Below, piece after piece: positions 1-64,000 of a stretch of DNA of 64,000 bases; the stretch's first letter is position 1, and every line of letters starts with the position of its first letter. The notes under the pieces were generated by a model that made no database searches, had not been told where the DNA came from, and saw nothing but the letters and a program-made list of their open reading frames with translations. A program made the translations under genes and the position numbers. Source of the DNA: Nitzschia sp. pyKryTriq1 (taxonomy: Eukaryota; Bacillariophyta; Bacillariophyceae; Bacillariales; Bacillariaceae); the NCBI GenBank assembly GCA_956465555.1, contig OY101117.1, positions 2,108,001-2,172,000 of the forward strand, given 5' to 3'.

Positions 1-1121
1 TCGCATCTTCTTGGTCGACACGTTGGTGTGCATACCAGCTCCGTTCCAGTCTCCTTCGACAATGGGCTTGGGGTGAAGAGTGCAGAAAACTTGGAAATCT
101 TCGCAAACTCGTTGCAAGAGGTATCGGGACATCATGAGTTGGTCACCAGCATCGATTCCGACACATGGTCCAACCTGGTATTCTTGCTGTCCAGGCATGA
201 CTTCTCCGTTGGTTCCCGAAATCTCGATTCCAGCATACAAACAGGCCTTGTAGTGTGCGTCAGTGATATCACGCCCGAAACTGTTCTCGGGTCCAACAGA
301 GCAGTAATATGGGCCTTGGGGGCGGCTGGGCATGCCACCTTCGGGCCAACCGAGAGGAGTTCGCTCGTCAAGGTTGAAGAGGGTAAATTCTTGTTCCAAT
401 CCGAACCAAATTTCTTCGTCTTCTTTTCCGGCGAATGCCTTTTCAGCTGTCGTGGTCAAAACATAAAAACGTGAAATAATGAGAAATCGAATACGGGAAA
501 TTTTTGGCAGACATGTTACGGAAATGACACAACCTATCAATAGGAAGGACTTACCAACAGCACGAGCATTAGTCGGAAGTGGCTCTCCGGCAGGAGTCCA
601 GGTATCGCACATGACCAAAATGTTGTCAATACCGTCACTTCTGGCACGGAAAGGGTCCTTGAAAATTCTGCAAGGTCGGAGAATGACCTCCGAATCGTCT
701 CCAGGGGCTTGTCCAGTAGAGCTTCCATCGAAGTTCCACTTGGGGAGGCTCTCGACGCTGGCGGCCTGGTAAAGCAAAATAATAATTGTGAGGAAAGCGG
801 TGACAGGTTTAGATAATGATCTATTCAAACGTTGGATTTGTCGAGTAAACAACTCACCTTGGCGACAGGAAGAGTTCGGGTCTTGGAACGGCAGTTTCCG
901 GCGGCGTCAACCCAGACATATTCAGCCAACACCTTGTCGGCGGGGAAAGGAAGAGCGTCGTATTTGGCGATAACGGCGGGGTCCAAGGCCGACTTTCCTG
1001 TGATCTTGCCTAGCACACCAGACATGTGCAAGGCCGACGACTGGCGTTGTGGGTTGGCAGGGGCAAAGGCCGAAGTTTGCACGGCCCAAGCCGCAAGTGT
1101 GATAGCACAAGCAAATTTCAT
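1..1121 (-). CDS. GSII: Plastid glutamine synthetase (GSII), 3' end outside window
   Basis: Eukaryotic type II glutamine synthetase, which makes glutamine from glutamate, ammonium and ATP; in diatoms GSII is the plastid enzyme assimilating nitrite-derived ammonium. I read three exons on the minus strand: 1121-858, 765-555 and 446-1, with GT-AG introns (donors GTGAGT and GTAAGT) and continuous frame. The N-terminus is a signal peptide followed by an SAFAP junction, typical of a complex-plastid leader. Family motifs seen are [34 protein letters not shown] and [11 protein letters not shown], all in order. About 307 residues are in the window; the C-terminal catalytic part lies off the left edge. 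The start is the only ATG placed directly before the leader. Family assignment is secure; plastid targeting is inferred from the leader. Confidence 0.96.
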
Positions 1122-2662
1122 CGTTTCTTTTTTAAAGTTTGCAGAAGACTGTCGAAGGAGAAAAATTATGACCGTCGAGAAGCGGACCGATCGCCGATGG
1201 ACTGATGCATGGATGGCCGTCGAAGATCTTGTTTTGATGCCGAATGCCGATCTCTCGAGTTTCCGCCTTGCGCGGTATCTTTTTGACGGAAACGAGAACC
1301 CAGATCGGCAGTGCCCGCCATGTAAACGTAGAGATCGACCAATCTGACTAAATGAAAATGCCGGATGATGAGTACCGGGCACGAGATTCCGTAATATTTT
1401 CCGGAACTTGGTTCGATTGGAGGCCACGTAAGCCGACACAAATATGCCTATCCGTCACTTCGCCTCCTAGCCATGTCATTGAGACCAATGAAAATAAACT
1501 ACTAGCTAGTAGTAGGAGTGAAGATGGCGCAAGATGAAGTACCAGTAGATTCATTCAAGATACCGCTATCAGTACTTGCATTCTCTACTGTACTACCGGT
1601 ACGTACTCTCTCTACCAGTTAGTAGAGAGAGTGTCGAGGAGTCGTCAGATTCTGTTCCATCGTCCATTTCCATTGGAAGGAAGCATTCGCCATGGTTTGT
1701 GTCTTGCAAATGCCAATAAATCGACTTCGAGTTGGGAGCACATACAGCGGCTGAGAACTTTGAACTTGCAATAGGTCTCTCTTCTCTACAGCTACCACAT
1801 CATCTTGGTCGTATTTTGTTCGTTCCCTCCCGTTTTTGTTAGTCACACTCCCACTGTTCGAGTACCTGTAGTACAGCAGGGCTAGTTGAGTCATGAAACA
1901 CGAATTGGCTTTTCGAGGAGAGGTCGAGCGTCGTCCTCTACCCAACTCGTTCATCTCGTCACGAGTACCAATACTCAAGCTACTACTATTAGACTTTGGA
2001 TGTACTCGGGTACGAAGTATTCTTTAACTTCATTCCTCCATTGGAAGTATCAAAATCTTGAGACTATTTCTACTCAAGAAAGTCTACTATCAATCTTTTC
2101 TCTCTACAGTAGGAGTCGTCCACTAACTGAGTATTGTCCATTGATGAACTAACTACAGTACTGAGTACTGTGGACGGATGAACTGCTGTACTCTTTTGTC
2201 TCGATACCTGGTACCGTACAAGTACGCTGCAAGTAGAAGTATCGGCGGTGCCCGTGCGTTCTCGATTTATTTTGGATGTGTGTGCCATCATCGCGCGCGT
2301 CTGTACATGGTACTCGTACGGTACTGGTCCTTGGTCCTTGTAGTGCGAAGCGCAGAGCAGAGGCGGAGGGTGAAGGATTATGGGGGATGGAGATGCGTGG
2401 GGCATGAAGAGCACATTGTAAACAACAACTGCTGCTCTACTGGTAAGCAAGTCTTGTCGTCCTCTACTCCTACTAGTACCGAGTAGAGAGGCATACCGGT
2501 ACTGTAGCATCCAGACCTTTAGCTTTCTGCAGAAGCCTCGGGATCTGAAACTCTAAAAGGAATTGTATTGACGTTCCTTGTTTGTACACGCGCGCAAGGT
2601 CCAACGCAGCAATACCGGTACAAGAATAGTAATCCAGGGGACCTTTTCCAGCACCCACCATC
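1122..2662. other. Intergenic, no gene seen
   Basis: Divergent spacer between glutamine synthetase and the AP-3 sigma gene. Open frames here are short, low in conserved sequence and rich in residues from TAC/AGT repeats, so I call none. It holds CT/GA inverted arrays near 1597-1632 and TACCGGTA/GTAC palindromes near 1594, 2494 and 2612. Confidence 0.6.
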
Positions 2663-3205
2663 ATGATCAAGGGTGTACTCATCGTCAACAACCACGGCAA
2701 ACCGCGGATGGTGAAATTTTACCAGTCCGTCGAGAGTGAAGCACTCCAGCAGACAGTCATTCGACGTATATTCACTCAAGTGGCGCAGCGTCCAGACAGC
2801 TTTTGCAATTATTTAGAAGGAATTGTGCCAGAATGGGGCGAGCACATCAAGTTGATTTACAGGCACTACGCGACACTGTACTTTGTGTTTGCTGTGGACT
2901 CTCAGGAATCGGATCTGGGAATTTTGGATCTGATTCAAGTGTTTGTGGAGGCTCTGGACAAATGTTTTGAGAATGTGTGTGAACTTGATCTAATTTTCCA
3001 CTCTGACCGAGTGCACTATGTTTTGGACGAAATTGTCATGGGAGGCATGGTCCTGGAAACTAACATCAATTCAATCTTGCAATCCATAAAGGATCAAGGA
3101 AAAATGCATTCCGATAGTTTGACAAAAGTAGATGCTAGCGAGAGTGCCTCTCAAATACGAGAACGGTTAGGTGACAACAGCAGCAAATGGCAGTATAATT
3201 GGTGA
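2663..3205 (+). CDS. AP3S: AP-3 adaptor complex sigma (small) subunit
   Basis: Small subunit of the AP-3 clathrin-adaptor complex, which sorts cargo from endosome or trans-Golgi to lysosome/vacuole-type compartments. The 180-residue single-exon protein matches the sigma-3 family over its whole length: an MIKGVLIVNNHGKPR start, then IYRHYATLYFVF, LGILDLIQVFVEALDKC and the AP-3-typical GGMVLETN near residue 133. Sigma-1 and sigma-2 subunits lack that combination. The start is an ATG that aligns with the family start. The stop lies only 30 bp from the stop of the convergent glycosyltransferase gene, so the 3' UTRs must overlap. The C-terminal 35 residues are a divergent tail. Confidence 0.96.
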   Translation: MIKGVLIVNNHGKPRMVKFYQSVESEALQQTVIRRIFTQVAQRPDSFCNYLEGIVPEWGEHIKLIYRHYATLYFVFAVDSQESDLGILDLIQVFVEALDKCFENVCELDLIFHSDRVHYVLDEIVMGGMVLETNINSILQSIKDQGKMHSDSLTKVDASESASQIRERLGDNSSKWQYNW

Positions 3206-3235
3206 TTTTAAAACTAGATAAATTTCGGTCTTCTG

Positions 3236-5050
3236 CTATGACATCTTTGCCTTTCGATATTGCTCCGAGGCCAGTCTTTGCAATGCAGCTCCGTACTCGT
3301 TTGGAGGATCGTGTACCTTCCCTGATCGTCTCATCCTCGCCCCAAACGTGGCAATTTCTTCAGAACAGTCCTCAAAGTACATGACACTGTAAAACCCATT
3401 GGAATAGACTTCCACAACTTCAGCCCATTGCCAATATCCGTCACCTTTGTAATCTGCTTGGACGATATCGCCAACCTTGTATGTTTCGTCCCCGCTTGGT
3501 ACAGCATTTTCTGACTCCGCTTGTGGCTTCGACAACTCAACTCCCGGTAAAGCTTCTAACTGTCCGACTCCTTGAAGAAGTCTTGCGGCTTCATCTTTTC
3601 CTATTGAATTCACAAAGCCACCAAGCCATGGACACACCTGGTCTGTCGATTTTTCCCCGAGTCGTGCATTTAAATCTTCGTATCTTGCAAGACGATATCC
3701 TTGACCTATGATACCAGTACCCACCAAACAATAGAAGTAAGAGTGTCTGATTCATTCCGTCAAGGTCACTGTGTGCTCGCAAGGGAAAGTCTTACCTCGT
3801 TTGTCCCCAGTTCGGTACAGCCACTGATCAAGAGTCCCCATGTAGTGATTCACCATGAGCGGCGTATCATCGGCGCTCAGGTATAGATTGGACGGGCAAA
3901 TAGATTCCAAAGGTTGATGAGGATTGCCCTTATTATTTGGGTTATCCAGATCTTGTACTCGTAGGCGTCCAAGATCTATGATCACCTTGTTTGGGACCTC
4001 TCGCTGCGATCTACACGATAAGTCCAGAGACAACTTATACTCGACAATTTTCCCTCCGTATTTCCTCCATCGTATAGTTTGGAGGTCGTGGCCATCAAAA
4101 CCCATTGGTACCATTTTATTTACCTCCTTGTCCGGGCTTTCACGGGCCGCAAACTGTCGTCGATAGACTGGAACGCAGGGTGTCGTCAAATCTTCAAAGT
4201 CGGGATTAGGCAAGATTAGTTCTCCTAACAGTTGAGCGAGACTTCCTCGTTCTTCTACGGGAGGTATCTTCCATTCTAGGGAGTAGTCATCCCCGAGTCT
4301 GGAATTTATCAGATCTGAATTGAATGTCATGTACTCGTCGACGTCAATCATCATAACCCATTCGCGCTCCTGTCGCTTGTGCTGTTTCAAACACTGTAAA
4401 TTGAATGCCGCCTGGCGGGCTCTATGATACTGAAGTTTTGGGTCCTTTTTGCCAACTGTTCGTCGGCGAACAATTTCCTCAAAGTCATCGGGTAAAAACT
4501 GTGTGTCATCCCACAATTCGATCGTCATGCGGTCCTTCCACCTATCCAAAACACTGACAGGGCTTGTCATACTGTTGGGGTCCGTGGTCATGATCACGTG
4601 CCGAAGGTTCATGACATGGTAATGATAGGCCAGCCACTCTAAAAGCACGACGGACGAAAACTGGTAAGAGCCTGCTATGATGAACCTTGGTCATCATAAT
4701 TCCTTTCCATGCCTTTTTTAGAACAGTCTTCCAGCATTTTTTACATCAAACCTACCTATCAAATAATGATTGTCGTCCATAGTGTAGAGACAAGCGCTTG
4801 TTATCACCTGATCGGAATTTGTAGCAACATCTTTAGCGGACACGCTCGAGTCGTCATACCCAAATAACATGCCGCGAAGTGATTTTTCTCCTCCGTCGCC
4901 AGACGACACCAACGTATTGTGAAGAAAAAAAGGAACATTGACAGTCAAAAATATACCCAGCACCAATAGGCGCAACAGCAATGAGGATGAAATTATTCTG
5001 GGAAACGGCATTGTCTTGAGCTTGCACTTTGAAAGGCAACCAAGAAACAT
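3236..5050 (-). CDS. GT92-like type II membrane glycosyltransferase with C-terminal Tudor-like domain
   Basis: Three exons, 5050-4756, 4638-3796 and 3705-3236, give 535 residues. The first intron (donor GTAGGT, acceptor TTTTAG) restores the family motif DDNHYLIEWLAYHYH, which supports that splice. The second (GTAAGA...ATAG) keeps frame through GDKRG|QGYRLARYED. A hydrophobic anchor lies near residues 20-40 (SSSLLLRLLVLGIFLTV), suggesting a Golgi type II enzyme. The middle resembles the DUF23/GT92 glycosyltransferases, with MIDVDEYM as the metal-binding DxD-like motif. The last ~60 residues, from YKVGDIVQADYKGDGYWQWA, resemble a Tudor/Agenet fold, which is unusual for a lumenal enzyme. The long open frame begins at TTG, so ATG 5050 is used; ATG 5011 is an alternative. 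Donor and acceptor sugars are unknown. Confidence 0.8.
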
Positions 5051-5811
5051 GGAATTGTCCCCCCACTGTAATAAATTAAAATCACGGCGTCCCTCGGTCG
5101 ATTCATTGATTGTTGATGATTCGTTGGTTGGTTGGTTTGGTTGCTTGATTCGATCGACAACTCGCTTCACTATTTGTTCCAATGGTTATTGAATCCTTTC
5201 AACTTCCACTATGACTATTGTTCGCATGGGATGAAGCAATAGTGGTGTCGCGATACTATCAATGATGGAACTGATTAGATCGGATCGAATGTAGTACGGT
5301 ACCAGGTACCGGTATGGAAAATGTAAGCTAGTAGTAGTAGTACTCGTAGAGTGAAAGCAAAGAGCAATGAGTAGCTGAGAGAGCCAGCTCTACTACCGGT
5401 ACTACCCTACTCGGGGTAGTAGTAGACTACTACTCACGAAGTTCGCGCGCGCGGGAAATTCACCAAATCCGCTATTCATAGTGCACCTCAAAATGTCTGG
5501 CCATCCTCCGTGCAAAAGGGTCTACAGTATTTTACAGTTGGCGGGCGAGGGCGGGGCGTGAAAAACGAGGGGGGAATGGGGGGGGGAATTTCGAAGTTGT
5601 GAGAGGTAGAAAATGGGGCGACTACCATACTCCCCTCTTTTAAAATCCACAGATCAAATGATGAATGAATCTTGGTCGAATCTAAACTTCCGTCTACTCC
5701 GACAGCACGAGAACAATGGCTTGAATGGGACATGTTCTCACTTTATTTCTCGTAACTGGTCGGTAATTATTTGTGTTACAGTATTTTGTGAGGCAGAGTT
5801 GAACATTGACG
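5051..5811. other. Intergenic divergent promoter region
   Basis: Spacer between the glycosyltransferase and the Pls-like gene. It holds TACCGGTA-type palindromes and AGT/ACT-rich tracts around 5290-5440 and a G-rich stretch at 5540-5586. No convincing coding sequence is seen. Confidence 0.5.
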
Positions 5812-8800
5812 ATGCCGGGAACAAGACCAGAAAGCCCTGCCCCGCCTGCAGGAGCACATACGCATTCTCGGTCTCCTAGAGGAACTGAAAGCACCAAGTT
5901 GGCGTCCCCTTTGGTCTCTGCGTGTCGGCATCTCCTGCAACCCAATGGCAGCATCAGTGGAGACGCTGTTGCTAATGCGATCTTGCCCAAGTTCCCCGAT
6001 CTGTGTAGTGCCTTGCCAGCAGACTACTTTGCGAGTCGACCCGCTCTTCTTGGCGTGGATGATAGGAAGCCTCTGACACATGCCCGCATCCGAGACTTCA
6101 TCCTGAACGAGCTCGGACCCAGCCTCCACGAAATGGGCTACGGTCGAGGGAATCGTATCGCTCTCGTGCTCCCGAATGGACCTGAACTTGCTCTGGCGTT
6201 GCTAGGGCTCGCTCAGTGGGCTTCGTGCGTACCTCTAAACGCAAATGGTGCCCATGCCGAACTCATAAAGGACTTGCAAGCTGCTAAGGTATCGATGGTC
6301 GTTGGTGTGTCCGAAGACTCAGCCTCCATTCAAGACATGGCCCGCTCCCTCAATATTCCCTTCTGCGGTCTTGTCAAGTCGGAAACAGAAGTCGGCGTTT
6401 TCCGCCTTATTCCGATGAGCCCGCCACATCACATAATGGCGTCTGTCATTCTGCGAGAACCAGAGGACGAATACTGGTGTGCATCGGATACTATATGCCA
6501 GACTAGCACTGGGGGTAGGATCTACGAGACTTCCTCGATGGATCAGTCGGAACCTACCATGTTTTCCAATGATCACGACGACGAGGTTCTCGTGCTCTTC
6601 ACATCCGGGACTACTGGAAACAAGAAGTTGGTGCCCCACAAGCTCGGAGATATCCTTGTCGCGTCTGCTGTCATCAGTGTCAGCTGGAATTTGTCACCAG
6701 AAGACGTCAACTGCAACCTCATGCCACTCTTCCACGTCGGTGGTATTGTTCGGCAGATCTTCGGCCCAACATTAAGCGCTGGAAGCGTCATCTGCTGTCC
6801 ATCATTTGACCCACACATGTTTTGGCAGCTCTTAACTAAGGAGGGCTCCTTGCACAGTTTCACCTGGTACTATGCTGCACCGACAATGCATCAAGTTATC
6901 TTGGCGAGCATGCCCGATGACTTGAAGGAGGTACCAGAATTGCGAATGATCGCCAATGCAGCTGGAGGGCTGTTGCCCTCGCTTGCCCAAGAGCTACGCA
7001 AAACATTCGGTGCCAATGTTCTACCCAGTTATGGTATGACGGAGTGCATGCCTATTTCATCGCCACCATTCTCCTACAAACTCGAGAAACCTGGGACAAG
7101 CGGAGTTGCAGTCGGTCCACAGATCACGATCTTCTCCAACAACTTTGAAGTGCTTCCACCAGGTAGCGAAGGAAACATCTGTGTCAGGGGTCGTCCTTGC
7201 TTTCATGGCTACGGCGGACAGTCGCAGGACGAGTCCTTCCTGGAAGGTGGCTGGTTCAATACGGGTGATCTGGGTTACCTTGACAAGGATGGGTATTTAT
7301 ATATTACTGGGCGGTCGAAAGAAGTGGTCAACAGAGGAGGCGAAATCATTAGTCCCATGGAAGTGGAGGAAGAAGTCCGTCACCACCCAAACGTGAAGGA
7401 CTGCCTCGCGTTCTCCGCTCCACACGATGTGCTACAGGAAATCGTTGGTATTGTAATTGTCCCCAAACCAGACATACCAAGAATTGACTTGCCATCCCTC
7501 CATGAGTTCTTACAAGAAAAGTTGGCGCCTGCCAAGTGGCCCCAGTGCCTCGTTTTCATGGACGCTCTCCCGAAATCACACACCAATAAATTGTTAAGGG
7601 TTAAACTTGGACAGCGTTTAAACTTGCCAGAGCTGAACGATGGTATGTATCCCGTTGAGCGCACATACGAAGCCGCCTGTCCACCACAAGGGACGCCTGT
7701 TGGCGTATCTATTCCTTGCGAGCAAGTTGCAGTCGACATAGAGTACATCCAGGAAGTCCTCCACGACGAGATCGGTCTCGTTTACGACGGCTATGTTGAC
7801 CTCTTGGGCAACGGTACCGCGGAAAAGAGCGAGGAATCCGAAAGGCATTTGATTGTCAGGCCACACCCGACACGAATCGGTGGTATTGTCGTCCACTTGT
7901 CGAACATCGATCGATTACAAGTCATCAAAAAGGCCAGCGGCGCGTTGGATGCCTACTTGCAACCATGTCATATCGTGTCATATCCAAACAAGATGTCAAT
8001 GACAAACCTAAAGAAAATGCCCGACGCCACCGATTCTGTTTCAGCCATTCTCTCAGGAAACAATCGCGTGACATCCGACCCGATGATCCAAGATCTTCAA
8101 AAAATTATACAGGACATGGTTGATTTGGACTGCTTGCCAGCGCCAGACACGAATTTCTTCCACATCGGCGGCTCTTCGTTGATGGCTTCGCAGTTGGCCA
8201 GCAAGCTTCGAAAGAAGTACAAGGTTTCTTTCTCTGGAGCCGACGTTTTCCGCTATAACACATGTCTGGATATTGCCAAAAGGATCCAGTACCAGAAGCC
8301 TGAACATCCCCAAGGTGTGGGCTCACAGAATCTCATGGAGGACGATACTTTGTTGAGTGTGACGTCGAATCAAGGCGCGAACGCCGGAGGGTGCTGGGCC
8401 GACCCCTCCATGCAATGCCCGAGGGATTTGCAAGATACGCGATTAGAAGCGAAACGACTACAACCACAGAACAATCTTTTTGCTGCTCTTGTGCAATTGA
8501 TTCCTGGGTTTGCTTTTTTTCCATTGTTTCAGTTTTCTCGATTCTTCCTTTTCTTTATGAGTCTCCTTACAGTCTTGAACACAATGCCTGGGGAACAGAA
8601 TATACTGAAGTTTATCTTTACCCTGGTAGGGTATCACTTCCTTTGGACATTCATCACACCCTTGATTTTCATTCCTCTCAAATGGATCGTGATTGGTGAA
8701 TACAAGCAAGGGAGATATGCTATGTGGAGCTTCTACTATCTCAGGTGGTGGGTTGTTGATGTCTGCAGGAAAATCATTGGTCGTGGTGTGTGGGGCTCCC

Positions 8801-10968
8801 ACGAGGGCCTCTTGATTTGGTACTACCGAATGCTTGGTGCAAATATTGGCACCAATGTTCGGATTTCCCTCATGGCTGATATCGCCGAGTATGATCTTGT
8901 CACGATCGAGAACAACGCCATGATCGAATACTCGTCCGTCCGTGGTTTTGGAGTGGACAATGGTGCGATGATTCTTGGCCCTGTCCACGTTGGAGAGTAT
9001 TCCAGCATTGGGATCCGATCTGTTGTTGCTCCATTTACAAAAGTTCCCTCAAAGGCACATGTTGGCCCCGCGTCTTCAAGTTACGAGCTCACACACAACG
9101 ACGACCGACATTTGTCTTACCATCGCTACTCTGTTCCTGATCCAAATTTTTGGTGGCGATCTTTCGTGTGTGCGCCGATTTCTTTCTTTGTGGATATGAT
9201 ATCGCACTTACCTGCAATGTTCATTTTGTACGAACTGGTCATGATGCACGAAAGAGCGGACCTTGATAGATCTTTCCGCACCATGAGTGATCTGATGGAA
9301 TGGCTGTGTGAGCCAAGGCGGATTCCTTACTACATCGCTGTCAGAGTTGCGAGGGGCATCCTGGCTCCATTTTTCTACATGGGTGCAGCTATACTTGTCA
9401 AGTGGTGGATCATCGGCGAGTTCAAGGAAGGCCCCAGGGACTTGGCATCTCAATGGCAGCGCTCAAGACATTGGTTGGCATCCCGTCTATTTTGCCGAGA
9501 GAACATGCAGGAAGTTACCGATTTGTTGGGTCGACATTACGAGTCGATTAGCGTCTTGTACCGACTGCTTGGCGCAAAAGTCGGGAAGCGAGTGTTCTGG
9601 CCTGGGCGCCAACCCACCTTTTCAGGCGAGTTCGACTTACTTCAAATTGGCGACGACGTCGTATTTGGTTCTCGCACGGTAATCCTCTGCAGTTCACGGG
9701 AGCGCCTTGAAAGGGTGATTTTTTGTGCCGGTGCAAACGTTTCCGATAATTCCGTTGTTCTACCTGGCGGCATCGTCGGTAAGAATGCTGTTCTAGCATC
9801 TAACACTGTATGCCCAGCAGGAAGATACTTGCCAGAGTCCAGCATCTGGCTTGGGTCGACAGGCGGTGAGCCCATTCTTCTCGAACCAGGAACCGAGGCA
9901 AATGGCAACACACCTATTCTATCATGCAATGTCAAGAAGGACGCACTTCCAATGCAAGGCGACGAGACAACGTTGCGTCCTTTCGGCAAAGCTGTGTACA
10001 ATCGTCAAGCTACTTACTTTGTATGGACGCCGGCCATGATGATTGCGTTCAACGTTCTCAGCGACACATTCTGTCAGATTTTTCATTCGCTTCCGCTTTT
10101 ATCATCAGTACATTTGGGCGGGATTGCGCTGTATGGGTTGCCTTTGTCTTCGAGGGATTATGACGACGCCTACGTGACTGCGCGAGAGCTCTATATGACT
10201 CTCATGCCCATATATGTTGCAATGCATCTGGTGCGACTCGTTCTATGCTTCGCGATAGAGATTGGTGCGAAATGGTTCCTCCTTGGACGTAGAACTGAAG
10301 GGAGGTTTAACTGGGACCAATCTCGCTATGGTCAGCATTGGGAATTATATCAAATCGTCACCAGGATCCGACGGGTGCATCGTATCAGCACACTGGACCT
10401 CATAGCTGGTTCGACGTATATCGCGTGGTATTTCAGGTCGCTAGGATCGAAGATTGGAAAAGACTGCTGCCTCTATCCCACTGGAGGCGACCCCTTTATG
10501 CCTGAGCCGGATCTTGTGACCATTGGTGATCGATGTGTAATAGACCTTGCATCGATTGTCGCCCACTTGAACACACGCGGTAACTTTGAGTTGGTAAGGA
10601 TCAAGATCGACAACGATGTCACGCTACGTTCAAGATCCAGACTCCAGCAAGGTGTCCATTGCGAGTCAGGTTCTATGCTGATGGAAAAGAGTTTAGCACT
10701 CACAGGCGAGATCATCGAAGCCAATAGCGTGTGGCAAGGAGCACCTGCTTCAAGAGTCTTTGAGTACGACCACAGGGACGGCGTTGCCCCGGCCACCCCC
10801 TTCGAAGGATCAGCCTTGCTTCCAACTCTTTCCGGACCTGTTACAGTATCGTCCAACTATGGTACTGCTACCAGTGCCAGTACGGTACGAGGACTATCGG
10901 AAGACGTGACACATTCATGTGCGCTGGAGCTTAGCACTAGCGTCGGGGATTGTTGGATGGTAGTGTAG
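5812..10968 (+). CDS. Pls-like multidomain synthetase: adenylation, carrier protein, three membrane/left-handed-helix modules
   Basis: Single exon, 1718 residues. Residues ~80-595 are an ANL adenylation domain with P-loop SGTTGNKKLVPHK (~263), YGMTECMP (~406), TGDLGYLDKDGYLYITGR (~485) and the C-terminal lysine region SHTNKLLRVK (~588). A second, degenerate C-subdomain-like stretch follows. A carrier domain has the phosphopantetheine site FFHIGGSSLMASQ (~780). From ~895 there are three tandem modules, each with membrane helices, a K-W-x-(I/L)-x-G-(E/R) motif (KWIVIGEYKQG, KWWIIGEFKEG, KWFLLGRRTEG) and a hexapeptide-repeat helix. This A-T-TM-3x order is that of bacterial epsilon-poly-lysine synthetase. 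No classical condensation or thioesterase domain is seen. The PLFHVGG motif in place of an amino-acid-binding Asp motif points to a carboxylic acid rather than an alpha-amino acid substrate. Start is ATG 5812; the frame opens at a TTG 6 nt earlier. Product unknown. Confidence 0.85.
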   Translation: MPGTRPESPAPPAGAHTHSRSPRGTESTKLASPLVSACRHLLQPNGSISGDAVANAILPKFPDLCSALPADYFASRPALLGVDDRKPLTHARIRDFILNELGPSLHEMGYGRGNRIALVLPNGPELALALLGLAQWASCVPLNANGAHAELIKDLQAAKVSMVVGVSEDSASIQDMARSLNIPFCGLVKSETEVGVFRLIPMSPPHHIMASVILREPEDEYWCASDTICQTSTGGRIYETSSMDQSEPTMFSNDHDDEVLVLFTSGTTGNKKLVPHKLGDILVASAVISVSWNLSPEDVNCNLMPLFHVGGIVRQIFGPTLSAGSVICCPSFDPHMFWQLLTKEGSLHSFTWYYAAPTMHQVILASMPDDLKEVPELRMIANAAGGLLPSLAQELRKTFGANVLPSYGMTECMPISSPPFSYKLEKPGTSGVAVGPQITIFSNNFEVLPPGSEGNICVRGRPCFHGYGGQSQDESFLEGGWFNTGDLGYLDKDGYLYITGRSKEVVNRGGEIISPMEVEEEVRHHPNVKDCLAFSAPHDVLQEIVGIVIVPKPDIPRIDLPSLHEFLQEKLAPAKWPQCLVFMDALPKSHTNKLLRVKLGQRLNLPELNDGMYPVERTYEAACPPQGTPVGVSIPCEQVAVDIEYIQEVLHDEIGLVYDGYVDLLGNGTAEKSEESERHLIVRPHPTRIGGIVVHLSNIDRLQVIKKASGALDAYLQPCHIVSYPNKMSMTNLKKMPDATDSVSAILSGNNRVTSDPMIQDLQKIIQDMVDLDCLPAPDTNFFHIGGSSLMASQLASKLRKKYKVSFSGADVFRYNTCLDIAKRIQYQKPEHPQGVGSQNLMEDDTLLSVTSNQGANAGGCWADPSMQCPRDLQDTRLEAKRLQPQNNLFAALVQLIPGFAFFPLFQFSRFFLFFMSLLTVLNTMPGEQNILKFIFTLVGYHFLWTFITPLIFIPLKWIVIGEYKQGRYAMWSFYYLRWWVVDVCRKIIGRGVWGSHEGLLIWYYRMLGANIGTNVRISLMADIAEYDLVTIENNAMIEYSSVRGFGVDNGAMILGPVHVGEYSSIGIRSVVAPFTKVPSKAHVGPASSSYELTHNDDRHLSYHRYSVPDPNFWWRSFVCAPISFFVDMISHLPAMFILYELVMMHERADLDRSFRTMSDLMEWLCEPRRIPYYIAVRVARGILAPFFYMGAAILVKWWIIGEFKEGPRDLASQWQRSRHWLASRLFCRENMQEVTDLLGRHYESISVLYRLLGAKVGKRVFWPGRQPTFSGEFDLLQIGDDVVFGSRTVILCSSRERLERVIFCAGANVSDNSVVLPGGIVGKNAVLASNTVCPAGRYLPESSIWLGSTGGEPILLEPGTEANGNTPILSCNVKKDALPMQGDETTLRPFGKAVYNRQATYFVWTPAMMIAFNVLSDTFCQIFHSLPLLSSVHLGGIALYGLPLSSRDYDDAYVTARELYMTLMPIYVAMHLVRLVLCFAIEIGAKWFLLGRRTEGRFNWDQSRYGQHWELYQIVTRIRRVHRISTLDLIAGSTYIAWYFRSLGSKIGKDCCLYPTGGDPFMPEPDLVTIGDRCVIDLASIVAHLNTRGNFELVRIKIDNDVTLRSRSRLQQGVHCESGSMLMEKSLALTGEIIEANSVWQGAPASRVFEYDHRDGVAPATPFEGSALLPTLSGPVTVSSNYGTATSASTVRGLSEDVTHSCALELSTSVGDCWMVV

Positions 10969-11280
10969 CGTTGGATGTGCCTCAGGCATGTCAACATGAG
11001 GACCCTACTACAGTAGTAGAGCCTGCTAGAGCCAGCGCCGCAGTGGGGACAGACGGCAGACGAGATGAACGGACGAACAAAGAGCATAAAAAATAGTGGC
11101 TCCGCCAAGAAAAAAGAAAAGTGCATTGAAAATGGCTCTGCCAACACATTCAGGTAAAGTAGAAAACACGTTGAGCGACGACTCTATCGTTTTATACAGC
11201 AGTCAAATAGTATCCAACCCATTGCGCCAACCTTACCACTATTGTACCAGTAAAATAGTCCCTTTCATGGCGCAGAAAGG
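10969..11280. other. Convergent 3' spacer
   Basis: Short spacer between the stop codons of the Pls-like gene and the Bax-inhibitor-like gene, presumably holding both 3' UTRs. No gene seen. Confidence 0.5.
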
Positions 11281-12514
11281 TTATTTGTCGCGATCTTCTC
11301 CGATCATTGATAGCAGGTTCAAAAAGATATTGATGACGTCTGAATATAGCGCCATGGCTCCATACACGTAGTCTTTCTCATTCATCCGATACTTGGAATG
11401 TTTTCCAGCAACAATCAATTTGGTGTGGTACGCCAGAAAAGCCGAGAATAAACAAGCGGCAAATCCCGAGTACAACATTTCATTATAGGGAATGAAACCT
11501 TTTGGCAGAATTCCGGATTCCTGACACAAACCAACAATCAGATACGACAAGAGAATCACAGCCCAGCTGCGAGTTGCACAAGAAAATGAGTCGTCATTAG
11601 TCGATTGATGCGTCTCGAAAACAACCATAATCTTATCTCGCATTTCTTCCATTTACTTACGATGATAAGCTTGCGCCAACTTGACTCAAATCTCTGTTGG
11701 GGTTCGTCTGTAGGATCGTATAGATGGACACTGCGATAGTGGCGACTGCGGTTGCACCCATGGCTGTCACTACAGATCGAAATTGGTAAAAGCTGCTAAG
11801 AAATCCAACCGAAATGGCTTCTCCAAGGGTGAAAATGCTAAGCCACCACCACTTGTTGGGTGATTTTCTTCTGGCCTCGGGGCTGGAACAGACACGAAAC
11901 CACGCCAAGGTACTGAACAAGAGACTGATGATGGGGATGGACGCTAATGGAGATGGTAGTCCGTTTCGACTCATCTGAGAAATGCTAGAAAGTGTTGGAT
12001 TGAGTCCAAAAAGAAAGCAAGAAATAGCCGTAACGACCAGTTGAACCGCCAGAATGCTATAGACTCGAGCTGTCAGTGTTTTTTGTCATTGCGAAAACAT
12101 AATGGTGAGCCGATGATTCATTCAAGATGACCATACTAGATCGCCCATGCTGTTTTGTTGTATATCACTGTACGTACCAATGAAGGAATTTCTGGAGTCC
12201 CGAGTCAAAAAGGCATCAATCATTTCTCTTGTCGAAACATCATCGTCTAACCGATCCTTCTCGCCTGGTGTGCCCCCGAAAGCCGTCTGCGGCGTCGACT
12301 GCGTATATTGTTGTCCAGGTCTGCCCTTGACACTGGGAGGTGTTCGAGGCTGAAAAGGAGACGAACCACCACGTATTACTTTATAGAAGGGAGTCGGAAG
12401 AATACGACTGCTGGGAACCAAAAAACGTTGATCTACTTTTGCCGATACCAGAAGCGAAAGGAAGCAACAAACCAACACCACAAGTCTCGCCAAGGTGGAT
12501 ATCCGAGTTCTCAT
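11281..12514 (-). CDS. Bax inhibitor-1 / LFG (TMBIM) family membrane protein
   Basis: Multi-pass membrane protein of the BI-1/YccA family, linked in other eukaryotes to calcium leak and cell-death control. Exons 12514-12178, 12069-11661 and 11566-11281 give 343 residues. Introns use GTACGT and GTAAGT donors. Splicing produces FIARVYSILAVQLVVTAISC and LSSWAVILLSYLIVG, in frame with family order. The C-terminus MNEKDYVYGAMALYSDVINIFLNLL is the characteristic last helix of this family. The amino end from ATG 12514 is signal-peptide-like (RLVVLVCCFLSLLVSA) and is followed by a ~90-residue low-complexity lumenal or stromal stretch not usual in BI-1. The frame is open to 12688, so an earlier start is possible. 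An N-terminal leader on a BI-1 protein suggests an organelle other than the plain ER, possibly plastid; this is inference. Confidence 0.83.
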
Positions 12515-13220
12515 GTTTTCTGCTTGACGCTGCGTGTTGACGAGTTCAGTGCCGGATGAGGTCCCAACGCCGCAATCTTCTTGCCTGTGACCTGTGACTT
12601 GAATTCTGGATGCACTCTCTTCCGTCCAATGTTCCTTTCCAACTCCGAGTTGATTGAAAACAAGGAACGACAGGCCGTTTGACAACATCTAACATCACGG
12701 TCGCCGTGCGTGTTCAAGAAGTTGATTTGCTGGGTTTTTGTGAGATCTTTTCTTGCTTGCGCGCGCTTCGATCTTTCTGACCCGCCGATCGATTGCCACA
12801 CAGAGAAACGTGATTGGCTGAGGTTTTGAGACACGTCATCACATCATCGTTGACGCCTTTTGTTTTTTCACGCGAGTTTATTGCGAAAAGACGAAACGAT
12901 CATCATCACGACTGACTTTTGCCCACTAACTCGTCCCATGTAACAAAATACGCCGACGAACGGCGAAGCCGAGGTCGAGGACGACGAACGACGACGTTGT
13001 GGTTAGTGGTTAGTTGTCCACAAAATATTGAAAGCCTTCTCACCATCTCTACTCTCCCCTCTAGCTAGAGGCACTCTAGAGCAGTAGCAGAGGGACTAGT
13101 TGGGTGGTATAGAAAACCGAAGCAAGATTGAAATCCTCGCCCATCAACCCTGATTTCGAGGCATAGGTCAAGGGTCAAGCTTTTAAAAGTTTTATCGTTG
13201 AAATTTGGTGTTAAAAAAGG
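12515..13220. other. Divergent promoter region
   Basis: Spacer between the Bax-inhibitor-like and J-protein genes. It contains repeated CGACGAAC/CGACGACG runs at about 12955-13005. No open frame worth calling. Confidence 0.5.
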
Positions 13221-14948
13221 ATGAATCCGTCAAACGTTCATCGACTGGCCCCACTGCTAGTGGCAGCGATTCTGTTGCTACCAGAGAGCGAATCATTCGC
13301 ATACCCACCACGTGAGCGAACGTTCTTGTCAACCTTGGCCTTTCTCTCTTCCTCACGAGGAGGAGGAGGAGTCGTTCCGCCTGCTGTCCAGACGAGAATA
13401 ATTCGACCTGCATCATGCCACCCAATAAGTCATCGCCAGCGAGCTGCGGCTCTCTCCATGGCGGCAGCAAATTTAGATTCTGACGATCCTTTCCAGGTTC
13501 TGGGTATGGACGAACCAACCAGCGACAAGAAAGTCATAAAACGGGCCTACAAACGCATGGCTATTCAATACCATCCTGATGTGGCCACGACCAAAGATTC
13601 TTCCCCCGAGGAAAAGAAAATGGCTAGTGATCGGTTTGCCAAAATAAACTGGGCCTACGAAGTCTTGAGTGGCAAACGCCAAAATGATTCTACGTATACT
13701 AAAACTCCAACTTCCAACACTGGAAGTAGTACCTCTGGGTGGTCGCCTCCTCATCGTCGGAGTGGGGGATACGCTTCCACGTCTTCGGCTTCGGGTGCTG
13801 CTGGTGGTAGTACTGGTGGACGTACTGGTGACGGTCGTGTGGATTGGACCGACTTTATGCCAAAAGATTACGACGAAGCATATGATGCTGGTGGGGACTC
13901 TTTTGGAAAAATATTTTCGGATCTCTTTGTGGGTGCTGCTGCTGGAGCGGCGGGTCTAGGAGGCCCCAGCGTGTTTCGAGATTTTATCGAATTCTTGGAG
14001 GGCAATGTGGACGGATTTGGTGGTGCCGAGGACGATGCAGAGCTCCGAATTCTCTTGCAAACGGGTGATCTGGATGAAGTTCGTAATGAGCTGGACGATA
14101 CGGAGCTTGTAGTGCAGCAACTCAAAGCGAAGTTGAGTGGAATCAAGGACGAAATCTTGACTGTAACGGCAGAGGTTAAATTGACCACCCGTTACATGGA
14201 AAAGATTGAAATGGAGGAATCCTTGGCCGAACTGAATGCCAGAAAAGAGGTGATAGAAGGATACATCAAGAAAGCCCAAAAACGATTGCTATCCCTTCAG
14301 ACACGGTACAAAGAACTGCTCACCAGTGGAGGTGGCGACTCTTACGGAAGTGGGAGGAGTAGTCGATCCTCCTGGGAAGACATCAAAAGTGAAGCTGGTG
14401 GTCGGTCCAGCTCCTCGTCATCTTCATCGTCATCGTACACTACCGGGTCGGCATCTTCGACATCGTCGTCGACCGCCAGCAATTCTTCGGGCTCGCAACG
14501 GGCTCCCAAAACTGGAGAAGATTCTTGGATGAACGAAAGTTTTGGATCATCTTCTTCGAGAAGAGGAAGAGGAGAAGGCCGGCGAAGATCTCGTAGTACC
14601 AGGTCTTCCGGTGGAAGCTCGTCTTCCACAAGTAGTTCTCAGCAGGCACCCGCAAGAGAACCACAGACGACGGCTCAATCGCCCCGTACCGATACGACAA
14701 GTACGCAAAGGACAACTTCCTCTTCGTCGGGTTCGTACAGCAGCTCTGGAGCTGGAAGGGGGGCGTCATCGAATCCAGCGAGCTCTTCGTCGATCCGTAC
14801 TACATCGACGTCCAGCGATTCCAATGTACCACCGCACCGACGAACCTCTGGCTCGTACGAGAATCAGCAAGAAAAGGACAAGAGAAGGCTCCGTGAGCTA
14901 AAAGTCGACGACGAATTTGACAAGCTGAAGAAAGAACTCGGTCTGTGA
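13221..14948 (+). CDS. J-domain (DnaJ-type) co-chaperone, probably plastid, with Ser-rich tail
   Basis: Single-exon 575-residue protein. An N-terminal hydrophobic leader (VAAILLLPESES) is followed by FAYPP, like the AF junction of complex-plastid precursors. The J domain spans ~89-157 with intact HPD in MAIQYHPDV, so Hsp70 ATPase stimulation is expected. A linker rich in Gly/Ser follows, then an acidic and helical region ~270-375 (coiled-coil-like, LNARKEVIEGYIKKAQKRLL), then a ~170-residue Ser/Arg/Thr-rich disordered tail ending in a basic/acidic helix (DEFDKLKKELGL). No zinc-finger or substrate-binding domain of type I/II DnaJ is seen, so it is a class III J-protein. Client unknown. The low-complexity serine tract is encoded by varied TCx/AGx codons, not a pure microsatellite. 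Confidence 0.85.
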   Translation: MNPSNVHRLAPLLVAAILLLPESESFAYPPRERTFLSTLAFLSSSRGGGGVVPPAVQTRIIRPASCHPISHRQRAAALSMAAANLDSDDPFQVLGMDEPTSDKKVIKRAYKRMAIQYHPDVATTKDSSPEEKKMASDRFAKINWAYEVLSGKRQNDSTYTKTPTSNTGSSTSGWSPPHRRSGGYASTSSASGAAGGSTGGRTGDGRVDWTDFMPKDYDEAYDAGGDSFGKIFSDLFVGAAAGAAGLGGPSVFRDFIEFLEGNVDGFGGAEDDAELRILLQTGDLDEVRNELDDTELVVQQLKAKLSGIKDEILTVTAEVKLTTRYMEKIEMEESLAELNARKEVIEGYIKKAQKRLLSLQTRYKELLTSGGGDSYGSGRSSRSSWEDIKSEAGGRSSSSSSSSSSYTTGSASSTSSSTASNSSGSQRAPKTGEDSWMNESFGSSSSRRGRGEGRRRSRSTRSSGGSSSSTSSSQQAPAREPQTTAQSPRTDTTSTQRTTSSSSGSYSSSGAGRGASSNPASSSSIRTTSTSSDSNVPPHRRTSGSYENQQEKDKRRLRELKVDDEFDKLKKELGL

Positions 14949-15295
14949 CAGTAAAATAAATTGGCAGAGCAATCCTAGAGCAACCAAACTGAAGTAATGT
15001 ACTCGTAGTACAGATTAGGGTCCGGACTGGTCCACATTATTGGACTGGTAGCCTCCGAGTGTCCCTTTTTCCTTCGCCTAACGATCAAATTTACCGTAGG
15101 TAGACGAAGCGACGGTATCCTTACGAATAGTACCACAATAATACGATATTGTGATCCTACGAGAGGCAGCGTAGTGGTTTCGTTTTTATCGTACAAGTAT
15201 CGTACTAGAATATACATGTGGTGTTAAGACTTTTTTGAGTTCTAGTAGAAGTGTATAACATTTCGCTCGCTTGCGAATAGCTGGGAAGTTGTTGC
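14949..15295. other. Convergent 3' spacer
   Basis: Between the J-protein and GAPDH stop codons; A/T-rich UTR-like sequence with GTAC motifs. No gene seen. Confidence 0.5.
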
Positions 15296-16250
15296 TTAGG
15301 CGGAAACCTTGGCGTCGACCATGGCAACGTGCTTCATCAAGTCAACGACACGGCCAGAGTATCCGTATTCGTTATCGTACCAGGCAACAAGCTTGACAAA
15401 CTTGGGGTTAAGCATGATACCGGCATCGGCATCGAAGATGGACGATCGGAGGTCACCTTCGAAGTCGGTGGAGACAAGGGGCTCGTCGGAGTATCCAAGG
15501 AATCCCTTCATTTCACCCTCAGAAAGCTTCTTGATGTGGGCGCAGATCTCTTCGTAAGTGGTCTCCTTCTTCAAGACGGCAGTCAAGTCAACAACGGAGA
15601 CATCGATGGTGGGGACACGGAAAGCCATACCGGTAAGCTTTCCAACAAGGGAAGGAATGACCTTGGTGACGGCCTTGGCGGCACCAGTGGAGGAAGGAAT
15701 GATGTTTCCAGAGGCGGCGCGTCCTCCACGCCAGTCCTTGCGGGAAGAAGAGTCGACAACGGCTTGGGTGGCGGTCATGGCGTGGACAGTGGTCATAAGA
15801 GCCATTTCAATTTCGAACTCGTCGTGGACGGCCTTGACCATGGGGGCAAGTCCGTTGGTGGTGCACGAGGCGCACGAGATGAAGTCCTCGGATCCATCGT
15901 ATTCACCTTGGTTGACACCCATGACAATGGTTTGGGAGTCATCCTTGGCGGGGGCAGAGTAGATGACCTTCTTGGCTCCTCCATCGATGATGGACTGGGC
16001 CTTTTCCTTGGTAAGGAAGACACCGGTGGACTCGCAGACATAGTCGGCTCCGAGGGCACCCCAGCCAACCTCCTTGGGGTCACGGCATCGGCTAGTTTGG
16101 ATCTTCTTTCCGTCAAGGACAAGGAAGTCTCCGTCAATCTCAACGGTTTGCTTGGCCTTCCCGTGGATGGTGTCGTACTTGTATTGGTAGGCCATGTAGT
16201 CGGGGGTGGCAGATCCGGCGTTGATTCCCTTCAATTCGATGCTGGAGTCT

Positions 16251-16300
<50 letters not shown>

Positions 16301-16507
16301 ACCCATGCCGGTGGCCATGGTCATGGTGGCATCATTGGAGGCAGCCTTCAAGGAGGTTCCCGAGAAGCTGAGCAAAGAAACGAGTTAGGAACAGGTCGTC
16401 GTCGAGCAGCGTCAACAACGATGAAACATTCGAAACACTTACGAAGATCCAGAGTAGGCAGCGGCAGAGCCGACAGAGGCGAGGACAGCGATGGCAGAGA
16501 ACTTCAT
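15296..16507 (-). CDS. GapC1: Plastid glyceraldehyde-3-phosphate dehydrogenase (GapC1 type)
   Basis: Interconverts 1,3-bisphosphoglycerate and glyceraldehyde-3-phosphate. In algae with red secondary plastids the Calvin-cycle enzyme is GapC1. Two exons, 16507-16443 and 16367-15296, give 378 residues; the intron (GTAAGT...CTCAG) sits inside the leader and yields [14 protein letters not shown]. Residues ~1-18 are a signal peptide ([17 protein letters not shown]). The NAD(P)-binding motif [10 protein letters not shown], catalytic Cys in [10 protein letters not shown] and the C-terminal [17 protein letters not shown] are intact. The antisense strand is also open for about 400 codons, a by-product of strongly biased codon use in a highly expressed gene. 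Family call is secure; plastid form is inferred from the leader and sequence type. Confidence 0.96.
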
Positions 16508-18220
16508 GATTACTTCCTTTGGATTGAGAGACTGGACGAGTTGTGAGCCTTTCATTATTTTTTGTCCTTTTGTTGAGAACCTATTTTTCCCCAAAGATCC
16601 CTCAACACGTACACATTGGTACAAAACGTCTGTGGCGGTCCGACGTGGTCGGCATCAAAAACGCGGCAACGTAAGCCTTCTCATGTCGGACTTCTTGACT
16701 TACGTACGCGTGAGTCTTGAGACTATTTCAGCTCCTCTTGAAACTTCTCAACTTCACAAGTTAAAATGGCTAAATAAATATCGCAAAATGAATCAGCGCA
16801 TGAAATAATATCACAAAAAAGGCGCGCTGTCCACAAAATGGACAAAGAAAAGCAGCTGCTCGAAAGATATTGGAGGTGGTGAGCAAGGACACCTCACAGC
16901 AAAAAAAGATATCACGACCACCGTCGGCCGTCGGCCGAAAATTGTCGTCTGCGTTCGTGTGGATTTCGACAATGATGGCGACAATACCAGAAAATCCTGC
17001 AGGTTACCTGGTAATAGCCAACAGTCAAGCAACCGCCCTTGCTCTGTTCGTGAACTGTGAAGATTGATTCCGCACAATTTCCGGAAGGTTCAAATGTCAT
17101 TGGCTCTGAGAATTCAATGAGGAAAGTGTTGGGATGCCAGGCACGACGGGGATAAGAAGTCGATTGCTTTGGAAACACTCTCACGCGAGTTTATTGGTCC
17201 CGACAAGTAATTTGTTTGCAATCAGTAAATGAATGGGAGAGAAGAAACAAGTTGAGACTTTCTACCGGTAGTGGAGTAGAAAAATGAACCGACGCGCAAG
17301 AAATTCCGTCTTCTCACCGAGCTATTCAGCAGTTTCTTTCATTTCATGTGCTATGCCACTGAGTACAGAATGCATCGAGACTGCTAGGATAGACTTTTGA
17401 AAGCCGATTGCCAACTTCACGGAATCGAAATCGAAATCGACGACATTTTCCGAATATTAGCAAGTCCAAATGAAAAATGTTTGAATGGCAACAATAAACC
17501 GACTCTCTGGCGGATACAATCAGTATTGCACTATTGCGTTGTATTTCTTCATCAGACTACTGATTTACGCAATGACAAATTATCTGGTTCTTACGAATTC
17601 TCGTGCATGTCTACATCCGCAAGTACTTTCGTTTGAGAGACGAGAGCGGTGCTGGATACGAGATTTCTTGCCGAGAAAGCACTAATGGCCTGGCTGCAAC
17701 ATGCCACTGTTGTCAGAATTTTGAAACGCTAAAAAACATGGGTCAGCTGATTTCTACATTGCGGAGGGCTACAAGAATTATGTTTCTTGCTTTTAAAATT
17801 TTCACGCCCAACATTTGTTCAGCTGTAGCACTTTCTCGCTGATTTTGTTGTTAGTAATCTTCTTTATTGCACTCTCCAAGGAATATATTTTTACTCAGCC
17901 TCCCATAGCTAAGAATTATTATATTATAGACGCTTTGCGATTGGGATGTGATTGACTAGGAGTAGAATGGAAGTCGTCGTCGTCGTCGTCGTCAGATAGA
18001 AAGTGCATCATCTTTATTCTCAGATGCTCTGAATTTGACTTTGTGCAAGTCGAAGAAATCAAATACGTCTGTACTTGTACGATGAACGTAGAAGGTTGAC
18101 GACTGGCGACGATGATGATTCCTCCTCGTCTAGCAGCTGCTAGCTATTCGCACAGTACTTTTTATGTTGATTTCTCTCTAAATTTCTCTATGATTATCCA
18201 GCTAGTAGATCCAATCGTCA
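16508..18220. other. Long intergenic stretch, no gene seen
   Basis: Divergent-to-tandem spacer upstream of GAPDH and downstream of the SWEET gene. Short open frames (for example near 17397-17842) lack recognisable domains or splice support. A GTC/TCG trinucleotide microsatellite of about 7 units lies at 17973-17993. Confidence 0.5.
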
Positions 18221-19303
18221 TTATGGCTCCAGTGGTGGGCTCGTTTCGGCGTCAGCGGATGAGGATCCGTCCGTACTAGCAGCCATGGGCACTCCGCCGT
18301 TCTCGAGCGAAGTGCTCGGAAGAATCGGGGCATTGATTGCGGTATCATTCGCCTCTACCTCCATCAAGTCCAAGCCCAATGTCGATGCGGTTTTGTGTGT
18401 CAAAGGAAGAGTTGTGTATGGGATGTCTCCTTCTCCTTCCTCTGCGACAGAAGCCCGTCTTGGATACACAACAATTAAGACAATTTGTGTGACTCCAAGA
18501 AAGGCTCCGAGTCCATTCGGTACATAAACAATTGGATCCAACACAGCCAATCCATAGGCCATCCAAAAGGTTCCGTTCAATGTATTGGTAATTACCGTCC
18601 GAATATGAATACTGGACGAATTGCCTTGTGTCAAAACGGAATAAATGGTCGACAACGGCGCCCCGTAGAAAAAGACAAGATTCAAATTGACCAGGGTCCC
18701 CACAATGAGTTTGCGGGTTTTTGCATCGAACGACTCAGTAAATCCCAAGATAGACATGCAAATGGTCCATATCGTGACAATCACCAGAACCAGCGTTTCA
18801 TGGGGGGCAGGAGCCGGAGTTGTTTGCGACGTGACATTCCAGACTACCGTCGCCCAATCTTTCGCAGTTGTAGTAGTTGAAGCCACCGGTGGTTCTGATA
18901 TTCTCATTCTCGTCGACACTTCAAGATCTCGTTTGGATTGGTCTTGTTTGGTTTCTTCCTCTTGCTTCAAAAATGCCACAAAGGATTTTCTCATTTCTGT
19001 CGCATGATGACGTTGATACAACAATTTGACGGCACCCAAATTCAAATAGACACCCAGCAGGAATCCCGGAGCATTGCCCCAAAAAATGAAAAGATTCTGA
19101 GTCAATATAGCATACACCACCCACCCAAAACAATTCCCCAGCATGAAGGCCCACGGGGTGGGATTCAAATCACCAATTTGACCTCGTTCGACGGCCCTTT
19201 GTAAATCGCGATAGGGCGCTGAGAACATTAACTGGCCTATTAAGACGCCCAAGCCGGGACACACATACTCCAGAATGATTGTGGATGCGGATAGATCAAC
19301 CAT
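18221..19303 (-). CDS. SWEET-type (MtN3/saliva) sugar transporter
   Basis: Predicted seven-helix facilitator for sugars in the plasma or an internal membrane. The single-exon protein has 360 residues with two MtN3 triple-helix repeats: the first ~10-95 (with NPTPWAFMLGNCFGWVVYAIL) and the second ~165-280 (with GTLVNLNLVFFYGAPLS and NGTFWMAYGLAVLDP). The paired Pro/Trp and N-G-x-x-W signatures fit SWEETs. Between the repeats is a ~60-residue hydrophilic loop rich in Glu/Lys/Thr, longer than in plant SWEETs, and the C-terminal ~70 residues are a cytosolic acidic tail. The start is the ATG at the beginning of the frame. Substrate cannot be told from sequence. Confidence 0.88.
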   Translation of the reverse strand: MVDLSASTIILEYVCPGLGVLIGQLMFSAPYRDLQRAVERGQIGDLNPTPWAFMLGNCFGWVVYAILTQNLFIFWGNAPGFLLGVYLNLGAVKLLYQRHHATEMRKSFVAFLKQEEETKQDQSKRDLEVSTRMRISEPPVASTTTTAKDWATVVWNVTSQTTPAPAPHETLVLVIVTIWTICMSILGFTESFDAKTRKLIVGTLVNLNLVFFYGAPLSTIYSVLTQGNSSSIHIRTVITNTLNGTFWMAYGLAVLDPIVYVPNGLGAFLGVTQIVLIVVYPRRASVAEEGEGDIPYTTLPLTHKTASTLGLDLMEVEANDTAINAPILPSTSLENGGVPMAASTDGSSSADAETSPPLEP

Positions 19304-19566
19304 GATGAAGATCTACAGTATCAGTATTGCTTGGAGTTGAACTTTGGATGATTTGGAGGCTTGTATTTGGTTTATGGGGGTTGCTGACGAGGGATGAATA
19401 CAAGTACTCGTACTGTACTGGTAGTTCCTTCTCATGGTGAATGGTGATGATTCATTCATTCACGTCGCAACAGTATGCTACAGTAACACCTTTTCACTTT
19501 CCCTGCGTGCGACGTCGACATCATCATCATTGCGAACTGTCTGCCGCCGAGCCGAGAGCGCGAGTG
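19304..19566. other. Spacer upstream of the SWEET gene
   Basis: Presumed promoter of the SWEET gene up to the left target-site copy of the transposon. Nothing else seen. Confidence 0.4.
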
Positions 19567-19569
19567 TGA

Positions 19570-20351
19570 CGGCCTGTCCAAACCAAGCCAAGGTGGGATC
19601 ACACCTTGCATCACACCATTCGATCGAATTCATCCGGGCCCAAATCGATTCTTTTAGCCTTCTGCGCGAGAAATTTAGGTGTGATCGTGCGACTTTTTTA
19701 GGTGTGATGCATCACACCTTTTCTGGCCTTCGTCCGTATTTTTGCGAAGAACATGAGTATTGCAAGGAGCCTCCAAAAGTCGTCCTCCTCCATTCGGTAG
19801 GCCCGCCGAGTATAAATTGGACCAAGCTTATCAAAGAGATCGGTCACTTGTGCACGTTCCCGTTCTTTGACGAATGTCCTTCCCCCAACAGGATTGTTAA
19901 GTGCCTGGGACTGCACAATCAATTCGAAAATAGTGCTGAGTTGGGAATGTGCGAATTGGTGCTGATTCATCAAAAGATGACAATACAGAGTAGCTAGCTG
20001 CATGTCATCAGGAGACAGCGCGTCCGTCATCTCGTCCTCTTCCTTAATGAAGACATGTTTATTAATTGCAGGGTAGGAGAGGTGCAGTGTAGACAATCGT
20101 AACTGACGAAGAGAAGAATGACTCTCTTTGGATGATGAGAAGTGATACCGGTACCGGTAGAGGCACTCGCACGCAGTTGCTGAGATGGGTGTGATGTGTG
20201 ATGGTAGGATTAGTGGCTGTTTGGTTTGGATAGGGGCCACACGATGACAAAAATCGAGACGCTACCCAGTGACGTGGCGGCTAAAAAAATATTAGAGTTC
20301 CAAGGTGTGATGCAAGGTGTGATCCCACCTTGGCTTGGTTTGGACAGGCCG
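19570..20351. mobile_element. Harbinger-like non-autonomous DNA transposon (782 bp)
   Basis: Perfect 48-bp terminal inverted repeats are visible at 19570-19617 and 20304-20351, both beginning CGGCCTGTCCAAACC when read inward. They are flanked directly by TGA at 19567-19569 and 20352-20354, a 3-bp target-site duplication of the TNA type expected for PIF/Harbinger elements. The octamer GGTGTGAT or its complement recurs in the termini and inside the element, including the palindrome at 19700-19719. The interior encodes only an N-terminal transposase-like fragment, so the copy cannot move by itself. Perfect TIRs suggest recent insertion. Superfamily is inferred from duplication length and the fragment. 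Confidence 0.82.
19698..20240 (-). pseudogene. Truncated Harbinger-like transposase N-terminal fragment
   Basis: An open frame of about 180 codons inside the transposon. Its segment IYTRRAYRMEEDDFWRLLAIL resembles the region preceding the DDE domain in PIF/Harbinger transposases, where an RRxFRM-x-x-x-F pattern is common. It stops within the palindrome near 19700, and only ~130 bp remain before the left terminus, so the DDE catalytic domain is absent. The frame opens at a GTG with no clear ATG. The assignment rests on one motif plus the element context, so it is moderate. Confidence 0.5.
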
Positions 20352-20354
20352 TGA

Positions 20355-20892
20355 GTACCGTACCACGGCGGGTACACACCCCTGGGGGCGCGCGTACGAA
20401 GAAGTTCCGCCTCATTTTGGGATGAGGGAAGAAGGAAGAAGGGAAAAAAGAAAAATGAGGGGAGAACGATCTGCATGGTGCGAGATTACCGGTATGTATG
20501 TACCAGGTGGAGATTTCAGTACATCGTCTACTTGTACCAGGTACTGTTACTGTACTGAAGACGGCTGCGTTGCGATGCTTTCGTACTACCTTCTCTTGTA
20601 CCATGATTGCTCCACTCCAGCGCATCGCTCAAGCTCCAGCCAAACGCCGAGGAGCAAAGATACCCTGAGAATGCAAATTGAAAACGACGGGATCGAACGA
20701 CGGAAATGCCAATACCCTCGCTGATCTCGAGAGAAGAGCACATGTTGTTTGGCTTCCAAAACGAGTACGTGGTGAAAGAATTTAGATTACAAATAGAGTG
20801 GAGATATTCAGATGAATCTATATGAAATATTAAAATCATCATCTCAAAGCTCAGCTACCAAAATACGGCATCCTCGTCGACAAGGATCCATC
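20355..20892. other. Intergenic, no gene seen
   Basis: From the right transposon flank to the stop of the 63-residue gene. Contains TACCAGGTAC/TACCGGTA motifs near 20488-20545. No supported gene. Confidence 0.45.
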
Positions 20893-21204
20893 CTAGATAG
20901 CAAGTGCGGCCTCACGCGTCTTCACCCAGATGGCATCGATTTGTTGCTTGATCTTTTCGACTTCCTCCTTGTTCCCTCTTCCTTCATGGTAAGGGATTTG
21001 TGCTTCAAGCTTTTGGACTTTCTTGGCGTCCTTCCTGGAGTACCGATTAAAGTAAAAGATGTGTTAGAAAGTGTTAAAGGAAAGATAATGGGAAACACGC
21101 AGGCGTCCCATCGCAGTGTATGTATGTTTTGTCCAACAATGCTGATGCACTTACTTGTTGAGAGCGATCTCTTCTTCCTTTTGTTTCGTCTTTGCTTTGG
21201 CCAT
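20893..21204 (-). CDS. Small two-exon gene, 63-residue charged helical protein
   Basis: Exon 1 is 21204-21155 (MAKAKTKQKEEEIALN...) and exon 2 is 21034-20893, joined by a GTAAGT...CCAG intron that keeps frame through NK|KDAKKVQKLEA and ends at a TAG. Each exon is too short to stand out as a long open frame. The protein is rich in Lys/Glu, probably helical or coiled-coil, with a central IPYHEGRGNKEEVEKIKQ motif and a hydrophobic end (REAALAI). I do not recognise the family. The clean splice signals, absence of in-frame stops and natural composition argue that it is real. It is divergent from the repeat-protein gene that starts 780 bp away. Confidence 0.72.
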
Positions 21205-21983
21205 GTTGTCGGTCGGTCGGAATGAGAATGCTTTGGTCGGTGGTTTTTGCGCCTTCAACAGAAGAGTTGCAGATGATCAGAATGGATTTGGATTTTATGA
21301 AAGTATTTCGGTATTCTTATTCTCGAAGTGCATCGATCGAAACGAGAAGAGATCCATTATCTCGCTAGCTCACGTATTTTTGTTCTTCAGATCGGAGCGA
21401 GCGAAAGATACTTTTTTTGGTACTGACGTGCACGGGGTTTCTACACGTTTGGCGACACGAGATGTCAAGCAAAAGAAGTTCGGTTGTCATGCATGGGTTC
21501 GGGAAAGATCGTTCCGAACGCCGTGTGCGCTCGCACGTTCGTTAAAGAAGGGGAAGAACATAATAAATGAGAAGGCCCGTTGAGCGTTATATAAGAGAGT
21601 CTTGAGCCATGTCGTAGGCTTATAAATCGTGACAACACCAAGACAACGGAATCTTTACCTTCGGAATTTTTCAAGGATTTCTTCTGAGCCTACTGAATTC
21701 AACACAGATTTCTTCGAGTTTCTGAACGATCCACTTGACACGGATTCCCTTTGGAGACGTGCGTACCTTCGACATCGAAAAGTATCTTCCGGTAAAATCT
21801 CGCCACTTGGTTCTGTGAGCAGGCGGAACCAGGTAATTTCGCCCTCGCTCACCGCATCGCTCAACCGATACCCGCTCATGGCCTTTTTGTTTCGAAAAAC
21901 CCATCCTTCATGATCTTCTCACAATCCACAAACTACTTCTGTCAGGAGTAACCACAAAGCTTTCAACAAACAAACAGTCTAAA
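21205..21983. other. Divergent promoter region
   Basis: Between the 63-residue gene and the repeat-protein gene. Holds two TATA-like sites (annotated separately for the stronger one) and an A/C-rich, presumably 5'-UTR, tract at 21930-21983 ahead of the ATG of the repeat gene. The 94-codon open frame at 21629 starts at GTG and is not called. Confidence 0.5.
21588..21595 (+). promoter_or_regulatory. TATA-like box
   Basis: TATATAAG lies 388 bp upstream of the repeat-protein ATG; a second TATAAAT sits at 21621-21627. Either could set transcription start if the 5' UTR is long or spliced. Judged from sequence only. Confidence 0.3.
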
Positions 21984-24861
21984 ATGGGATCGGCTCAGTC
22001 CACTCACACTACTTCGGAGATCAAGGAGATTCCTCGTAAAGAGGAAGCTCCTCCTCGTAGTGTGAGTGGACGGAAAGAATCGACTGCCGATAATGTTCTC
22101 GTAGAACCCCTTATGATCTCCACCGATGAGGAAGATGCCCATAGCGATGCATCTTCCGACAACGAATCCGATGATGATTCTGACGATTCTGATGAAGAAG
22201 GTAAGCAACGACAGTGATGTGCTGACTGCTGACTGATTTTCAGTCTCAACCGATTCCATACCTTTGGCGGAAATCGCTAAACCCGCTCAATCGTATCTTT
22301 GATCGCAACGAGCAGACGAGGAGTGGAACGAGCGCCTCCAGATCCTAAGGGACGCCCGCAACCTCCGCAAACTTGCTGATTTCTTCATGAGCCCAGAGAA
22401 GCCAGTTGTGGCTGATGCCACTGCTCAGGCCAGGTGCTACTTCACTCGTCCTTCTGCTCCGGAAGTGACGTCTGCAGAGGAAGAAGAGGAAGCAGCCTTG
22501 GTTCTCGCTGATGCTCGAACCTTGAAGAAACTTGCTACTGACTTCCTAGAACCCGAGCGTCCCGTCGAGGTGGATCCCACTGCTTGTGGACGCAACTACT
22601 TCACCCGTCCTTCGGCTCCAGAGCAAGAGGACTTTGCTGAGGCTGAAGAGCGTGCCATGATCTTGGCCGATGCTCAAGCTTTGAAGAAGCTTGCTGTGGA
22701 CTATTTGCATCCCGAGAAGCCGGTTGTTACCACCGATCCTTGCGCTACGGGCCGCAACTTCTTCTCTCGTCCTTCCGCTGAAGAGTACGAGGGTGAAGAA
22801 GATGCGGTGGAGCGAGATCAGATCCTTGCTGAGTCGGCTCGGCTGAAGAAGCTTGCTCTTGACTACCTCCATCCGGAGCTACCAGTTGTGACTTCTGATC
22901 CTTTCGCTACCGGGCGAAACTACTTCACTCGTCCTTCCGCTGAAGAGTACGAAGATGAAGATGACATGGATGATCGCGACGAGATCCTCGAAGACATGGC
23001 TGAGCTCAAGAGACTCGCACAGGACTACTTGCAACCCGAGCGTCCTGTGGCAGTTGATGCTCTTGCCTCTTGCCGCAACTACTTCACCCGTCCTTCGGCT
23101 CCAGAGCAAGAGGACTTTGCTGAGGCTGAAGAGCGTGCCATGATCTTGGCCGATGCTCAAGCTTTGAAGAAGCTTGCTGTGGACTATTTGCATCCCGAGA
23201 AGCCGGTTGTTACCACCGATCCTTGCGCTACGGGCCGCAACTTCTTCTCTCGTCCCTCCGCTGAAGAGTACGAGGGTGAAGAAGATGCGGTGGAGCGAGA
23301 TCAGATCCTTGCTGAGTCGGCTCAGCTGAAGAAGCTTGCTCTTGACTACCTCCATCCGGAGCTACCAGTTGTGACTTCTGATCCTTTCGCTACCGGGCGA
23401 AACTACTTCACTCGTCCTTCCGCTGAAGAGTACGAAGATGAAGATGACATGGATGATCGCGACGAGATCCTCGAAGACATGGCTGAGCTCAAGAGACTCG
23501 CACAGGACTACTTGCAACCCGAGCGTCCTGTGGCAGTTGATGCTCTTACCTCTTGCCGCAACTACTTCACCCGTCCTTCGGCTCCAGAGCAAGAGGACTT
23601 TGCTGAGGCTGAAGAGCGTGCCATGATCTTGGCCGATGCTCAAGCTTTGAAGAAGCTTGCTGTGGACTATTTGCATCCCGAGAAGCCGGTTGTTACCACC
23701 GATCCTTGCGCTACGGGCCGCAACTTCTTCTCTCGTCCCTCCGCTGAAGAGTACGAGGGTGAAGAAGATGCGGTGGAGCGAGATCAGATCCTTGCTGAGT
23801 CGGCTCAGCTGAAGAAGCTTGCTCTTGACTACCTCCATCCGGAGCTACCAGTTGTGACTTCTGATCCTCTCGCTACCGGGCGCAACTACTTCACTCGCGC
23901 CTCTGCCGAGGACTATGAAGACGAATCGGAGGCGGAAGAGCGCATGCGTGTGATGGCGGATGCTAGTGCATTGAAAAGACTGGCTATGGACTACATGCAT
24001 CCGGAGAAGCCCATTCAGAGTGATGGTTTCGCAATGGGACGCAACTACTTCTCCCGCTATTCGGCAGAGGAGCAAGAGGACGAAGATACAATGGATGAGC
24101 GCGAGGAAGTCCTCCATGACGCGTTGCTTCTCAAGAAGTTGGCGCAAGACTATTTGCAACCAGAACGTCCCGTCCAAGCAGATTCGATGTTGTACGGACG
24201 CAACTACTTCAGCCGGCCATCTGCACCGACCTCGGAAGAGGATGCGGAACGAGCCCTGATCCTCGCGGATGCCAAAGCATTAAAGCAGCTTGCTGTGGAC
24301 TATTTGCATCCCGAGAAGCCGGTTGTTACCACCGATCCTTGCGCTACGGGCCGCAACTTCTTCTCTCGTCCCTCCGCTGAAGAGTACGAGGGTGAAGAAG
24401 ATGCGGTGGAGCGAGATCAGATCCTTGCTGAGTCGGCTCAGCTGAAGAAGCTTGCTCTTGACTACCTCCATCCAGAAAATCCGGTCAAGACCACCGATCC
24501 CAACGCCACCGGGCGTAACTACTTTGATCGAGTGTCTGCAAAGGGCCACGCAGATCACATTCACAGTCAAGGACATGCCGTCCACAAGAACGACTCAACC
24601 CCAGTTATGGGGCACCATCACGACCTTGACGACCATGGATACTACAACGATCATGTCGATAATCACCTACATTGTGATCATCACGACCAAAGTGATCACT
24701 TTGATATGGACGAGGATATGGCTCATGAATATCAAGAATTCCGTCAATCTCTACTTACCATGGAACCTCTCAAGGGCGTTGCACCCCCGCAAGAGGAAGA
24801 CGAGGGAAAACTATCTCGATCTCCCTCTTCCGTCATGCTCTTTGATGAAGTCTCTATGTAA
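21984..24861 (+). CDS. Tandem-repeat protein (14 RNYFTRPSA-type units), N-myristoylation signal, His-rich tail
   Basis: Two exons, 21984-22200 and 22316-24861 (GTAAGC...GCAG), give 920 residues; the join reads DSDEE|DEEWNERLQILRDARNL, linking the acidic head to the repeats in frame. The start MGSAQS fits an N-myristoylation signal (Gly2, Ser6). After a Ser/Asp-rich acidic stretch come 14 units of about 53 residues, each with (N/C)(Y/F)F(T/S/D)RxSA, a 10-residue acidic segment, a helical (L)KKLA.DYL part and a HPE(K/L)PV or QPERPV turn. Units 2-10 form near-identical groups of three (483 bp). The last ~120 residues have dense His/Asp (MGHHHDLDDHGYYNDH). I do not recognise the family. A repetitive, membrane-tethered, possibly metal-binding scaffold is plausible, but function is unknown. 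Confidence 0.85.
22591..24039 (+). repeat. Three tandem 483-bp coding repeats
   Basis: Within the repeat-protein exon, blocks beginning CGCAACTACT at 22591, 23074 and 23557 are spaced exactly 483 bp (161 codons, three protein units). Copies differ by a few substitutions by eye (for example Arg/Gln and Ala/Thr), and the third diverges after about 23870. A fourth partial copy of about 187 bp appears identical at 24287-24473. Confidence 0.9.
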
Positions 24862-25177
24862 CTTTGCTATTTCTGACATTCAATCACTGGCATCAAGTCA
24901 GTTACATGCTTCTATATAAACGCGGATGGCTACCCGTTCATGAGTGTGCGGCTCGAGAGAATGAAAGAATTATTGTACACTACTGAACCCTTGCCATTTG
25001 TATCATTACACACCAATAATCTTCGACGAAACAAATAAAAATACATACTAATAGTGACATTTACTATTTTTTCTGATCTTGCTGCAGTCTAAGAGTACTG
25101 TAAATTGTCTCGTAAAATTAAACGCTCGAGGAGACAAGTGCATGAGGTCCGACTTCAAAGGCGAAGCGGTGCTTGCT
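24862..25177. other. Convergent 3' spacer
   Basis: Between the repeat-protein and LRR-protein stops. A/T-rich, with AATAAAAAT near 25034 and a TATATAAA at 24913-24920. No gene seen. Confidence 0.45.
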
Positions 25178-27100
25178 CTAAGGTGAGTCGTCTTTCTTGG
25201 GCTCAAAGACATCAGTAGGGGTATAATCACTGGGCCGGTAGTTGCTTGGATAAAATAGCGCAGGATTGTCACTCCGTTGGCTTTCGAGGATGGCAGACAA
25301 CCAATCTTCGCCGTTGCAAACCTCGTCAGCGTCGTAGCAACAACGGGTGCAGCAGGGGCAATTGACCTCCATTGTGTTGCTGATGCAGTTGGGACAGCCT
25401 TCCTGGGGATTGCCACAATCAGCAATTACAGACGTAGCTTGACATGCCACCAGTTCACCGACCAACTTGTTGTTGTCGAGCATCACAGTCTTGAGGTGGG
25501 GCAACTTGGATACTGAGTCTGGAATGGTACCCTCAAACCAATTTCGATTCAATATCAAATGCTCTAACTTGGTGAGATGTCCCAGATCGCTTGCGAGGGT
25601 ACCCGACAGATGGTTCCAGTCCAAATCCAAAGTTACAAGATTTTTCATAGTGCCAAAAAACCAGTCGGGTAACTTGCCCGTTCGCCCTGTTAATTTGAGT
25701 GATAAGTGTTCAAGGCTGGTCATACCTTGGAGCCACGATGGAATAGGCTGTGGACCCAACGCGCTATTGTCCGTGAGCAACAATGTCTTCAGATTTGTAA
25801 GCGTACCAAAGGTATCTGGCAACGTCTTATCAAAACGATTCGTGGAGACATCCAGGTAGACCAAATTGGATATTTTGTTCAGAGTGGTCGGCAGACCGCC
25901 TCCCAAAAAGTTTTCGGACACATCCAGGTACTCAATCACAGGTGAATGCTTGTCCTTGATTTCATGCAAATGTCCATCGAGAGCATTGAAGTGAAAGTCG
26001 ACGATTTGTAGCTTAGGGAGTGTCCATAAAACGTCCGGGAAGGGGCCCTCGAGTTTGTTGTTTTTCAAATCCAATACCCTAAGATTTGTAAGGTGACCGA
26101 ACGAATCATTGTCGAAGCCATCTTTTAGGGAATTGAATCCTCCATAGATCTCTTCCAGTGACGTTAAATGAAATAGATTATGAATTCCACCAGTCAGTTC
26201 ATTCCCACCAAAGGCAAAACGCTTCAACGATGTCAGATCTTCAATGACCTCGGGGAGCTCCCCAGAGATGAGGTTTTCTGTGAGAACGAGCTCCTCTAGA
26301 TTTGTCATGAGACCAACGTATTCAGGCATGGTCCCATCAAGACTGTTGTACGCAAGCGACAGCGACGTCAGAGACGGCACATAGGGAATTGCGCCAGTGA
26401 GCACGTTCGCATCCAACACGATCTTCTCTAACTGTTTGAGGGAACCAAGCTCCTTTGGAACTTTTCCAGTCAAACCAACGTTGGGCAAAATGATCTTGTT
26501 CACAACCTGGTTGTCATCGCAGAAGATCCCCATAAAAAGTGCAGTGTTATCGCTTGGACTCTTCCACTTTGCTTGCCACTCGCACTCATGATATCCCGAC
26601 AAGAAGTTCATTTCGTCCCGCAGCAATGCTTCGTTTGACGATGGAATGACAACTGCAAACACAAAAGCCGTGACAACATATCGCTGGACGAATCCCTTAT
26701 CCGAAACACTGAGTTTCATGGGATCCTGGCGCATCATCCATTCCACGGCCTTGAATTGAGGAGACGCCTTGTCGGCAAAAGCATCGGCAGCCGTAATGTC
26801 AAGGTACTCCAAGTACGCAATAGCACCTGCTGTCGGCCCTCGTTCGCCATCGTGTTGATCCAGGACCCCTCCTAGGATGGCACCCACCAAGGCGAGTACC
26901 AAAAGAACACACACAGTTATGACTTTGACTAGGCTGCGCTGGCTAGTGCGAGTCGTCTCGGGATCTTTAAAAACAGGCTGTGGGTACGGGGCATGGGAAC
27001 CATCGTCGTCGTCGCGGAATTCTTCAACAGAGGCTTCTCCATCCCCCACTGATGGATCATCACTGTAAGAGTAGGTTCGTCCGGCAGATAAATCGTCCAT
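25178..27100 (-). CDS. Type II membrane leucine-rich-repeat protein
   Basis: Single-exon 640-residue protein. An acidic cytosolic head of ~55 residues precedes one transmembrane helix (~58-80, KVITVCVLLVLALVGAILGG). The external part begins with a cap containing a YHECEWQ...GIFCDDN segment similar to the LRRNT pattern of plant-type LRR proteins. About 14 plant-type LRRs follow (for example LPNVGLTGKVPKELGSLKQL, LTNLRVLDLKNNKLEGPFPD). The end is Cys-rich (CGNPQEGCPNCISN, CPCCTRCCYDADEVC). No kinase domain is present. Such receptor-like LRR proteins form large families in diatoms; ligand unknown. The start is an ATG at the head of the frame. Confidence 0.88.
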   Translation of the reverse strand: MDDLSAGRTYSYSDDPSVGDGEASVEEFRDDDDGSHAPYPQPVFKDPETTRTSQRSLVKVITVCVLLVLALVGAILGGVLDQHDGERGPTAGAIAYLEYLDITAADAFADKASPQFKAVEWMMRQDPMKLSVSDKGFVQRYVVTAFVFAVVIPSSNEALLRDEMNFLSGYHECEWQAKWKSPSDNTALFMGIFCDDNQVVNKIILPNVGLTGKVPKELGSLKQLEKIVLDANVLTGAIPYVPSLTSLSLAYNSLDGTMPEYVGLMTNLEELVLTENLISGELPEVIEDLTSLKRFAFGGNELTGGIHNLFHLTSLEEIYGGFNSLKDGFDNDSFGHLTNLRVLDLKNNKLEGPFPDVLWTLPKLQIVDFHFNALDGHLHEIKDKHSPVIEYLDVSENFLGGGLPTTLNKISNLVYLDVSTNRFDKTLPDTFGTLTNLKTLLLTDNSALGPQPIPSWLQGMTSLEHLSLKLTGRTGKLPDWFFGTMKNLVTLDLDWNHLSGTLASDLGHLTKLEHLILNRNWFEGTIPDSVSKLPHLKTVMLDNNKLVGELVACQATSVIADCGNPQEGCPNCISNTMEVNCPCCTRCCYDADEVCNGEDWLSAILESQRSDNPALFYPSNYRPSDYTPTDVFEPKKDDSP

Positions 27101-28784
27101 GATATTCAGAAAGTTGTATGATCTCCCCGTTTCAATTGTTGTTGCGCTATCGTTGCTGTTTTTGGTTTAATGGTGTTGTTTGTTGTTGTTTGAAAAGAAA
27201 AATCGGCCACAAAGAAACGGCTCCCACGGTCTACCGGCACAGTACTGGTACCGGTACAGAGTACCAGGTATGTTGTATAAAACGGCACAAAAACATAACG
27301 CTCCGTTACGATTGGCACGATCGCACGGATCGATCCGATCAAGAACAATCGAGCGAGGTCCGACCAGGGGCTGTTTATACCGGTACATACTGTACTGTAC
27401 GGTATGTACAGCCCCTGGCTCCGACCAGGCTCGCTCCCACCGACCGCCGACAGACCACCGACCGCCCGACCGCCGACCGGACGGGCCCCGCCGCCCACGC
27501 GACGCGACCCGCGACCGGACCGGACGCGACGATGATTGTAGGTACGTATTTATATAAGTATTATACATGTACTTATACAAGGCAATGTAGTACCTACCTA
27601 AGATACCGCCCGGCGCGCGCCCGGCGGCTGGCTGGTGATGCATGCGCTTTGATTTGTCGCAGAAAGTGCGTGGCCGGCGTGCTCGTAGCTGAATTTTGTA
27701 CTTGCAGTTCATGTACAGGGACCTTCGGGAATTCGCTAAAAATGGCGAACTCGTTCGACCGCGGCTGACCCTTTCTCCGTAAAGACCCGAAACACGTCAG
27801 GAAAAGCTCCAATGAGTCGTCGGTTCGGGGAGAAAGGACACGGTCGGAGGTCGAACGAGTTCGCCATTTTTAGCGAATTCCCGAAGGTCCCAGTCCGTCC
27901 ATCTTAAACCGTACCGTTACGTAAGTATGTGCATGTGTCATTTTTAGCTCGGCGCGCTATCTCCTATGCTCGGAAAGTAAATCCACGAACAAATCTACCT
28001 AGCTGACACCCTCTTTCGAAATCATTCGTCCTCTCCGCGCGTTCTTTTATGTGTACTCTTGAATCGTGTTCAGCTTTCGGACGCACGGTCGGTCCACGTT
28101 TTTATTCGGTGCGTTGTGTAGTTGTGTTGTTTCCACTCGCTCGGAACGATGGGCGATGGCATGATGTGATGATGCATGCATGTGCACAGTGCAGAGAGGG
28201 CGAGCGAGGAAAGCGCTCGTCTCTCGTGAAGTGAATACTGTACGGTAGAGTGAATGCCCGTGCTCCGGGCTGCCGTTGACGCCCAGAAACAACCATTTCA
28301 TTCCATACCGGTACTCTAGTAGTACTCTAACAAGTACAAGCTCGAGACCCCCGTTCTTCTACCTCTTCTTCGTTTGATACCTTGCGATTGGCGACCTCCA
28401 ACAGCAGGCGTAGTAAACGTTTCCACCATTCTGTGCAACAGCCTGAAGCCACTGCATTCCCCGCCCAGAGGGATCGGGAGATCGCTAGAATCTCAGCTGC
28501 AACTCCTCTCTGTGTGCAGCCGAGACAAACCTGGCTAACCTGATTGCCTTGGTTACTTGCGTACGCACGTACGATCTCTATCTCGATCTCGCTGGGAGAC
28601 CTGCGAACTAGCTAGATCCGGAGCCGCATCATCAATTCATCTCGATTCGATTGGAAGGACCCAAACACCGGTACCGGCCAGCAATCAAAGAAACGAACCT
28701 GTTCATTAAAGGACGGTATCGACCTACTTCTCTAGCAGTACTGAAAAGAACGCCTATTGATTCTTCCGTGGTTTTTTCAAACAT
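27101..28784. other. Long divergent intergenic region
   Basis: Between the LRR and PRL phosphatase genes. Open frames here have Arg/Pro/Tyr-rich composition from GC-rich and GTAC repeats and are not called. It holds CGACCG-type repeats at 27420-27530, TACCGGTA motifs and the foldback element at 27719-27890. Confidence 0.5.
27719..27890. mobile_element. 172-bp foldback / MITE with 42-bp inverted repeats
   Basis: Arms 27719-27760 and 27849-27890 are perfect inverted repeats starting GGACCTTCGGGAATTC. The inner part extends the pairing imperfectly (CCTTTCTCC against GGAGAAAGG), so nearly the whole element can fold. CAG flanks both ends (27716-27718, 27891-27893), an apparent 3-bp target duplication. 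No coding capacity. A transposon derivative is likely; family unknown. Confidence 0.75.
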
Positions 28785-29426
28785 ATGGATAGTGGTAGAA
28801 GGACCACAAAACAAGGAGGAGGAGTGGTGATTGGAGTGGAACAACCTTTGATCCATTCGACGGGCAGATTGTCTCCAGGAATTGCAAATACAGCAGTCAT
28901 GACGTCCATTGGCACCAAGCCGACTTTGATTGAGGTCCAGAGGATGAAATTCTTGATCATGGATGCTCCTCGTCAAAAAAATTTGCACCTGTACATCAAA
29001 GAAATGAGAAAGCACGGCGTGACTGAGGTTGTGCGGGTCTGCGAGCCGACGTATCAAGGAGCCGAACTACAAACTGCAGGGATTGGTTTGAACGACATGG
29101 AATATCCCGACGGACATTCACCACCGAATGATATTATTGACACTTGGCTTCAGCTTGTTGATAAGACTTTCTATTCCAACACGTCTTCAGGCACCGAAAA
29201 CAAAGTTTGTATTGCAGTCCATTGTGTAGCAGGTTTGGGTCGAGCGCCCGTAATGGTGGCCCTTGCATTGATCGAGTTTGCCAACATGGATCCTGTCGAG
29301 GCCGTTTCATTGATCCGACGACACCGACGAGGTGCTATTAATGAAAAGCAACTCTTGTATCTGGAAGGATACAAGAGACACTTCCGCAAACAATCCGCTC
29401 AAGGAGGGTGCTGCATCATATCTTAA
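28785..29426 (+). CDS. PRL-type (PTP4A) protein tyrosine phosphatase with CaaX prenylation tail
   Basis: Dual-specificity-fold phosphatase of the PRL class, usually prenylated and membrane-bound. The single exon encodes 213 residues. The P-loop is HCVAGLGRAP (~145-154), with the Cys and Arg of CxxxxxR and the Ala after Arg that is typical of PRLs in place of Ser/Thr. A WPDG-like loop is seen as DMEYPDGHSPP (~105). The start FLIMDAPRQKNLHLYIKEM and the RHRRGAINEKQLLYLEGYK segment match the family. The C-terminus GGCCIIS is a CaaX box (CIIS), expected to be farnesylated. About 45 N-terminal residues exceed the usual PRL start. The ATG is the first of the frame. Confidence 0.92.
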   Translation: MDSGRRTTKQGGGVVIGVEQPLIHSTGRLSPGIANTAVMTSIGTKPTLIEVQRMKFLIMDAPRQKNLHLYIKEMRKHGVTEVVRVCEPTYQGAELQTAGIGLNDMEYPDGHSPPNDIIDTWLQLVDKTFYSNTSSGTENKVCIAVHCVAGLGRAPVMVALALIEFANMDPVEAVSLIRRHRRGAINEKQLLYLEGYKRHFRKQSAQGGCCIIS

Positions 29427-29810
29427 AAATCACATGTTTGAAGAGGGCGAACGACACTGTGCGGCTTGCTTTGAAACCAAAAAGTGGAGTACTTTATGTT
29501 TGCGTGTTGAGAATAAAAAAATTGTAACAAGATAGCTTAAACTACTGGTCTAACCACCGAGTTAAATGCACCGTGCCGATCTGCGCTACAAATGATGATG
29601 CCTACAGTACGTTCTTTGAAGAAGGAAGCGAAACTGCTATTCTACCGATACCTTAGCCCACAATGGTAGCCCCAGTATGGTTCCTGTCCACGTACTGTCT
29701 GCTAGAAGCAACTCATAGATTTTCAAGAAATCATCTCGGATCTTTCATAGGGACCGCAAGCTAGAAAAATTATCTCTAAATCGACGACTCTTCGTAGCTA
29801 TCTAGCTGGA
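29427..29810. other. Convergent 3' spacer
   Basis: Between the PRL phosphatase and CPBP protease stops. No gene seen. Confidence 0.4.
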
Positions 29811-30860
29811 CTAACGATCACCCTCTAAAGGGCCAACCCAATCGGCGAGAGCTGTCTGTTCTTTCGGGCCGAGGTTGGCTACTGTCCAGTGTGCATAGAG
29901 CAAGGCACCAATATCGTAGACTGCATGAGTGACGATGGGGACTAGGAGGTTCTGGGTGTCGAGGTAGAGCCAACCAAAATACATGCTGGCCAGGGTGGCC
30001 AAAAAGGCGTACATTGGAGTCACGGCATGCAAAAGACCAAAAATCACGCTGCTCACTCCCAGGGACCCAAAACGCCCTATTCTACCCAACAGCTCATACT
30101 GCAACACACCCCGAAAGAGCAACTCTTCTCCAAGTCCTGCGGCAACTCCAAGAGAAACAGCGACGAAAAGTCCCAATCCGGGCTTGAAAGTGCTTCCAAG
30201 AAGCGCCAAAACACTACGCTGCGTTGCAGTGGTAACATCCTGCAAGGCTGGTACCTTCTCCTCAATTCTGTCAAGAACGTAGGCCTTCATCATGAGACAT
30301 TGGGAAAGGAAGAATGCGTGAGATACACAGAGGAGGAATTGATTGAATTCAATTTGCTGCGACAGTGCCAGCATAATCTCCAAACATACCAATGCCCCCA
30401 AGGGTAGGGTCATCAAAAGCCCGTAGCCTATCGTTTTGATATTAAACGTAGTTCCAGGACCGAAACCCAAATTCGGAGTCCCAGCGACGGCAGCTACCGC
30501 AAAGGCAACCCCAATCAAAATGGCTTGCCCTCCAACCAAGGAAAAAGTTGTACGGATGTTGAACATTTCATCGCCTCCGCCAAGCTTCGAGAAGAATCCA
30601 CCCTTGGCATCGTTCGTGCTCTTTTTGGACAGTCTCAGTCGAGAGTGTGCAATCTTTGACGGCAGTCCCTGCGATATGCCGAACTTTGACTTCGTCGGCG
30701 TATCTGTTGACCTCCAAACAGTTCGAGGTGAACAATTTCTACTAGAGAATGGCCTTACTAAGAACGATCGTTCAGTAGTGGAAAATGCCAATGGCGCACT
30801 TGGATAACATAAAACCAGCAATAAACAAAGGAGCCGACTCCTTCCAAAAAATCCAATCAT
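29811..30860 (-). CDS. CPBP-family (Rce1/CAAX-like) intramembrane metalloprotease, probably plastid
   Basis: Single exon, 349 residues. The N-terminus is a signal peptide (LLCLLLVLCYPSAPLAFS) with an LAFS junction and a Ser/Arg-rich stretch, as in complex-plastid precursors. Several hydrophobic helices follow. The family motifs are present: EELLFRG (motif 1, EExxxR) near residue 240, IFGLLHA (motif 2, FxxxH) and a third motif THAVYD. The CPBP family includes type II CAAX endopeptidases and plant plastid SCO4-like proteins; with the leader the plastid type is more likely than ER Rce1. Substrate unknown. Confidence 0.85.
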   Translation of the reverse strand: MIGFFGRSRLLCLLLVLCYPSAPLAFSTTERSFLVRPFSSRNCSPRTVWRSTDTPTKSKFGISQGLPSKIAHSRLRLSKKSTNDAKGGFFSKLGGGDEMFNIRTTFSLVGGQAILIGVAFAVAAVAGTPNLGFGPGTTFNIKTIGYGLLMTLPLGALVCLEIMLALSQQIEFNQFLLCVSHAFFLSQCLMMKAYVLDRIEEKVPALQDVTTATQRSVLALLGSTFKPGLGLFVAVSLGVAAGLGEELLFRGVLQYELLGRIGRFGSLGVSSVIFGLLHAVTPMYAFLATLASMYFGWLYLDTQNLLVPIVTHAVYDIGALLYAHWTVANLGPKEQTALADWVGPLEGDR

Positions 30861-31600
30861 GTCGAATTACGTTCGTGGGTGTTGCAGTCTGTAAAGTCAG
30901 TACTGGTGTGGATACTCTTTCTGGTCTTCTGCGAGTTGCACCCTCTCGTCTCTTGCAGCTCCCTGCGCTTTTTGCTTTGGTACTACCCGTACAGTTCGAT
31001 TATTAGAGGGTGGTGCTGTGTACCGGTATTAATGTGCCGCCATCATTGTCGTCATCGCTCTCGTCGGACGGAGAGTGCTCTCTCTCTCTAGTAGTAGAGA
31101 GAGTAGAGAGAGCTACCGTACTCCGTATAGTATCCATAGTCCATCGAGAAGAAAAATCTTGATCTTCAATCGAGTGAGTCACGCATGGTTGAGTCGTTGT
31201 CGTCGTCCAGCATCTGCACCGTTCTTCTATGATACTCGTACCAGTACCGTACCGCACGTACTTGTACAGTGGTACTGTACCGGTATGATTTAGTTGCATC
31301 CACTCGCCTTTTCCGGCGCCAGCCTGAAATATTACATACAGTCATGAATACATTGAATATCCAGCGATTCAATTTAGATACTCATGAATGAATACTTACA
31401 TAACATACTCACTCCACACTCTTTGATGTAAAAAAATAAAGTGCTCACAAATTCAGCGGATAGTGGATGGAGGTTGTCGTCGTTGTTCTTCCAAGAAATC
31501 ATATCGAGGAAGGTACGAGTGTCAGCAAAAGGAAACAATATCAAGGGAAAGCTACTCGTACCTGACCTGGCAATTGAGATCGAAGAATAAGAAGTCCACA
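30861..31600. other. Divergent promoter region
   Basis: Spacer between the CPBP and rhomboid genes. Contains a CT/GA inverted array that can fold (31077-31112), GTAC/TACCGGTA palindromes near 31020 and 31240-31285, and upstream codons in frame with the rhomboid but without an ATG. Confidence 0.45.
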
Positions 31601-33256
31601 ATGGTCTCGAGCCATTTCAGAAAGCTACCGGATGATTCTGACACAGAGCCCGCCGTGAAGCCGAAGAGGCCCAGGGAGGCACCTGGAAGACGACCAAAAG
31701 AACGTCAAACTTTCATGGCTCGCTTGAACGAAAATTGTCGCAGCAAATCGAGGGAAAGAAAAGACTTATCAAGCGGTCGAAAGAATGATATGACAATGGA
31801 AGACAAAAACATTCCTCTGTTAGAGGAAAAAGTTCCAACGGCTCGGCGTAGCAGAAGGAGTATCCCTCCCGGAGAGAGAAGAGTCCGAGCACTGGTAGCG
31901 TCGCCACCAAAATCCCCACAAAAAAGGATCTACGATTACACGCCTCCTCCTCCATCTGCTTCCACTGAGAGCTCTCACGGGGAAAGATATGTCGGCGCGA
32001 CTGTAAGTGATGATGCAGCTACCGCCTCGTCTTCTCTGATGTATTTACCGCAAAAGAACCAAACACAGAACCAAACACAGTCACAAGAACAGTCACAAGA
32101 AAAGTCACAAGTCGACGATATATTAAGCCCACCAGTGCTGTCCGCGATGACGTCCCAAAGCGGTAGCTATACCGATGATAGCTACTCTGATGGTGGTGAT
32201 GGTAGCTATACGGAGGGTACTTACGGGACAGATGGAACGGATGGATCGGCTGCCAATTCTACTTTTTCAGATGCAGAAACAGGACTGCTGTCATCAGCAC
32301 TTGGTTTGACAAATGAAGCAGGTGACTTTCAAACACTGGCCGATGCTGGATACACCGACGAGTGGGATGAGGATGAAATAACGGCAAAGTACAAGAGCCA
32401 AAGTACTGAAGAGGGCGGTTGGTCGGTAGATCACTCTTATGTTCCTTTTAGGCAGAACATAGCAGGGCTGAGCATATCAATTTCCGCAATCCAGCTTGCG
32501 ATTATGTTGATTCAACTAACCCTTTGTGGAATGGCATCAATCGAAGTCAACCCAATGATTGGACCTTACCCGGATGCCTTTTCTGAGTGGGGCGGAAAGA
32601 ACGCCTACTTGATGTTGGATGGACACCAATATTTCAGGCTCTTAACTCCGGTATTTCTTCACGTTGGAATCGTTCATTGGCTGTCAAACGCGTTTTGTCA
32701 ATTGCAGATTTGCGCTCTTTTTGAACGTCAATGGGGCAGCAGTGCTTGGTTGATGGCGTATGTTGTTGGTGGAATGGGGGCGGTGGCTACATCCTGTGTG
32801 ATCGACAAAGACCAAATTGGCGTTTCTTCATCAGGCGCTCTTATGGGACTATTTGGAGCCAAAATCGCTCAAATCGTGACTTACAATCTGTTCCAGATAG
32901 AAAAATATGCATATCTGGAAGACGACGTCCGTATGGATCAGCTCGGGGGTGTACTCTGTGGTGCCGCCGGCACCTTCCTTTTCACTTTTCTAACGTACGT
33001 GGACCTCTCTGGACATTTGGGAGGTTGTGCGTTTGGATTCTTGGCAGGTGTGATCTTGTTCTGCAACAGCATCGAATCCAAATGTTTACGGCTCCTTTGG
33101 GCTCTAATTGGCTTTGGAGGCATAATCGGTGGTGCGATCACTCTCAGCTACTTATTATGGGTTGAAACCTATCCCGATGATGAACTGGGTGACGCGTGTC
33201 AATACTTTCGAAGTCTCTACCCGGAGGGATATGACTGCGAATGCCAATGGTCATAG
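31601..33256 (+). CDS. Rhomboid-family intramembrane serine protease with long disordered N-terminus
   Basis: From ATG 31601 the protein has 551 residues; the frame is open upstream to a GTG at 31463 only. Residues ~1-290 are hydrophilic: basic RSRRS-type stretches, a Gln/Asn/Ser run (QNQTQNQTQSQEQSQ) and Gly/Ser/Tyr/Asp repeats. The rhomboid core starts near 300. Seen are the loop and HxxxN motif HVGIVHWLSNAF, the catalytic serine in GVSSSGALMGLFGAK and the catalytic histidine in DLSGHLGGCAFGF, so activity is expected. The pattern fits a PARL-independent, secretory-type (RHBL-like) rhomboid with a large cytosolic head. Substrate unknown. Confidence 0.88.
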   Translation: MVSSHFRKLPDDSDTEPAVKPKRPREAPGRRPKERQTFMARLNENCRSKSRERKDLSSGRKNDMTMEDKNIPLLEEKVPTARRSRRSIPPGERRVRALVASPPKSPQKRIYDYTPPPPSASTESSHGERYVGATVSDDAATASSSLMYLPQKNQTQNQTQSQEQSQEKSQVDDILSPPVLSAMTSQSGSYTDDSYSDGGDGSYTEGTYGTDGTDGSAANSTFSDAETGLLSSALGLTNEAGDFQTLADAGYTDEWDEDEITAKYKSQSTEEGGWSVDHSYVPFRQNIAGLSISISAIQLAIMLIQLTLCGMASIEVNPMIGPYPDAFSEWGGKNAYLMLDGHQYFRLLTPVFLHVGIVHWLSNAFCQLQICALFERQWGSSAWLMAYVVGGMGAVATSCVIDKDQIGVSSSGALMGLFGAKIAQIVTYNLFQIEKYAYLEDDVRMDQLGGVLCGAAGTFLFTFLTYVDLSGHLGGCAFGFLAGVILFCNSIESKCLRLLWALIGFGGIIGGAITLSYLLWVETYPDDELGDACQYFRSLYPEGYDCECQWS

Positions 33257-33467
33257 ACGAATAACGGGATTGAAGGCTAATGGGAAACGGCGTCAACTAG
33301 TATGATGTTGCTCTTTCACATTGTAGTTTCAACGTTCATAAATTTATACCTCATTGTAATCTCCAATCACATGAATCTTACTTGATGTGTAGGTGCCTCT
33401 TCCTAAGTCTATGGGTACACTTTGTGAATGGCACCCAGTCACTATTGAGGGTTGGCACTAACTCCTA

Positions 33468-34316
33468 CTATTGAAATATATACCCACTGACCGCGTGGTT
33501 TTCTGGGGATAACTGGTCGGAAGGACTGCACGATGCAGCATCCGCTGAGGTATCGAAGATCAATTCGGGTTTAGCGTCTTCACCTCCTGCAGCCGCGGCC
33601 ATCAGCAAAGGGATCAAGTGCTCTTCTCTTGGGTGACTTATTCGACCACCAGGTGCTTCATCCCACTTCTTCAATTTTTCAAGATAATTCGATTCTTTGC
33701 CGAGAATTGTATCTTTGAGCCACTCATTAAAGTCCCTGGATCCCTTTAGGGTTTCCTTGCTCGGGTTGAAAAAAGCCTTCATATTATGAAACGAATATCC
33801 CGACCCCATGATTAAAATACCTTCCTCACGGAGTGGAGCCAAGGATTGGCCGATCTGCATGTTCAGCTCTGCATCCAAAGAGTCATGAAGGGATACGCTT
33901 ACGACTGGTATGTCTGCTTCTGGATACATAATCATCAGGGGGACAAACACACCATGGTCGTACCCTCTCTTCTCATCAAGCTGACTTGCCAGGTTGTTAT
34001 CGTTAAGAAGTCTCTGAATTCGTTTGGCTAGATCGGGAGAACCTGGGGCTGGGTAAGAGTACTCATAAGTCTCGGGAGGGAAGCCGTAGTAGTCGTAGTA
34101 CATCTTTGGGTTCGATGCCGAGGTAATCTTGATGGGGTTGCTCTCCCAGTGAGCGCTCATAACGACAATGGCCTTGGGACGCTCCTTTGGTAGGAAATTT
34201 TGGACGACTTCCTTCATACTCTCCACAAGGTCCTGTTGGCGACCAAGAAGGGGCAAGGGCCCGCCGCCGTGATTGATAAACACAGTGGGGAATTTCATGG
34301 TGCACTCTTCTGGCAT
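33468..34316 (-). CDS. Class III extradiol ring-cleavage dioxygenase (DODA/LigB-like)
   Basis: Non-haem iron dioxygenase of the LigB superfamily, nearest in pattern to 4,5-DOPA extradiol dioxygenase-like proteins. The single exon gives 282 residues from ATG 34316 (ATG 34298 is an alternative that starts directly at MKFPTVFINHGGG). The upstream frame begins at GTG. Conserved histidines appear in FINHGGGP, VMSAHWES, GYDHGVFVPL and GSGYSFHNM, and the C-terminal REEHLIPLLMAAAA is typical. In organisms without betalains the physiological substrate is unclear and is probably another catechol. No organelle leader is seen, so it is probably cytosolic. Confidence 0.9.
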   Translation of the reverse strand: MPEECTMKFPTVFINHGGGPLPLLGRQQDLVESMKEVVQNFLPKERPKAIVVMSAHWESNPIKITSASNPKMYYDYYGFPPETYEYSYPAPGSPDLAKRIQRLLNDNNLASQLDEKRGYDHGVFVPLMIMYPEADIPVVSVSLHDSLDAELNMQIGQSLAPLREEGILIMGSGYSFHNMKAFFNPSKETLKGSRDFNEWLKDTILGKESNYLEKLKKWDEAPGGRISHPREEHLIPLLMAAAAGGEDAKPELIFDTSADAASCSPSDQLSPENHAVSGYIFQ

Positions 34317-35423
34317 ATGAAGGTGCAGGACGTACGTACACGTACTGTACACTGTCTGTAGATGGTTCTGAGAATAGAAGGACACTTCGTGCTTAGGCGG
34401 GTGGTTTTATGCTTTCGTTTGGGAGGAGTTGGAAGATCATCTTGTCAACATTCCCGTTTGTTGATGCTTCGAAAGATCGCAAAGAAACAAAATGACGAAA
34501 GACGAAGGACGAAGATGTTCCGGCCGTGTTGTCGCAGAATAGGTACCACGCAGTGCTGTACCTGTACTACTGGTACCTGCGGCTGACGCCCCTTCGAATA
34601 GTCGCGCGCGGAGCTCTCGTCCGCAGGAGGCGTTCCCTCTCGCGTTCGTCTGCCCTCCCATCCTCCCTACTAACTGTCCGTTCTCGTTCGGTAGACTGTT
34701 TGTGTGGCAAATGGCGTGATTTACTAGCCTTTGTCACCCGAGACTCTTGCTACCGGAGGACAAAAGTGACGCCGGACAAAAGTGACGCCAACCGAACCCC
34801 ACCAAAACCTCTCACTGAGCTCCGGTGTCACTTTTGTCCTCCGGTAGCTTGGAGTCGAGATCCCTAGTAGGGTGGGAATCGGGTGGGTTTACAAAACTAT
34901 CTACACTTGTCCGCTTCCGCTTCCGATGGTAGACTCTTTTTACCTCGATGGGTAAAAGAAAAGTTTTATGGCGGTTTTCAATCCGTCTCTCAAGAGGTTT
35001 CCTTCTCGTTTCCTTCTGGTCGATCGAGTCGTCGTCGTTGTCGTCGCTCGTCGTCATCAACATCTTGTGTACCGTAATGTACCTGTACATGACCGTCGTC
35101 AGTCAGTAGTACCGGCACAAGTACCGGTCATACTGTAGTAAGTCGGTCCGCCCGCCGCACGTAGCTGATTAATCCGAGCCAAGGAATCTTCTTTCCCGCC
35201 ATATTTCTCGTCGTCGTAAGACTCAGACTAAATGAACATCTTCATGCACGAGTACAATTTATGATCAAATGGGTCAAAATCGTATCTCACAAAAATCACA
35301 AAAACTCGAGCCAAGCGTTGGAAGTTGGAAGAGTGTTTCCGAAGAAAAAAGGATATCGAGATAGAAGATGTCGGTCGGAGCTTTGACACTGTAACAAATT
35401 GCTTGCTCCAGTACACCAAAACA
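34317..35423. other. Divergent intergenic region
   Basis: Between the dioxygenase and TPR genes. Holds the 98-bp inverted-repeat element (34750-34847), GTAC/TACCGG motifs at 35100-35130 and short unsupported frames. Confidence 0.45.
34750..34847. mobile_element. 98-bp miniature inverted-repeat element
   Basis: 21-bp perfect inverted repeats at 34750-34770 and 34827-34847 begin CTACCGGAGGACAAAAG. CTTG precedes the left end (34746-34749) and follows the right end (34848-34851), a possible 4-bp target duplication. Inside the left part a 16-bp unit GGACAAAAGTGACGCC is directly repeated at 34758-34773 and 34774-34789. No coding capacity. Confidence 0.6.
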
Positions 35424-38058
35424 ATGAGCTTCCTGAGGATTTTCAGCGGGGGCACTGGGGAGATTGAGCAGCGAGGCAAAGGGAGAAAATCGAAATTGAA
35501 TACTTCGAACGACGATGCTCCAACTCCAAGTTCGATCCAATCAGAGGATGTTTCGGAGGATGTCGAGAGCATTCAGTCTGATGCCTTAAGCGATATCAGC
35601 TTCGATGAAGCGAAATGGAAGAAATCCGCAGAATCCCCAATAGACGTGCGAGATGTTGGCATGGCTCGGAATTCCAATGGGAGTCATCCCTACGAGTTTA
35701 AGCTGGGCGGAGCACCCGAAAGGAGTCACTCTCAACTTTTCAAAGCGTTGGATCGAATACTGAGCAGCATTTCCGAGGACACGGACAGCGTGAAAGCAGA
35801 TGACGCATCATCTACAGCTTTTGAACACATGGATCAGCCCAATCGAAGCATGTCTTTCGAGGACGGGCCGGAAAGACAGGTTCACATCGAGAGACCTGAC
35901 ATTGTCCCATTTGGAGATGTCAGAATCCTTGCTCTTGGGCTCGTTGGTCATGGTCACGTGTCCATTCCTGAAACCATTGTCAAGAATAGCTTAGAATTGC
36001 ACTTGGACTTTATTGTGGAGACTGGGCAGCTGGAAACAGAAATGAACAAGAATACCCCGCCAGATATTGCCGAGCCTGAACAAGCAAAGCAGGTTTTGCA
36101 GCAATTGATATTGGAGAGGAGATACGAGGAAGTCATTGCTTTTTATAGAATATCTGAATCATCAAAAAACCACGGACCAGATACCGTGACAACAAGGACC
36201 CTGAACTTCCTGGCTGTTTTGAACGCATTAAGTGGCAACAAGCGAGCATCATTGAAGGCTGCAAAACGATCGCTAAAGATGAGCAGAGAAGAGGCAAATC
36301 GAGAAGAGTCTTCACTGAGCCTTGTCCTTCTTGGGCTTGTATACTTACGGTTTGGAGATCAAGAGAAATCCTTGAAGACATGGCGGGAAGCTCTCCAATT
36401 CGTTATTTCTATCTTTGGCTACGACCACGCTTATGTTGCAAAGCTCATGAACAACCTTGCTGTCTTACACTATTTGCGCGGGGACTTCACCCAGAGCCTT
36501 CAACTTTTCTCCGAATCCATAGAATTGAACCGAAAGATCCTACGCTCATCCGCCGAAGGAACAGACGCGCTCCTTCTCGATATCTCCCTGGCGAAAGGCA
36601 ATGTTGCCATGCTTTTGGCGCGAAGCGGGAAAGCTGAAGCAGCGGGAGCGTTGTTGGAAGAAGTTTTGAGCGTCCAGCAATCTATGACTGCCGAACGAGC
36701 AGAAGGACTTGCAGAGGAGACAAAGTTGACAATAGAAAAACTCACTGATCGTTTTGATACATCTGCGATCTCTGCAGGGGCTTCTTCAAACTTTTTTGGC
36801 TCGAAGGCTGGATTCTCGGATGCTCTCCAGACAAGCGACACCTTCCAATGCATTCAGATTGAAGAATCAAAACCCTCTGTTTTTGGCAACGACAATGGCA
36901 TTCCGATGCGCCGAAGTGGGAACAAATCCCCCCTTCATGCAATTGATGCTTCCGATTATCTGGATGCTATCCTACTTGGGTCTCTTATTAAGGAATACAC
37001 CCCAAAGCAGCGCGTCCGCGCTGCGATTCTGCGTTGGTTTGATAAGACGATACAAGACGAGGAGCGAGATCCACAACTTCCCTTTGTTCCTTATCAAAGT
37101 GCTTTTAGGAAGCGAGCACGAATTCCTATCGATCTTGATACTAATGAAGCCATCGATGCAGAATTACACTTACAAGAAATTACGGAGCAGGCATTGGATC
37201 ATTTGGAGGTAAGCAAAGTCACAACCTCGACGACGCCGACAGATGGATAGACTATACAACACCTCTCACCCTCTATCTACTTCTGGATGATAGCATGACG
37301 AAATTGAAGAAGCTCTCGAATTATTTGAAAGTTCACTGTATTCGCACCGAGAAAAGTATGGTGACGTGCACCACCTGGTCGGAATGGCTTTCCATAATAT
37401 TGGTATGGTGCATCTATACGCCCAAAAATACTCGCAGGCACTAACAGCATTCCAAGAAGCTGTGAGTGTGCGTCGTTCCGCCTTGGGCTCGGATCATCCA
37501 GCCGTTGCAACCTCTCTGATGAAGATTGGAATGATTTTCCTCCTCCAACGAGACCCCGAAGGCGCGAAGGGGGCCTTCAATCCAGCCATGAAGGCGATCA
37601 AGAAGTCGATGGGGTACGACAGCATGCAAATCGCACGAATATTGAATAACATCGGTGTTGCTCAATACGAGACTGGAGCTGACTCGGAGGCCCTCCAATC
37701 TCTCATCGAGGCCCGAGACATCCAAGAAAGGCTTCTCCGCATGGCAAAGTCGGAGGGCGTGGCACTTAAGATCCAGACAAAGACGATTGAACTCGCTTTG
37801 GCCAATACACTCTGCAACATCGGGTTCTTGTACTGCAGGCAGAAGAAGTACACAGAGTCTTACAAGGTTCTACAGGAGGCCAACAGACTCTGGAAAATTC
37901 ACGGAGGTATCTTTAGTCCGGACGTGTACTGTATGGAGGAGAATTTGAAACATGTCTGCGGCATCGTCCAGTCAATTGACAGGAGAGAAGCGGAGAAGGG
38001 AACTACGGCGGGGAGCTTCCTGGACACATTCATTAAAAGGATGAAATGCGTTTCGTAA
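35424..38058 (+). CDS. TPR protein, kinesin-light-chain-like
   Basis: Two exons, 35424-37208 and 37294-38058 (GTAAGC...GATAG), give 849 residues; splicing joins QALDHLE|HDEIEEALELFESS in frame, restoring a TPR helix. The upstream frame begins at TTG, so ATG 35424 is used. The first ~220 residues are Ser/Asp-rich and probably disordered. TPR repeats occur in two blocks: ~260-430 (for example DFTQSLQLFSESIELNRKIL) and ~590-790 (KYSQALTAFQEAVSVRRSAL, DHPAVATSLMKIGMIF), with the 42-residue KLC-type spacing. TPR proteins of this type are numerous in diatoms and act as protein-binding scaffolds. No enzymatic domain is visible. The stop lies 62 bp from the convergent RimP-like gene's stop. Confidence 0.85.
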
Positions 38059-38120
38059 AATATACTTTTCTTACTGACAAACGTCACTGGTGGACGCACT
38101 AATTTCCGCAACCACATACA

Positions 38121-39293
38121 TTATTCCTCGTACTCGAAGCTATCGTATTCTGCTTCGATTTCTTCAAATTCTTCTTGATCGTCGTTTCGTTTCGCGGCTG
38201 GCAATCTCACACATTTGACAAAGTTTTGCGGAATTGTAACCATTCGGCCCTTGACATTGATCAAAATATCCATAGAATTTCGATCAATCAGTTTCCCCCG
38301 CAAGGTGCGGTTCGAATCCCACGGATCTTGGGTTTCCACGGCAACATCGTACCCCCGGTGCTCATCGAATTGTTTTTGTGTCTCCAGGACATCCGGAGCA
38401 CCAGGACTAGTCAATACAATTTCATGTCGATCCAAAACTCGAAGCCTATCTTCCACAGTTTCTAGAGCATCCATGATAGCCCCCGCCACCGTAGAGATGG
38501 CCGACGTGTCCACCACTAGATGATCTTGTTCAACTTGTTTCTCTTCTCTGAGTGTTCGCATTTCCAATTCCTCCGCGTACACATGCGCTTCATGCTCTCT
38601 TGTTTCTTTCGCGACAAAATGAGGAATGTCTTCCGGATCCAAGCCCAAGTCCTCCTCGCCGTCCTCCGCCCTGGCATACATTTTAGATTTGATCTCATCC
38701 GCCAGTTCTGTATCTCTCTGATACACGGGCTCTGTTGCATCCAGGTCTGAGTTGATGGGTTCCGGATTAGGATCATCGGGGTCGTAGTACATGGGGTCTT
38801 CTGGTTCTACAACCTCAATCACTGGCCCCTTTGTTTTGATGAAATCTTTAGGGATCTTCTCCCAGTCAGGATCCAGATGAATTACAAGCTGCGTCAAGTA
38901 CCAGGTGATATCGATAACAGTGCCACCCGCCATTTTCGCTGCCAAATAGATCAAATTCTCGGCCTCTTGTCGCCAGGGGGCATCAATCGGATCTTCGCAG
39001 CCGTCCGTGATGCCTCGTCTCCACGGTTGATGCGGAATCGGATGGTTGTCCGGGTCGTACTTGAGTTCGGGAATATCATCCAGCTTGACAGTTTCCATTT
39101 GATCTTCTTCCATGCTGGTAGTCGGACCCGTGGGGTCGCTCACCCGAGAACGACCGCGCGATTTGGTCGAATACAAGCAAGTGGAAGAAGACGAGCCAGA
39201 CGATGCGGGTGTCTGCGAAGGAAGGACGGAAAAGGCGTCGGCCTTCCATAAAAGGAGGGTCAAAAGCGTCAGACGAGATATGTTAGTCATCAT
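38121..39293 (-). CDS. Plastid RimP-like ribosome maturation protein
   Basis: Single exon, 390 residues. The leader LTLLTLLLWKADAFSVLPS has a hydrophobic core and an AF junction, indicating plastid import across four membranes. The middle is highly acidic, with the run DPMYYDPDDPNPEP. The C-terminal ~150 residues resemble bacterial RimP: a VEDRLRVLDRHEIVLTSPGA segment corresponding to the SSPG motif, then DVAVETQDPWDSNRTLRGKL and MDILINVKGRMVTIPQNF, like the SH3-type C-domain in which RimP binds S12. RimP assists 30S subunit assembly, so a role in plastid 30S maturation is inferred. Similarity is by pattern only; an uncharacterised plastid acidic protein is the alternative. Confidence 0.6.
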   Translation of the reverse strand: MMTNISRLTLLTLLLWKADAFSVLPSQTPASSGSSSSTCLYSTKSRGRSRVSDPTGPTTSMEEDQMETVKLDDIPELKYDPDNHPIPHQPWRRGITDGCEDPIDAPWRQEAENLIYLAAKMAGGTVIDITWYLTQLVIHLDPDWEKIPKDFIKTKGPVIEVVEPEDPMYYDPDDPNPEPINSDLDATEPVYQRDTELADEIKSKMYARAEDGEEDLGLDPEDIPHFVAKETREHEAHVYAEELEMRTLREEKQVEQDHLVVDTSAISTVAGAIMDALETVEDRLRVLDRHEIVLTSPGAPDVLETQKQFDEHRGYDVAVETQDPWDSNRTLRGKLIDRNSMDILINVKGRMVTIPQNFVKCVRLPAAKRNDDQEEFEEIEAEYDSFEYEE

Positions 39294-39724
39294 GTACTGT
39301 CCGTAATAGCAGAATGGGACACTTTACAGTATGGAGAGAGAGGCAATTTTGGTCCTCCATCTTTTTATTCCAAACGGTTGATGGCTGCGAGCTGAGATGA
39401 TGCTGGCCAGGAGTGATGGCTCTCGGATTTTGGGCGAAGAAGATAATTGAGGTTGGTAGAAACACAGACGGCCGAAGGACGTACGCAACCACGAAAACAG
39501 TTCGAACTAGTCAAAGACATTTGAAGGGGAGAGATGGCCGGCTGGCGCGGCGAAAAAGTGCGCAAAAAGCACAAAGCACGAAGCCCTATTACCGGTACTG
39601 AAAGACTCAAAATAGGTCAAAGACTTGGGAACTTCATTCTTCATTTCAGTTCCGGGCTTTCAACTTTTAACCACATTTAACATTTACTTCTTCCATACTC
39701 TCCTACCCTACATACCAACACACA
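39294..39724. other. Divergent promoter region
   Basis: Between the RimP-like and CTP-kinase-like genes. A/C-rich 5'-UTR-like sequence precedes the ATG at 39725. No gene seen. Confidence 0.45.
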
Positions 39725-40408
39725 ATGTTTTCCCGTTCTTCTTTGATGGACCCACACGTATGGGTAAGAGCGGGTAGCCTGGCACTTCTCGTTGTCGCCT
39801 TTCAAGTCATTGTTGCTCGCGTTTCGCTGAAACGAGAAACCAAACGGCGGTTGCAACATGCGCTGACAGGGCATGCTTTGGTGCAGATATCCTATGTATT
39901 GCCTCGAGAGATTGCCCTCGCTCTGCTGGTGTTGGGGGCTGCCGGTATTTATGTCCTACACCAATTTTATCCTTCCAAATTTCAGCAGGCCTTTGGTGCT
40001 CTCTTACGACCCCACGAATCACAGCAATTGCCGGGAGCCTTTTGGTTCTTGGTCGGAACCGCCATTACTGTTATGTTGGTGAAAGACTGGATTGTCATTC
40101 GGTATGCGGTGGAATGCCTCGCTTTAGCGGATCCGATGGCCTCGTGGATTGGATCGACAATGCGATCGCCCAAGATCAATGCCGGCAGCTCGGTTTCGGG
40201 GTGTTTAGCGTGCTTTGCCACAGCAGTGGCCGTAGGAAAAGTTATGCTCGTCAATCCATCGCACTATACTCTTGGCGTTGGGGCACTAGTTTGTACCGTT
40301 GCGGAAGCGTCACCCTATGGAAACGACAACCTCAACATTCCAATCTTGACGGCCCTTGCTGTATACCATTACGGTGGTTACAGCTCCAGTTGGTTCTCTT
40401 TTCTTTGA
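39725..40408 (+). CDS. Dolichol/phytol kinase family (CTP-dependent lipid kinase, Dgk1/VTE5-like)
   Basis: Integral membrane protein of the family that includes dolichol kinase, phytol kinase and yeast CTP-dependent diacylglycerol kinase. The single exon encodes 227 residues with about six hydrophobic helices. Recognisable motifs are KRETKRRLQHALTGHALV (family RKxxH-like start), GAFWFLVGTA, LALADPMASWIGS (the DP-x-AS-x-x-G motif), a GSSVSGCLACF segment and NDNLNIPILTA near the end (DNL/DDN-like). These support CTP-dependent phosphorylation of a lipid alcohol. Which lipid cannot be told. No plastid leader is evident, favouring ER. Confidence 0.82.
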   Translation: MFSRSSLMDPHVWVRAGSLALLVVAFQVIVARVSLKRETKRRLQHALTGHALVQISYVLPREIALALLVLGAAGIYVLHQFYPSKFQQAFGALLRPHESQQLPGAFWFLVGTAITVMLVKDWIVIRYAVECLALADPMASWIGSTMRSPKINAGSSVSGCLACFATAVAVGKVMLVNPSHYTLGVGALVCTVAEASPYGNDNLNIPILTALAVYHYGGYSSSWFSFL

Positions 40409-40641
40409 GCGTTTCATTCAAGGTTTCGTCATGCTCTCAGATATTCCAGCTTGAAAAATCTATGGATATATGAATATGAAGACTCAATTGGAGACTACTA
40501 TACTCGTATGCTGATAGAAGTCTTTTCAGGATCTGAAAGCCAAACGAGTTTCAGAGAGGCTAGGGATCACGAGAATGTTCTACAACACACCCAAGCGAAA
40601 GACGGGTACAGTACAGTATAGCTACTATCTGGTTTCTCTGA

Positions 40642-41558
40642 TCAAGCCTTTTTGTCACCACGCAAGAAACTTCCCTTCCCATCGGGCTTGTCAACACGCA
40701 CAAGTTTGACGTTGAATAACATTGTGCGATCAACGCGAGGGTTGTCCAGAACAAAATTCAAAGCCCTCATCCCGGAAAACGTTGTAGGTTTGGGCCCCAC
40801 CCGATCGTGGCTGCTATCATCAGCGGGATATCCAAGTTCTCCGTACGGTACAATAACCTGTCGAATGCCTCCTGGTTTCATGCTGGTAAAGGCGCAGTCC
40901 AAACCTTTGACAATCGTGCCAGATCCCAACACTGTACGAGAATTGTCGATATCTTTGTCAAACGCTCCTCCTTTTGGTCCACTATAAATTAAAGAATAAA
41001 TAGGTCACAAGGAAACGGCCAAGAATGTCAGTATGGTTGTCAATTGGAATCCATTGCAACTTGTAGCGAAATGACACTTTGTTGTTCGTTTCGCCACACA
41101 TACCCTTTCGCTTCAAATGGTCTGCCAAAGTAGCCAATGGTATAGCCAGACCATTCATAGACAACTCGATCCCCAGTCTTAGGAGACTCTCCGCTTCCCA
41201 CCTTGACGTCTTTGTAGGACCAGCCTTCGTCGGTTTGCGTAAAATCGGGATATTCCTGGACAAATTTGGGAGCATACATACTTTCCTCTGCACCTGCGAC
41301 AGATGGAAGACCCAGACTGGCGGCGGCAGCAGCAGTGCCAAATGCCAGACGAGCAAGAGTTGCCCGACGTTCATTATTCCCCACAACTTCGTCAGCAGAC
41401 GCGGACTCGTCGTCGTCATAGAGATTCTTTGCTGGTAAGACGGTGGGCCGATACCGTCCCATCAAACTCGCCGCCGATGGCGGTAAAAAGGCTTGGACAT
41501 GCTGCTGTGCCCCCAAGAACAGAAGCGAGGAAGATAAATAGGCTGAGAAAGACCTCAT
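40642..41558 (-). CDS. Thylakoid-lumen FKBP-type peptidyl-prolyl isomerase
   Basis: Two exons, 41558-41104 and 40981-40642 (GTATGT...TATAG), give 264 residues, reading RPFEAKG|GPKGGAFDKD. The leader has a signal peptide ending VQAFLPP (AF junction) and a second targeting domain ERRATLARLAFGT...SVAGA, a twin-arginine-like lumen signal cleaved after AGA. The FKBP domain has VGSGESPKTGDRVVYEWSGY, TVLGSGTIVKGLDCAFTSMKPGG and IVPYGELGY, with conserved aromatic residues; the family Tyr and Asp that line the pocket are partly substituted, as in many lumenal FKBPs. Divergent from a second lumenal FKBP-like gene. The start uses MRSFSAYL; an ATG 18 nt upstream is also possible. Confidence 0.9.
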
Positions 41559-41984
41559 AGTCTTGAATGTAAACAAGGGAAATGGGGTTGTGTAACTGTG
41601 CCCTTTTACTGTTTCAGCTGATTAGCGCAAGTGACATCATCTCCATCATCTCTCATCATCACTCTGCTCATCATCATCGTCTAATCTTCAAAATCCTAAA
41701 AAACTGACGTACATCTATGATGCCGGCATCGATTCGTCCGATTAAAGGTGATGGTTCCCGCCGATAGAGCCGTGACGTCAGTCATCAGAAGATGATGCGA
41801 TGATGTTGTTGCGTTGCGTTGTTGTCAAAAAGTATCCACATCCTGCAGTGTAGCAGTGACGAGTGACGAGTGACGACGATGGTGATGATTCTTCGATGAT
41901 GCATTCATCGCCGTGCCTGCAGCTCACAACTCACACTGTATGCAGAGGGCTGTGTTCGTATATACCAGTACCCTTGATCTGAAA
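41559..41984. other. Shared promoter of the two lumenal FKBP genes
   Basis: Divergent spacer of about 425 bp between two ATGs. ATC/ATG-rich, with a perfect CRE palindrome and repeated GTGACGA/GAGTGACGA motifs around 41855-41880. Confidence 0.5.
41773..41780. promoter_or_regulatory. CRE palindrome TGACGTCA
   Basis: Perfect bZIP/CRE site lying roughly midway between the divergent FKBP genes. In a marine diatom, TGACGT/ACGTCA half-sites in a carbonic-anhydrase promoter are known CO2/cAMP-responsive elements; use here is inferred. Confidence 0.5.
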
Positions 41985-42887
41985 ATGCGATCTTGTATTG
42001 TGGTCATTGCGACGTTTCTACAGACTGATGCTTGGAATAGCGCTTTCCCACGTCCAGCAAGATCGTCCCAAGCACTACCGGAGACACCATCACCGTCATC
42101 ATCGAACGGCGAATACAGTCGTCGAGGAATACTGGAGACCTCTTTTTTCGTCGGATCCTTGGGCTTGTTGACAGGGGCCCTTCCCGAACCAGCCGAGGCT
42201 CTTGTCAAGGGAGTGGCACCTCCACCACCAAAAGGCAAGCTGTCGTCAGGGGACAAACCAAAGTGCACCAACGTGGAAGAATGTCAGGCGATGGCTGAAA
42301 AGCGAGAGCAAGAATTGCGGGAACAAGAAGATCAAGGTCCACCGCCCAAAGTGACAGCAGGTGGCATTCGATATCGAGATATGGCAGATGGAACTGGAAA
42401 CGAAATCAAAGCAGGAGACAACGTCCAGTTGTACTACAAGGTTTTGAAGCTCGGAAAGCGAAGCTATGATGGCTTGAGTGGCGAAGGAACCGTCGTATTT
42501 TCCAGGGGCTATGGGCTTGAAGACGACGAGAAAAGGCCTGGTGATAAATACTTTGACATGACGGTCGGAGGCGTCTCCAACATTGTTGCCCTGAACGAAG
42601 CATTAGTTGGAATGCAGTTGGGCGGCATACGTCGCTTTTCTGTGTTACCAGATAAGGGGTGGCGCAAGCCCACAAAAGCCTGCGATGGAGGTCCTGGTGG
42701 AGCTGGACAAGGCGGTGATTTAAGGACGGACTATGTGGTTGTCCCCACTGCTCAGCTTGTGGAGCAAGAGGCTTGCTTTGATATGACCAAGTTGCCCTTT
42801 CCAACGACGTACGCACAACAACGACGAATGGCACAGCGTTTTGATCAAAGTCTCATTATGGAAGTTGAGGTGGCCAAGGTCAACTAG
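41985..42887 (+). CDS. FKBP-like PPIase, probable thylakoid lumen
   Basis: From ATG 41985 the protein has 300 residues; the open frame upstream begins at GTG, with another ATG at 41940. A short signal peptide (MRSCIVVIATFLQTDA) and an SAFPRP junction are followed by EYSRRGILETSFFVGSLGLL...AEAL, an RR-containing lumen-transfer signal. The FKBP-type domain follows: GGIRYRDMADGTGNEIKAGDNVQLYYKVL, FDMTVGGVSNIVALNEALVGM, LGGIRRFSVLPDKGW. Insertions (GEGTVVFSRGYGLEDDEKRP and the tail QEACFDMTKLP) make it longer than canonical FKBPs, and active-site residues are poorly kept, so isomerase activity is uncertain. Lumen FKBPs help assemble photosynthetic complexes. Confidence 0.82.
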   Translation: MRSCIVVIATFLQTDAWNSAFPRPARSSQALPETPSPSSSNGEYSRRGILETSFFVGSLGLLTGALPEPAEALVKGVAPPPPKGKLSSGDKPKCTNVEECQAMAEKREQELREQEDQGPPPKVTAGGIRYRDMADGTGNEIKAGDNVQLYYKVLKLGKRSYDGLSGEGTVVFSRGYGLEDDEKRPGDKYFDMTVGGVSNIVALNEALVGMQLGGIRRFSVLPDKGWRKPTKACDGGPGGAGQGGDLRTDYVVVPTAQLVEQEACFDMTKLPFPTTYAQQRRMAQRFDQSLIMEVEVAKVN

Positions 42888-43864
42888 TAGATGAGAGCAT
42901 TCATCAGGTTTAGATTACAACTTGAAGCGACGATCCCGGGCATTCCTGATATTCACGATAACGTAAAGACTAATAGTATGCTATCATTGTCAAACGACTT
43001 TTTCACAACTCACACGACCACACTCGAACCATCTCGAACACGAACACGAACAAAAGCTTCTTACTTCGAATAACGAACAAAAGCTTCTCAATATTCAAAC
43101 CAAAGCGTCTCAAAAATGCCGACGCAAAATACATCTCAAATAAACTAGCTCACTCTTTTTAATCTCATCAATTCATTAGATTGACATTAGGGTCTGCCAG
43201 AAATTGTTGTGATGGCTCTCCTCGTGATGGCCGCCGAGCGACGATGGATCATTCTTTTTGTATGAGACGTTCTATCCTGCTTGCCGATCGTCGATCGGAG
43301 AGGTCAACTTGAATCGGTCGACCTCAAAACCATCGAGAATCGAGAAGCCCAATGCTTTGCCAGCTCGCTCCCCGTCGAGATCTGATATGCCTTGAAGCAA
43401 GAGCATCGTCACAAGAGCATTTGGGGGAGACTGGTGGTCTACGCTAATTCTACACATATTTTTGTACTACTTATTTCGTTAGACACCCCCTCTAATAATG
43501 TACCCCTGGAGGGAGCCATCAGGCAGGCGAAGAATTCTTCCTCCTTCTCGCACTTTAACTTGGGCTTCGCATTTTTGGGTCGGTCCTCGCTCGTCGTGCG
43601 TCTCCGTCTCCTCCGTCTCGTCGAAGAACTGCAAGGAAGCAAATAAACAAAAGATTCATAGTCAAACCCGAAAGTTCGTACCGGTAATGCCTTCAGGAAC
43701 TAAAGGAAACTGTAGCCAACGACCGACGAGAAGTCGTCATCGGAACGTTGTCGAATAGCCTCTCATTGAAAAGCCTCATAACTCTTTGACCGATCATTTA
43801 TTTATTCATCCAACATCATTCAAGCGATCTCCTACCGGTAGAGTAGTAGACACCAATTTTTACC
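42888..43864. other. Intergenic region with a candidate small gene
   Basis: Between the second FKBP and phosphate acetyltransferase. Two copies of ACGAACAAAAGCTTCT occur near 43047 and 43074. The candidate two-exon gene at 43479-43797 is listed separately; a short frame at 43272-43457 (minus) is not supported. Confidence 0.4.
43479..43797 (-). CDS. Candidate two-exon 78-residue protein (low confidence)
   Basis: A last exon 43628-43479 follows a good acceptor (pyrimidine-rich, TTGCAG) and reads FFDETEETETHDERGPTQ... to RGGV and a TAA, with natural composition over 49 residues. A possible first exon 43797-43711 (MIGQRVMRLFNERL...RRSLAT) resembles a mitochondrial presequence and joins in phase 0, but its donor (ACA|GTTTCC) is weak. 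No family is recognised. It would be divergent from phosphate acetyltransferase with only 67 bp between start codons. Either exon may be spurious. Confidence 0.3.
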
Positions 43865-46225
43865 ATGGTGATGCCTTCCCACCGTTCCTCCATCCAAGTG
43901 ATGCGAGAGCGTCACGTCTTTTACTTGGTGCCAGCATGCCCGAGTGTCGGTCTCACCTCTGTGGCACTGGGTTTAGTCCGCGCCCTCGACAGAGAGGGTG
44001 TGCCAGTGGGTTTCTTCAAGCCTGTGAGACAACCTGGAGAACGAGGCGAAGAGCGCTCGACACATTTTCTCCGCGCCACTGGGGCTTTGGATCCTCTCGA
44101 GCCGCGCTCGTTTCAAAGCGTTCAAGAGCTCCTCAAGTCTGGCAAGGAGTCTCAGCTTCTTCACGAAATTGTTGAGGATTTCGACGCGTCCGTGAACGGA
44201 TACCGGGTCGTTGTCGTGGAAGGTCTTCAGCCAACGGTGAATCACCCCGACTTAGACTCATGGAATCAAATGATTTTCAAGGCTCTGAGTGCCGAGTTGA
44301 TTATTGTGTCCACCGTCAGCGAAAGAGACGGTGGCATGAAGCACTTCATGAATCGCATCGTGAGCGTAGCAGACCAGTATGGAGGACCGGGAGACTCGTC
44401 GGTCTTGGGTGTCATTGTCAACAAATTCAATGCGCCGATCTCGCAACTTTCGGGGGAGCATCTGGATGAGGCTCCACCAAAGCTAGCCAACCCGACACAA
44501 TTCATCCAGAAAAAGTGCCATAAATTATTCAATGACAGCTTTCCCTTGCTGGGTGCCATTCCTTGGGATCAAAGATTTGTCAGTCCTCGAACCTACGATA
44601 TGGCACGCCATCTGGGTTGTCAAGTGCGATTTGAAGGGGAACTCAAGACACGTCGTGTGGTCGATGTGAAGATCATTGCACGATCTGTCAAAAATATGAT
44701 CTTTTCTTTGCGTCCGGACACCCTCGTGATCACTCCTGCCGATCGTGATGATATCATCATGGCAACGTGTATGGCCGCTTTGAACGATGTGCCTCTTGCG
44801 GGTCTACTGCTGACTGGTGGCTTCGAGCCAGACGAAGCGGTCCTGAAACTGTGTGAAAAAGCATTTACGACGACTGGCCTTCCATTGCTCCTAGTGAACA
44901 CAGACAGCTATGTAACCGGCGCTACTGCGTCAAAGATCGATACAAGAGTGGCATTCGATGATATTGAACGCATTCAAGGAGTGATGGACTTCACTGCGGA
45001 ACATCTCTGCCTCGGAGATGTACTACTCACACGAACTTCTATCACCCGGGAGCCGCGACTTTCGCCCCCTGCCTTTTTGCACATGCTTGCGACAATGGCT
45101 CGAGAACAGCCCCGACGAATTGTCCTGCCCGAAGCAGACGATCCACGCATCATCCGTGCGGCGGCAATTTGTCATCAGCGAAATATTGCCAAGTGCGTAC
45201 TGTTGGGTGTACCGAACGAAGTACGGCGTCTTGCGGACGCTCAAGGTATCAATCTCCCCGACGACGTCGAAATTATTGATCCCACTATGGAAGTGAGAAT
45301 GAAATACGTTGATGCAATGGTGGAACTAAGGAAGCACAAACAGCTGAATAGGCCGTCGGCGCTCTCGCAATTGGAAGATATCACTGTTTTGGCAACCATG
45401 ATGCTGGCATGTGGAGAAGTGGATGGACTGGTCTCAGGTGCCGTGCATTCAACTGCTAATACCGTCCGACCAGCATTACAACTCATCAAGACGCGACCTT
45501 CTGCGAAATTGATTTCTTCTATTTTCTTCATGTGTCTACCGAGCCAAGTGCTAATTTATGGTGACTGTGCTATCAACCCCGATCCAAATGCGGAGGAACT
45601 TGCCGATATTGCCCTCCAAAGCGCGGCATCGGCAGAATCGTTTGGAATTGAGCCCAGGGTTGCCATGATCTCGTACTCCACTGGAAGCAGTGGAACCGGA
45701 AGTGACGTCGATAAGGTGCGAGAGGCCACGCGTATTGCCCAAGAACGACGACCCGATTTGCTGATCGATGGGCCTATGCAGTATGATGCTGCTTGCACAA
45801 TGGAAGTCGCCAAGAGCAAGGCGCCCAATTCGAAAGTAGCTGGTCAAGCCACCGTTCTGATCTTCCCAGATCTCAACACGGGAAATACTACGTACAAGGC
45901 AGTGCAGCGTACAGCCAATGTTGTCGCAGTGGGTCCCATGCTTCAAGGTTTGAGGCGCCCAGTGAATGATCTCTCCCGTGGCGCGTTGGTAGAAGACATC
46001 GTATATACGATTGCCTTGACCGCCATTCAAGCCGAACAAGCCGAACCTGTCATTCAGTTGCCGCCAGCAAGCATCAGTGAAGCAACAAAGGGGCACAACA
46101 AGACAGCTAGTATGCCGTCTGCTCTCGACGACTTCTCAACAATGACGTTAAAGACTATGAGTAATCACGAATCTTTGGTTTCATCACATCACCGAACGCA
46201 GAGTGCTTTTGGAAGAAGTCCATAG
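43865..46225 (+). CDS. pta: Phosphate acetyltransferase, long (E. coli Pta-like) form
   Basis: Converts acetyl-CoA and phosphate to acetyl phosphate and CoA. The single exon gives 786 residues with three domains: an N-terminal BioD-like P-loop region (LVPACPSVGLTSVALGLVRAL, FFKPVRQ; ~18-230), a DRTGG domain (~250-370, ending TSKID-like contact) and the C-terminal PTA_PTB catalytic domain (~415-755) with IVLPEADDPRIIRAA, VSGAVHSTANTVRPALQ, MISYSTGSSGTG and QATVLIFPDLNTGN. The long three-domain form is bacterial-type; eukaryotic PTAs are known in algae and oomycetes. The C-terminal ~30 residues (NHESLVSSHHRTQSAF) are a Ser/His-rich extension. No clear leader is seen, so cytosol is possible. Stop is 92 bp from the convergent methyltransferase stop. 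Confidence 0.94.
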   Translation: MVMPSHRSSIQVMRERHVFYLVPACPSVGLTSVALGLVRALDREGVPVGFFKPVRQPGERGEERSTHFLRATGALDPLEPRSFQSVQELLKSGKESQLLHEIVEDFDASVNGYRVVVVEGLQPTVNHPDLDSWNQMIFKALSAELIIVSTVSERDGGMKHFMNRIVSVADQYGGPGDSSVLGVIVNKFNAPISQLSGEHLDEAPPKLANPTQFIQKKCHKLFNDSFPLLGAIPWDQRFVSPRTYDMARHLGCQVRFEGELKTRRVVDVKIIARSVKNMIFSLRPDTLVITPADRDDIIMATCMAALNDVPLAGLLLTGGFEPDEAVLKLCEKAFTTTGLPLLLVNTDSYVTGATASKIDTRVAFDDIERIQGVMDFTAEHLCLGDVLLTRTSITREPRLSPPAFLHMLATMAREQPRRIVLPEADDPRIIRAAAICHQRNIAKCVLLGVPNEVRRLADAQGINLPDDVEIIDPTMEVRMKYVDAMVELRKHKQLNRPSALSQLEDITVLATMMLACGEVDGLVSGAVHSTANTVRPALQLIKTRPSAKLISSIFFMCLPSQVLIYGDCAINPDPNAEELADIALQSAASAESFGIEPRVAMISYSTGSSGTGSDVDKVREATRIAQERRPDLLIDGPMQYDAACTMEVAKSKAPNSKVAGQATVLIFPDLNTGNTTYKAVQRTANVVAVGPMLQGLRRPVNDLSRGALVEDIVYTIALTAIQAEQAEPVIQLPPASISEATKGHNKTASMPSALDDFSTMTLKTMSNHESLVSSHHRTQSAFGRSP

Positions 46226-46317
46226 ATTGCCTCCTCCACTCTCTGGCGTTTCTCGTCATAAGAACTTTAAACCAAGTCTAGAGATTTATCCAGTTTTCCC
46301 GGGAAAGTTTTTGAATA

Positions 46318-47855
46318 TTATACATGTCCATCTCCGTCTTGTGTCTCTACTTGATTCATCTTCTTGCGCATCAGAACATGGTACGCATCACCATACCATG
46401 CTTTAGACCAATGGTTAGTAATATCACGCGGATGTGGTCAGAAAGGTATTACGTGAAACACGACGACCAAAACTTACTTCGCTTGATAATCTCAATGGAA
46501 TCCGGATCAACGTCCCACTCATAGTGTGAGTGCGCGTCAAACCACCACCGATCGGAGACACCACCCCAATCGCTGTCTGGATGACAAAGGGGCTGGCATA
46601 CACTCTCGATAACAATCAACTTGCCTGGCTTGACAATGCGAACCAGCTCTTTCACCCAAGCCGCATGCCATTCTTCTTGTAGAGCCTGGTCCTTCCGAAT
46701 AATTTCTTGATCTTCCTCGTCGTCCGAGTCGCAAAGTTCTGACAATTCCTCAGACATATCATCGACTATAATATCACTGTCAGCATACATACCAAGGCCG
46801 TCAATCAAAGGATCAACGTAGGTATATGCCAGGTCAAAGGAGTTCGAAGGGACAAATGACAAGTTTGTAGAATCTCCCTGGCAGTAGCTTCCCTTGTTGA
46901 GCCAGTCGTGCACTGATACTTGTGCATCGAAGAGTTTGTTTGCAACCTCGACATTATGTCCAACATAATCATTGCCGTATACCGTTAGATTCGAAATTCC
47001 TCGTTCCTCGTGCAGAATCTCGAGGGTTGTCAACAAATTAAAACCTTCCGCGCCAGCTCCTTCATAGATGAGATCTCCGTCTTGAAGGTTGTCGCCAAAT
47101 ACCTTGGCACGGAAATCATATACCTTCTCCTTAAAGACATCGTAAGTTTCCCAGTGACCTCCGTGCTTTGCGTCTCGGAATCCATTTATGTAGTACTCCC
47201 GGTTTGTCTCCTCGCCTGGTTTATGATCTTTTAAGTAGTTCTGCATATGATCACCAAAATACTCGCCACCAATATCATTTTTGGCCTTGGGTGGAGGCGA
47301 TTGCGGGCATTCATACAGCGGCGGGGGCTGTTCCCTTTTGATCCTCGGGGTGGCCTGAGTGTCGGAAACTGTCGTCTTCTTGTCATCATTCAGCTGCTGT
47401 GCTGTGGCATCTTTTTGGTGGTTGTACTCGCCGTCGTCGTCATCATCATCGTCGTCGTCGTCACCCTCCTCATCCTCGCCATCATCCTCGTCGTTGTATT
47501 CGTCGCCACCGCCATTCTGGTTTACGTTTACGACTGGTATGTCTGCGGGTTTTGCTTCAAACGGAGTGCATTGATCACCAGAACTACCACCGGCACTTTC
47601 TTGGATGATCCAACGTCTACCATCAGCACTCGCGAAACAGCTACCACTATCACCCGACTCTTGCAGGAGATTCCACTTTAGAGCATTCAAAGAGTCAACC
47701 AAATGTTGCATCTCCTGCACCGTTCGTCGTAGCTCGGTCGCGAGATATCCGCCGACAGCACCTAGGATGAGACCGGCGCAGACGACGTGGTACACAAACC
47801 GAAAGGAAGATGACGATTTTTTGGGTGCCGATTCCGAAGAGGACGGGACGCACAT
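46318..47855 (-). CDS. Membrane-anchored SAM-dependent methyltransferase-like protein
   Basis: Two exons, 47855-46478 and 46400-46318 (GTAAGT...TAAAG), give 486 residues. The short last exon reads TWYGDAYHVLMRKKMNQ after DSIEIIKR, ending in TAA; without it the protein would run into intron sequence. A type II anchor lies at ~20-40 (FVYHVVCAGLILGAVGGYL). A stalk of ~170 residues follows, with a long acidic run (DDDGEDEEGDDDDD...) encoded by a GTC/ATC-type repeat. The Rossmann methyltransferase fold begins near 255: motif I LIYEGAGAEGFNLLTTLEIL, then YGNDYVGHNVEVANKL, GDSTNLSFVPSNSFDLAYTYV and KPGKLIVIESVC. Family unassigned; substrate unknown. A Golgi or ER lumenal enzyme is inferred from topology. 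Confidence 0.8.
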
Positions 47856-48823
47856 CTTGTCTACTTTGAAGAATCAACAGTACAAGGAGATCTGAGTAGA
47901 GAGGGATCAGTTCTTGATGAGGTGAGTGGACAAGTGGAACATTTATCCGGAAATGAAAATGTATGTGCTTTCCAACGAGAAACAAGGGCGGAGAAAAACG
48001 CCAAAAGAATGACCATGGTATGGTATACTATGCGTACATCCTACCGGTAGTACGCACCTACTCTGTGTACGAGTATGCTGGCTCATAGCATACCGGCGCG
48101 CGCTTTTTAGACACCACCACGAAGTCCCAGTCAAGTCTACGTACGAAGTACTGACTGTGCGGTGCATCAACCATGATGCATGTATTGTTAGTACTAGCTA
48201 TAATAACTATCCATTCGTATTCGACATAATCTCCAGTCTACTCCTACTAGTTCTCGTATTCTACTGCATGTAGACTACTGTATCATCCACAATGATGATG
48301 GTTTCTTCTTTCTTGCTGCTTCTTCCATTCTTCTTCTCTTGCTTCTTGTTCAAACAGCACGATCCCTTCGATGAACAAAGCCAACAATTTCCGTCTGTTC
48401 TCTGTACGTCCGCTAGTCGATAGTCGATCCCCGGAATAAGAAACAAGAAACCCGCCGAAATCGAATCAATCGACCCATGGGCCGGCGCGGTCATTTCGCA
48501 ATACCTGCGTGTGGTACCTGGTACCGGTACCTTGTACCTGGTACTTGGATGTAGCTGATAATAGCTGTCATCTGTCATCATCGTATCATCATCAGATGCA
48601 TCTCGTCGCGGTCACCAAAACGACTATCCGATACTCGTAGATGATATCCGAAGACCACTAAAGGCCAGCACAACTGATCTGATCAACGAATGGAAGTCCC
48701 ATTCATATCAACAAGATACTTTTATATGCATGTATGGAATGGCAGACCTGTTGCCTTGCTGAATTGCTAGAAGAAGAAGAAGAAGAAGTGGATTCGAGAC
48801 GTAGCTCCACGTACCGGTAAATC
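47856..48823. other. Divergent intergenic region
   Basis: Between the methyltransferase and pseudokinase genes. A dense set of palindromes (GGTACCTGGTACCGGTACC-type) at 48513-48546, a GTACGTAC-type area at 48030-48090, and an AGA run just upstream of the kinase ATG. No gene seen. Confidence 0.5.
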
Positions 48824-50374
48824 ATGGCAGCATCCTCGGACGAGTTTTACATTAACGCCAACATTGAGGCCAGAGAGGATGGCCTTTGTCCAACGAAGCT
48901 GCCAGATGACTTCACGGGATCTTTGGTGGACACGGACGAGTTGATAATCATTCACCAGACAAATAGTCAGCTTCTCAATCGAGAGGTTCGGGAAAAGAAC
49001 GACGCATCGGCAGAGCTTGAATTTCTGTGCGAATCGATATCGAAATTTGTTTTGGAGAATGTGGACGAGGAGGAACAAAATTCGGCATTGATCTCTCTCG
49101 ACTTTGAAATCGAAGGCTGTATATGGAAGATGGACCTGAATCCGAACCTCGCTGCTCCAGGTCTTCAAATCCATGTCACTCTATTAGCCAAGGATGGTGG
49201 GGACAAGGGGGGAACTATCTGGGTCACAGAAAGCTGTCTCGTTGACATGAATGCCGATTACGCCATCATGACAAAATCGGAACTAAAGCAATATCCCACT
49301 GCCAGGGCCGCTTTGGAGCAGACGGCTCTGGTCATTCGAAAAGCGGTGATCAAGTGTGAATTCCCAGAGTTTCCAGAGGGAGGTAAGGATAGACCCTTCA
49401 AGAAAGTCTACAAGCTAAATGCTAAGGTAAGTCCAGGAAAAGACAATGACACTTCTCAGCTGTCAAGCTGAATTCTCACCCTACTTGTACTATCTCCCAC
49501 TCAGTTGAAAACGGGAGCGTTTTCGACCATTTGCCGGGCAACGCATCGGGCAAGCGGGAGTATCGTTGCAGTGAAATGTGTGCGGCGCCAGGACTTACCC
49601 CCTGATGACGATGCGGCAGTGTACGAGGAGGTTTCCATTCTTTCTTCTCTTACCACAAACCCTCCACACATTGTGCCGCTTATTGATTTTTTCGAGGAAG
49701 ATGACACCTACTTTCTTGTCAAAGAACTCTTGACAGGAGGTGGTGTGTTAGAACGAATTGGGGACATGGGATACCGATACAACGAGCGAATCGCGAGAGG
49801 AGTCATTTTCAATATTATTGAAGCCTTGTCGTTTTGCCACAGTCGAAACATCGCCCACCGGGACGTGAACTCCAAGAACCTAATGTTCGTCAACGAAGAC
49901 AAGGACACTGGGATCAAATTGGCTGGTTTTGGATTTGCGGCACGGTGTCATGCACCAAAGTCGCTCACCAAACAATGCGGAACGCCTCTTTTTGTGGCAC
50001 CAGAAGTGCTATTGAAAAAGCCATATGGGATGGAGTCCGATATGTGGTCCGCAGGCTGTGTGGCCTTCCTCTTACTGAGTGGGAATCTTCCTTTTGGGGG
50101 TGCGACGCAAAAAGAACTCTTCCGAGCCATCGTGACAGGCAAGTATGAATTTGGAGAAGATTGGGCTGAGGTCTCGGAAGAGGGGAAGCAATTTATACGA
50201 GATACGTTGCAAGCTGATCCCACCAAACGGCTGGACGGGGAAGCCGCGTTGGATCACCCTTGGATGAACCTTCCTGAAAGTGAATTGAATCCTCGTATTC
50301 TGGAGGATGCGTCTTTGAGGATTCGCGATTTCTATCGCAAGATGCATCCTCCAGATGATACAAATAGCAATTGA
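48824..50374 (+). CDS. CaMK-like protein kinase, predicted pseudokinase
   Basis: Two exons, 48824-49426 and 49505-50374 (GTAAGT...CTCAG), give 490 residues; the join reads KLNAK|LKTGAFSTIC. Residues 1-200 are an unrecognised acidic domain that leads straight into the glycine loop. The kinase domain (~200-470) keeps VAIK lysine (IVAVKCV), HRD (IAHRDVNSKNLMF), APE (FVAPEVLL) and SDMWSAGCVAF. However, the DFG aspartate is Gly (KLAGFGFAA, codon GGT), the HRDxK lysine is Asn and the first glycine of the loop is Lys. These changes remove magnesium coordination, so it is probably catalytically weak or dead and may act as a scaffold or allosteric regulator. CaMK/DAPK-like by the FGFA and GTPLFVAPE pattern. 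Confidence 0.87.
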
Positions 50375-50913
50375 TACCGATACTGTGGCATTGGAGGGCA
50401 TAGGAATTTAATTACCAACAATAGTAAAAACAACAAGACAAAATACTCGACTAGACTAGACTAGATTATACTAGACTCGATACAAACGGAAACTAAGGAA
50501 GAAGTGGTCTACTTCGTGTACATGGACGAGTACCTGTACGCCATTATGGACCTTTCACTTGTTTCTATTGACCTGTTGTAGTTGTGTATTCGATGTGTAG
50601 TTCTCGGTCTCGTAGACTACTAGTAGATTTAGTAGCGAGGAGTCGTCGAGTCCTATCACGTCTGTATGTCGCTCGTTACGGAGTGTGTTCGTGACTCGAT
50701 CACGACGACTCGATTCTTTCGCCAAAAAACAGAAAAGATTCATTCGAGTTCTTGACGCGCGCTCTGACGCCCATACCGGTACGAGTAGTATCATACCGGT
50801 ACAGTACATCTACCGGTACTGCATGTACGAGTACCAGGTATGATACAGTACCGGTACAATAACATCTAAACAACGCCACTGGCATTTACACTTCCAGTAT
50901 CTACTTCTTGTAG
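50375..50913. other. Intergenic region
   Basis: Between the pseudokinase and monooxygenase genes (same strand). Contains ACTAG repeats near 50448-50475 and four TACCGGTA palindromes within about 80 bp (50775-50855). No gene seen. Confidence 0.5.
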
Positions 50914-52732
50914 ATGTTGACATTGCTACGGGGTACATTGCATCTAATCTTCCACCCATCCATTGCACCTTGGCTTTCCACGATGAAAGACATTACGAAG
51001 AGCGCGTTGTTGCTTGGTCTGCTTCTTCTCTGCTCGGTTTGGTCTATTGAAGGCATCAAGTCAGCAGTGGTTGTGGGGGCGGGCCCCGCTGGGTTGGCCT
51101 CGGCATTGGTTCTAGCGCAGCGCCATGGCTACCAAGTGACAATTCTCGAGTCTTCGGAGCGCACTGACGTCTACGATCCTACCAAAGCGTACCCCTTTTT
51201 GATTCGAGAACGAGGACAGAAATTGACCAACTTGTTTCCACGAGTCCAGAGCGCCCTCGAAAAGTTGGGGATTGAGACGACGGGCGCCACCAAACTGGTT
51301 TCGATTCCAGCCGACCCCGGCGAGATCCTGGACCCGGATCCGAAGGAAATCCCTATTTTCCGACCAGCTGGGAAATCATTTTGGATCCGGCGACACGAAT
51401 TCATTCGGCTGTTGCTGGATGCCGCTCTTGCTGAAGAAAGAATCACCGTCATCAACGGAGCGACATGTAGCAAGATATCGGCTTCAGGGGATTCTTCGGA
51501 GATTGAGATTTGTACCGACGGCTCAACGAACCTGACCCTAACGACCTCCTTACTTATTGGATGTGATGGAATGAAATCAAAAGTCCGTGAGAGCTTGGCA
51601 ACTTCGCCTTCGTTCTTTCCAGGTTGGGCGAACAACGATCCTGACGGGTTCAAAGTCAAGCGCTGGTTTTCTCCCTCGTCGGGGCTGAAATTCAAGGTGA
51701 GTTGTCAGAGGAAACCTAAAGTGTAGCTCAGACATGATTTACTCACTAGCTAGAATGCTTGCTTGCTTGCTTGCTTCTTTGTTTGCAGTGTCTACAAATC
51801 AATTCGGATGCCAAGGTGCCGGTCGGAGACGGAACAATGTTCGAGATTCCTTTTGATACCCAAACCTTTTATTCTATTCGAAGTGTCTACAAGAGCCCAA
51901 AGCAAGCAATTTCTCTCGGTTTGCTACCCTGCCGTAAAGCTCCAACCCGTACGTTTAATGTCATCCGACTTCCAAACCATGATATTTGGAAAGTTAAAGA
52001 CGGCGAAGAACTGCGTGAGTGGTTTGCCAAGGCGTTTCCTCGGTTCGACTTTTCAGCTGAAACGTCGCTGGTCGAACAGGAGGAGTTTGATCGATTCGCC
52101 ACCACAGAGGGGTTGAGCTTGCCTCCTTGTCAATACAGTCCGCAGCTTTACGTAGTCTCGCCAAACTCAGAAGCGGCTGTCATTTTGGTCGGGGATGCTG
52201 TCCACACCTTTCCACCCGATCTTGGCGAGGGCGTGAACTCTGGCTTGGAAGATGTTCTGTGCTTGGATGAAAGTTTGACGAAAATTGGAAAGATTGGCAA
52301 CGCGGCGAGGTACTATGCGTCGCTAAGGGGACCAGAGGTGCGTACATTGCTGGAGTAGGCGTGAGGCTCCATCGCCCGTACGGTTTCTCAATCAACTGAC
52401 TGTTTTTGCTCTTTTGGGTGGTTGCGTAGTCCAAAGCTCTGGTGAAGATGGTCCGAGTGGGTGCTCCTTTCCAATACCAACAGTTTGGAGGGCTGTTGAC
52501 GGTCAAGAAGCTATTCTGGACCTTTAACTTTTTTGGCCGTGTCGCTCTTAACAAACTCACTTTTGGCCTGTCCCCAAACCCAGTGTTTATTCAGATCTCT
52601 GATCCGAACTTGACATACTCCACAGCTCTTCGCCGGGCTGATACACTAACAGCAACTCTCTGGCTGATTACTTTAGGGGTTTTGAGTAAGGTTTTCGGGG
52701 TCGCTTCAAAATTGAAGGCGCTTTTTGTGTAG
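50914..52732 (+). CDS. FAD-dependent monooxygenase, kynurenine-3-monooxygenase-like
   Basis: Three exons, 50914-51696, 51789-52337 and 52430-52732, all phase 0 with GTGAGT/GTGCGT donors, give 544 residues. ATG 50983 is an equally good start, directly before a signal-anchor-like stretch (LLLGLLLLCSVWS). The flavin-binding GxGxxG motif is VVVGAGPAGLASALVLAQ; the second FAD motif is ILVGDAVHTFPPDLGEGVNSGLED, close to the GDAAH...G.GMNxGFED signature of kynurenine 3-monooxygenase. A C-terminal hydrophobic helix (TATLWLITLGVLSKVFGV) fits a membrane-anchored enzyme. The first intron's acceptor is preceded by a CTTG tetranucleotide run. Substrate is uncertain: kynurenine or another aromatic acid. 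Confidence 0.82.
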
Positions 52733-53478
52733 TAAGGAAGAATGAATGAATGTTGCATTGGCCAAGAAGTATCTTCTCTGGAGGACTTAAGCGACAAAGC
52801 TGAACAACAACAGGCAGCAATTCCGTCCCATGAAAAGACTATTCCTAGATACCCATGACAAGGACAGAACCTTCACTTGATGAGCACAAAATACGGTCGC
52901 ATCAATGGTGCTCCAGCGCTCTTTCTGGACAATACTAGTCGTAGAAATCTTTAAATCATCATCAGAGTTGAACTAGGGTCAAGTTTTGAGCTATATCAAA
53001 TCTGACACTGGAACCAGACTGTTGTGTTTTGTGTAGTCCGACACCTTACAGATGCAGGACTTTCTTTACGGAGAGTAATCCGATCGTGTTGAGAGACCAA
53101 TATCTTTTCGCCTTTAGTGATTTCTCGTTTTTGCTCTAGGAGGCGTTGTCGGTTGGAGGTCGGAAGAAGGGTGTGGTGGTAGCATGCAGTAATCCTAGTA
53201 ATGATGATGTTCAACCAGTACTAGCCAGTTTCTTCGTCCGCCGCCGGCATAGCTTAAGAGCGGTGGTACTTCTTGTACCTTTCTACTAGAGGCAAGATAA
53301 TATAATACCAGATGGTATGCCGATCGTTTGTAAACTCCTGTAGAAAACATTGCTCCATCCAGTAGTAGGATTCGGAGCGAGCAGGAAGAAAATGCTCTGC
53401 CGACTTTGAGCTAGAACACGTAGAGTAGTAAACGTCATCGGTGGCCCAATGTTTGAAACTCGACGATGAATCATCCTC
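52733..53478. other. Convergent 3' spacer
   Basis: Between the monooxygenase and ASCC2-like stops. No supported gene; only short unsupported frames. Confidence 0.45.
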
Positions 53479-55362
53479 CTATTTCTCGGCTCCAAAGGTG
53501 CCCTGAGCCTTTTGCTTCTTATCCCTTTGCCGGTTGACACGATTCTGTGCCTTGGGTTTTGTCCGTGGTTTTCCTTTGGTGGTTGGCTGCTGCTGAGAAG
53601 TGCTATTCGTCTGGCTACCGCTGCTTGTTCCGTTGCTACTGTTGTTGGCATGATTTGGCGGTTGGGCACCTCCTTGGCCTGCACCTGGGTTGTTTCCCTT
53701 GTTATTCTTGCCACGGGCACCGCCTGGTTTTCGAACGACCTTGCCATCGGGCCCGATGACTCTACCACCCTTGATCTTATCTGGGCCTCGGTATTGCTTC
53801 CCTCCGGAAACTTCTTCTTCTCCGTTGTCGTTTGTCTCTGAATCATCGCCACCACCGCCTTTATTGTTCTGCTTGTTTTTGCTATTCTTTGCTGGCATCC
53901 GATTGGTGTTGCGATTTTCTTGCCAAAACGAGTCGTCCGCTTCTTCCGTTCGAACAAGCTGGTTGTAAAGTTTCACTTGTTCAAAGTCGTACATACCATC
54001 ATCGGCGCCACCCAATTTGACATCAATCTCATCGTATTGGTCGTCGTAGTCATCATCGTACTCATCCTGGACGACTGCTGTCGGCTGTTGTTGTTGTGCC
54101 GCCTTTTCTTCTTGTTTTTGCACATACAAAAGGGCCTTGTACCTAGCTTCTTCTTGTTTCGCTTCCATCGCCACCCGTTCCTTGACCAGCTGGCGAGCTT
54201 CCGCGGCATGTTCCGCTTCCTCTTGGGCACGCTCCTTTCGACGCCGAGGCAGGGATCGATCCAAAAATCGAAGAGCTGATGGATACGTAGACGGATCGCC
54301 CAGCAATATAGACACGGTGGTCTCCACGTCTCCTTGGTTTAGACTCAGAGCCGTTTCAATGAATCCTTCTCCGAAATCAGGTAGAATTTGCTTGACCTGA
54401 TGTATACGCCGCTCCAGTTCATCTGCGGCCGCGACAGGCTTCGAGGCGATAGAATTATTAGCTGCGGGTTTTTTCTTTCCGTGACTATTGGCCACTGCTG
54501 CAGTGGTAGGAGTACTACTAGTAGACAATGATGACGATTCTTTCTGCCGTGCCGATTCGAGCATATTGAGAATATATTCTCGTTGCTGCTGACTCTCTCC
54601 GCCATCGTCGTCGTCACGAGTATCACCCCCGCGTGGAAGCTTTTGAATCTCACTTTCTAGTGTCCGTCGAAACGGGTCCTTGTCACTTTGCCACCCTTGT
54701 AGGTCACCTAAACAGTCCATCGAATGTTCCTCCATGGCTTGAATCGCTTCCAACAATTCTTCCTCAGGACTACTACTAGTACTACGTCGTTCTCCTCGTT
54801 TCATAGCTGATGCCAATGGTAGCAAAAGTCCATCCAGCAGCAAACTAGAAAGTGTCGATATCACCACATGCTTTTGCGATGTATTCGTCGTCGCATCACT
54901 GTTGCGAATTCTCATCATCTTGTCGTAGATGATGGACAAGGTCGATACCCAGGCTGTGGAATAGGCGAGTTGACATAGCCGCGGAGCGTTCGTAAAGAGA
55001 CCATTTAAAGCCCTGCTAGCAGTCTCTAAATCCTCCATTTCATCATTATCATGAGCGAGCCGATGAATCGCCTTTTGATGGGCCGTCAAAATGTACTTCC
55101 AATGAAAGTCGGGCAAGGAATCCACCAAATGCTGGTAGGCAAACAGGAGGTCGTTGCCGGCGCTCTGTTGCTGCTGCGACGTTGTTGTTCGAAAAAGAAT
55201 TCCTCCAATCACAAACATTTGTCGTGGCGTCGGAAGAAGAGATTGGGTAGTACCGTGTTTGTTGTTGTTGTTGTTGTTGTTGCCGCCATCTCGGGTCAGA
55301 CGTTCTAGCTGTGATATCAGCATTTGAGCATCAGTCGATGGTGATGGCGATGATTGATCCAT
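53479..55362 (-). CDS. CUE-domain protein resembling ASCC2
   Basis: Single exon, 627 residues. The CUE domain (ubiquitin-binding) is near 310-350: QILPDFGEGFIETALSLNQG followed by VETTVSILLGD, with the conserved LP and LL. The N-terminal ~200 residues (LPDFHWKYILTAHQKAI, DGLLLPLASAMKRGE) resemble the helical ASCC2 N-domain. The C-terminus is a charged, Gln/Asn/Gly-rich tail with GPDKIKGGRVIGPDGKVV. In animals and yeast, ASCC2/Cue3 recognises K63-ubiquitin on collided ribosomes or damaged DNA. A poly-Asn run near residue 30 comes from a GTT microsatellite at about 55258-55283. Assignment by CUE plus domain order. Confidence 0.7.
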   Translation of the reverse strand: MDQSSPSPSTDAQMLISQLERLTRDGGNNNNNNNKHGTTQSLLPTPRQMFVIGGILFRTTTSQQQQSAGNDLLFAYQHLVDSLPDFHWKYILTAHQKAIHRLAHDNDEMEDLETASRALNGLFTNAPRLCQLAYSTAWVSTLSIIYDKMMRIRNSDATTNTSQKHVVISTLSSLLLDGLLLPLASAMKRGERRSTSSSPEEELLEAIQAMEEHSMDCLGDLQGWQSDKDPFRRTLESEIQKLPRGGDTRDDDDGGESQQQREYILNMLESARQKESSSLSTSSTPTTAAVANSHGKKKPAANNSIASKPVAAADELERRIHQVKQILPDFGEGFIETALSLNQGDVETTVSILLGDPSTYPSALRFLDRSLPRRRKERAQEEAEHAAEARQLVKERVAMEAKQEEARYKALLYVQKQEEKAAQQQQPTAVVQDEYDDDYDDQYDEIDVKLGGADDGMYDFEQVKLYNQLVRTEEADDSFWQENRNTNRMPAKNSKNKQNNKGGGGDDSETNDNGEEEVSGGKQYRGPDKIKGGRVIGPDGKVVRKPGGARGKNNKGNNPGAGQGGAQPPNHANNSSNGTSSGSQTNSTSQQQPTTKGKPRTKPKAQNRVNRQRDKKQKAQGTFGAEK

Positions 55363-55933
55363 GATGATGGCTACTACTCAGCTCAGAAGGGCAAGGGAGC
55401 AATTTGTGATTGACACTATATGCTGTATACGGATGTGAGGGGCGTCTTTTTACGAGTGATGATGATGATGACGATGTACTGTAGATTGTAGATTATTCAT
55501 GGTTGACGACTGACGACGATGCAATGGTCGACCGTGCTTTTTCGAGAGCGATCAATAAGTTTGCGGTTTGCTGATGCGGACGCGGGACTGTAGTCTGGAC
55601 AGACGATGTACCGGTACAGTACGTGTAGTTAGTCCCGCCCGATTATGATTTATTGGATTGATGAGATGGCACGCGTGTGTATGCGGCACACGGTGATGAT
55701 CGGGGATCGGGCGTTACGCGTACCGACCTTGTACCGACTATTAATACCGACTTGTGATCGGTGACCGACTTTGAATGATCGGGAAGATCTTTTCGTGTTT
55801 TTTGTTTGGCGTTTGGTGATCTATCTTCTCAATTGGACGAAATCTCATCATCTTCTTGCTCTTGATGTTTCACATGTTGTATCTTTGCAGTACCAATGCA
55901 TCTATCCATACCTACAACATTCAGAGCTACACA
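55363..55933. other. Divergent promoter region
   Basis: Between the ASCC2-like and PAP/DUF2358 genes. Contains GATGAT runs near 55460 and a TACCGGTA at 55609. ATG 55865 and 55874 are in frame with the downstream gene and are alternative starts. Confidence 0.45.
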
Positions 55934-57280
55934 ATGAGATTGTCCCATCGCATTGTCCTTGGCATATTAGCAGGTTTTGTCATGATATTGTGTGTCAATG
56001 CTTTGTCGACCAAAGACAACTTTTCTCGACGAAAATGGCTTTCCCAGGTTGTGGCGGGAGCAGGGCCTTGTTGGCTGGTTGGATCTTCCTCTTCTGGAGC
56101 AGCTCCACAGGAGAATAATGAGCTTCCTTCTTTTTTACGAGACTACACGAAACTGGCCCCTCTCGGTGCCAAAGTGACATCATCGTCCTCTTCTGATCAT
56201 AAGACTCTGGGCCTCTCGCTCGACGAGCTGGCTACCCGGTTGACGAAGGATCTGACTATAGGCAGCACCGGCCAGGGTGGCTACTTTTTGACAGGGGATT
56301 TATCACGAGACATCTTTCGGGATGATACTGTTTTTAATGACCCCACGAATCGAGTGTCGAGTTTGAGCCAATATCAACAAGCATTGCGCATCTTGTTTGA
56401 CCCCCAACACTCCACGGTCGAGTTGGTCAATCCACTGGTAGTCGATGAATCCGCCCGAACGATCACGGGTCGCATTCGATCCCGAGGCTATCTACAACTT
56501 CCTTGGAAGCCCTATGTGACAGCCTACGAAAGCAAAATTGTTTACGCCGTCGATGATTCTGGGTTAATCGCTCGCCAAGATCAAACCTGGAGCAAGGCGG
56601 CGTCCAAGGCCTTGCAAGAAAGCTTTACACCATCGTGGGGGATCGATCCACCCCTTCGGTCCACTCGATCCGCGTCATCATCGTCGGAACCAGAGGCCGT
56701 GACTCGTTTGTTTCACATTCTCAATGGTCGTCGTCCTTATGAATACAGTCCGGAGGAAAAAGAAGAAATTGATCAACTCGTGGAAGAAATCGTAGCCAGT
56801 TCATCAAGTCATTCGAGGAGAGGAAAGGAACAAGGATTATTTTCTACCGAGTTTGATCGCTCTCGTTTACCAGGAACTTGGATGTTGGCGTATATACAGC
56901 CAGGTCCCAATGGTGCAGGGATCGACCGTCGCATCCCTTTTCCCGAGTTTGATTTCAATGACAATTTTCAAGTCTTTGGGGACGACAGCTCCGTTGTGAA
57001 TGTAGGTCAAGTCTTGGGACCATCGGTCAATGTCCAAGTTTTCGGCAAGTTACAAGAGGACGATCCAGAATCATCTAGCATTCCCAAGCGCTTTCGAGCC
57101 AATATTGAAGGTGGGAAAATATGTGCCTTTGGTAGCCATTGTATCGGCTTGCCAATTCAAGGTGAAGGCCTTTTTGACAGCTTGTATCTGGGTGACCGAC
57201 TGCGAATCGGTCAGAATCTGAATGGTGGAGGAGCCAGAGTGGTTCAGATCCGACTGGACGAGGGCACATCTGTCGTGTGA
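55934..57280 (+). CDS. Plastid protein with DUF2358 (SnoaL-like) and PAP/fibrillin-like domains
   Basis: Single exon, 448 residues from ATG 55934 (MRLSHRIVLGILAGFVMIL...). In-frame ATGs also occur at 55865 and 55874. A signal peptide ending NALS is followed by SRRKWLSQVV, a basic, transit-like stretch. Residues ~75-210 match the DUF2358 pattern (LDELATRLTKDLT, GRIRSRGYLQLPWKPYV, ESKIVYAVDDSGLIARQDQTW). From ~265 the PAP/fibrillin-like part shows IDQLVEEIV, LPGTWMLAYIQPGPNGAG and the terminal LYLGDRLRIGQNLNGG. Plastoglobule-type fibrillins bind lipids and affect photoprotection; the DUF2358 fusion is also seen in plants and algae. Function inferred only. Confidence 0.78.
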   Translation: MRLSHRIVLGILAGFVMILCVNALSTKDNFSRRKWLSQVVAGAGPCWLVGSSSSGAAPQENNELPSFLRDYTKLAPLGAKVTSSSSSDHKTLGLSLDELATRLTKDLTIGSTGQGGYFLTGDLSRDIFRDDTVFNDPTNRVSSLSQYQQALRILFDPQHSTVELVNPLVVDESARTITGRIRSRGYLQLPWKPYVTAYESKIVYAVDDSGLIARQDQTWSKAASKALQESFTPSWGIDPPLRSTRSASSSSEPEAVTRLFHILNGRRPYEYSPEEKEEIDQLVEEIVASSSSHSRRGKEQGLFSTEFDRSRLPGTWMLAYIQPGPNGAGIDRRIPFPEFDFNDNFQVFGDDSSVVNVGQVLGPSVNVQVFGKLQEDDPESSSIPKRFRANIEGGKICAFGSHCIGLPIQGEGLFDSLYLGDRLRIGQNLNGGGARVVQIRLDEGTSVV

Positions 57281-57325
57281 GCAAACTAGACTATCTAGAC
57301 AAAGCTACGAGGGAATTGAAACTAT

Positions 57326-58741
57326 TCACTGTTGTTGATTATCTCGAATCAAACTCGCCAATCGCTGCATGGCCATTTCCATGTCCTTGTCAGACGCTGT
57401 GGAAAAGGAGGCTCGAACAAAGTCGGAATTCTCATCCAATGGACTGAAAGCCTGACCAGGTACTAGCAGAATATTGCTCTTGGCGGCTTTTTCTTCAATC
57501 AACGTTTTGGTGTCGTCAATCCCCAACAACCGGAACCACAGAAACATGCCAGCGTCTGGAACGTGCCATTCGGCTAGCCCAGTCAAGTACTTGTTTGCGG
57601 CAGCTACCACAGCGTCCCGTCTTTTACAATAAAACTCAGCAACACGTTGACAATGAACATTGAAACCGTCTTCTCCCCATTCTTCCAAAACCTTTTGTAG
57701 AATCACTTGCGACACCCCCGAATTGTGCAGGTTGGTAGCTTGAATGTGAAAATTGAGTTTTTCAATGAGAGGAGCCGGCCCCGTCACAAATCCGATTCGC
57801 AACCCCGAGCTGATGACTTTGCTGAAACTATCAAATCGCAAAACCCGACCATCGCTGTCCAGTGATAAGAAGGAATCAAAGGCGCGTCGATTTGGATGCA
57901 CAAACCAGTAAGGATCGTCCTCCAAAATGATCAGGTCATATCGTTGAGCGAGCTCGTAAATTTCTCGTCGTCGTGACTGAGCTAAAGTTGCCCCTGATGG
58001 ATTTTGTGCCGTTGGTATCGTATACAAAACTCGACGGCTATTATGGCTTTTTGTGTCACCATTGTTCGCTACTAGTTCGTTCTCCAGCGCAGCTTGTAGC
58101 TCGGACGGGATCAGTCCATGTTCATCAATTCGGACCGGTACCATCTTGGCACCGTAGGGCTGCAGAAAGGACAATGCGCCCGAGTAGGTAGGAGTTTCCA
58201 AAAACACAACATCATTTCCGTTTGGCTCGATCAACATTTCAATGGCTCTGCAAAATCCATCTTGACTGCCAACGGTTATTGTGAGAGCCATATCTTTTTG
58301 GTTGTCATCAGGCTTTCCCAGGCCATGTTCTCGCAGTTGTAGCTCTATCAACTGCGAATGTAATTTGGGTATCCCAGAAGTAGGCGAATACTGAAGAGCA
58401 TCATTCAACTCGGAGTCTGAAAGCGTAACACTGACGGTACCCGTTTCTTCAGCTTCGGCTATGAACTGGGTCATTGGCAATTTCAAGTCAAAGGAAATGC
58501 CAGTGATGGGAAACAACTCGGGGTTTGGGAGCCCGCCACCTAGGGAAATCATACCAGGAAGAGACACCAAAGGTTGCAATTTCCGGATGGGACTAGGCTG
58601 CCGGCGTTGACTTGTGGGAGTCAAATAATGATCATAGGGATTCCGTTGTTCGTACCCTGCCAGCCCACGAGCACTTTGGTGCCGGTAGAACCACCAACGG
58701 TCGCCACGCGAGAGGCTACGGATACTTGAGAAAATCCTCAT
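57326..58741 (-). CDS. Class I aminotransferase, kynurenine/alpha-aminoadipate type, mitochondrial
   Basis: PLP-dependent aminotransferase of the AADAT/KAT2 subgroup, acting on 2-aminoadipate (lysine catabolism) and kynurenine. The single exon gives 471 residues from ATG 58741; the frame upstream starts at GTG. The N-terminus (MRIFSSIRSLSRGDRWWFYR) is an Arg-rich mitochondrial presequence. Seen are ISLGGGLPNPELFP, LQYSPTSGIPKLHSQL, the PLP-phosphate motif TVGSQDGFCRAIEML, TIPTAQNPSG, LEDDPYWF and the PLP lysine in RFDSFSKVISSGLRIGF, plus the substrate-carboxylate Arg in FVRASFS. All are intact. The stop lies 45 bp from the convergent PAP gene. Confidence 0.9.
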   Translation of the reverse strand: MRIFSSIRSLSRGDRWWFYRHQSARGLAGYEQRNPYDHYLTPTSQRRQPSPIRKLQPLVSLPGMISLGGGLPNPELFPITGISFDLKLPMTQFIAEAEETGTVSVTLSDSELNDALQYSPTSGIPKLHSQLIELQLREHGLGKPDDNQKDMALTITVGSQDGFCRAIEMLIEPNGNDVVFLETPTYSGALSFLQPYGAKMVPVRIDEHGLIPSELQAALENELVANNGDTKSHNSRRVLYTIPTAQNPSGATLAQSRRREIYELAQRYDLIILEDDPYWFVHPNRRAFDSFLSLDSDGRVLRFDSFSKVISSGLRIGFVTGPAPLIEKLNFHIQATNLHNSGVSQVILQKVLEEWGEDGFNVHCQRVAEFYCKRRDAVVAAANKYLTGLAEWHVPDAGMFLWFRLLGIDDTKTLIEEKAAKSNILLVPGQAFSPLDENSDFVRASFSTASDKDMEMAMQRLASLIRDNQQQ

Positions 58742-59204
58742 CCTGGTATTTTTTGTGTTCCTACTTTTAAAATATGCAGCAGCCCTTTTGACTCTTCCTG
58801 CCCTTATTTTGTTTGTGAAGCTCGCAGGATTATGAACCGACCACTGCTTCACACTAAACTTCACAACATCATCATCATGGCTTCACTGCAGTTGTGAAAA
58901 CTCCGCTTTTTTTGTTCTTTGCGGTTTGCGGTGTTGTTGACATCTGTGTTTTTTTAAGTCACGAATAATGGAACGCGGATCTTTCAGTCCCACGAAAACC
59001 ACGTGCGAAAACGCACGACGAACGACGACGGCAAAGTTCCATCGTATCCGAGAGCGATGAGACATGAGACGACAGACGATGGTCATTTAATTTTAAAATA
59101 ATCCTCTAGCATACTAATAGAGAAGCTACACTCACTCCATTCTTCAACGCCATCAACCCGCCGCGGGTCTATCATATATTTTTCCAACAAAGAAAGCCAA
59201 TAAA
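58742..59204. other. Divergent promoter region
   Basis: Between the aminotransferase and amidase genes. A/T-rich near the amidase ATG; no gene seen. Confidence 0.45.
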
Positions 59205-60812
59205 ATGAAGAAGCCTCTGTTCTTATTATTGCGGGGAACGACTCTTTTTTGTTGCGTTGTCGTCCTGGTGGAAGCCTCTGTGGCGAAAAACGTACTCTGT
59301 GGCTGTTTCGCTGGTAATCTCCAGTCATCGAGAAGCACCGTGGTGAATGACATTCTAAACCTTGACGCTCTTGCTCTTTCTCGAGCCATTGAATCAAAGC
59401 AAATTTCTTGCGAAGAATTGATGAAAGCCACTTTGGATCGAATCGATGAAGTCAATCCCCAATGCAACGCAGTTATTCTTCTACGAGATCGAACCGAACT
59501 CATGGACGAGGCCCGATCGGCAGACCAAAATCCTCGTCGAGGCTGGCTCCACGGAATCCCAACAGCCATCAAAGATATCTCGAATGCCAGGGGAATTCCA
59601 ACGACTATGGGAGGAAGCAGGCTTTCGAAGAATTTTGTGCCCAACTTTAATGATTTTCATGTGGAGAATATGGTCCAAGCAGGAGCCATTGTCATTGGAA
59701 AGACAAATTCACCTGAAAATGGGCTGGGATCTCACACGTTTAATGAACGTTGGGGGGCTACACTCAATCCCTTTGATTTGACCAAGAGTGCTGGAGGAAG
59801 CAGCGGTGGAGCAGCGGTAGCTGTAGCTTCTCGTATTCTCTGTGCCGCCGACGGAACAGATATGATGGGATCCTTACGCAACCCTGCTGGATGGAACAAC
59901 ATTTACAGTCATCGACCGACGGCTGGGATGATTCGTGGGTCCTTGGCGTCAAAGAAAAATCCTTTACCTTACCCGACTTCTACGGCAGGCCCCATGGCTA
60001 GAACTCCCATGGATTGCGCCATGCTGTTGGAAACCATGGCGGGTAAAGAGCATTTTGATTCAACATCCGTACTGGGAAAGGATCTGGGTCTAGAAACTTT
60101 GCGAATAGGTTGGCTAGGAGATTGGGGTGGGCAGCTACCGTTCGAAGATGGGGTACTTGATCTTTGTCGCAACTCGCTGTCGCGATTGGAAGAAGGAGGT
60201 GTTATTGTTGATGAAATTGCAGAAGAAATTTTCCCACTCAATGAACTCTGGGGCAGCTGGAATAGAATCCGATTCGGTATGGTAGCTGCTTTATTTTCAC
60301 AATCTTTCAATATGGACATTCTTTTGGGCAAGCAGTCTCCTATAAAGGAAGAGCTACAGTGGGAAATACAGCAGGGGCTCCAGGTATCTGATGAAGACCT
60401 TTCCCAGGCCAAGCAGGTCCGCGATGACTACGCTGAACGCCTCGATACCCTCTTTGCTTCGTATGATGTTCTTGCTTTACCCAGCGCTCAGCTATTTCCT
60501 TTCCCTAAAGACTGGAACTGGCCCAAGGAGGTTGGTGGAGTGACTATGGACACCTACCACCGATGGATGCATGTCTGTGTCCCGGTGACGCTGGGTGGGC
60601 TGCCCTGTTCTACCATTCCAGCAGGTTTCGGAGAAAGCGGGCTACCCATGGGTATTCAATTATTCACTCGAAGAGGGGACGACGCCAAAACTCTGCTGCT
60701 CGCGCAAGCCTACCACAAAATTGTAGATTGGCCCTCTATTGTCAAACCCTCTGGAGGCGGAAATGCGATATTCTCTCATTGTGTGGAAACTACCCCGAGT
60801 GATACGGTTTAA
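59205..60812 (+). CDS. Amidase-signature family hydrolase, secreted or organellar
   Basis: Amide hydrolase of the amidase signature (AS) family with Ser-cisSer-Lys triad. The single exon gives 535 residues. A signal peptide (LFLLLRGTTLFCCVVVLVEASV) opens the protein. The triad is visible: Lys in GIPTAIKDISN, cis-Ser and Ser in KSAGGSSGGAAVAVASRI. The oxyanion-loop AADGTDMMGSLRNPA and the terminal GLPCSTIPAGFGESGLPMGIQLF are characteristic. Family members include fatty-acid amide hydrolase, plant AMI1 and bacterial amidases; no GatA-specific partner is seen, so the substrate is open. The stop lies 84 bp from the convergent repeat-protein stop. Confidence 0.92.
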   Translation: MKKPLFLLLRGTTLFCCVVVLVEASVAKNVLCGCFAGNLQSSRSTVVNDILNLDALALSRAIESKQISCEELMKATLDRIDEVNPQCNAVILLRDRTELMDEARSADQNPRRGWLHGIPTAIKDISNARGIPTTMGGSRLSKNFVPNFNDFHVENMVQAGAIVIGKTNSPENGLGSHTFNERWGATLNPFDLTKSAGGSSGGAAVAVASRILCAADGTDMMGSLRNPAGWNNIYSHRPTAGMIRGSLASKKNPLPYPTSTAGPMARTPMDCAMLLETMAGKEHFDSTSVLGKDLGLETLRIGWLGDWGGQLPFEDGVLDLCRNSLSRLEEGGVIVDEIAEEIFPLNELWGSWNRIRFGMVAALFSQSFNMDILLGKQSPIKEELQWEIQQGLQVSDEDLSQAKQVRDDYAERLDTLFASYDVLALPSAQLFPFPKDWNWPKEVGGVTMDTYHRWMHVCVPVTLGGLPCSTIPAGFGESGLPMGIQLFTRRGDDAKTLLLAQAYHKIVDWPSIVKPSGGGNAIFSHCVETTPSDTV

Positions 60813-60896
60813 CTAGCAATATTGTTGTTAGTACCGGAGGCTGAATCTATAGTACACTGGCGACTGCACTTGGTCCTGCAGTTTTCACTGGCATTT

Positions 60897-61583
60897 CTAA
60901 CCCATCAAGGATTCAAAGGATTCACTCAATCGAAGACCTTTCCCGGGGATGAATTGTCCCTTAGTTTTCTTTCCTCCCTTGAAGGTTTCAAGAGCAGGGT
61001 TCATAGCCAAGAGAGTTTCCTCTCGGTTGCGCATCCCCTTTCCAGGGATGAACTGTCCTTTCGTGCCTCTGCGACCCTTGAAGGTTTCTAGAGCAGGGTT
61101 CATGGCCAACAATTCTTCCTCGCGGTTTCGCATACCCTTTCCAGGAATGAACTGTCCCTTGGTTTTCTTTCCTCCCTTGAAGGTCTCCAGGGCGGGGTTC
61201 ATAGCCAGCAGTTCCTCATCTTCGCGCATTCGCATGCCCTTTCCAGGAATGAATTGTCCCTTGGTTTTCTTTCCTCCCTTGAAGGTTTCTAGAGCAGGGT
61301 TCATGGCCAAAAGTTCCTCTTCGCGCATTCGCATTCCCTTTCCAGGGATGAATTGCCCCTTGGTTTTCTTTCCTCCCTTGAAAGTTTCTAGAGCAGGGTT
61401 CATAGCGTTACCAACTCCAGGCATGACCAAACCACCGAGGGCAAGTCCAATGGCGGCGAGAGCTTCTCGTCGGCTTTCGGCATTCAACTGAGTGTTCGAG
61501 GGAGCAGCAGTTTTGATAACGGCCGGGGCAAAGGCGCTAGCCGAGGCAGCCAGAGCCAAAAGTCCGAATGCGGAAGTCTTCAT
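60897..61583 (-). CDS. Lumen-targeted five-repeat protein (possible polyprotein)
   Basis: Single exon, 228 residues. A leader ASASAFAPAVIK (AF junction) precedes ESRREALAAIGLALGGLVMPGVGNA, a twin-Arg thylakoid-lumen transfer signal. The mature part is five repeats of 33-35 residues, each beginning MNPALETFKG and containing TKGQFIPGKG(M/L)R, then an acidic end (MREEELLA or MREDEELLA). The last repeat ends with LRLSESFESLMG. Each boundary resembles the processing site of the leader (...A|MNPALE), so cleavage into ~3.5-kDa basic peptides is possible, as for known plastid polyproteins. I do not recognise the family with certainty. The repeats are well conserved, with one variant copy (KGRRGTKGQF). 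Confidence 0.85.
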   Translation of the reverse strand: MKTSAFGLLALAASASAFAPAVIKTAAPSNTQLNAESRREALAAIGLALGGLVMPGVGNAMNPALETFKGGKKTKGQFIPGKGMRMREEELLAMNPALETFKGGKKTKGQFIPGKGMRMREDEELLAMNPALETFKGGKKTKGQFIPGKGMRNREEELLAMNPALETFKGRRGTKGQFIPGKGMRNREETLLAMNPALETFKGGKKTKGQFIPGKGLRLSESFESLMG

Positions 61584-62197
61584 GGTGGTGGATTAAATGG
61601 TACTAATTACGAAATGATCTTTTTACTTGACTCAGTCGTCAGTTGTCTTCCCTCGACGAGGATCGACCTCGATCAACCAAAGAGTCGAGGAGGAGAGGAG
61701 TCATCATTCATCGATCTTCCCGCATCTTCTCTCTCTCTCTCTCTCTTTTGCTTATTCTGTTGCACTGATTGGAGGCAATCTCGTGCGTGTTGAAGGCAAA
61801 TCTAGAATGACGGGTTGTGCGTCTATCTTTGTGATCGGGCGTTCTGTGCACGGCTGAGCGCATATTAAGGGAATGGAATCAGGAATTCTGAATTTTATTC
61901 CCGAACGGGTCACGAGATCAACGGTGTCCGACTGACTGACTGACTGACTGACTTTCTTAGACTACTTCTATACCGGTACCAGGTACTGGTGTACGTACTC
62001 GGATGATAGAGGATGATTATTCTCTCTTGGGCTATGAAGCACTTGTTACAAGTAGAACGATGAAGAAGCAAGACCACATACCGGTACGATTCGATAGAAA
62101 AAAATAGGTTTCTGTTGAAGTCATGTGTATTTACTAACATTACTATACTGGGTATGGGGCTTGAAGTTTCCTGGTATCTCAATTTTTTCGATCTTCT
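61584..62197. other. Intergenic region
   Basis: Upstream of the lumen repeat protein and downstream of TOM40. Contains a TC dinucleotide run at about 61730-61745, a GACT tetranucleotide run of six units at 61930-61953 and TACCGGTA palindromes near 61972 and 62079. No gene seen. Confidence 0.5.
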
Positions 62198-63358
62198 TTA
62201 TCCATCAATTGACAGACCGTATCCAAACCTCATTTCGTCCTTCATGTGATCCAGTTCCGCACACAAGCTTAGTTTGGGTTGACCTGGCTCCTTTCCAAGC
62301 CTAGCTTCTAGCAAACTCTGCATCTTTCCATTCCCATCCAAAGTGACACCCAACTTGGAGCGACTCCAGGCAAACTCGGCACCCAGAACGACAGTGGATT
62401 CCAAAGTCATGGGATTGGCGCTGAGCTCGGCACCCAACGTCACCCTTTGAGGCGTTACAACTCGCTTATAATTCAAAGTAATACCCTGATTCGGGTTGAA
62501 ACTAGCCACCATGGTGGAGGATGGTGGTTCGGGACCGGGCATGCCTGGCGGCCCTGCCTTTTTGCTGGGGGGTTCGTCTCCGACCGCTGGAATGCTATAT
62601 TTGAGGACGTAACTCGCTGCCAAGGCATTGTTCACACCAATATACAGGCCTTCCCCACCCATACTGAGTTTAGGAGTGATTGCTTGATAGTAATTGCATC
62701 CATACATGGGACCTCCCGCGACACTTCCATATTTGACATTGGCACTCCAAGTCATGCCATTGATATCGGCTTCTGCCAGCATTTGATCTCCCTGACCTTC
62801 CGGAGACACTCCAACCTGCAGTTTCGTCATGACAAGTCCTCCTAGCAAGGCCTTGTGAATGCGCCCATCCACACTTTGACGTCCCGGGTCGACGCGGGCC
62901 ATGTATAGCGAGGATTCATCGGCTACTTGTGCCAGCCATGTGTATGTTTTGTTGCGTCCGTCAGGGATCATACTGGTGCCCAGCCAAAAACTGTGTACCA
63001 CTGCCATGTAGGGACTGAGCTGCTTGTTGATATCGCATCGAAAGCCATCGTGAGTATCCAACATGACCAGCCGCTTGGCATCATTCGAGGCTTGTTCGTA
63101 GGGACCCGGGGGCGAGTACGCCGATGCCGTGGCGGCAGCTCGGGCGATCGCGTCGTCATCTGAACCACCACTTGATGAGGGATCAATCGGCAATGACTGA
63201 GACGAGGGGTCCGCTCCTGGAGGTGGTGGCGGCGGCGGCGCGGAATCATCACATTGCGTGGTAGTGGGCTGTGAGAAGAACGAAATCGCCGTGGGCGGAA
63301 AGGAGGGGGAGCTATGCCGCTGCTGCCGCTGCTCTACTTTCGATCCAGTAGCTCCCAT
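62198..63358 (-). CDS. TOM40: TOM40, mitochondrial outer-membrane import pore
   Basis: Beta-barrel channel of the TOM complex (Porin_3 family), importing precursor proteins into mitochondria. The single exon gives 386 residues. An N-terminal ~95 residues are disordered and Pro/Ser/Gln-rich (a PPPPPPP run). The barrel starts with RLVMLDTHDGFRCDINKQLSP and SFWLGTSMIPDG, typical of TOM40, followed by alternating-strand sequence including GPMYGCNYYQAITPKLSMGG. It ends in the beta-signal RFGYGLSIDG. VDAC is the alternative but lacks this start. The first residues MGATGSK also fit an N-myristoylation pattern, which may be chance. Confidence 0.85.
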   Translation of the reverse strand: MGATGSKVEQRQQRHSSPSFPPTAISFFSQPTTTQCDDSAPPPPPPPGADPSSQSLPIDPSSSGGSDDDAIARAAATASAYSPPGPYEQASNDAKRLVMLDTHDGFRCDINKQLSPYMAVVHSFWLGTSMIPDGRNKTYTWLAQVADESSLYMARVDPGRQSVDGRIHKALLGGLVMTKLQVGVSPEGQGDQMLAEADINGMTWSANVKYGSVAGGPMYGCNYYQAITPKLSMGGEGLYIGVNNALAASYVLKYSIPAVGDEPPSKKAGPPGMPGPEPPSSTMVASFNPNQGITLNYKRVVTPQRVTLGAELSANPMTLESTVVLGAEFAWSRSKLGVTLDGNGKMQSLLEARLGKEPGQPKLSLCAELDHMKDEMRFGYGLSIDG

Positions 63359-64000
63359 ATTAAATAGTCTAGTAGTCGCTGTTTTACAATAAAGCGCCTA
63401 GTCTACTAATAGCTCGATGGTGGCAACGAGGCTGCTAGCTTGGCTCCTTACTGTTGGTGTGACTGTGGACTGGTTGCTGCGGCCCGCCGCCATTGCCGCC
63501 GCAAAACGAGCAATTGAAAGAGAAGAAGAAGGAGCGGTGCACACCAGCTAACAAGATCACGCCTGGCCGCCCACCGACCGTCTGTTCGTCGTCGTCAACG
63601 GCGATTTTTGACTAGATGGACCCAAATATTCCAGTGACGTGTGGTGACGTGTGAGACGCGTCTTGGCGCCATTTTTCCGTTCCCTTCGTTTCTCATCATC
63701 AAAAAGATCTTTCTTTTTTCGTCCTGCTGGGTAATACTGATGAGTACGTTGGCGCTACCAACAGACGACCGTGGCGGTGTCGAATGTTCTTGTCGAAAAA
63801 AGTCATTGATTAGGAGACAACCTATGCTGTTCACAGACCCTGCTTGTTGGAGCGCAAACAAGATATCCCCTGCCTGCTTCGAACTAAACGTCACCAGCTC
63901 GAAAGTCGGGAGGCTCGGAATACGGTACGGTGCAGTGGAGCGACTTCAACTCCGCTATCCATCCATCCTTGTGCGACGATAATACAACAATGAAATCATG
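63359..64000. other. Promoter region to right edge
   Basis: Upstream of TOM40 to the window end. Two copies of GTGACGTG lie at 63634-63641 and 63644-63651, spaced 10 bp. The 113-codon frame at 63641 starts at GTG and lacks a recognisable domain, so it is not called. Confidence 0.45.

Follow-up and report, generated by a model that had tools for sequence, protein, structure and literature searches.

The Pls/PosA synthetases (NCBIfam TIGR02353) comprise the epsilon-poly-L-lysine and delta-poly-L-ornithine synthetases and the fungal Epls enzymes. They have in common with the diatom protein described here an adenylation (A) domain followed by a carrier (T), the carrier serine, a C-terminal domain of three modules that combine transmembrane (TM) helices with a left-handed beta helix (LbH), and a constant His and Glu in module 3. 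In the available part of PMC10522769, the Pls-type products named are polymers of diamino acids, beta-lysine included; an Asp at position 1 together with a Glu at position 3 is reported for cationic monomers; and fungal and other eukaryotic Pls relatives are mentioned. The A domain of Pls/PosA enzymes is of the amino-acid type, whereas that of the diatom protein is of the acyl-CoA-ligase type.

The closest relatives of the diatom A domain are the oxalate-CoA ligases (AAE3, Pcs60, and the bacterial FadD7 group). These are stand-alone enzymes of about 500-550 aa, whereas the diatom A domain is fused to a carrier and membrane modules. LbH (hexapeptide) acyltransferases, e.g., maltose/galactoside O-acetyltransferase, are soluble, CoA-dependent homotrimers; the diatom protein instead carries three divergent modules in one membrane chain, behind a carrier. 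In diatoms, the proteins classed as 'Other(A)' also have an A domain followed by a carrier. The shared 'Other(A)' protein, as given in the accessible part of PMC7073580, consists of A, ACP, a reductive domain (reductive termination), and KR, and the last two set it apart from the protein studied here; for another three 'Other(A)' proteins of P. tricornutum, no domains are given there.

The gene lies in a 64,000-nucleotide stretch of diatom DNA, the whole of which was analysed and is referred to as the window. Residue numbering starts at the TTG at position 5806, with the ATG as residue 3 and a frame of 1720 aa from the TTG. The features are as follows.

5675..10812, plus strand: duplicated block, matching G000:C3:1902260-1907394 at 96.0% nucleotide identity
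5812..10968, plus strand: intronless coding sequence, a single uninterrupted open reading frame of 1718 aa from the ATG
6031..7350, plus strand: A core of the FadD7/AAE3/Pcs60 type, aa 76-515, with motifs A3 (LFTSGTTGNKK), A5 (SYGMTE), and A7 (NTGDLG)
6724..6744, plus strand: PLFHVGG, aa 307-313, located where NRPS enzymes have the A4 Asp motif
7351..7620, plus strand: first A_sub, aa 516-605 (Pfam AMP-binding_C), with the A10-type lysine in PKSHTNK
7621..8076, plus strand: linker, aa 606-757; a degenerate pattern resembling a second A_sub spans about aa 640-740 and ends AYLQPCHIVSYPNKMSMTNLKK
8077..8295, plus strand: carrier protein (PCP), aa 758-830
8176..8178, plus strand: Ser791, predicted phosphopantetheine attachment serine, the same in 71/71 and 9/9 alignment rows
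8464..9159, plus strand: C module 1, TM pair (aa 887-926 and 933-962) and left-handed beta helix
9160..10035, plus strand: C module 2, TM pair (about aa 1115-1151 and 1170-1203) and left-handed beta helix
10036..10773, plus strand: C module 3, TM pair (helices aa 1395-1444 and 1459-1493) and left-handed beta helix
10564..10566, plus strand: His1587 of module 3, candidate catalytic base, identical in 71/71 and 9/9 rows

The first TM helix of module 3 (aa 1395-1444) was modelled with low confidence and starts just upstream of the module boundary. Pfam (E up to 0.1) matched AMP-binding, AMP-binding_C, and one PP-binding domain (PF00550, E 1.5e-10) and nothing else. The whole protein had no Pfam match at this threshold to a condensation domain or to a reductase or thioesterase terminus, in contrast to a canonical NRPS module, which has a condensation domain (Pfam) or a reductase/thioesterase terminus. 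Separate C-terminal pieces, searched with E up to 10, gave Hexapep-type matches only, all below the cut-off. The first-pass annotation had proposed an A domain, a carrier with an intact serine, and three membrane modules with left-handed helices, in this order. Pfam, NCBIfam, and the structure model agree on the order, and the serine is kept in both gene copies and in distant relatives; a carrier serine not shared by orthologues had been named as a second refuting outcome, and no such loss was seen in these rows.

The C-terminal half was compared with Pls/PosA proteins in several ways. The TIGR02353 model (Pls/PosA C-terminal domain) matched the diatom protein with an E-value of 2.6e-57 and 194.6 bits, below its cut-off of 423.1, and scored 626, 675, and 860 bits on three bacterial members. 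In tblastn, the C-terminal half was collinear with bacterial Pls/PosA (91-95% coverage and 22-23% identity in the best rows). A match to unrelated hexapeptide transferases only had been named beforehand as the outcome that would count against Pls-type modules; the alignment to Pls/PosA runs end to end, and the modules proved to be of this type. Modelling of the three TM modules, proposed as a check in the same annotation, gave the three-module TM/LbH fold from an input alignment that held prokaryotic Pls rows. A structure search with the C-terminal model returned LbH acyltransferases, although the LbH of module 1 was matched only via rows spanning modules 1 to 3. No solved structure of a whole C-terminal domain was found: the sequence search (21 matches) gave only gamma-carbonic-anhydrase/hexapeptide pieces, the profile search gave carriers and hexapeptide proteins among the best 60 of 145 matches, and Foldseek and VIA gave single LbH proteins and carriers only, among the matches listed.

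The diatom C-terminal part sits on a tree branch of 4.47 changes, flagged as long. Together with a TIGR02353 score of less than half the cut-off, this branch means that a strong functional shift may have occurred. The diatom protein (1720 aa) is longer than the complete Pls/PosA frames fetched from prokaryotes (about 1300-1465 aa) and differs from them in its 152-aa A_sub-like linker and in having largely lost the QTHLxEDRVMK motif. It is related to the Pls/PosA enzymes and probably works like them. We did not file it as a member, because its A domain is not of their type and its score is below the family cut-off.

The A domain had been read as an acyl/aryl-CoA ligase type lacking the amino-acid Asp motif. 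This assignment stood and was refined to the oxalate-CoA-ligase (FadD7/AAE3/Pcs60) lineage by PDB search, NCBIfam, and phylogeny. The top three PDB sequence matches were oxalate-CoA ligases (E 7.5e-67, 4.5e-64, and 5.1e-59), followed by feruloyl-CoA synthetase and fatty-acyl-CoA synthase at about 6e-40 (best 5.8e-40). The best NCBIfam model was FadD7, with 238.8 bits under a cut-off of 650; two stand-alone bacterial FadD7/AAE3-like relatives, scoring 425 and 417, are also under this cut-off. In a tree of 23 rows (25 minus two from the diatom genome that had branches above 9 and were apparently read in the wrong frame), the diatom pair grouped with these two bacterial proteins (support 100/98) and lay outside the clade formed by 12 Pls A domains (100/100). 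The phylogeny suggested in the first-pass annotation thus separates the diatom A domain from those of Pls enzymes.

The pocket was compared with AtAAE3, in which H214, S289, and H319 are, as we take it from the Arabidopsis structure work, the oxalate-binding residues. At positions H214/H216/S289/H319, both diatom copies have H/G/A/P and both bacterial relatives have H/H/S/H; thus, two of the three presumed oxalate residues are changed. The replacement of S289 by Ala and of H319 by Pro makes oxalate unlikely as the substrate. We infer from these positions a larger, generic pocket that would fit another acyl or aryl acid. A Pro at the H319 equivalent is also found in the aligned feruloyl-CoA synthetase. 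PLFHVGG stands at the place of the NRPS FDxS motif, without the amino-acid Asp. Motifs A3, A5, A7, A8, and A10 are present in both diatom copies, and A8 is of the RGGExISP type, as in the aligned CoA ligases. Since this CoA-ligase-type A8 is kept, acyl-CoA could be released in place of carrier loading. Separately, in Methylobacterium bullatum (L107:1551-6452), a FadD7/AAE3-like ligase lies on the same strand as genes that resemble, as named by eye, 2-dehydropantoate-2-reductase, fumarylacetoacetate hydrolase, and an MFS carrier of the oxalate/formate antiporter kind, which suggests an oxalate operon.

Ser791, Arg980, Glu1567, and His1587 are identical in all rows of two alignments (71/71 and 9/9), the diatom copies included, and Lys959 and Lys1489 are also kept in the diatom protein. 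Around His1587, bacterial QTHLxEDRVMK contrasts with diatom VAHLNTRGNFE, in which Q, T, E, D, R, and K are changed. Two relatives outside the 69-row sample, P0008 and P0009, read HSxEDGAFK and HSxEEGAFK at this place; hence, the bacterial motif is itself variable. In 69 prokaryotic rows, 140 positions are conserved at 85% or more; 72 of these are kept in the diatom protein. The 68 that differ are spread over the region up to and including the carrier (8), module 1 (9), module 2 (23), and module 3 (28). The natural reading is that the reaction centre would be kept and the acceptor or chain-end site would have changed. Given the residues lost from modules 2 and 3, the site that is left may be unable to form amides.

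The linker of about 152 residues between the first A_sub and the carrier had no Pfam match. Against seven bacterial Pls proteins, phmmer gave three matches, only the best of which (0.6 bits) fell within A_sub, in its C-terminal half; the remaining two scored below zero bits. An A_sub HMM built from 64 genes scored the linker at 2.5 bits, a value equalled in 346 of 20,000 shuffles. In hhalign, A_sub was the best of four templates by P-value (P 0.068, probability below 1%), which was not significant. MAFFT laid the linker along A_sub, with the IEYIQEVL helix, IVVHL strand, AYLQP turn, and SMTNLKK in order. Modelled without A_sub rows, the linker formed helix, strand, strand, and helix, with a pLDDT of about 42-54 across the block. 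With A_sub rows, the pLDDT was about 75 and 60 for the first two elements, 43-66 for the second strand, and 66-79 for the second helix. This second model, carrier included, matched NRPS A_sub-PCP didomains over about 160-193 residues (rmsd 3.3 to 9 Å; e.g., 5es8_B, 170 residues, 3.4 Å); since A_sub rows were supplied, it leans to A_sub by construction, and these matches partly reflect those rows. The linker therefore bears a resemblance, faint in sequence and moderate in the models, to a decayed second A_sub. It is possibly the scar of a replaced A core, a view that is unproven but towards which we lean. If confirmed, a decayed second A_sub would be a record of A-domain exchange.

We consider it fairly probable that the protein is a carrier-dependent membrane acyltransferase built on a Pls/PosA chassis. 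Its A domain descends from oxalate-CoA ligases and has a modified acyl pocket; the substrate to be adenylated would be a carboxylic acid other than an alpha-amino acid and, most likely, other than oxalate. This acid would be loaded, presumably in cis, on the Ser791 phosphopantetheine as a thioester, and the carrier would hand it to the membrane domain, in which three left-handed helices are predicted to pack over the TM helices. There, His1587 may act as the general base for attack by the acceptor, most likely an amine. We infer the chemistry after adenylation by analogy with the family. The protein probably arose from a Pls-type synthetase whose ancestral amino-acid A core was exchanged for an acyl-CoA-ligase A domain, with a decayed A_sub left in front of the carrier.

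A rather unlikely alternative is a true homopolymer synthetase whose acyl-type A domain activates a bifunctional acid (e.g., an omega-amino acid) that the C modules polymerise to a polyamide. An omega-amino acid has no alpha-amine, so the Asp would not be needed; a swapped A domain would alter the monomer but not necessarily the polymerisation, and His1587, Glu1567, Lys959, and Lys1489 are kept. The C-terminal architecture is also common to enzymes whose known products, in the consulted part of PMC10522769, are homopolymers. However, QTHLxEDRVMK and 51 near-constant residues of modules 2 and 3 differ, possibly including those that hold the chain end, and the pocket, in which Gly, Ala, and Pro take the places of the His, Ser, and His of oxalate ligases, suggests a generic site more than one shaped for an amino acid.

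The host genome comprises 20 contigs (40.65 Mb). A second copy of the gene (L002), a recent duplicate that is 95% identical, lies 211 kb away on the same contig in the same orientation. The alignment of the copies stops near aa 1669, after which the second copy has a short, unrelated, truncated C-terminal tail. Both frames are stop-free and full-length (1,676 and 1,720 residues from the equivalent TTG). Between the copies (NG86, 1,657 codons), dN was 0.022 and dS 0.080, a ratio of 0.28, with 0.25, 0.28, and 0.38 for the C modules; the 21 codons of the unaligned tail, almost wholly outside this count, had a ratio of 1.97. By these codon comparisons, both copies are under purifying selection. 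The protein is presumably functional, as judged from the A motifs in both copies, this ratio, and a PPTase domain over the cut-off in the same genome (C7:1911798). At least five PP-binding matches were found in the genome, two of which are these genes. Another A-then-carrier frame, with PP-binding beside an AMP-binding match, was observed at G000:C14:721671-722327 (L132); it is perhaps the conserved diatom 'Other(A)' protein described in PMC7073580. Eight silicon-transporter loci over the Pfam cut-off are present in the genome, which makes a diatom host very probable. No biosynthetic gene cluster was seen among the 10 ORFs of at least 349 aa at 22-63 kb of the window (Pfam matched 8/10, in no case to a biosynthetic domain of this sort); the ORFs adjoining the gene were judged by eye only. 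A phosphate acetyltransferase frame with AAA_26, DRTGG, and PTA_PTB domains was observed at 43865-46222 of the window (plus strand), on this diatom nuclear-type contig.

In an exon-by-exon search of the genome, this A-domain type was strongly matched by the two copies (40% identity; E 3.6e-73 and 9e-73) and by no other locus (next best 1.6e-20), as would be expected if the gene were mainly the alga's oxalyl-CoA (or other acyl-CoA) synthetase with the fused C-terminal part as a membrane anchor. We regard this as quite improbable: the S289 and H319 equivalents are Ala and Pro, and the conserved carrier serine, the C-module invariants, and the low dN/dS of the C modules are more than a mere anchor needs.

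Counterparts were sought in a prokaryotic Pls-type sample of the best 80 of 534 confirmed loci, a sample biased towards the seed alignment. The A core was in frame in 70/80 loci, and 10/80 frames do not reach it. The Asp-type A4 motif was present in 70/70 (63 with the standard A3 motif and 7 with a variant A3); thus, no gene with the diatom-like A-domain type was found among the 70 of 80 loci with the A core in frame. L037, L060, and L091 are all of the Asp type. Seven Pls-type plasmid proteins have the FD motif in six cases, and the A domain of the seventh, P0008, is degenerate. A Pseudonocardia plasmid (L025:2733-6983) carries a Pls/PosA-type gene with a degenerate A3 motif and, by eye, apparently three consecutive carrier-type motifs ahead of the C modules. 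The C-terminal type occurred in 3/194 cyanobacterial genomes (E up to 1e-25; open frames of 1332-1342 aa); L086, in one of the three, has the sole A domain read among them. The viral contigs yielded no close relative of the diatom protein, and the genome contigs, searched with a single diatom sequence as the query, yielded 14 pattern matches, none confirmed. No description of this architecture in a diatom was found among the literature matches listed, a set of titles and abstract openings drawn from outside subscription journals and most preprints.

Another rival is a divergent synthetase of cationic poly-amino acids, with a diamino acid as its substrate even though the A domain has changed. 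It would share the overall order A-T-C1-C2-C3, but with the A domain outside the clade of the 12 Pls A domains and PLFH in place of the position 1 Asp, we hold this to be very improbable. A decaying chimera without enzymatic function would agree with the strong divergence, the lost bacterial motifs, and the altered C-terminal tail of one copy, but is scarcely credible with a dN/dS of 0.28 and two stop-free, full-length frames that each retain the A motifs, the carrier serine, and His1587.

The front end of the carrier-dependent acyltransferase that we favour belongs to a family whose substrates are plain organic acids; hence, its product is probably a different kind of compound from the bacterial amino-acid polymers. 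We suggest only tentatively that the protein is a eukaryotic membrane polymer synthetase with a replaced A domain and a fossil A_sub, whose product would be a polymer or conjugate built from a non-alpha-amino acid, e.g., a nylon-like omega-amino-acid polyamide or acylated polyamines. If true, this would be a product type not named for the Pls family in the available part of PMC10522769. The pairing of this membrane polymerase with an acyl-ligase front end would mean that other donors are acceptable to the C-terminal domain, and it would open a way to new amide or ester polymers. Polyamine chemistry in diatoms matters for silica, and diatoms would have a dedicated, duplicated carrier-dependent acylation enzyme.
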